IMG/VR virus record: IMGVR_UViG_3300036826_000082
Location: 1 to 24,173 of that record
DNA length: 24,173 nucleotides
Source of the DNA: a virus
Strand: one strand, 5' to 3'
A model generated the notes under the pieces. The model saw nothing but the letters and a program-made list of their open reading frames with translations, did not search any database and was not told the origin of the DNA. A program made the translations under genes and the position numbers. This document shows, one piece after another, positions 1-24,173 of this stretch (its first letter is position 1; each line of letters starts with the position of its first letter).

Positions 1-1
1 C

Positions 2-454
2 CTTGATCCTGAAGGCACGCAGTTGAACCTAGGACCCGGCGACTACAAGATCATACCCCACGCCATAGGCGTCGGTCGGGGGAAGCTCGCCGATGTTGAT
101 TGGTGGGCGCCAGAAAGGCTTCCGTTTGCTCCGGGCTCCATTGCGCAGATTCACGCGTACCAGTTCTTCGAGCACCTTGACTACGAGACGGTTATCAAAG
201 TGCTCAGAGATTGCGAACGGGTCCTGGCGATCGGCGGCGTGCTCAACATCGTAACACCATACGCCGGTAGCCAGCACGATACCCAGGCGCTCGACCATAA
301 AACGCATTGGACAGAGGAAACCTGGGATTGGCTTCTAAACAATACATATTACTCGGATCACGGAATCTGGCTATTCGAGGTACACTGCTGCTTTATCATG
401 GGCATCGTCTACCGGAACCTTGATTTGTTCACACAACTCCGAAAGGTCATATGA
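2..454 (+). CDS. SAM-dependent class I methyltransferase, 5' end outside window
   Basis: Probably transfers a methyl group from S-adenosylmethionine to an unknown acceptor. The reading frame is open to the left edge, so the N-terminus is missing. The visible part starts with a glycine-rich SAM-binding motif (LNLGPGDY), then an acidic strand end (ADVDWW), a PERLPF / PGSIAQIHAYQFFEHL stretch and a RVLAIGGVLNIVTP strand. These are the usual motif I to post-motif order of the small family whose proteins begin close to the LNLG-GD motif, so only a short piece is probably lost. A TTG at 23 could be read as a start, but it falls inside motif I and is unlikely. The stop overlaps the thyX start by 4 nt (ATGA). 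The substrate (DNA base, sugar or small molecule) cannot be told from the sequence. Confidence 0.68.
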   Translation, partial: LDPEGTQLNLGPGDYKIIPHAIGVGRGKLADVDWWAPERLPFAPGSIAQIHAYQFFEHLDYETVIKVLRDCERVLAIGGVLNIVTPYAGSQHDTQALDHKTHWTEETWDWLLNNTYYSDHGIWLFEVHCCFIMGIVYRNLDLFTQLRKVI

Positions 455-1338
455 GCAAGGATATCGACAAGAAGTATCCAGACCTCGCTATGTACCCGGC
501 TGAGCCTATCTATGACTTCATGCCGAGGGTCTATCTCCTAAGCGCCACACCAGATCCGCTCGGCTCTCTCGCGGCTATGAGTATGATGTACGAAGGCAAG
601 GTCTGCCACAACCTCGTTGACATTAGTGACGACCAGCGACGATACTATTGGGAAGAATCCTTCAAAGGCCACCTGAAGGCTCCGTGGGAAAGCATCGACC
701 TACACTTCATGATCGAGGGCGTTTCGCGTGCGTTCACGCACCAGATGGTGCGGCAGCGCACGGCGGTATTCGCACAGGAGTCATTGCGCTTTGCCGTGAA
801 GGAGACGATCGACGCTCGCCCCGGATCGCAAGTTGTCTTCAATGAACAAGCACACGAAGTCTGGGGAAAGACTGTCGAACTCATCTGGGGCGCGTACCAA
901 AGACTCATTGAGTTAGGCATCCCGGCTGAGGAGGCGCGTGGCCTGTTGCCGCACGACACGCTCACGCGGCTGCACTACAAAACGAACCTTCGCAACCTAG
1001 CAGAACATCTGGGCAACCGCTTGTGCACACAGGCACAGTTCGAGTGGCGAATTGTTGCCGCCGAGCTACGGAAGGCGATTCACAGCCATAGCGAAATGTA
1101 CCGCCCAGAACCGGAATCAGGATTCACAGAGGCCGAGTCGGGTTGGCAATACCAATTGATCGCCGAGTCGTCGATTTTTCAGCCTGTATGCTTCACAATG
1201 GGAAAGTGTCCTTGGAAGGCAGGCTGGGATCGCGGCTGCACGATCAGAGAACGAGTTGACGAAGGAAAGTTTGACGAGATAAAGATGGAAGAGTGGCTAG
1301 CTGATCCCCGAGCAGCGTGGGTTACAGATGAACGATGA
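451..1338 (+). CDS. thyX: Flavin-dependent thymidylate synthase ThyX
   Basis: Makes dTMP from dUMP using methylene-tetrahydrofolate, FAD and NADPH, so it would supply thymidylate for phage DNA replication in the cytoplasm. The 295-residue protein has the ThyX layout: HLKAPWESIDLHFMIEGVSRA before the signature, the signature at R101-Q102-R103-x7-S111, and the conserved NLRNL...NRLCTQAQFEWR region at about 179-200. The family signature is RHR-x7-S; here the middle His is Gln. A C-terminal tail with Cys247, Cys253 and Cys263 ends in a CTIRERVD stretch, beyond the core fold. The ATG overlaps the upstream methyltransferase stop (ATGA), and the next small gene starts inside its 3' end, so these genes are translationally coupled. 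Family assignment is firm; activity with the altered motif is inferred. Confidence 0.93.
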   Translation: MSKDIDKKYPDLAMYPAEPIYDFMPRVYLLSATPDPLGSLAAMSMMYEGKVCHNLVDISDDQRRYYWEESFKGHLKAPWESIDLHFMIEGVSRAFTHQMVRQRTAVFAQESLRFAVKETIDARPGSQVVFNEQAHEVWGKTVELIWGAYQRLIELGIPAEEARGLLPHDTLTRLHYKTNLRNLAEHLGNRLCTQAQFEWRIVAAELRKAIHSHSEMYRPEPESGFTEAESGWQYQLIAESSIFQPVCFTMGKCPWKAGWDRGCTIRERVDEGKFDEIKMEEWLADPRAAWVTDER

Positions 1339-1504
1339 ACAGCAGTACGTTGTTATCTGTATTGATTGGAGGGCACCGAATATAGTCGAGCGGGAATTGA
1401 CAGAAGAACAAGCTAGGCGCATTGCGATGATGTATGATGATCTAGCGCTGCGTTGTATCCCTGTCCACATGTCAGATCCGCGCATCCTCTGGACAAAAAA
1501 ATGA
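1328..1504 (+). CDS. Small hypothetical protein (58 aa)
   Basis: A 58-codon ORF beginning MNDEQQYVVICIDWRAP and ending RILWTKK. Its ATG lies 11 nt inside the end of thyX, and its TGA shares the ATGA overlap with the next gene at 1501. That tight packing matches the rest of this run and is the main reason to believe it is real. Upstream of the ATG there is no strong ribosome-binding site, in keeping with coupling to thyX. The sequence has an amphipathic middle (ELTEEQARRIAMMYDDLA) and no membrane segment or motif I recognise. Function unknown. Confidence 0.6.
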   Translation: MNDEQQYVVICIDWRAPNIVERELTEEQARRIAMMYDDLALRCIPVHMSDPRILWTKK

Positions 1505-1695
1505 AATGCATAGTGAAGATTGAGTTTATATGTAACGTCGAGAAGCACAACCTCTCGGCCGCGCCCAAATCGGCAGATGCCTTCACAGATCAGCTGCGCA
1601 CCGATTGGGTCGGCAAGAAGGTTGGCGGTCTAACTATCGACCACATTAATCACGAACATGGCGTGCTCATAGTCGCGCCGGACCCGACTAAATGA
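1501..1695 (+). CDS. Small hypothetical protein (64 aa)
   Basis: Starts at the ATG at 1501, which overlaps the TGA of the preceding small gene as ATGA. The frame is open a little further upstream to a TTG at 1453, but the coupled ATG is the better start. The 64-residue product begins MKCIVKIEFICNVEKHNL and ends with a DHINHEHGVLIVAPDP strand-rich segment; it looks like a small alpha/beta protein. Its stop is directly abutted by a possible start of the next gene at 1696. I do not recognise the family. Confidence 0.6.
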   Translation: MKCIVKIEFICNVEKHNLSAAPKSADAFTDQLRTDWVGKKVGGLTIDHINHEHGVLIVAPDPTK

Positions 1696-1704
1696 ATGGG
1701 GCTC

Positions 1705-2214
1705 ATGGGACTAGATATCGGAGTTTACACGGGACCACTTATCAAAGTCGAAGGAGTAACAAAAGCTTCACTCGGTGATGAGTTCTGGGATAGAGCCGAC
1801 GACGAAGGCTGGCTAGTTCCGACATGTTACAATGGCTTTGATCGACATGCGCCATTGGAGCTTGAAGTTCCGTACAAGTACAAAGCTCGCTATTCCTTTC
1901 GGGCTGGGAGCTATAGCAGCTTCGATCGCTATCGAGAGAACCTATGCCAAATGGCGATTGGTAAGCCAACAGAAGCCATATGGAAGGCCTCTGAAGAGTA
2001 CGAAGGCTACGCATTCTTCGAACAACTACAATTCGGGGACAACCAGGACACAATCGGTCCTGTAGTCTGTGTGAAGCTATACAATGACTACGAAGCAATG
2101 AAATGGGCCGCCAAACAAGCTTTTATGGATACAACTGACTACTATGTCTACCAAGAGTTCCTGAAAGCTTTCAAGATCGCGGCGCTCTCTGAGGGCGCTA
2201 TCAACTACGAGTAA
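1705..2214 (+). CDS. Conserved phage hypothetical protein (MGLDI-type)
   Basis: A 169-residue protein that begins MGLDIGVYTGP, a common opening of small phage proteins of unknown function. It contains a FRAGSYSSFDRYRENL segment, then FFEQLQFGDNQDTIGPVVCVKL. From memory this resembles a phage hypothetical family with a conserved F-S-D-x-E-G-x-I-G motif, here changed to F-G-D-N-Q-D-T-I-G. The C-terminal half is helical and rich in aromatic residues. An ATG at 1696, directly after the preceding stop, would add three residues; I prefer 1705 because of the MGLDI start and the GGGG just upstream. No catalytic motif is evident. The protein is probably cytoplasmic; its role is unknown. Confidence 0.72.
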   Translation: MGLDIGVYTGPLIKVEGVTKASLGDEFWDRADDEGWLVPTCYNGFDRHAPLELEVPYKYKARYSFRAGSYSSFDRYRENLCQMAIGKPTEAIWKASEEYEGYAFFEQLQFGDNQDTIGPVVCVKLYNDYEAMKWAAKQAFMDTTDYYVYQEFLKAFKIAALSEGAINYE

Positions 2215-2256
2215 TACACGATTCAGGAAAGGAGGCAGCACACCTGGCTAACCATA

Positions 2257-2290
2257 GAGGAGCTACACCGAAGTCACGTAGGTGCTCCTC
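2257..2290 (+). other. Hairpin in the 106-nt gap before the Rpf-like gene
   Basis: In the gap at 2215-2320, an inverted repeat pairs GAGGAGC (2257-2263) plus ACC (2267-2269) with GGTGCTCCTC (2281-2290). This gives about 10 bp with a 3-nt bulge and an 11-nt loop. No T-run follows, so a simple intrinsic terminator is not indicated. A separate AAAGGAGG at about 2228-2235 has no good ORF behind it. The hairpin may process or regulate the transcript ahead of the muralytic gene. Confidence 0.4.
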
Positions 2291-2320
2291 GGCTAGACAA
2301 GGAACCGAACGGAGGAACTA

Positions 2321-2704
2321 ATGGCGCTCATCGCCACTGTAGTCGCATTGTTCGCACCAGCGCAGCACCATCACCATATCAACTATCGGCACGAAGGTTG
2401 CAACACTCACAAGTGCGATCACAGAATGGACAAGAAGGAGCACGACAAGACCCGGAGCAAATGGTGGCAGGCCACGCTGCCATATCGAGGTTGGCTCAAG
2501 AGCACACGAATGTGCGAAAGCGGCGGGAACTACCGCACGGCGACAGGGAACGGGTTCTGGGGCGGATATCAGTTCACGTTATCGTCGTGGTTCTCCGTCG
2601 GCGGCAGAGGCATGCCACACCTCGCTGAACCGCTAGAACAAGACTACAGGGCCGTGCGCCTCCTGCATGTGCAAGGCAGGGGCGCCTGGCCAAATTGTGG
2701 ATAG
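2321..2704 (+). CDS. Rpf-like transglycosylase (peptidoglycan-cleaving enzyme)
   Basis: Expected to cut the glycan strand of peptidoglycan. Residues 55-126 match the resuscitation-promoting-factor fold: RMCESGGNYRTATGNGFWGG, YQFTLSSWFSVGG, then RGAWPNC at the end. Glu66 in CESGG is the expected catalytic acid, and Cys65/Cys126 fit the family disulfide. The N-terminus has a short hydrophobic stretch (ALIATVVALFAPA) without a basic start, followed by a His/Cys-rich linker with HHHH at 16-19 and several further His and Cys residues to about 34. The hydrophobic part could act as an export signal or membrane anchor. A GGAGG sits 5 nt before the ATG. Rpf domains are typical of actinobacteria and their phages, so this gene is the strongest host clue. 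A lysis or wall-remodelling role is inferred. Confidence 0.85.
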   Translation: MALIATVVALFAPAQHHHHINYRHEGCNTHKCDHRMDKKEHDKTRSKWWQATLPYRGWLKSTRMCESGGNYRTATGNGFWGGYQFTLSSWFSVGGRGMPHLAEPLEQDYRAVRLLHVQGRGAWPNCG

Positions 2705-2710
2705 GGATAT

Positions 2711-3067
2711 ATGTCTATATGTAAACAGTGTGGAATGGACTGCAGAGGCAAGCATGTCTCTGGCTATTCTGTAAATAGCGGCTCCTCAAACGGACAGTTC
2801 AAGCACGGTAAATATGTAGGCATGAACAACTCAAAGCGGTTGCGGAAACTCTTCAAGATGCCCTCCAAATGTCAAATCAAAGGCTGCGCTAACACTCCTC
2901 AAGTTTGGCACCACAGGAACGGCAATCCGAAAGACAACCGAAAGGAAAACCTTGTAGCTTTGTGCAGATCATGCCACTCTAAACTACACAGATTGTCAGA
3001 ATACCGGGATCACGGACGAGTAGATAACCCTAACCGCGACAAGTTGGGAAAGTACGCAAGGCGATAA
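2711..3067 (+). CDS. HNH endonuclease
   Basis: A 118-residue DNA nuclease of the HNH (beta-beta-alpha-metal) type. The core runs from Cys54-x4-Cys59 through the first His pair (His67-His68), Asn80 in KENLVALC, to Cys85-x2-Cys88 and His89/His93 in CRSCHSKLH. Four cysteines form the usual structural zinc site around the catalytic HNH residues. A further zinc-ribbon-like CKQCGMDC lies at residues 4-11, followed by a Gly/Ser-rich linker and a basic segment, which is a layout seen in free-standing phage homing-type HNH proteins. It may be a homing enzyme, or it may assist packaging or replication; no intron, intein or terminase is visible beside it. The next gene overlaps its stop as TAATG. Confidence 0.85.
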   Translation: MSICKQCGMDCRGKHVSGYSVNSGSSNGQFKHGKYVGMNNSKRLRKLFKMPSKCQIKGCANTPQVWHHRNGNPKDNRKENLVALCRSCHSKLHRLSEYRDHGRVDNPNRDKLGKYARR

Positions 3068-3255
3068 TGGACCACCTCTACGACACCTTGCCCGCTTTTG
3101 TTGACCAAGAACAAAATCCGCCTATCGACTGGGGTGTTACAGTAGAGGTAACTGTAAACGGCGAGGTTGGTGTTCACATCTGCGCTCTAGGATCCAATAA
3201 GAGCGCTGCCAATCTCCTGCGCCGTGCGATCCGCGCACTAGAGGATGAATCGTAA
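3067..3255 (+). CDS. Small hypothetical protein (62 aa)
   Basis: Coupled to the HNH gene by a TAATG overlap and to the HTH gene, whose ATG lies 11 nt before its stop. The 62-residue product has an acidic N-terminal half (YDTLPAFVDQEQNPPIDW), a beta-like stretch (GVTVEVTVNGEVGVHICAL) and a C-terminal helix (KSAANLLRRAIRALEDES). It has no membrane segment or known motif. The gene packing supports expression; function unknown. Confidence 0.6.
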   Translation: MDHLYDTLPAFVDQEQNPPIDWGVTVEVTVNGEVGVHICALGSNKSAANLLRRAIRALEDES

Positions 3256-3718
3256 CCAGAAGAATGCTCAGGAGCGAGCGCGGTACGCCGCGCTCACTCC
3301 GGCACAGAAGAGAGCCAAAGGTCAAGAGGCTAACGCGCGCACCAAAGCCAAGCTAGAGAGGCTCAAATATTTGGAAGAAGAGAACAAACAGCTCCGGCTT
3401 GAAGTCGAATACCGTACGAAGTCACGTTACAGAGGTGTGCCGACTGTGGACTTTGCACCTTTTCGCATGTGGCTGATAGTCAAGCAGCGCGAGTATGGCA
3501 CGGTCCGCTCTATGGCCCGCATCATGGAGGTCGATGAAGGACAAGTCCGTCGCTGGCTGCAAGGCTACGTATGGGAGCGACCGAGGAGCGAAGGCGCTGA
3601 CTGGTGCGGCCCCCAGCCGATCCGTTCGATATCCGCCGATACAGTTGACAAGATCCTAACTTCAGAAGGGTCAATCAGGCTAGATGACCTCTATCCAAAC
3701 ATCAATTTAGAGAGGTAG
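3245..3718 (+). CDS. HTH DNA-binding protein with coiled coil
   Basis: A 157-residue basic protein with two parts. Residues about 8-57 are charged and helical with a heptad-like KLERLKYLEEENKQLRLEVEY segment, suggesting a coiled coil and dimerisation. Residues about 84-107 (YGTVRSMARIMEVDEGQVRRWLQG) fit a helix-turn-helix. The C-terminal ISADTVDKILTSEGSIRLDDLYP tail resembles HTH proteins I recall from actinophages, in which a helix is followed by a DLYP-type end. It may act as a transcription regulator in the cytoplasm, but no target site can be assigned. It starts inside the preceding small gene and is followed after 1 nt by a small membrane-protein gene. Confidence 0.66.
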   Translation: MNRNQKNAQERARYAALTPAQKRAKGQEANARTKAKLERLKYLEEENKQLRLEVEYRTKSRYRGVPTVDFAPFRMWLIVKQREYGTVRSMARIMEVDEGQVRRWLQGYVWERPRSEGADWCGPQPIRSISADTVDKILTSEGSIRLDDLYPNINLER

Positions 3719-3719
3719 G

Positions 3720-3848
3720 ATGCCAATTTCTGCAACCTTGGTCGGGATAATGTTCATCGCTACCGGCCTGACCTGGCTGTTTGGCCCCTGGGTCCTCGTC
3801 GGGTTCGGCATCGGGTTTATCCTCCTGGAAATCTGGATAACCCCCTGA
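3720..3848 (+). CDS. Small membrane protein (42 aa), possible holin-like
   Basis: The ATG lies 1 nt after the HTH gene stop, with AGAGGTAGG just upstream as a plausible ribosome-binding site. The 42-residue product is almost entirely hydrophobic: one segment at about 4-20 (SATLVGIMFIATGLTWL) and a second at about 22-40 (GPWVLVGFGIGFILLEI), separated by a short FGP turn. It looks like a helical hairpin in the cytoplasmic membrane. Being the last gene of the plus-strand run, which also encodes a muralytic enzyme, it could be a small holin or lysis accessory; nothing but topology supports that. A TCTGCA...TGA ORF this short could occur by chance, but the hydrophobicity and position argue for a real gene. 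Confidence 0.55.
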   Translation: MPISATLVGIMFIATGLTWLFGPWVLVGFGIGFILLEIWITP

Positions 3849-3862
3849 CAGCAATTGTCAGG
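3844..3862. terminator. Hairpin 1 at the convergent junction
   Basis: CCTGACA (3844-3850) pairs with TGTCAGG (3856-3862) around a 5-nt loop. CCTGTCAG at 3863-3870 offers an alternative partner. It begins at the stop codon of the last plus-strand gene. No long T-run follows on either strand, so terminator function is inferred from position and symmetry. Confidence 0.45.
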
Positions 3863-3881
3863 CCTGTCAGACTCCACGCGA

Positions 3882-3914
3882 CACGCTAGAGGAGGGAATC
3901 GACGCTCTAGCGTG
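3882..3914. terminator. Hairpin 2 at the convergent junction
   Basis: CACGCTAGAG (3882-3891) pairs perfectly with CTCTAGCGTG (3905-3914), a 10-bp stem with a 13-nt loop. An upstream CTCCACG (3872-3878) can extend the stem to 13 bp if seven bases bulge out. It lies between the last plus-strand and last minus-strand genes, so it may serve both transcripts. There is no T-run, so the terminator call is tentative. Confidence 0.45.
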
Positions 3915-3924
3915 GAGAAGCTGT

Positions 3925-4074
3925 CTACGGCCCGCGACGCCGATACCACGAATACCCATACCAAGGGCCGGGCGCAAAGAGCAGGATCACGCCGAGGATG
4001 ATGAGTATCAGGCCTAGAAGGCTAAAGCCCAGGAGCCAGCAGAGCAAGCCGATGATGATGAGCGCGAGTCCCAT
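3925..4074 (-). CDS. Small membrane protein (49 aa), last gene of the structural operon
   Basis: The ATG overlaps the stop of the collar gene as TAATG. The 49-residue product reads MGLALIIIGLLCWLLGF, then SLLGLILIILGVILLFAPG and a polar aromatic/basic tail (PWYGYSWYRRRGP). It has two close hydrophobic segments (about 3-17 and 18-35) and a positively charged C-terminus, which by the positive-inside rule would sit in the cytoplasm. The topology fits a tiny holin or another membrane-active phage protein, but no family is recognised. The coupling to the collar gene supports expression late in infection with the tail genes. It converges on another tiny two-helix membrane protein across the hairpins. 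Confidence 0.62.
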   Translation of the reverse strand: MGLALIIIGLLCWLLGFSLLGLILIILGVILLFAPGPWYGYSWYRRRGP

Positions 4075-4952
4075 TAGGTCTTAATGATGAAGTTTACTAC
4101 TTGGTAGGGCTGCATGTTATTGTGTACCGGGCTACCGGCCCCACCCTGCGCCGAGATAGCGTGTTCGTGATTAATATCTGTTCCATAGATGCCGATGCCA
4201 GTTCCGGCTGCTGCCACTGAGACACCAGCCTGATAGCGGAACGGTGCGCCAGCATTATCAGAGAGCATTCCGACACCGCTGCCGCCAATCGACATAGAGA
4301 AGTCAGGGATGCCGGTGTTCCACGCGGAGTGAGCGTGCCCCGGATCGGCTATGGAGTGGGCGTGCGGATTCGAGCGGTTCATTGATCCTGTCGCCCCGCC
4401 GTGATTATGCGAGGGCATCTCCGCAATCGCCAGAGCATGCCGCTCCTCACCAGAGGACTGTCCACGCGCATTGTTTGCTGTGAGCCTGCCAGCGGTTCCA
4501 TCTTCGCCAACCGGGGCGCGACCGCGTAGATCGGGAACCTGGAAGTGTGTGCTATCCGGCAGACCATACGGGGAACCGACTCCACCCAGCGCATTGAAAA
4601 GCGCAGGGTAATCAGTGCGCAAGAGGCTTGCGCCGTCGCACATCAACCAACCAGTCGGCGGGGCAGCACGAGCTGTGGGCCGAATCTCACCAGCAGCTAT
4701 GACTGTGTGCCAAACAGAGCCATCTGATACAGAAACCTCACCAGTATCTGACGCATAGTACATGCTACCGGGCACACCAATAGCGCCACCGGGTCCTGGC
4801 GTCGCCGGAGGGCGCTGACCGATGGTCCCCGACCCACCCGGCATAAATGTGTCAATGTCGGCCGCCATGTTCGACATATCGGTCGGAACATTGGCGGGCT
4901 GATCCCCATCCGGGAAGCGGATCTGCCTGCGAAGTGTCTTTAGGATTGCCAT
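4074..4952 (-). CDS. Tail collar-domain protein (short tail fibre)
   Basis: A 292-residue virion protein, probably a trimeric short fibre contacting the host surface. Residues about 87-148 form a phage tail collar domain: AAGEIRPTA, GWLMCDGASLLRTDYPALF, then FQVPDLRGRAPVGED. The C-terminal half is Gly/Ala-rich with four His-x-His pairs (182-184, 197-199, 206-208, 262-264) and ends in HNNMQPYQVVNFIIKT, typical of these fibres. In T4 long tail fibres, HxH motifs bind iron along the trimer needle, so metal binding is plausible here. The N-terminal 85 residues hold a QRPPATPGPGG linker and a small beta-rich piece (SDTGEVSVSDGSVWHTV). It is coupled to genes on both sides by TAATG. Confidence 0.85.
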   Translation of the reverse strand: MAILKTLRRQIRFPDGDQPANVPTDMSNMAADIDTFMPGGSGTIGQRPPATPGPGGAIGVPGSMYYASDTGEVSVSDGSVWHTVIAAGEIRPTARAAPPTGWLMCDGASLLRTDYPALFNALGGVGSPYGLPDSTHFQVPDLRGRAPVGEDGTAGRLTANNARGQSSGEERHALAIAEMPSHNHGGATGSMNRSNPHAHSIADPGHAHSAWNTGIPDFSMSIGGSGVGMLSDNAGAPFRYQAGVSVAAAGTGIGIYGTDINHEHAISAQGGAGSPVHNNMQPYQVVNFIIKT

Positions 4953-6310
4953 TATTCCGCCGTGTTAGTTAGCACATCGTTGTAGGTCGGATGTTTGGTA
5001 TTAACTTCATTGTAGTCAGCATTCGAGGCATCGAGGACGTTGTATGTATTAGGCTGTAGGATGATCGGCTCTGCCGGTTCACCCTCAGGACCTAACAATA
5101 GTCCGGCCGCCTTCTGCTGTATTGCGGCGTTGATAGCGGCTTCTGAACTTGTAGCGATCTCAGACTCATAGAAGTAAATCCGCATTTGGTTCGGATCATC
5201 ATCATAGCGCTCCTTGACTATGACAGTTTGGTTGCCCCATAAGTGCTCCTGCACCGCAGCAATCAAACGCTCAATCGACCCGCGATTCCATGAGGAGAAT
5301 TTCTTCATCCTCGGGATCTGACGACCTAGGTAGGCGGCCTCATCGTCGGCGGGGTTGTATACGGGCGCCCAGTAACCGGCGATCTGCGAAAGCCAAGGGA
5401 CCCACTGTGGCTTTACCCGAGTAGCATCAAGGACCTGCGACCAGCCAGGCTCACCGTGCAAGCCGTCCTTGCTTACGTCACGAACCTCTTGCATCATCAA
5501 GCCAATGCCACGCAGATAGGTCCAGAATGTTTTATCTGGATCACCGACATTTCCCCACATCGGCTCAAACTCGGGGTAGAGAGTATCACCCATCTCGAAC
5601 TTCTGATACAAAAGCTCATATGGCCCGGGGAAGCCGTCAACATTTGCGTTCAGGCCATCGAATGTAATCTTGATACCACTTCCGGTTTCACTAGCCATCT
5701 GGAACATACCCATGCGAATGCGGTTACATGAAATAGCCCCGGCAGTCCTGAACCCTGAAGCGACTATCACCTCATCAGGCTTCTTGCTATGAAGATCTCT
5801 ATAGAAGAAGCGCGCCTCCGCACGTCCAGATGGCGCCGAACCAGAAAGCTCGATACCGTATTCGATCCTAACATCCTTATTGGCAGGAAACTTAACACTG
5901 CATTCATTGCCAATCGGATCGGTGCCGGTATCACCAGAATACCACTGCATGCATCCATCATCCTCAACACGCAGTGAAATGATCGGCGAATAGTCCGGCT
6001 TCTGGATCTGCAATAGTGTCCAAATATCATCCGGCAGCTGGCTAACGTTCAAGTACAATCTGCCAAAGATCCTGCTGTATATGTACTCGGTCGGCACTCT
6101 CCATGCTACATAGCAATCAGACGGAGGATCTGATTGCTCCCACTGGAGAGCATGGTCGCCGATACCGAAAGTTGCTCCGTCTATGAGATGCGGATGTCCC
6201 GTTACAGTCTCGAATCCGGAATCAACCTTTTCAAACTCAGCACTCGTGACCTCATCTCCGACCTTGCCTGCCGAGAAGTCACGGTTCAATGGGTAGAGAT
6301 AAGTCGTCAT
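4952..6310 (-). CDS. Baseplate/tail protein with gpI-like C-terminal half
   Basis: A 452-residue protein directly after baseplate J, the usual position of P2 gpI-like tail proteins that link baseplate to fibres. Residues about 230-400 (LYPEFEPMWGNVGDP, FWTYLRGIGLMMQEV, PQWVPWLSQIAGYWAP, MKKFSSWNRGSIERL) resemble the gpI-like region: aromatic-rich, with a W-x2-WLSQI-type core and an RG-S-x4-I helix. Residues about 1-225 are beta-rich (YVAWRVPTEYIYSRIFGRLYL, GRAEARFFYRDL) and may be a jelly-roll or lectin-like domain, an uncommon addition. The C-terminus contains YNVLDASNADYNEVNTKHPTY, repeating an N-x-Y-N pattern that could dock a fibre. It is linked to J by an ATGA overlap. Confidence 0.7.
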   Translation of the reverse strand: MTTYLYPLNRDFSAGKVGDEVTSAEFEKVDSGFETVTGHPHLIDGATFGIGDHALQWEQSDPPSDCYVAWRVPTEYIYSRIFGRLYLNVSQLPDDIWTLLQIQKPDYSPIISLRVEDDGCMQWYSGDTGTDPIGNECSVKFPANKDVRIEYGIELSGSAPSGRAEARFFYRDLHSKKPDEVIVASGFRTAGAISCNRIRMGMFQMASETGSGIKITFDGLNANVDGFPGPYELLYQKFEMGDTLYPEFEPMWGNVGDPDKTFWTYLRGIGLMMQEVRDVSKDGLHGEPGWSQVLDATRVKPQWVPWLSQIAGYWAPVYNPADDEAAYLGRQIPRMKKFSSWNRGSIERLIAAVQEHLWGNQTVIVKERYDDDPNQMRIYFYESEIATSSEAAINAAIQQKAAGLLLGPEGEPAEPIILQPNTYNVLDASNADYNEVNTKHPTYNDVLTNTAE

Positions 6311-7785
6311 ATGGTTGCCACCTGTACGTCAACGATACCAGGCATTGTTAGCGGGAACACACCCGGCAACGGCTTATCGTCATCATCAGAGGTCCCGGAT
6401 CCATTCACACCGAAAGCTAGATCTGTAACCCAATCCACACCCTGCACATTATTCAGCTCGGTGTAAAGTTCCTGCCCGCGCAAGACTGTTGCCTGTCCCC
6501 ATCCACGCGAATCCGGAGGCCACTCTACATTGCCCCAGTTCTTCGGTAGCAGGAAATCATGTACCGCTTGCGTTGCGCGTGTTGAAACGTCTACATCATC
6601 GTAGCCGATCCGCTTAACGACTGTAGCTAGACAATCTACAACCGAATAGGCCGGGTCGATTACGTTCACGATGAAGTTCTGCTGCTTGAGAGATCTGAGG
6701 TAGAGTTCCAGGGCATCACGAAGGGGAGGGTTCAGCGGATTGCCATCAATATCAATCGCAGCCACGGCAACCGCATTGGCAACGTACTCCTGATTAGCAG
6801 AGGCCGCCTGCGTCGTTGTGATTATCGGCCCTGCACCGCCGGTTACACTATTATTCGGAATTGTTAGCGTTGGTACATCAGTCTGCCCGAGCCGACCAAC
6901 AAACTCGAATGTAACAGCAGTCTCAGGCAGCGGCCCACCCAAGAGCCGGTAGTCCCCAGAGTACAGGGCCAAAGGCGCAATCGCCGCGCGAACCTCTTCT
7001 ATGGTCGCATTGTAGTTTATGGGATTTGATACATTACCGTCATAACCTAGCGTGAAGGTGCCACCGGTTCCAACTACGGATAGCTGCTGAATCTCATTGG
7101 CGCCGGGGATGTAATTGTCGAGCGCAACGGCGCGCCATACTCCCGGCACATTACGGGCCATGATAGCGAAGTCTTCAGCCAATATGGGGCGTGGCGGGAT
7201 GAGTCCGAAGTTATTCGTCATCCGGTTGAGGTAATCCTCATCCGACTCCGGATCAATTCCGCCCGAACTTACGCTCGTAGTGAAGGCATTGATGAGCCAG
7301 TCATAGTGCTCTATGGTTTCGACCAGCCCTGTAAGATTGTTCCCCGAAATCCCCTCATCCTGCGCTATGAGTATGACATTATTGATCTGCGTCTGCCCTT
7401 GCGGGATCGTCTGGTCGCCTTCAACCTCAAACAAGATCAGGTCCTGCGAATCTAGATTGCGAATGCCGACGACCGTCCCATCATCGATCGTGTATGGCCC
7501 GTTCGCATCCATAGCGACGAAGGTCGCCAATACCGAAGCTGTCGAACCATCGAGAGGATGGATGTTGGCAACGGTCGCACCGAAGTAACGGTAGATGGCT
7601 CGCATCACCATCGTCGCTGCATCAGCAGAGAGCGACTGGTGCAACGAAATGATACGCAGCACAATCCAGTCGAGCTGGCCCTCAGACGGCCGCCAATCAG
7701 GGAATACATCCTGGATGTAATCCAGAGCGCGGTCGAGCAACTCGTCGGGATCAGTCTCAATCGGTTCGAGGATATAGTCAGGCAT
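6307..7785 (-). CDS. Baseplate J-like protein (baseplate wedge)
   Basis: A 492-residue baseplate wedge component of the gpJ/gp47 family that helps build the wedge ring and triggers sheath contraction. The N-terminal helical part (residues 10-75) leads to DGTVVGIRN and an FEVEGDQTIPQGQT strand region, then GISGNNLTGLVE and the conserved IDPESDEDYLNRM at about 177-189, all typical of the family. Residues about 231-330 are an extra beta domain (GTFTLGYDG, INYNATIEEVRAAI, LLGGPLP, VTFEFVGRLGQTDVPTLTI) of the kind found as repeats in other phage tail proteins. The family core resumes with VAVAAIDIDGNPL. It is coupled to gp25 by TAATG. Confidence 0.88.
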   Translation of the reverse strand: MPDYILEPIETDPDELLDRALDYIQDVFPDWRPSEGQLDWIVLRIISLHQSLSADAATMVMRAIYRYFGATVANIHPLDGSTASVLATFVAMDANGPYTIDDGTVVGIRNLDSQDLILFEVEGDQTIPQGQTQINNVILIAQDEGISGNNLTGLVETIEHYDWLINAFTTSVSSGGIDPESDEDYLNRMTNNFGLIPPRPILAEDFAIMARNVPGVWRAVALDNYIPGANEIQQLSVVGTGGTFTLGYDGNVSNPINYNATIEEVRAAIAPLALYSGDYRLLGGPLPETAVTFEFVGRLGQTDVPTLTIPNNSVTGGAGPIITTTQAASANQEYVANAVAVAAIDIDGNPLNPPLRDALELYLRSLKQQNFIVNVIDPAYSVVDCLATVVKRIGYDDVDVSTRATQAVHDFLLPKNWGNVEWPPDSRGWGQATVLRGQELYTELNNVQGVDWVTDLAFGVNGSGTSDDDDKPLPGVFPLTMPGIVDVQVATI

Positions 7786-8123
7786 TACTCCGCCAGTGTT
7801 TTAACAGTTGCGATGAAGTCTCGAACAAGCTCATCAACTTCAGGTCGCTCCTCTATGTCTATAACAGCACGGGGTTCCCATTGCTGCAGCGCGGCTTTGA
7901 TAGTCATTTCCAGAGATTCATCAGTCGTAAGCTTGAATGCTATGTCAAGTGTACCGAAGTCCGGAAGATCATCACGCTGCTCTAGCGGCCACCAAAGAAC
8001 CGTCCGTGCCGAGTCGAGCACATCATCGGAAGTGTCCTGTTCATTAACATATGCCGCGCCATTAATACTGCCAAATCGAAATGGCAGGCTAAAGTGCGGT
8101 GTTGTAACATCAATTTGTCTCAT
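7785..8123 (-). CDS. gp25-like baseplate wedge protein
   Basis: A 112-residue protein of the gpW/gp25 (T4 gp25-like) family, a wedge component that contacts the sheath. Visible features are PFRFGSINGAAYVNEQDTSD, a VLDSARTVLWWPLEQRDDLPDFG segment matching the family LxTxxGxRxxxPxFG motif, and a C-terminal helix-strand pair ending VKTLAE. I start it at 8123 because a GAGG lies 6 nt upstream; an in-frame ATG at 8135 would add four residues but has no close ribosome-binding site. The start overlaps the preceding gene by 14 nt. J follows at once, the normal gp25-J-I order of contractile tails. Confidence 0.85.
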   Translation of the reverse strand: MRQIDVTTPHFSLPFRFGSINGAAYVNEQDTSDDVLDSARTVLWWPLEQRDDLPDFGTLDIAFKLTTDESLEMTIKAALQQWEPRAVIDIEERPEVDELVRDFIATVKTLAE

Positions 8124-8349
8124 CCGGGGCCTCATCGAGATTATCTAGGGCTCCCGGAGCCATCTCAACAGCGGTCGGCTGCTGCGGTGCAATAGCACCG
8201 TTCTCATCAACGACTCCGGAAGCCAGAACTTCACTAGAGCTGATGTTAACAATTGCGCCCTGCGGCAAGTTCATTGATTCAACAGCCGCACGCCCCTCCT
8301 CATTCGAGTCGGCCTCAAAGGTAACACTAACAAAAAAGTTTATTGACAC
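8110..8349 (-). CDS. Hypothetical protein (79 aa)
   Basis: Begins at a GTG overlapping the stop of the upstream gene as TAGTG. The 79-residue acidic product starts MSINFFVSVTFEADSNEEGRAA, with a two-strand look, and then has a low-complexity Pro/Ala/Asp tail (AIAPQQPTAVEMAPGALDNLDEAP). No known motif. Its place between the fibre module and gp25 suggests a small tail or baseplate accessory protein, but nothing in the sequence proves this. Confidence 0.6.
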   Translation of the reverse strand: MSINFFVSVTFEADSNEEGRAAVESMNLPQGAIVNISSSEVLASGVVDENGAIAPQQPTAVEMAPGALDNLDEAPDETN

Positions 8350-8561
8350 TACAGCTCCTGTTCTATACTCGAAACTCTTTCTTCATGTCCATCTACTAGC
8401 GCAGCCCATGCCTTTGAGTCATCCGATCGAATATATGTCGATAAGCCGAAGCCCTCAATAAAGTATACAACAACCTCGGCCCCCTCCAACACAAGACGCT
8501 GTGACTCCTCGACACGATACTCCAACATAACAAGCTTATCAAGAGGCGTTTCGCTTGTCAT
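8349..8561 (-). CDS. Hypothetical protein (70 aa)
   Basis: The ATG at 8561 is preceded by AGGAGAAAG, a good ribosome-binding site, so I use it rather than the in-frame TTG at 8576, which lies inside the upstream gene. The 70-residue product starts MTSETPLDKLVMLEYRVEES and contains a beta-like QRLVLEGAEVVVYFIEGFGL segment and a helical end (AWAALVDGHEERVSSIEQEL). It may be a small alpha/beta accessory of the tail, or a chaperone for the fibre encoded just upstream; both are guesses from position. Confidence 0.62.
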   Translation of the reverse strand: MTSETPLDKLVMLEYRVEESQRLVLEGAEVVVYFIEGFGLSTYIRSDDSKAWAALVDGHEERVSSIEQEL

Positions 8562-8568
8562 CTTTCTC

Positions 8569-9120
8569 CTATCCAACCCTCACAGGCGTTAACCGCATCC
8601 AACGCTTGGAATATCCAACAGGATTCGTAGAGTTTTGGCTGTACTGCTGCTTTACAACATTGCCTGCCGCCGCTACTGTGATAGTACCTTCAGCCATCAG
8701 CGTCTTTCCATAGGAATTACCAGTGGCATTAACTCCCTGCGGCTCAGAAACCGTCCCAGAATTAGTACAAGCAACTACACACTGAGTCTCAGTTGGAGTT
8801 CCCGACTGATTCGCACAAACTGCGCCGTGGCCGACCTGGTACAAACCCGCCAACGGCATCACAAATGATGGACTACCCGATAGATCACTCCAAGTGTTGG
8901 ACACAGCTAAATTTGCTGAGGCCGCGACAGAAGCGATTAGCGGTGGGCCGCCAATGACTTCCCATTTCTGTGTATTCGGAGACACCGCTCGAAAGCGTAG
9001 ATGCCATACAATCCCGTTAGCAGCATCAGCGAGGAAGCGGATCTCTTGTCCATCAATCGGATTGGATGGGAGACTTGTGTAGAGCGATGTACGCTTATCG
9101 GATGCAGATTGTTTACTCAT
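8569..9120 (-). CDS. Stand-alone copy of the fibre C-terminal module (putative receptor-binding/tail protein)
   Basis: A 183-residue protein starting at an ATG that overlaps the stop of the large fibre gene as TGATG. From about residue 17 on it aligns with the last 165 residues of that fibre: PSNPIDGQEIRFLADAANGIVWHLRF against PTNPIDGQECYFVADAANGVLWHLRY, KWEVIGG against KWEWIGG, MPLAGLYQVGHGA against LPLAGEYQVLNGA, and RWMRLTPVRVG against RWMRIRPNRVG. The two are therefore paralogues. The middle of each is strongly diverged, as expected of a surface exposed to host variation. It probably forms part of the fibre tip, either as an extra subunit or an alternative one. Longer frames to 9165 exist but lie within the upstream gene. 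Confidence 0.72.
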   Translation of the reverse strand: MSKQSASDKRTSLYTSLPSNPIDGQEIRFLADAANGIVWHLRFRAVSPNTQKWEVIGGPPLIASVAASANLAVSNTWSDLSGSPSFVMPLAGLYQVGHGAVCANQSGTPTETQCVVACTNSGTVSEPQGVNATGNSYGKTLMAEGTITVAAAGNVVKQQYSQNSTNPVGYSKRWMRLTPVRVG

Positions 9121-11738
9121 CAACCTACCCTGTTCGGACGAATGCGCATCCAACGATGACGACAATAACCGTTGCTGGCATTAGTTTGTCCGTAGAAACG
9201 CGCGGTCGCTCCTGCTGTCGAAGTCAAGATCTTGTTGCTCGCATGGGACGGGTAAAGAATCGGAGCGCTTGACTGATAGAACCCGATTCCCTGAGTTGTA
9301 GTGGGTGCCGCCGATGCTGTGAAAACTTCAGCATACGACCAATTATTGGCAGTATCATTTCGGAGCATCGCTCCGTTTAGAACTTGGTACTCACCTGCCA
9401 ATGGAAGTATGATAGCCGGTAGAGAAAATTGCACAATAGTTGTGCTGATAAGTGTTTCTGTATCATCAGAAGCAAATAGCTCTCCACCTCCAATCCATTC
9501 CCATTTATATGGTGATGCAGAACCTACATTGTAACGTAAATGCCACAAAACACCATTTGCGGCATCGGCGACAAAATAGCACTCCTGACCATCAATCGGA
9601 TTAGTCGGCAAAGTAACAACACGCGGAGGCCCTATTACACCAGGCGCATAAGCTGAGACTGTATCTGTATCAAACTCAACAGAAGCAATATCCCATTGAG
9701 TTGGATTAGCATATCCCGACAAATATACTAATTGAACAGTTCCACCTGAGGTTATATACATACTCGCCGGAACACCAACACCACCTTGCGCACCAGCCAC
9801 AATGAAACGAACATAGTTATTTGGCGGGCGATAACCAACAGGAAGTGTGAAAGCAGCACCGCCGCCGGACGGCCCGTTTATGTTACCGCGCAACATAACT
9901 TTACCATCCGGCGACTTGCGAAATTGAGCTACCTGATCAGTAGCATTTGAGAATCCAGCACCAAATGCTGGTTCACCTGCTGCCCCCACAGTATGCCAGG
10001 TATCAAGCGGCTGTGCGGCTACCGAAGCAGTTTGAAGAACGCTTTCGGTGTCAAATATGATCGTTGATAGATCCAACCAGCCAACAACAACAGCCCCTGG
10101 TCCAGTCATAAGTTTGACAGTTCCGTCCGACCCCACATCCACTCTACCTACCTGCTCATTAGGAGTAGAGGCGCCTGAAAAAGTACGGACATTGAAGATA
10201 TAAGTCTGTGGCGGACGATAGCCAACAGGCAGTGTGAATATAAGTTCGCCATTAACAAAGTTGCCACTGCTCTTGTTAAGCAGACCGATGAGTGTAATAT
10301 ACCCATCTGGTAGCTTGCGGAACTTACAGGCAACCTGCCCTGAATCTAGTGACTTCCATGCGTTCTGGAAAGCGGGCTCGCCTGCCGCACCAACTGTGTG
10401 CCAACTATCCATGGTTATGGCCAGCGTAGACTGTGTGCCTGCCGCTTGCACCATAACCGTTAGTTCACCAACAGCAGGAACATATACCGAAGATGTACGA
10501 ATAGTTACTGTATTTACACCAGTACGTTCGACATCGCATTCAACTTCATCATACGGTGGCGCGGTTCGGAATACAGCAACTCCTACATTGCGACTATTGA
10601 AGTTGTGTGTAATAGTGAATGCAGTTGCCGCGCCATCACCTATAACCTGGGTGTATACTTGACCACCATCCACACCCTTAAGTGCTGAACCAGAATCAAC
10701 ACTGACACCTGTGATCTTGATTATCTGCGCGATAAGGACATACGGCGGCAAGTTGTTATGCGCGGTCGAGGCGTCGGAACCGGTGACCGCGTGGGAATGC
10801 CGTGCGCTAGCGCCGCCTGTTGCTGATTGCTGGCCCTTGTTATATGTACCAGCAGAGCCAAGATTGCCGCCACTCGTCCAGTCGCTCACAACTCCTGCGG
10901 CCGTATAGTGGGCGTGGTCAGGCGAATCAACGCCAGTGGTTATGGCCTTCTGCGCGGCCTCGGCGGCCGTCAACAAATGCGCTGCTTCACCGCCGGTTAG
11001 ACCTTGGCTAGCTAGGTCAGGTGCGCCATAAATGAACTTCGACCGCAGATCAGGGATGTTGTATGTAGTAGATCCATCCCCAGAACCATACTTGGTTCCC
11101 AATTGCGCGAACAACTGCGAGTAGACTGAGCGAGACAAAGCACGGCCATCACACAATACCCAATTGTCCGGTATCGTCTGGCCAGAGAACGCCTTCACAG
11201 TGCCGATGGCATCTGTATCATATACAGTTCCTACCGGACCGGTATCACCCTTGTCGCCCTTATCACCCTTATCGCCTTTGTCACCTTTCGCGCCGGTTGC
11301 GCCAGCGGCACCGGCGGGGCCAGTATTTCCTGTATCACCCTTCAGGCCTTGAATACCTTGCGGGATACCGAACCGAAAATCAAAGTGGTTTGGAGTCGGT
11401 TCTAGAACAAGTACTGAAGCGGGTGATCCCGGAGCGAGCGTCGTCGCCTCAGCCTGCGCAGAAACATCTCCACCGCCACCGCCGCCGACCGGAGCACCAT
11501 CATCACGTGGTATCCAGTCGACGATCCATTGCTGGCCACCGTTCTCATCCTGAGCCAAAAGACAATAGTCACCGCGCTTGGGGATCGAGACACCAAGCGA
11601 GTGCGACCATTTCGGACGGAATTTGATAGGCCCCGTGGTGACGCGGCTAACGTAGAGCAAGTCCGGCGTTGTAACCCGGACAGAGGCGTCCGCATCTGCT
11701 GCATCATCAGCAATCTGGCCATTAAAGAACTGAATCAT
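9120..11738 (-). CDS. Large mosaic spike/tail-fibre protein (collagen-like repeats, collar domain, C-terminal modules)
   Basis: An 872-residue virion protein made of several modules. Residues about 1-80 resemble the N-terminal OB-like domain of baseplate spikes (LLYVSRVTTGPIKFRP, GDYCLLAQDENGGQQWIVDW). After a Gly-rich linker, residues 128-170 are 14 perfect Gly-x-y triplets with four GDK in a row, a collagen-like trimeric stalk. A tail collar domain follows at about 174-240 (NWVLCDGRALSRSVYSQLF, YNIPDLRSKF), then HxH-bearing loops to about 342. Two repeats start WHTVGAAGEPAF at 446 and 581 and share FTLPVGYRPP. Residues 708-872 form the module repeated by the next gene. It probably reaches the receptor. 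It is coupled to the hub by ATGA. Confidence 0.85.
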   Translation of the reverse strand: MIQFFNGQIADDAADADASVRVTTPDLLYVSRVTTGPIKFRPKWSHSLGVSIPKRGDYCLLAQDENGGQQWIVDWIPRDDGAPVGGGGGGDVSAQAEATTLAPGSPASVLVLEPTPNHFDFRFGIPQGIQGLKGDTGNTGPAGAAGATGAKGDKGDKGDKGDKGDTGPVGTVYDTDAIGTVKAFSGQTIPDNWVLCDGRALSRSVYSQLFAQLGTKYGSGDGSTTYNIPDLRSKFIYGAPDLASQGLTGGEAAHLLTAAEAAQKAITTGVDSPDHAHYTAAGVVSDWTSGGNLGSAGTYNKGQQSATGGASARHSHAVTGSDASTAHNNLPPYVLIAQIIKITGVSVDSGSALKGVDGGQVYTQVIGDGAATAFTITHNFNSRNVGVAVFRTAPPYDEVECDVERTGVNTVTIRTSSVYVPAVGELTVMVQAAGTQSTLAITMDSWHTVGAAGEPAFQNAWKSLDSGQVACKFRKLPDGYITLIGLLNKSSGNFVNGELIFTLPVGYRPPQTYIFNVRTFSGASTPNEQVGRVDVGSDGTVKLMTGPGAVVVGWLDLSTIIFDTESVLQTASVAAQPLDTWHTVGAAGEPAFGAGFSNATDQVAQFRKSPDGKVMLRGNINGPSGGGAAFTLPVGYRPPNNYVRFIVAGAQGGVGVPASMYITSGGTVQLVYLSGYANPTQWDIASVEFDTDTVSAYAPGVIGPPRVVTLPTNPIDGQECYFVADAANGVLWHLRYNVGSASPYKWEWIGGGELFASDDTETLISTTIVQFSLPAIILPLAGEYQVLNGAMLRNDTANNWSYAEVFTASAAPTTTQGIGFYQSSAPILYPSHASNKILTSTAGATARFYGQTNASNGYCRHRWMRIRPNRVG
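11229..11357 (-). repeat. Collagen-like Gly-X-Y repeat (14 triplets)
   Basis: Encodes residues 128-170 of the large fibre: 14 uninterrupted Gly-x-y triplets, including four successive Gly-Asp-Lys. The DNA is repetitive with mixed synonymous codons. Such stalks trimerise in phage fibres and can vary in length by recombination. Confidence 0.9.
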
Positions 11739-13810
11739 GTCTGCCGCTCGACTCGCTTATCTGTACTTTGTGGTGCAGGTGTACCGGGTGCCGGTCGCCC
11801 ACCCTGCGTTAGACGACAACCGAAGTGCACATGATTCCAATGCCCACCACCCGCATCCGTGCGGTATAGGAGCTGATACCTAAACCGGTCGTCTGTATGT
11901 TCCCAGATCCCGTTGCCCTCATCTACCAGATGGAATATGTCCTGCAGCTTCTTGGCGAGCTGGTCCATTTCCTTGGTAGGCGCAGTACGGTCAAAGTTGC
12001 CCTTTGACGTATTCGACATATCCGCCGCCCAGGCATACCACTTCGGACCCTTATGGTCCGAGACATTGCCCGAGGTTGTATATGTCGAGTGCGCATTATT
12101 GGCGGCATTTACACCAGCAACCGTAGTGCCATACGTCGCGCTCGAACCCAGGATCTTGCGTGCCTGAGGAATGACGATTTTGTCGATGACCTCATAAGCG
12201 AGCATGCCGTGTGTATCGGCATACGTCGCGCCATCATCGGCATTGCCAACGGTCTTTGAACCTACATCGTGCGCTGGCTCCTTCTTCTTGCGCAGAGGCT
12301 TGATAAGAGTGATAGTGCCGGTCTGCTCAAACATGCTCCGCTTAATATTGCTCACAAGCCAGCGACCGCGCGCCGGGCCACCATCGTGCGGAGCTTTCCC
12401 ACCGGCCGCGCCATACCGGCCGAACGTAACCACCGTGCCGACCGGCGCAACCCAGCGGTCCATACGCACACTAAGGGTCATCTCTTGCAAACCCTTCGGC
12501 GCGGAATTGTTCCAGCTGAAGCTGATGCCTTCGATGCCTTCCTCATCCTTGTAAAAGCGCATCCGCGACCGCGACCGAAACAAACGCTCGTAATCAATCA
12601 AGTACAGAGTATCCCGGACCCAGAAGGATGCCCAGTTAACCTGACCCATTAGACGATAGATCGCCGCGAGGTAGTTCTCACCATTCTCATTCGGGTCCGA
12701 ATCGAACTCATATGTCTTAGGATATGATACCGTGACTGTCTGGCTAGTTAGGTCAGCGTTATCGCTGCCCATCCAGATCTTTACATCTTTCTTCGCCTCA
12801 TCCCAGACCTTCTGGATCTTGCCAGGATAGCCCTGGTTAACAGCGCCCTGCGAAGCTTCGGCTACATACGGCCATGGAGAATTTGGCATCTCCTTGCGCT
12901 TCTTCAAAAGTGCATCCCACATAGCCGGGGCATCACCCTCAATAGTCTCCGTACCAGGCCACCACTTTGGGTTCTGCTGAAACGCGCCCAAGTACGGTGG
13001 GTTAGGCGGCTTTGGGTGATTGCTAATACCGGATTCGACTATCCCAATTGCGAGACCACATATCAGGGCGTTGCCGTGTGCACCATGATTAACACCAATG
13101 CGCAAGGTGTCGTTGATGTTCTCTAGTTGCTCACTGTTCGCAGGCTGACCATTTACAGTGTAGCCATCCTCTTTGCCTGAACCAGGTAGCCGCTTGGCAT
13201 CTGAGCTAGTCTTTGTCTCTTTGTCACCCTTCGCAATGGGCTGCTTCTTGTGGAGTTCAGGACAATAGACGGGGATCTTCGTTACCTTTACAGAACGCAC
13301 TAGCTTATTGACCGTGAACTCGGCACGCGTCATCTTATTGCGGCTCACATGCACACGCTTGTTGTGGTACATAATGTACTTCGCGTTGCGTGTGATGAAG
13401 GTCAAGGTAATATCGTCGTCGTCAACCTCGATCCCATCAAGACGATACCACCGGCGCTCATTAACCTTTATGTCAATAGCATGCTCTAGCGCCCCGGAAT
13501 TCAGCAGGCGCCATTCCGGGTCATGAACCGTAAGCTTGAAGGTTGGCGTTGCATCAATGCTCTCCTCGAAGACAGCATCAACTACCAGATCCTTGATATT
13601 AGCTCCGCGCTTTTTGTCTTTCTTATCACCAAGGATGTGGAGATAGATTGAAGTTACATCGAGGTCACGCTTGAGATGGCTTATCTCATCATCGATATTG
13701 TCCTGCCCTGCATTCGCGGTGTTCTTACCCGATGTGATACTCGGCACAGCGCGAGTATTGCCGGACAGGTAGTCAACGGCGCGAATGTTGCTGTCAAGCG
13801 GAAGCGTCAT
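11735..13810 (-). CDS. Baseplate hub protein with embedded lytic transglycosylase-like and C-terminal M15-like peptidase domains
   Basis: A 691-residue protein at the hub position, after the LysM protein. The framework at about 50-180 and 350-505 (SIYLHILGDKK, TFKLTVHDPEW, WYRLDGIEVDDDDITLTFI, LYLIDYERLFRSRSRMRFY, GTVVTFGRYG) resembles gp27/gpD-like hubs. Residues about 238-345 form an insert: NALICGLAIGIVESGI, YLGAFQQNPKWW, PYVAEASQGAVNQGYPG. It fits actinobacterial lytic-transglycosylase-like domains, with Glu259 as likely catalytic residue. Residues about 535-668 carry S-D-H586, A-A-D597 and GHWNHVHFG (His657, His660, His662), the zinc ligand pattern of M15-type peptidases. It could thus cut both glycan and peptide bonds during DNA entry. 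It starts by ATGA overlap. Confidence 0.82.
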   Translation of the reverse strand: MTLPLDSNIRAVDYLSGNTRAVPSITSGKNTANAGQDNIDDEISHLKRDLDVTSIYLHILGDKKDKKRGANIKDLVVDAVFEESIDATPTFKLTVHDPEWRLLNSGALEHAIDIKVNERRWYRLDGIEVDDDDITLTFITRNAKYIMYHNKRVHVSRNKMTRAEFTVNKLVRSVKVTKIPVYCPELHKKQPIAKGDKETKTSSDAKRLPGSGKEDGYTVNGQPANSEQLENINDTLRIGVNHGAHGNALICGLAIGIVESGISNHPKPPNPPYLGAFQQNPKWWPGTETIEGDAPAMWDALLKKRKEMPNSPWPYVAEASQGAVNQGYPGKIQKVWDEAKKDVKIWMGSDNADLTSQTVTVSYPKTYEFDSDPNENGENYLAAIYRLMGQVNWASFWVRDTLYLIDYERLFRSRSRMRFYKDEEGIEGISFSWNNSAPKGLQEMTLSVRMDRWVAPVGTVVTFGRYGAAGGKAPHDGGPARGRWLVSNIKRSMFEQTGTITLIKPLRKKKEPAHDVGSKTVGNADDGATYADTHGMLAYEVIDKIVIPQARKILGSSATYGTTVAGVNAANNAHSTYTTSGNVSDHKGPKWYAWAADMSNTSKGNFDRTAPTKEMDQLAKKLQDIFHLVDEGNGIWEHTDDRFRYQLLYRTDAGGGHWNHVHFGCRLTQGGRPAPGTPAPQSTDKRVERQT

Positions 13811-14562
13811 TCAAACGGAATGCCCAGCCGCGTGCCGGTCTTGAGCTTCTTGTGCGGGTCGCGGATGTTATTCTTCTGTGCGATCTTCCGCCATTTAGTC
13901 GAATCGCCATATACATCTTTGCGCTTGGCGATCTTAGGCAGTGTATCACCCTGCTTCGTTATGTACGTCCTGCCCTGATAGTACCCAGCAGCCCCTTTCT
14001 TGACGACCTTCTTGCGCCCTTGTTTGGCGACCTTAGCCCCCAGACGCCCAAAGACTTGTGGCTTGATGAACTGGCGAATTACTACAGAACCGCCACAACG
14101 TACACGATTGCCATAAGCATTGCGGATCTCAACATCTTCATTCCAGTCTACGTTCTCAATCACCCACTGCCCATTAGGGAAGGTGTTGTAGTCGTGAGGA
14201 ATTACGCCATCACTGAAGACCTTGAATGTCGGCGGAACGTCGGAGCCGCCGATCCCGCATAGCCGCTCAAGCTGTGTTATCTGCTGCTCGACCCGTACAC
14301 CGGGACCGGGGTTTTGTAATTGCGGATCTTGTTGGATGCTCTCAAACCAGTTATCGACCATGAACGGAATTCGGATCGCCATAGGGTTGCGACCCTTCCA
14401 CTCAGTAAGCCCGATATCCCGAGGCCGACCGCTAACCTCCCAACCACCATACCCGTCAGTAACAATCGGAGGCCCCTGCCCATACTTAGCTGTGAAGAAA
14501 TATTGCGTGTCGTTTGAATCCGCACGCACTGATTCAAACGTGAAGCGTGTGTAGTCAGGCAT
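13807..14562 (-). CDS. LysM-domain baseplate/tail protein
   Basis: A 251-residue protein joining tube end to baseplate, comparable to the LysM proteins (P2 gpX, T4 gp53 and PBSX-type) found between tape measure and hub. The C-terminal LysM is clear at about 197-251: RTYITKQGDTLPKIAKRKDVYG, WRKIAQKNNIRDP, LKTGTRLGIPFE. The N-terminal part is beta-rich (FTFESVRADSNDTQYFF, GGWEVSGRPRDIGLTEW, WVIENVDWNEDVEIRN) and is joined by a basic KKVVKKGAAGYY linker. I start at 14562 because GGGGCGAG precedes this ATG and because MPDYTRFTF follows; the frame runs on to 14631 but inside the tape measure gene. Start and upstream stop share an 8-nt overlap (ATGCCTGA). Confidence 0.8.
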   Translation of the reverse strand: MPDYTRFTFESVRADSNDTQYFFTAKYGQGPPIVTDGYGGWEVSGRPRDIGLTEWKGRNPMAIRIPFMVDNWFESIQQDPQLQNPGPGVRVEQQITQLERLCGIGGSDVPPTFKVFSDGVIPHDYNTFPNGQWVIENVDWNEDVEIRNAYGNRVRCGGSVVIRQFIKPQVFGRLGAKVAKQGRKKVVKKGAAGYYQGRTYITKQGDTLPKIAKRKDVYGDSTKWRKIAQKNNIRDPHKKLKTGTRLGIPFE

Positions 14563-16522
14563 TCTCGCCCCGGCGCGCTGCGATGTCAGCGTTATGCCGA
14601 TAGACAGCCTTGGCCAGAGTTTGCCTATCAACTTGCAAGTTGATATTTACTTGCGGCATATGGTCTGAAGTAGCCATCGGCGGAACGCCGGGGAACTCAC
14701 TCAAGGTCTGGGTCCGGGTTCCTATAGGCGTAATCATCGTGCCGAGTGGCGTGGTAGATGCCAGCTCCGTTCCACGTTCGCCAACAAGCGCTTCAGAACC
14801 AAATGGTATCAGTCCACCAAACTGCTTGCCCTGGATCCGCTTGAGCCAGTTATGCGGTAGCCACTTCTCGATTGCGCCCTTCAAACCACCGCCGCGCTCC
14901 AGAGCTTCATCAGCAGCCTTATCGAGTGGGCCCTTACCAGGTGACGTGAGCTTCTTGCCGCCTATTGATATCGACTCGATGGCGAGCGCTGCCGAAAGCA
15001 CAATCAAAAAAGGAAGCGCACCCATCAGGCCGGCCATGAAAGCGGCGCTCGCCGCCGAACCCGCTGCCGTAAACTGCGCCATCGCGGCTGACGCTGTGCT
15101 TGATGCAATAAAGGAAGCGATAAAGCGCTCAGCCATAACCCGACCAATAGCGCTGAAGATCCCGACCTTGTACAAGAAGTACCAGGCCATAAGAAGCTTA
15201 CCTTGCCAATCGGCCTTCAACCAAGCCTCGAAGAACTTTTGTACCGCTTGAGAGGCGACCTTGGCAAAGAAGTCCGACACCTGTGCTATCGCCTGCGACT
15301 GATCGGTGAAGACCAGGTTCACCCAATTACCCAGAGAGCGAAGATTGTCGAAGAACTGTTCGAACCACGCCTGCATCTTGCCGGTATCCGACATCCTCTG
15401 CAGCCAGTCATCGAACCGCGTGATGAGATCCGTCAAAGTATCGACGAACTGCCGACCCTGTTCCTTCGAGCCGCCGAAGAGGATCTTGAACATCCGCCCG
15501 ATGGCGCTCCCGAGCCTAGCCCAAGCCTTGAAGTGCTCGACTAGATTCGCCATCGTCCGGTCGAGCTGTGTCTGATCCCTCGATGACTTACGCCAAGTAG
15601 TCGTAAGCTTCAGGAACCACTGTGCGAATTCAACAACATAGGGCGCACTCGCCTTGAAAACACGACCTATGGTTATGATGACGTTCTCGAACGCCTTCCC
15701 GAGTGGCCCAGCGATCTGCTTGAACGTCCCACCAAGAACGGCAAGGGTTCCCTTCATCTCCTCACCGCTCAAGTTGCGAGCGAACGTCTTGGCTACAGAG
15801 CTAACGACAATTGCCGACTGATTCGTGATAGATGTAAATGTCGGCAACAACCGGTTAACACTCGACAGAATGTCACTCAGAGCCTTTGCCATAGCGTTGC
15901 GGCCCGGCCCTGTCTGTTTCGTAAATGTATCCTGCAGATTCTGCCACATCTGCACGATGCGGAAGGTCCGTGTACCACCCTGCTGCTGAATCACAGCCCA
16001 GAGCTTAGCTCCGGCCTTCGCTGCCTGATCACTATCCTTCCCGTACAGCTGCACAGCCAATTGCTGCTGTTCCCACGCAGTCTGTACCTTCTTGGTCTGC
16101 CCTAGAACCTGTGCACCGATCAGAGCAATGCCCGAGAGCCCCACGGCAAGCGAGGCTAGGCCGCCACCAGCTACACCAGCGCCACCTAGCGCGGCCGCTG
16201 CAGCGCTATTACCTAACGACAAAAGGGCTGGTGCCAGATAGGTGCCGATCGTTATTGCGAACGACGTTACCCCACGCTCGGTAAAGACAGCAAGCGCTCC
16301 AAACTTCCTCAAGTCCTTCTGTGCAGCGCGCAGGCCACCCCGACTCAATGAGCGCATCTTGCGCTCAAGAATTTCCGTCTCATGCTGGAGCGCCTTTGCC
16401 TTTACAGCGGCCTTGAGCTCCTCATCACCAAACTCATCAACAGAGGCAGCGGCAGCGTACATCTCGGCTTCAAACCGAGCCGCATCCTTGACCGTAAGAT
16501 GAGCTGTGATATCTTCGATCAC
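14555..16522 (-). CDS. Tail tape measure protein
   Basis: A 655-residue, mostly helical, Ala-rich protein that sets tail length. Hydrophobic stretches at about 86-150 (SFAITIGTYLAPALLSLG, LAVGLSGIALIGAQVLG) and 445-530 (LLMAWYFLYKVGIFSAIG, MGALPFLIVLSAALAI) are typical; in this family such stretches may insert into or cross the host membrane at DNA entry. The C-terminus has FGGLIPFGSEALVGERGTEL, the familiar GG-x-P-G-x-VGERG tail of many tape measures. No lysozyme or peptidase domain is seen in it; those are in the hub. At about 0.15 nm per residue the tail would be near 100 nm. It follows the chaperone genes, overlapping the GT stop by 4 nt. Confidence 0.88.
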   Translation of the reverse strand: MIEDITAHLTVKDAARFEAEMYAAAASVDEFGDEELKAAVKAKALQHETEILERKMRSLSRGGLRAAQKDLRKFGALAVFTERGVTSFAITIGTYLAPALLSLGNSAAAAALGGAGVAGGGLASLAVGLSGIALIGAQVLGQTKKVQTAWEQQQLAVQLYGKDSDQAAKAGAKLWAVIQQQGGTRTFRIVQMWQNLQDTFTKQTGPGRNAMAKALSDILSSVNRLLPTFTSITNQSAIVVSSVAKTFARNLSGEEMKGTLAVLGGTFKQIAGPLGKAFENVIITIGRVFKASAPYVVEFAQWFLKLTTTWRKSSRDQTQLDRTMANLVEHFKAWARLGSAIGRMFKILFGGSKEQGRQFVDTLTDLITRFDDWLQRMSDTGKMQAWFEQFFDNLRSLGNWVNLVFTDQSQAIAQVSDFFAKVASQAVQKFFEAWLKADWQGKLLMAWYFLYKVGIFSAIGRVMAERFIASFIASSTASAAMAQFTAAGSAASAAFMAGLMGALPFLIVLSAALAIESISIGGKKLTSPGKGPLDKAADEALERGGGLKGAIEKWLPHNWLKRIQGKQFGGLIPFGSEALVGERGTELASTTPLGTMITPIGTRTQTLSEFPGVPPMATSDHMPQVNINLQVDRQTLAKAVYRHNADIAARRGENA

Positions 16523-17276
16523 GACTTGCCCTTACCCATTGACTTTGAGAGCGAGTTGATGATTCGCACCGCTAGATCTTGGCGGTGTTCCTTCTGAATG
16601 GAAATAGCACGCTCCGATATCCGACGGCGAATGGCCAACTCAATATCGCTCTCAGCCTCGATGAAGGACATAGGATCTGCGCCTGCGATCTGAGCGTGAG
16701 CCAGGAACTCAATCTCACCGTCGGCTAGGATTCCCCCAACAACGCCTCGACATCGACAGAGCGCCGCGTCGGGTCGCTCATCCAGCGAGCGATGGTGTTT
16801 GCGTGGATGGAAACAGCAAGGAGATTCTCCTGCCAACCACCACGCGCATCGGTGCGTGTTCCCATGAGATAGCTGATAACCTCACGCTGCGACTTGAACT
16901 CATCATCCTTACCCATCACATGCGCAATGCGGTCATACCCAACCGGCCCCTGTTCATCCTCGACCGGCACCCGCTCGCCGGTCTCAGGGTCGATCACGTA
17001 TAGGGCAATGCAGGCAGCGATGATCAGATCAAAGTCGCCGCGCGCCGGGTCCGGATTGCCATTCGCCTGTCGCATCAAACGCTGGATGCGATTTGTGAGT
17101 GTAAGCATCTCCTCTCTTGATACAACACGATACTCGCAGATCAGCTCCCCGTTCCACGAAGGAACGTCAAGAAACAATGTTCCCTCTCGCGCGTTGCGCC
17201 GCTGCTCCGCGCCCTTCAAGATCGACACCGAGCGTGCCAGACTCGGTGCCGATCCAATCTCAGGAATCTCCGGCAT
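16519..17276 (-). CDS. Frameshifted tail assembly chaperone GT-like protein
   Basis: A -1 ribosomal frameshift at the G5 run just before the G stop would fuse the first 181 residues of G to 71 more, reading GGILADGEIEFLAHAQIAGAD and ending SLSKSMGKGKS, 252 residues in total. The second frame has no credible start of its own: its upstream part would be an antisense-like low-quality peptide, while the sense after the slip is a helical, charged domain (IELAIRRRISERAISIQKEH). Its stop overlaps the tape measure ATG by 4 nt. In lambda and many other phages the longer product recruits tube subunits to the tape measure. The frameshift is inferred from frame layout and slip site. Confidence 0.72.
16725..17276 (-). 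CDS. Tail assembly chaperone G-like protein
   Basis: A 183-residue protein between tail tube and tape measure, where nearly all long-tailed phages carry a chaperone pair. It begins MPEIPEIGSAPSLARSVSIL, with GGGAG-type ribosome-binding sequence (AGGGAG) 6 nt upstream. The middle (LICEYRVVSREEMLTLTNRIQRLMRQANG, IIAACIALYVIDPETGERVPV) is reminiscent of the actinophage and T7-like chaperone family with a phage tail assembly fold. The end (NTIARWMSDPTRRSVDVEALLGES) is helical, and the stop lies just past a run of five G. The longer frameshifted form is listed separately. It should bind tape measure during tail assembly and is absent from the virion in other phages. Confidence 0.8.
   Translation of the reverse strand: MPEIPEIGSAPSLARSVSILKGAEQRRNAREGTLFLDVPSWNGELICEYRVVSREEMLTLTNRIQRLMRQANGNPDPARGDFDLIIAACIALYVIDPETGERVPVEDEQGPVGYDRIAHVMGKDDEFKSQREVISYLMGTRTDARGGWQENLLAVSIHANTIARWMSDPTRRSVDVEALLGES
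16731..16740 (-). promoter_or_regulatory. Putative -1 ribosomal frameshift site (GTTGGGGGAA)
   Basis: On the minus strand the G frame reads TTG-GGG-GAA-TCC-TAG. A glycine tRNA on GGG can slip back one base and again pair with GGG, after which GGA-ATC-CTA is read. The site is 2 codons before the TAG. It departs from the classic X-XXY-YYZ heptamer, because only the P-site re-pairing is perfect. Confidence 0.65.
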
Positions 17277-17299
17277 GTTGTCTCCCTATCTGTTCACCC

Positions 17300-17737
17300 T
17301 TAGACCTTGGCGAACTGTCCAGTCGGAGCGATGACCAAAGTCAGCAGAGCGAAGTCTGCAGAGTTCGAGTCATGCTCCGGGTGCTGGAACCCAACAAGGG
17401 TCCCTGTGATATTGTACGCCGTTCCGTAGGCGTTGCCGTCAGGATCAAGCGTCTGCTTCTTCACTGCGCAACGCGCACCGCCGACACCCGACGCTAGCCA
17501 AGTATCGTTGGGTGAATCACGCAGCTGGTCGTAGTAGCGCACGCATGTGATATCATCGATCTCAGGATTGCCACCAAGCGCCATCTGCGGCCCCATGTTA
17601 CCAGGCCGGTACTTGGTAGAATCGGCGGTGACGTTACCACCCTCCCACGTATCGAAGATACCAAGCTGCCTTGTCTCACCAGCGATCGTAACGTCGATCG
17701 TTACATTGAAATTCTTCTGGCCGACAGGATCTGGCAT
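17300..17737 (-). CDS. Tail tube protein
   Basis: A 145-residue protein directly after the sheath, the normal place for the inner tube subunit. It has no hydrophobic segment and is beta-rich: FNVTIDVTIAGETRQLGIFD at the N-terminus, a central RYYDQLRDSPNDTWLASGVGG, and an alternating strand end (SADFALLTLVIAPTGQ), all compatible with the tube fold shared with Hcp and gpFII-type proteins. The ribosome-binding site is unusually strong, AGGAGGTGA 5 nt before the ATG, and identical over 14 nt to the one before the major capsid gene, as fits a high-copy protein. Sequence alone gives weak family match; synteny is decisive. Confidence 0.8.
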   Translation of the reverse strand: MPDPVGQKNFNVTIDVTIAGETRQLGIFDTWEGGNVTADSTKYRPGNMGPQMALGGNPEIDDITCVRYYDQLRDSPNDTWLASGVGGARCAVKKQTLDPDGNAYGTAYNITGTLVGFQHPEHDSNSADFALLTLVIAPTGQFAKV

Positions 17738-17742
17738 CTAGT

Positions 17743-17756
17743 TCACCTCCTAGGCG
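17743..17756 (-). promoter_or_regulatory. Strong stop/ribosome-binding-site unit before the tail tube gene
   Basis: On the minus strand this reads CGCCTAGGAGGTGA. The TAG is the sheath stop codon and the AGGAGGTGA is the site for the tube gene. The same 14 nt occur before the major capsid gene at 22839-22852. Confidence 0.85.
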
Positions 17757-19252
17757 GGAATCTCTTCGGTGACCAACAGCTTCACAATCTCGATATACAC
17801 ATCCTCGCCGAAGGGGGACATCCTGCACGTGATCACCGCGTGCAGTTCATTGTTCGCCAGAGTCTCCGGCGTGTTGACACTGCCTGAGACATCGACCCGA
17901 TACGCCTGGTCCGGAGTATCGCCGAAGAGCGCCCTGTCGTTGAACAGAGGCAGCATCACGTGCGTGCTCAAGGTTGCGCCGAAGTCGCCGATGAGGACAC
18001 CCTTACCATCGATCATCCTGAAGACGAACCACTCACCGACTTCAGCCGACAGCGCAACTATGAGCCTGTGCAGCCGCACGTTCCCAAGCGGCAGCCAGTT
18101 CTTGTCGTTGTATGGATCAGCTAGAGTGCGGTAGCCGTAGATCTTCGTCAGGCCATACTGGGTCTTGATTACATTGACGCCAGACTGGTTCAGCTCACGC
18201 CGGTCGTCATCATCCCAGGACTGCGAGGCCCCGACAGCGGTGCGCACGACACCATTCGGTCCGGCCGAAGGCTCATTCGGATTCAAGCCATGGCCATCGT
18301 TGTATGACATAACGCCACACACGATCGGACTCGGCGGCACCCGCTTTGTGGTGCCCGTAACCTCACCGGGCACAACAACCCATGGAGCGAACAAGCCCGA
18401 GAACCGCGAGCGCTTGTTCGAGTTATCGAACACAGCATCAGCGGCGCCAATGAGGGTCGTTACATCAGCGGTATCAGGAGCGTCGAGGATCGCCACGCGG
18501 TTAAACGCCAAAGCGTGGTTTGCCAGGATCAGATGAGACGGGTCGGTCGTCTTACCCGGCGCGCACACCTGTCCAGGACCGAGGTCGGTGCTCGTATCAC
18601 TAAGTGCCGCTTCCAGATCATCATCATTCGGCGTTGCCGAGGAACCACCGACGAGGATGTAATTCGACCCTACAGGAATTAGGTCGCTCGGACCATCCTC
18701 CAGCGTTATGTATTTCGAGTTCTGCCCCCAGGCGAGCGCCGACAACTTATCGCCCGCCGTGAACAACTGCGAGCGCTCCTGATTCACACCGGATGCGTTC
18801 AGCGAGTCCTGGATAGCGATGTAGTAGTTGCCAATCGGGACCGTAGAGTCCATCGCGTTGTCTACTATAACAACAGCGATATTGTTGCTGAAGACACCTG
18901 GGTACTTGGCCTTTGCTGTGAAAACAACTTCAGCCGAAGCATCCGGAATGTCGATCTCAGCCGTAGCATCGCCCGCTCCAGTAACACGCACCACATAGAG
19001 CTTGCTGCCACCCTCACTGAAGTAGGAGTCGACAGCATCATACATCTGCTGCGACCCTACATCATTGCGCCCCGAGGGGTTGTACTTCTTTGTGAAGTCA
19101 CTGAGGTTGGTACACTGATCCTTGACCGTCAACTGCGACGGCACCGGGCCAGTCTGGGTAGTTCCCGCCATAAAGCACTGACCGACATCAGTCGGGATGC
19201 TCAGAGGCGGCGGGAACTCCCGCGTGGTGATGGTAACACCAGGACTAGACAT
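17750..19252 (-). CDS. Contractile tail sheath protein
   Basis: A 500-residue sheath subunit that shortens to drive the tube through the host envelope. It starts MSSPGVTITTREFPPP, the usual P-G-V-x-I-x-E opening. Further family features are SEGGSKLYVVRVTGAGDATA near residue 80, a variable middle domain (about 95-200), the NRVAILDAPDT stretch, a FSGLFAPWVVVPGEV core, and the C-terminal YGYRTLADPYNDKNWLPLGNVRLHRLI region followed by VEIVKLLVTEEIPA-like handshake strands. An AAGGAGG lies 6 nt before the ATG, inside the preceding small gene, with an 8-nt overlap (ATGTCTAG). This gene fixes the phage as myovirus-type. Confidence 0.95.
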   Translation of the reverse strand: MSSPGVTITTREFPPPLSIPTDVGQCFMAGTTQTGPVPSQLTVKDQCTNLSDFTKKYNPSGRNDVGSQQMYDAVDSYFSEGGSKLYVVRVTGAGDATAEIDIPDASAEVVFTAKAKYPGVFSNNIAVVIVDNAMDSTVPIGNYYIAIQDSLNASGVNQERSQLFTAGDKLSALAWGQNSKYITLEDGPSDLIPVGSNYILVGGSSATPNDDDLEAALSDTSTDLGPGQVCAPGKTTDPSHLILANHALAFNRVAILDAPDTADVTTLIGAADAVFDNSNKRSRFSGLFAPWVVVPGEVTGTTKRVPPSPIVCGVMSYNDGHGLNPNEPSAGPNGVVRTAVGASQSWDDDDRRELNQSGVNVIKTQYGLTKIYGYRTLADPYNDKNWLPLGNVRLHRLIVALSAEVGEWFVFRMIDGKGVLIGDFGATLSTHVMLPLFNDRALFGDTPDQAYRVDVSGSVNTPETLANNELHAVITCRMSPFGEDVYIEIVKLLVTEEIPA

Positions 19253-19427
19253 CCTTGTCCTCCTTCTTCTTGGACTTGACCTCCAGCAGATGACCCTCTT
19301 CGATCAACCGCTTATTGTGCAGATCCTTGGACTCATCCGCCGTAAGATCAACCGTCTCTCCCGGCACCAAGGACCTACCATCAGCCAAGGTCCGTTCACC
19401 GCTAGTGAGCGGGGTATAGACCTTCAA
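19245..19427 (-). CDS. Small protein before the sheath (60 aa)
   Basis: Starts at a TTG with GGAGGG six bases upstream; the TTG overlaps the previous stop as TTGA. The 60-residue product reads MKVYTPLTSGERTLADGRSL, then a GETVDLTADESKDLHNKRLIEEG segment and a Lys/Glu tail (LLEVKSKKKEDKDV). Small proteins with a T-L-x-D-G-x-x-x-P-G-E pattern like this are common next to connector and sheath genes in phages, where they may be minor structural pieces. Function not known. Confidence 0.68.
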   Translation of the reverse strand: MKVYTPLTSGERTLADGRSLVPGETVDLTADESKDLHNKRLIEEGHLLEVKSKKKEDKDV

Positions 19428-20047
19428 GAGATACCCTCCAATTCTACATCGGTTTCTGTACGTTGCACCCGGCCGAGATCAGGCACAGGCTCCAGAGGAT
19501 CGGCCGAGATTGTCTTTGGACCACCGTAAAGATTGTCAGCGAAGTGGCTAACTCTAACGATAAAGTTCAAGCGGGCTGAGCAGAGAGTCCGCGATTGGTC
19601 AGTAGATATGTCGTCAACAGAGAACCCTGTCCACGACATGACGACTGCCTTGCCATTCCAGAACTTCGCCTTCTGTAAAAAGAGACCAAGAAGCGCCGCC
19701 TGATAGTGTCCAGCCAGAGCACGGGCGTCGTCGGCGCTCGCCGCGTGGCATACACCGGAGATACCCATGCCTAAGTCCGCCGACCAGATATCATCACCAA
19801 ACCGATGCGGCGCCGAAGCGGTTCCATTTGAGACTACTACGATCATCGGTGTGAACTCTTCACCCGGCAGAGCATCGAAGGTTTGGCGAATGATGTGCGA
19901 CCTCGGCCGGGCGATGCTATCCGGCACAATGCCATTCAGGCGCTCACGAGCGGCGATGTAGTCAGGGAACCAATCCTTCAGATGATCGAGCAATGCCCGC
20001 TCGACATCATAGAAGGAGATCAGGTTGCCAAATACTTGATCAGACAT
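19424..20047 (-). CDS. Tail terminator / neck protein (putative)
   Basis: A 207-residue protein between the tail completion protein and the sheath, where myoviruses carry the tail terminator that caps the growing tube and joins it to the head. It starts MSDQVFGNLISFYDVERALLDHLKDWF. It contains SHIIRQTFDALPGEEFTPMIVVVSNG, then a strand-rich centre (DIWSADLGMGISGVCHA) and a helix (DDARALAGHYQAALLGLFLQ), ending with LNFIVRVSHFADNLYGGP. The helix-strand order (N-terminal helix, MIVVV strand, WSADLGMGISG, helix) is that of the terminator fold (gpU/gp6-like). Start and upstream stop share the 8-nt overlap ATGTCTGA. Assignment rests on fold pattern and synteny. Confidence 0.62.
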   Translation of the reverse strand: MSDQVFGNLISFYDVERALLDHLKDWFPDYIAARERLNGIVPDSIARPRSHIIRQTFDALPGEEFTPMIVVVSNGTASAPHRFGDDIWSADLGMGISGVCHAASADDARALAGHYQAALLGLFLQKAKFWNGKAVVMSWTGFSVDDISTDQSRTLCSARLNFIVRVSHFADNLYGGPKTISADPLEPVPDLGRVQRTETDVELEGIS

Positions 20048-20495
20048 GATCGTCCGGGATACCGTGGAAGATGAAGTTCTGCATGATGCGATAGTACTCT
20101 TGCGCGTTCAGGCGGGAGAACATGATCGGCGGCCGCTTGGGCATGTACCTTGTGCCCTTGTCATGGAACTCAAAGTAGGGCACCTTAGAGCCATAACGGA
20201 TACTGTGATCGTCAACATCCTGAATGCCCTCGGCGGCATGCGGCATTACCAAACTCCGCATCAGACGACCCGAGCCTATGAGAATGTCGCCTTCCTCCTT
20301 ACCAGAATCCGTCGGCTCCCACGGGCGTCCGACATTGGCGCCGCTCGTATTGAATACCTCGAACTCGTGGCCAAGCACCCTCAACATGATAACGTCCATC
20401 GCAGGCCGCATCTTGATGGCTCGCTTCGCAGGCGAACGGAGCATGTTCTCCGTGGCGTATAAACCATCGATATTGAGCCGGATCTTGATGCCCAT
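20040..20495 (-). CDS. Tail completion / virion morphogenesis protein
   Basis: A 151-residue protein of the gpS/gpG-like virion morphogenesis type. Diagnostic parts are FNTSGANVGRPWEPTDSGK, LIGSGRLMRSLVM and SIRYGSKVPYFEFHDKGTRY, followed by MPKRPPIMFSRL: the family patterns W-x-P-(L/T), L-x-x-S-G-x-L-x-x-S, Y-a-x-x-H-x-x-G and P-x-R-P-x-x. Such proteins act at the head-tail joint or in tail completion. The start is coupled to the upstream connector gene through TGATG. Confidence 0.78.
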   Translation of the reverse strand: MGIKIRLNIDGLYATENMLRSPAKRAIKMRPAMDVIMLRVLGHEFEVFNTSGANVGRPWEPTDSGKEEGDILIGSGRLMRSLVMPHAAEGIQDVDDHSIRYGSKVPYFEFHDKGTRYMPKRPPIMFSRLNAQEYYRIMQNFIFHGIPDDHV

Positions 20496-21280
20496 CAGAA
20501 GCGAGTATCCCAGTTGACCTGATAAGGCGTAGGAAAGTCAAAGTACGAGTTGCCGGATTGCGCAGCGACCAGATCCCAAAGACCAGTGCCCCCAGCGCCA
20601 TCACCGGAAGGCTTCTTGCCAGTGACGTCCTCGTACAGGATGTCCATCTGGTCGTCAAAAAGCTCCTTCAGATAGGGGTATGGTGATACACCGCGCGCAA
20701 TCTGCTCGCTGTACTTAGTAAGCTCGACGAGAGCCGCCGCCATGAGAGCGATCATCGAGCGGATCGCGGCCTTCGTTGTATCATCAAGCGGGTCTACCAC
20801 AGGTACAATGACACCGGCAAGGCTCGGGTTGAGCGGTATGTGCAACCGTCGCAGCACCCATTCCTCAGCCTTGTCGATCAACTCCTCAACCTCACGACGA
20901 GTTACAGGTGTATCATCCGTAAAGTCGCCAATCCACTTGTTGTATATATCAACAGTTCGGTTCTTGATATGGACGGCGACCTCGCGGGTCGTAGGGCGGA
21001 AATTGATGCTGCCCTCGTACCAGACAGGCGAGTAGGTTACAGTGTTACCGTTCTCATCCGTGAATACAAGCTGGTACCAACCAGGCAGCTGAGCAGCCTC
21101 GACTATGTACTCGTCCTCCGGTGGCTCTCCGGAGTCAATGTAGTCCGGAATATCCTCATGATGGAACACTGTGTAAGTTCCATCATAGGTATCCGATGAC
21201 TTGAAGTCAACCCCTGTGTACTTGATGCCGTCGTCCCGCTCTGGCGGCCTTACATTCTCGAATGTAATAGTCTCAGCCAT
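20495..21280 (-). CDS. Head-tail connector/adaptor with N-terminal Ig/FN3-like domain
   Basis: A 261-residue protein. Residues about 100-225 are helical (VAVHIKNRTVDIYNKWIG, REVEELIDKAEEWVLRRL, IRSMIALMAAALVELTKYSE, YPYLKELFDDQMDILYED), like gp6-type connectors that dock under the portal. Residues about 17-90 form a separate beta region (YTGVDFKSSDTYDGTYTVFH, GWYQLVFTDENGNTVTYSPV) with the look of an Ig or fibronectin-III fold, an unusual extension for a connector. It may decorate the neck or bind the host surface. The ATG has no ribosome-binding site; it seems to depend on coupling to a short leader ORF just upstream. Connector function is inferred from fold pattern and position between capsid and tail completion genes. 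Confidence 0.65.
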   Translation of the reverse strand: MAETITFENVRPPERDDGIKYTGVDFKSSDTYDGTYTVFHHEDIPDYIDSGEPPEDEYIVEAAQLPGWYQLVFTDENGNTVTYSPVWYEGSINFRPTTREVAVHIKNRTVDIYNKWIGDFTDDTPVTRREVEELIDKAEEWVLRRLHIPLNPSLAGVIVPVVDPLDDTTKAAIRSMIALMAAALVELTKYSEQIARGVSPYPYLKELFDDQMDILYEDVTGKKPSGDGAGGTGLWDLVAAQSGNSYFDFPTPYQVNWDTRF

Positions 21281-21335
21281 GGCTGGTGTAGGCCGCCGAC
21301 AGCCTAGGGAGGGAGCTACCGGCGGCCATTACCAT
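21273..21335 (-). CDS. Possible 20-codon leader ORF at the head-tail junction
   Basis: Begins at an ATG immediately after the previous gene's TAG, with GAGG 5 nt upstream, and runs 20 codons (MVMAAGSSLPRLSAAYTSHG). Its stop lies 8 nt inside the next gene (ATGGCTGA), the same overlap form as three other junctions in this operon. It reads through a GC-rich hairpin. Translation may open the hairpin and deliver ribosomes to the connector start, which lacks its own site. The peptide itself may have no role. Confidence 0.4.
   Translation of the reverse strand: MVMAAGSSLPRLSAAYTSHG
21291..21327 (-). other. GC-rich hairpin between head and tail gene blocks
   Basis: GGCCGCCG (21291-21298) is the exact complement of CGGCGGCC (21320-21327), an 8-bp all-GC stem with a 21-nt loop. 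It lies in the only sizeable gap (55 nt) of the structural operon and ends 10 nt before the connector ATG. No T-run follows, so it is more likely an attenuator, RNA-processing or translational-control element than a full terminator. Confidence 0.6.
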
Positions 21336-21803
21336 CTAACCTCTACCGATCACAGTCGAGAGGCCATCCACGACGCCCTTGCGGGGTTCGCCATCGTGAG
21401 CGGCTGTCTCAGCTTCGAGGAGCTTCTGTGCAGTCTCCGGGTTCCCATCGGAAGCCTGCACGACCTCATTGACCGTGGGTCGCTCCTGTTCGATCCAGCG
21501 GGTTAGATCCTCGACAGTCGCCGTCTCCGGATCCAGAACCTCCTCTTCATCCTCAGCCTCGGCCTGTTCCTGGGCCTCGTCCTCATCCATGACGTTGCCC
21601 CAGTACTTGTGCCGCTCATACGCCTCATCGTTCAGCTCGATGAGCTGCCCGAGGCGCTGTTCCTCCGGGTCGGCATCCGCAAGCTGCGGAGCACCCGGCC
21701 CGTATGCCGTGGTGGTGATGAGCCGCTCGTTCCCTAGCTCATCCTCGATGATCTTGGTGTACCCCAGCTCGCGGATGCGAACTCTGACAGAATGACCGGC
21801 CAT
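21336..21803 (-). CDS. Hypothetical structural/head-associated protein (155 aa)
   Basis: A 155-residue acidic protein directly after the major capsid gene (TGATG overlap). Residues 1-50 include a basic N-terminus (HSVRVRIRELGYTK) and a beta hint; residues about 70-95 are a strongly acidic run (DEDEAQEQAEAEDEEE); the end is helical: VEDLTRWIEQERPTVNEVVQ then DGNPETAQKLLEAETA. That C-terminal pattern (helix, DGNPE-x-A-x-x-LLE) resembles short domains seen in actinophage proteins beside capsid and connector genes. A role in head completion is inferred only from position. Confidence 0.65.
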   Translation of the reverse strand: MAGHSVRVRIRELGYTKIIEDELGNERLITTTAYGPGAPQLADADPEEQRLGQLIELNDEAYERHKYWGNVMDEDEAQEQAEAEDEEEVLDPETATVEDLTRWIEQERPTVNEVVQASDGNPETAQKLLEAETAAHDGEPRKGVVDGLSTVIGRG

Positions 21804-22834
21804 CAGATACCCGTCACCTTCAGAGCGGCGAACCGGTTGTCGATGAACATCGTCGGACGAACGCTCGCCTGGACCCAGGTGCGCTGCCGGTTAGGCTCAC
21901 GCCAGGTCTCAGTGCCGAGTGGCTGCTCAATGCGCATCTGACCAGCCTGCCCCTGCGCCACGACATACGCCATGCCCTTGGCAACGCGGTTCGTGACGTA
22001 GATGTCGATGTTCAAGGTATCCAGGAGTTCCTGGAGACCATCGCCGCCGTAAAGCGTCAGCAGCGTGGTGTAATCCTGCGGGTTGATAATCCAGAGGTCG
22101 AAGTTGATCCCCAGTTCATCCGTCTCCGCCAACTCGGCCGCCTTGGCGAAGTCGAACGCAGGCCAGTCGGCCGGGGCGGTCGGCGTCGCGCCATACGGCG
22201 TCGTCGCGGCCCATGTCGTGGTGCTTCCGTACACACGCGACGGGTAGGCCGAGAACATGTTCTCCAGGACCTGGATGGCCCTGGCGTTGATCTTGCGGAC
22301 GATAGTGTTTGACAGCTGCCGCAGCTGATTCGTGAAAAGGATCGAATCGTTGCGATCCCTGGCCTCATCTGAGATCCAGACCTTGCCGCCCCACTTCTCG
22401 ACCTCCGCCACACCGGGTGCCCGCCGGGCGCTGGTGATGATCGGGAACTCGGCACCGGGCGCCACACGTTCAACGTCACGCGTGGTGTAGAGGTCGTTAG
22501 CCTCCACCGAGTCATAGATCACAGCGCCGCCTGTCACACCGCCAGCCGATGCAAAGATCCGATCCGCCACGAACCTCTGCAGTGAGATGTCCATGATAAA
22601 CCGGGTAATCCGTGTCGGCTGCCGGAGCATGGTATCGACCGTGATGGTCGTCCCCGTCACAGTCGGCGGCCCCAGCGGATGGGCGATCTGCGCCGGAACC
22701 TGCGCGAGCACAGGTTCGCCACCATAGCCGATGTACAAACCGTCAATGACGGTGAACTCCGGCTCGAAGGTGATGCGTTCATAGGCGGGCATGAAGTCCG
22801 CCACGATCAGATCGAACTCTTCGATTGCAGTCAT
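21803..22834 (-). CDS. Major capsid protein (HK97-fold)
   Basis: A 343-residue coat protein, expected to form the icosahedral shell. Characteristic parts: an RPTRITRFIMDISLQRFVADRIF-like stretch preceding the E-loop (within residues 70-95), SVEANDLYTTRDVERVAPGAEFPI, KWGGKVWISDEARDRND (K-x-x-K-V-x-I-S-D-E pattern, about 145-160), a helix with LRQLSNTIVRKINARAIQVL (spine helix), NFDLWIINPQDYTTLL, and the end ASVRPTMFIDNRFAALKVTGI. There is no long N-terminal delta domain, so a separate scaffold (next gene upstream) is likely. The ribosome-binding site AGGAGGTGA is among the strongest in the window, fitting a very abundant protein. Confidence 0.88.
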   Translation of the reverse strand: MTAIEEFDLIVADFMPAYERITFEPEFTVIDGLYIGYGGEPVLAQVPAQIAHPLGPPTVTGTTITVDTMLRQPTRITRFIMDISLQRFVADRIFASAGGVTGGAVIYDSVEANDLYTTRDVERVAPGAEFPIITSARRAPGVAEVEKWGGKVWISDEARDRNDSILFTNQLRQLSNTIVRKINARAIQVLENMFSAYPSRVYGSTTTWAATTPYGATPTAPADWPAFDFAKAAELAETDELGINFDLWIINPQDYTTLLTLYGGDGLQELLDTLNIDIYVTNRVAKGMAYVVAQGQAGQMRIEQPLGTETWREPNRQRTWVQASVRPTMFIDNRFAALKVTGI

Positions 22835-22838
22835 CTTA

Positions 22839-22852
22839 TCACCTCCTAGGCG
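22839..22852 (-). promoter_or_regulatory. Strong stop/ribosome-binding-site unit before the major capsid gene
   Basis: On the minus strand this reads CGCCTAGGAGGTGA, where TAG ends the decoration gene and AGGAGGTGA serves the capsid ATG at 22834. It is identical over 14 nt to the unit before the tail tube gene. Confidence 0.85.
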
Positions 22853-23274
22853 ACAGGTCCTTGGTTGAAGAGCGCGACGATGACCTGCCCACCGCCCGCC
22901 GCCACTGCCGTAAGGGCAACACCAACAGGCTTGCCCCCAGCAGCGGCCTTGGCACCCTTGCCATTGGCACCGGCGGCTACCATGTCGCCGACAGCAACAG
23001 CTCCGGTGCAGTTCACAGGCACCGCCTTCGGCGGGCGCATGACGTTGGTCCTTCCACCAACAGGGGCGTCGAAGCTAGCGACGCCAAATGCGTAGTCACC
23101 AGCACCCGTTGTTGCTCCAACAATGAGCAGGCCATCGCCAGAGTCACTGATGCCTGCCGGTCCGCCTGGATTCCGTCCTGTGATCTTCACAAGGTCGCCG
23201 CCTACAACAGCGGCTCCTGAGATTTGGCATGTGATATCTGCGCCAGGATCATATGCGGCGATAACTTCGCCCAT
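22846..23274 (-). CDS. Capsid decoration protein (DUF2190-like)
   Basis: A 142-residue Gly/Ala/Val-rich beta protein just before the capsid gene. It starts MGEVIAAYDPGADITCQISG and continues VVGGDLVKITGRN, GLLIVGATTGAGDYAFGVAS, GAVAVGDMVAAGANGKGAKAAAGGKPVGVAL and ends QVIVALFNQGPVA. The repeated G-D-x-V and G-V-A patterns are those of DUF2190-type decoration proteins that bind as trimers on the outside of HK97-fold shells. A GAGGGG lies upstream and the ATG directly follows the previous stop (TAG-ATG). Confidence 0.78.
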   Translation of the reverse strand: MGEVIAAYDPGADITCQISGAAVVGGDLVKITGRNPGGPAGISDSGDGLLIVGATTGAGDYAFGVASFDAPVGGRTNVMRPPKAVPVNCTGAVAVGDMVAAGANGKGAKAAAGGKPVGVALTAVAAGGGQVIVALFNQGPVA

Positions 23275-23847
23275 CTACATCCCCTCCCCCTGGACGCGGC
23301 GGCGGCGGCCCTTCGGCGTGGTCTGGCGCTCTTCACGCGCAGCCACCTCAGGCGCCCACTCCTGCGGATAGGCGTCGCTGTTCTCAGCGTCATCCGTCGG
23401 AGCGTCACGACCGATCTCAGAGAGCGGCACTGTGCCTGAAGTCAGCCGACCGATGAGGCGCGTGGTTCCCTCCGGGTCCTCGTCATAGCGGCTGATGTAG
23501 TACGACCGGCGGCCGGGGCTGAACTTGCCATCATGGATGGCGGATTCGATCAGTTCATCCCGATCGCGGCGACGGAGTTGTTCCTCGACCTGTCCAGCGA
23601 CACGATCGCGCTGCTGGAACCGGCGCAGCGAGGCAACGTCGATAACGACAACGCCCTCTTCCGAGGCGTCGATGTCGTCAACATCGTCGTTGTCTTCACT
23701 ATCGTCGGGGTCATCAGCGGACGGCTCTTCCTGGAGCCAGGTGCCGATAGCCGCATTGAGGTCCTCATCCGTTGCGTCAGATGCGAGGCCAAGTCGAGCG
23801 GTCAGGACTTCCCGCTCGCCATCCTCAAACTGGAGTCGCAACTTCAA
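23275..23847 (-). CDS. Scaffold-like head morphogenesis protein
   Basis: I start this 190-residue protein at a TTG (23847) that overlaps the upstream stop as TTGA and has AGAAGG in front; the frame runs to 23928 but only inside the upstream gene. It begins MKLRLQFEDGEREVLTARLGLASDATDEDLNAAIG, then a very acidic linker (about residues 40-64), a charged helix (about 72-103, RRFQQRDRVAGQVEEQLRRR), IHDGKFSPGRRSYYISRYDEDP, and a basic end (KGRRRRVQGEGM). The order (LGL-x-x-DAT-x-x-D helix, acidic linker, coiled coil, A-x-x-DGK-I/F-x-P-x-R motif) is that of the scaffold part of Mu gpI-type protease/scaffold proteins, here as its own gene. It would guide capsid assembly. Confidence 0.65.
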   Translation of the reverse strand: MKLRLQFEDGEREVLTARLGLASDATDEDLNAAIGTWLQEEPSADDPDDSEDNDDVDDIDASEEGVVVIDVASLRRFQQRDRVAGQVEEQLRRRDRDELIESAIHDGKFSPGRRSYYISRYDEDPEGTTRLIGRLTSGTVPLSEIGRDAPTDDAENSDAYPQEWAPEVAAREERQTTPKGRRRRVQGEGM

Positions 23848-24173
23848 ACTCCCTTCTTGATGTTGATGTGAACGGGCTGAGGCACCTTCACCTCTAGCAC
23901 ACCGCCCTTTGGACGGCTCTCCGCCCAACTATTGAATTGGGCGACAACGGGCCGCCCTTCGTTGATGCGCTCTGGGACCACACCTCCATGGCTTGCGTTG
24001 ACGTACTTAATCTTGACCTTCTTCGGTTTGCCGAATTCGACTTTGTCCTTCTTGGTGGCGAAGGTCAGCTTGTGGAGATCGCCGTCGTCCGAATCGACGA
24101 TCAGCTCATGCGGGTCAATATAGATGGAGCGGATCCACCACCACGCCATCTCATCGTCGCCCTTGATGTGATC
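23844..24173 (-). CDS. Partial gene, possibly C-terminus of the head maturation protease
   Basis: The frame is open to the right edge of the window, so the N-terminus may be outside; an ATG at 24149 would give 101 residues. The visible part reads AWWWIRSIYIDPHELIVDSD, DGDLHKLTF, VEFGKPKKVKIKYVNAS, then SHGGVVPERINEGRPVV and ends KVPQPVHINIKKGV. The W-I-R-x-I-x-x-DP-x-E-L-I-V-D-D-D-G-L pattern with FG-x-P-x-x-V-K-I-x-Y-V at its end is one I associate with the last strands of phage head proteases (Mu I / XkdF-like). No catalytic residues are visible in this piece. Its position before the scaffold-like gene agrees. Confidence is moderate to low. Confidence 0.45.
   Translation of the reverse strand, partial: DHIKGDDEMAWWWIRSIYIDPHELIVDSDDGDLHKLTFATKKDKVEFGKPKKVKIKYVNASHGGVVPERINEGRPVVAQFNSWAESRPKGGVLEVKVPQPVHINIKKGV

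Follow-up and report, generated by a model that had tools for sequence, protein, structure and literature searches.

Can a single baseplate hub protein of a phage carry both a glycan-cutting and a peptide-cutting wall enzyme, and how would the two be built into it? The question is raised by a gene in IMG/VR virus record IMGVR_UViG_3300036826_000082, of which we analysed positions 1 to 24,173, a stretch of 24,173 bases that we refer to as the window. An earlier note on this DNA had read the gene as a hub whose frame is interrupted by a lytic-transglycosylase-like insert and which ends in an M15-type zinc peptidase. Loci and domains used for comparison carry L numbers.

The hub gene and its neighbourhood

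The open reading frame proposed at 11735-13810 is intact and encodes 691 amino acids, and it lies on the minus strand, running from 13810 to 11735; the plus-strand translation of the same span is full of stops. All of the residues singled out earlier are found at the numbers given for them, namely Glu259 (in VESG), FQQNPKWW at 277-284, His586, Asp597, His657, His660 and His662. The whole hub had no match in Pfam, PHROGs, PDB sequences or 50,697 phage records, and two scans of genome contigs for relatives of the hub found none. We modelled the protein using AlphaFold2 with 27 family sequences, obtaining a mean pLDDT of 72 with most of the frame at about 80-95. Searched against the PDB with Foldseek, the model matched 9vzk (E 3.2e-7), 9cuy (1.2e-6), 1k28 (4.8e-5) and 3cdd (4.3e-4), and the hubs matched were those of P1, PhiTE, T4 (gp27), the Mu-like prophage MuSo2 (43K), contractile injection systems and the T6SS protein VgrG. 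The top matches of the full model were hub frames throughout, in agreement with the earlier assignment, and we infer a baseplate hub of the gp27/Mu-43K type that would form a trimer at the tail tip, by analogy with its solved relatives. The alignments to these structures contain far more columns than the length of the targets, as expected with an inserted domain.

In the model residues 219-352 form a separate all-helical domain between lower-confidence linkers. The hub frame is therefore parted into two halves by an insert, as had been proposed, within limits that we correct from 238-345. The hub of Brevibacterium phage Cantare is a bare frame of 285 amino acids, without the insert region and without the C-terminal region. 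Parts 11-100 and 181-307 of the frame profile align to residues 16-109 and 151-282 of the Cantare hub, with no space between them for an insert of ~134 residues.

The gene belongs to a minus-strand block in the order sheath, tube, tape measure, LysM protein, hub, fibre-fused OB-fold-like protein, gp25-like protein and baseplate J (Table 1). The cultured actinophages GMA6, Cantare and Jawnski, which are contractile, have the same order. That the tail is contractile is shown by the sheath gene, together with the tube, gp25-like and baseplate J genes. No peptidoglycan hydrolase family was matched by the tape measure protein of the window. The TTG start of the LysM gene overlaps the tape measure, and translation more probably begins at an ATG some 24 codons downstream. 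The protein encoded after the hub appears to combine a spike-like OB-fold segment with repeated fibre segments; its N-terminus resembles, by eye, a separate 109-residue protein that follows the hub in L001 (9953-10282), and gene 21 of Arthrobacter phage Jawnski is by appearance fused likewise. A ThyX-type thymidylate synthase gene (451-1338; PF02511, E 3.8e-30) is encoded on the plus strand, opposite the tail block. The closest relatives of both the baseplate J protein and the hub come from phages of Actinomycetota, and the host is therefore probably actinobacterial.

Table 1. Predicted features of the tail block, with positions in the window
Feature	Positions	Strand	Basis
Baseplate J-like protein	6307-7785	-	PF04865 E 1.3e-10
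gp25-like baseplate wedge	7785-8135	-	GPW_gp25 E 0.006 (weak), phrog_43 E 0.016
Gene after hub: OB-fold-like N-terminal segment fused to collagen-like, collar and fibre segments	9120-11738	-	Collar E 1.1e-20, collagen E 2e-7
Baseplate hub gene, 691 aa, two predicted peptidoglycan hydrolases	11735-13810	-	Intact ORF; AlphaFold2 model matches hubs; gene order
M15/LAS-like zinc peptidase candidate, residues 535-668 (H586 12053-12055, D597 12020-12022, H660 11831-11833, H662 11825-11827)	11807-12208	-	46% identity to L005, conserved His/Asp, tape-measure peptidase profile matches relatives
Hub frame, second half, residues 356-512	12275-12745	-	Family conservation; matches Cantare hub residues 151-282 without insert
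Inserted GH184-type muramidase domain (predicted), residues 219-352 (catalytic Glu259 13034-13036)	12755-13156	-	8b2h/8b2e profile match, phrog_10030, Glu in 26/26, all-helical model
Hub frame, first half, residues 45-215	13166-13678	-	Kept in 28 related loci (patterns MTRAEF, PELHK); frame profile matches Cantare hub
LysM protein directly upstream of hub, probable tube-hub adaptor with peptidoglycan-binding domain	13807-14631	-	LysM Pfam E 3.5e-6; same order in L001, GMA6, Cantare, Jawnski
Tape measure protein	14555-16522	-	phrog_305 E 4.9e-7
Tail sheath	17750-19252	-	phrog_23 E 5e-35

The inserted domain

Searched against the PDB, a profile built from 20 inserts of the family (A7) retrieved the GH184 muramidases 8b2h (E 7.5e-13) and 8b2e (E 1.4e-7), with homology extending over 120+ residues. 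Counting along the profile alignments places Glu259 in the column of Glu125 in 8b2h and Glu41 in 8b2e. Glu41 was found to be essential by mutation, and Glu125 is its counterpart (PMC10394673). The hubs of 14 of 25 relatives matched the tape-measure family phrog_10030, with a best E value of 4.9e-36, and insert-like domains are also present in the tape measures of Streptomyces and Rhodococcus phages. Among the inserts scored, that of the window diverges most (37.6 bits vs 54-158), and searched by itself against the PDB it returned only a chance-level match to DppE. Against a profile made from 19 relatives, with the window excluded, it scored E 1.9e-10 and none of 2,000 shuffled copies was reported, so that its resemblance to the family exceeds chance. 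From the family match to GH184 and the position of Glu259 on the essential glutamate, we conclude that the insert is a muramidase relative, with catalysis predicted from the computed homology, and not an established lytic transglycosylase.

Of the earlier description the glycan-cleaving type is therefore retained, and the transglycosylase label is not, as the kin of the insert are GH184 muramidases and actinophage tape-measure domains; we rejected it as a name for the insert family. A true lytic transglycosylase, which would release an anhydro product instead of hydrolysing the glycan, could nevertheless occupy this position in an otherwise unchanged hub. GH23 folds are related to those of the GH184 type. 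The Pfam SLT (GH23) profile, which found no match in the window hub, did match one of 25 aligned hubs (E 0.003). The nearest solved relatives, however, are GH184 muramidases that hydrolyse, and we consider a transglycosylase here rather unlikely.

Insert-type muramidase domains also occur in plasmid genes of Clavibacter, Pseudonocardia and Pimelobacter that are annotated as C40/NlpC-P60 peptidases (hits H50-H69), and some of these plasmids are predicted to be conjugative (PLSDB). Since the domain lies inside genes annotated in this way, it is possible that the muramidase and peptidase pair may also serve plasmid transfer.

The C-terminal domain and its exchange

The C-terminal domain of the window hub is 46% identical to that of L005 over 127 residues (E 2e-34), compared with 28% for the rest of the protein. 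The same domain type is common to the window, L005, L033, L034, L051, L052 and L053. Going by their names, the IMG/VR records of L033 and L034 may be numbered in the way of isolate genomes. His574, His586, Asp597, His657, His660 and His662 are the same in 7/7 homologues, whose identity to the window is 34-46%, and His660-Val-His662 forms an HxH motif in all seven. The identity to L005 together with these invariant residues indicates more than a chance resemblance. We also gathered, by homology, tape-measure peptidase domains from Mycobacterium, Gordonia and Rhodococcus phages. The resulting profile matches L033 (E 3.8e-9) and L005 (E 3.5e-5), and gave E 2.8 against the window C-terminus, no better than shuffles. 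Peptidoglycan hydrolase activity has been demonstrated experimentally for TM4 motif 3 (PMC1796659); VldE, to which this motif is related, belongs to clan MD and has R294, H301, D308 and H375 (PMC11667670). A profile of the C-terminal domain produced only a chance-level match among PDB sequences, and Foldseek with a model of the window domain (four-sequence alignment, pLDDT 72.6) gave no significant match and no M15 structure. As the model has no structural match and the fold rests on sequence linkage, we name the domain M15/LAS-like instead of placing it in M15; it is a candidate tied to the actinophage tape-measure peptidases through two relatives. The HxH motif, the conserved His and Asp residues and the linkage all favour the zinc peptidase proposed earlier, and the structural comparison does not extend this to M15 itself.

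The spacing from His586 to Asp597 had been noticed to exceed the usual H-x6-D, and it measures H-x10-D, in the window and in 7/7 homologues. The canonical position of the first His is taken by Lys590. At the position of the transition-state Arg the window has Val583, L005, L033, L034 and L053 have Arg, and L051 and L052 have Thr. The Arg-to-Asp distance of L005 is 14, the value also seen in VldE and in L039 and other tape-measure domains, and only the His shifts, from +7 to +3. The peptidase loop is thus altered, as suggested, in its non-canonical His and Asp spacing, but it is not longer, the Arg position to Asp again being 14, and the His has moved inside it. We accordingly rejected an insertion lengthening the loop.

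The moved His, the Val at the Arg position and the lack of a fold match would also suit a peptidase that has degenerated and now caps the hub structurally or binds peptidoglycan, leaving the muramidase insert as the sole catalytic domain. Conserved residues of this kind tend to disappear from enzymes in decay, however, and those of this domain remain invariant at 34-46% identity to the window. A peptidase is moreover present at the same spot in all other complete hubs of the family. We regard decay as unlikely, and favour an active peptidase candidate beside the muramidase.

To define this family, patterns of the hub frame were searched against 2.9 million viral contigs, giving 28 loci with 24 distinct hubs, 20 of them complete; the window and five more hubs found through the C-terminus bring the complete hubs to 26. 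Both the insert and a C-terminal peptidase are present in all 26, and as 20 were found by frame patterns alone there was no selection for enzymes in those 20. The C-terminal domain is of the NlpC/P60 type in 16, called by a DCSG or DCSA motif with Pfam-level support (E 0.01) in three, and M15-like in 10 (H-x10-D in seven, H-x6-D in three). L005 and L009 are 73.5% identical over the front 470 residues and have unrelated C-termini, M15-like and NlpC/P60 respectively, and the fronts of L028 and L051 are 53% identical with no significant match between their C-termini. On a tree of the frame the C-terminal labels need eight changes against a minimum of three. Such similar fronts with unrelated ends, together with the label changes, show that the predicted peptidase has been swapped as a unit, and we read the C-terminal position as an exchangeable socket for NlpC/P60 or M15-like domains. 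The tree and the pairwise swaps led us to reject one common origin for the M15-like C-terminus, the exact placements being unsure for the long branches of the window, L033 and L034. We tentatively suggest, as a possibility we would not yet call probable, that the H-x10-D domain is a new LAS-like subfamily in which the first zinc His has moved four residues with the loop length unchanged, and that the hub family is a built-in socket exchanging peptidase cartridges, perhaps tracking host cross-bridge chemistry, with the mid-frame muramidase fixed.

The family alignment also bears on the activity of the insert. The Asp66/Asp150 position of GH184, which is second-shell and ligand-stabilising, is Asn270 in the window insert, assuming an ungapped alignment; gp13 of phage phi29 carries Gln there (PMC10394673). 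In a subgroup of inserts, those of L024, L025, L028, L029, L030, L051, L052 and L053, the catalytic Glu is kept and the loop that follows is shortened or changed, and as a result their muramidase activity may differ or be lost. The divergence of the window insert, its missing Asp and these altered loops could mean that the insert is a worn-out lysozyme-like glycan binder and that the peptidase alone is catalytic. Against this, the Glu259 position is Glu in 26/26 aligned hubs and the Ser260 position is Ser in 24/26, and FQQNPKWW is identical in L001 at 29% overall identity, which makes a worn-out insert quite improbable. That neither region is an enzyme and both are ordinary beta domains of a hub, an outcome the earlier note had set against its own reading, could be argued from the hub-frame matches of the full model, but is hardly credible: it is contradicted for the insert by the all-helical model and the match to solved muramidases, and the bare Cantare frame lacks both regions.

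A proposed two-enzyme tip and its precedents

The reading that we consider probable is therefore that of a gp27-type hub of a contractile phage, its frame split by a GH184-type muramidase and its end carrying an M15/LAS-like peptidase candidate, the whole acting as a two-enzyme tip that opens the cell wall. Three hub copies, if placed about the tail tip in the manner of solved relatives, would present six catalytic domains, and contraction of the tail would bring these against the wall. The muramidase, with Glu259 as its acid, would cleave the glycan strands. The peptidase candidate, for which we infer zinc binding with His586, Asp597 and His662 as likely ligands, would cut stem peptides or cross-links, and the two together would open the wall locally so that the tube can pass.

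The family thus places two predicted wall enzymes on one protein, the inner fixed and the end exchangeable, in hubs with no whole-length counterpart in the phage records searched. With the Gordonia phages described below it forms a natural series of a bare hub, two single-enzyme hubs and one double-enzyme hub, useful for studying the passage of contractile phages through thick walls and a possible link between the choice of peptidase and host peptidoglycan. The H-x10-D domain offers in addition a candidate for an unusual zinc site that can be tested.

Two catalytic domains are frequent in the tail lysins of phages of Gram-positive bacteria (PMC9863714), and enterococcal tail proteins pair NlpC/P60 with lysozyme or M23 domains (PMC10194240). 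The hub-hydrolase CD1368 of diffocin, a contractile bacteriocin of C. difficile, has a predicted transglycosylase and endopeptidase on one hub (PMC13324602). The earlier note had thought both activities in one hub unusual, a view that finds no support, as every complete relative has both and diffocin is a published precedent. CD1368 is like the window hub in joining predicted glycan-cutting and peptide-cutting domains on one hub protein of a contractile system. Its enzymes are described as additional C-terminal domains, whereas in the window the muramidase lies inside the frame and the peptidase alone is C-terminal; the comparison of the two covered the Foldseek hub match 8v3w_H.

The Gordonia phages GMA6 (Orf36/Orf37) and ChisanaKitsune (47/48) share the frame family and gene order of the window, and a GH184-like muramidase and an NlpC/P60 peptidase, but distribute these over two adjacent hub copies with one enzyme each at the C-terminus, where the window has both on one polypeptide. 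Such duplicated genes, with GH184-like and NlpC/P60 ends, lie at 29518-32241 in L054 (GMA6 Orf36/Orf37) and at 6071-8792 in L057, so that these cultured phages may have a hub of mixed composition or two layers of it. The hub of Arthrobacter phage Jawnski has the frame and, by eye, one C-terminal CHAP-like domain, with no muramidase insert.

The tail-knob enzyme gp13 of phi29 combines a lysozyme-like domain, its fold closest to GH184 (PMC10394673), with an M23-like (LAS-type) domain, and so resembles the window in having both types in one tail-tip protein. It differs in having no hub frame, in belonging to a short-tailed phage and in being M23-like instead of M15-like. The muramidases KsGH184 (8b2e) and TtGH184 (8b2h) are fungal, and the window copy is divergent from them, without an equivalent of Asp150. 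The tape-measure peptidases of mycobacteriophages and of Gordonia and Rhodococcus phages, like TM4 motif 3 and VldE (clan MD), have the D...HxH layout and the Arg-to-Asp distance of 14 seen here (PMC11667670), but with H-x6-D, while the subfamily of the window has H-x10-D and resides on a hub. The C40-annotated plasmid genes of Clavibacter and Pseudonocardia match the window in the insert part alone, are plasmid-borne, and no hub frame was found in them. What is new in the window is therefore the insertion within the frame, the exchangeable peptidase and the moved His, on a two-enzyme principle that was already known.
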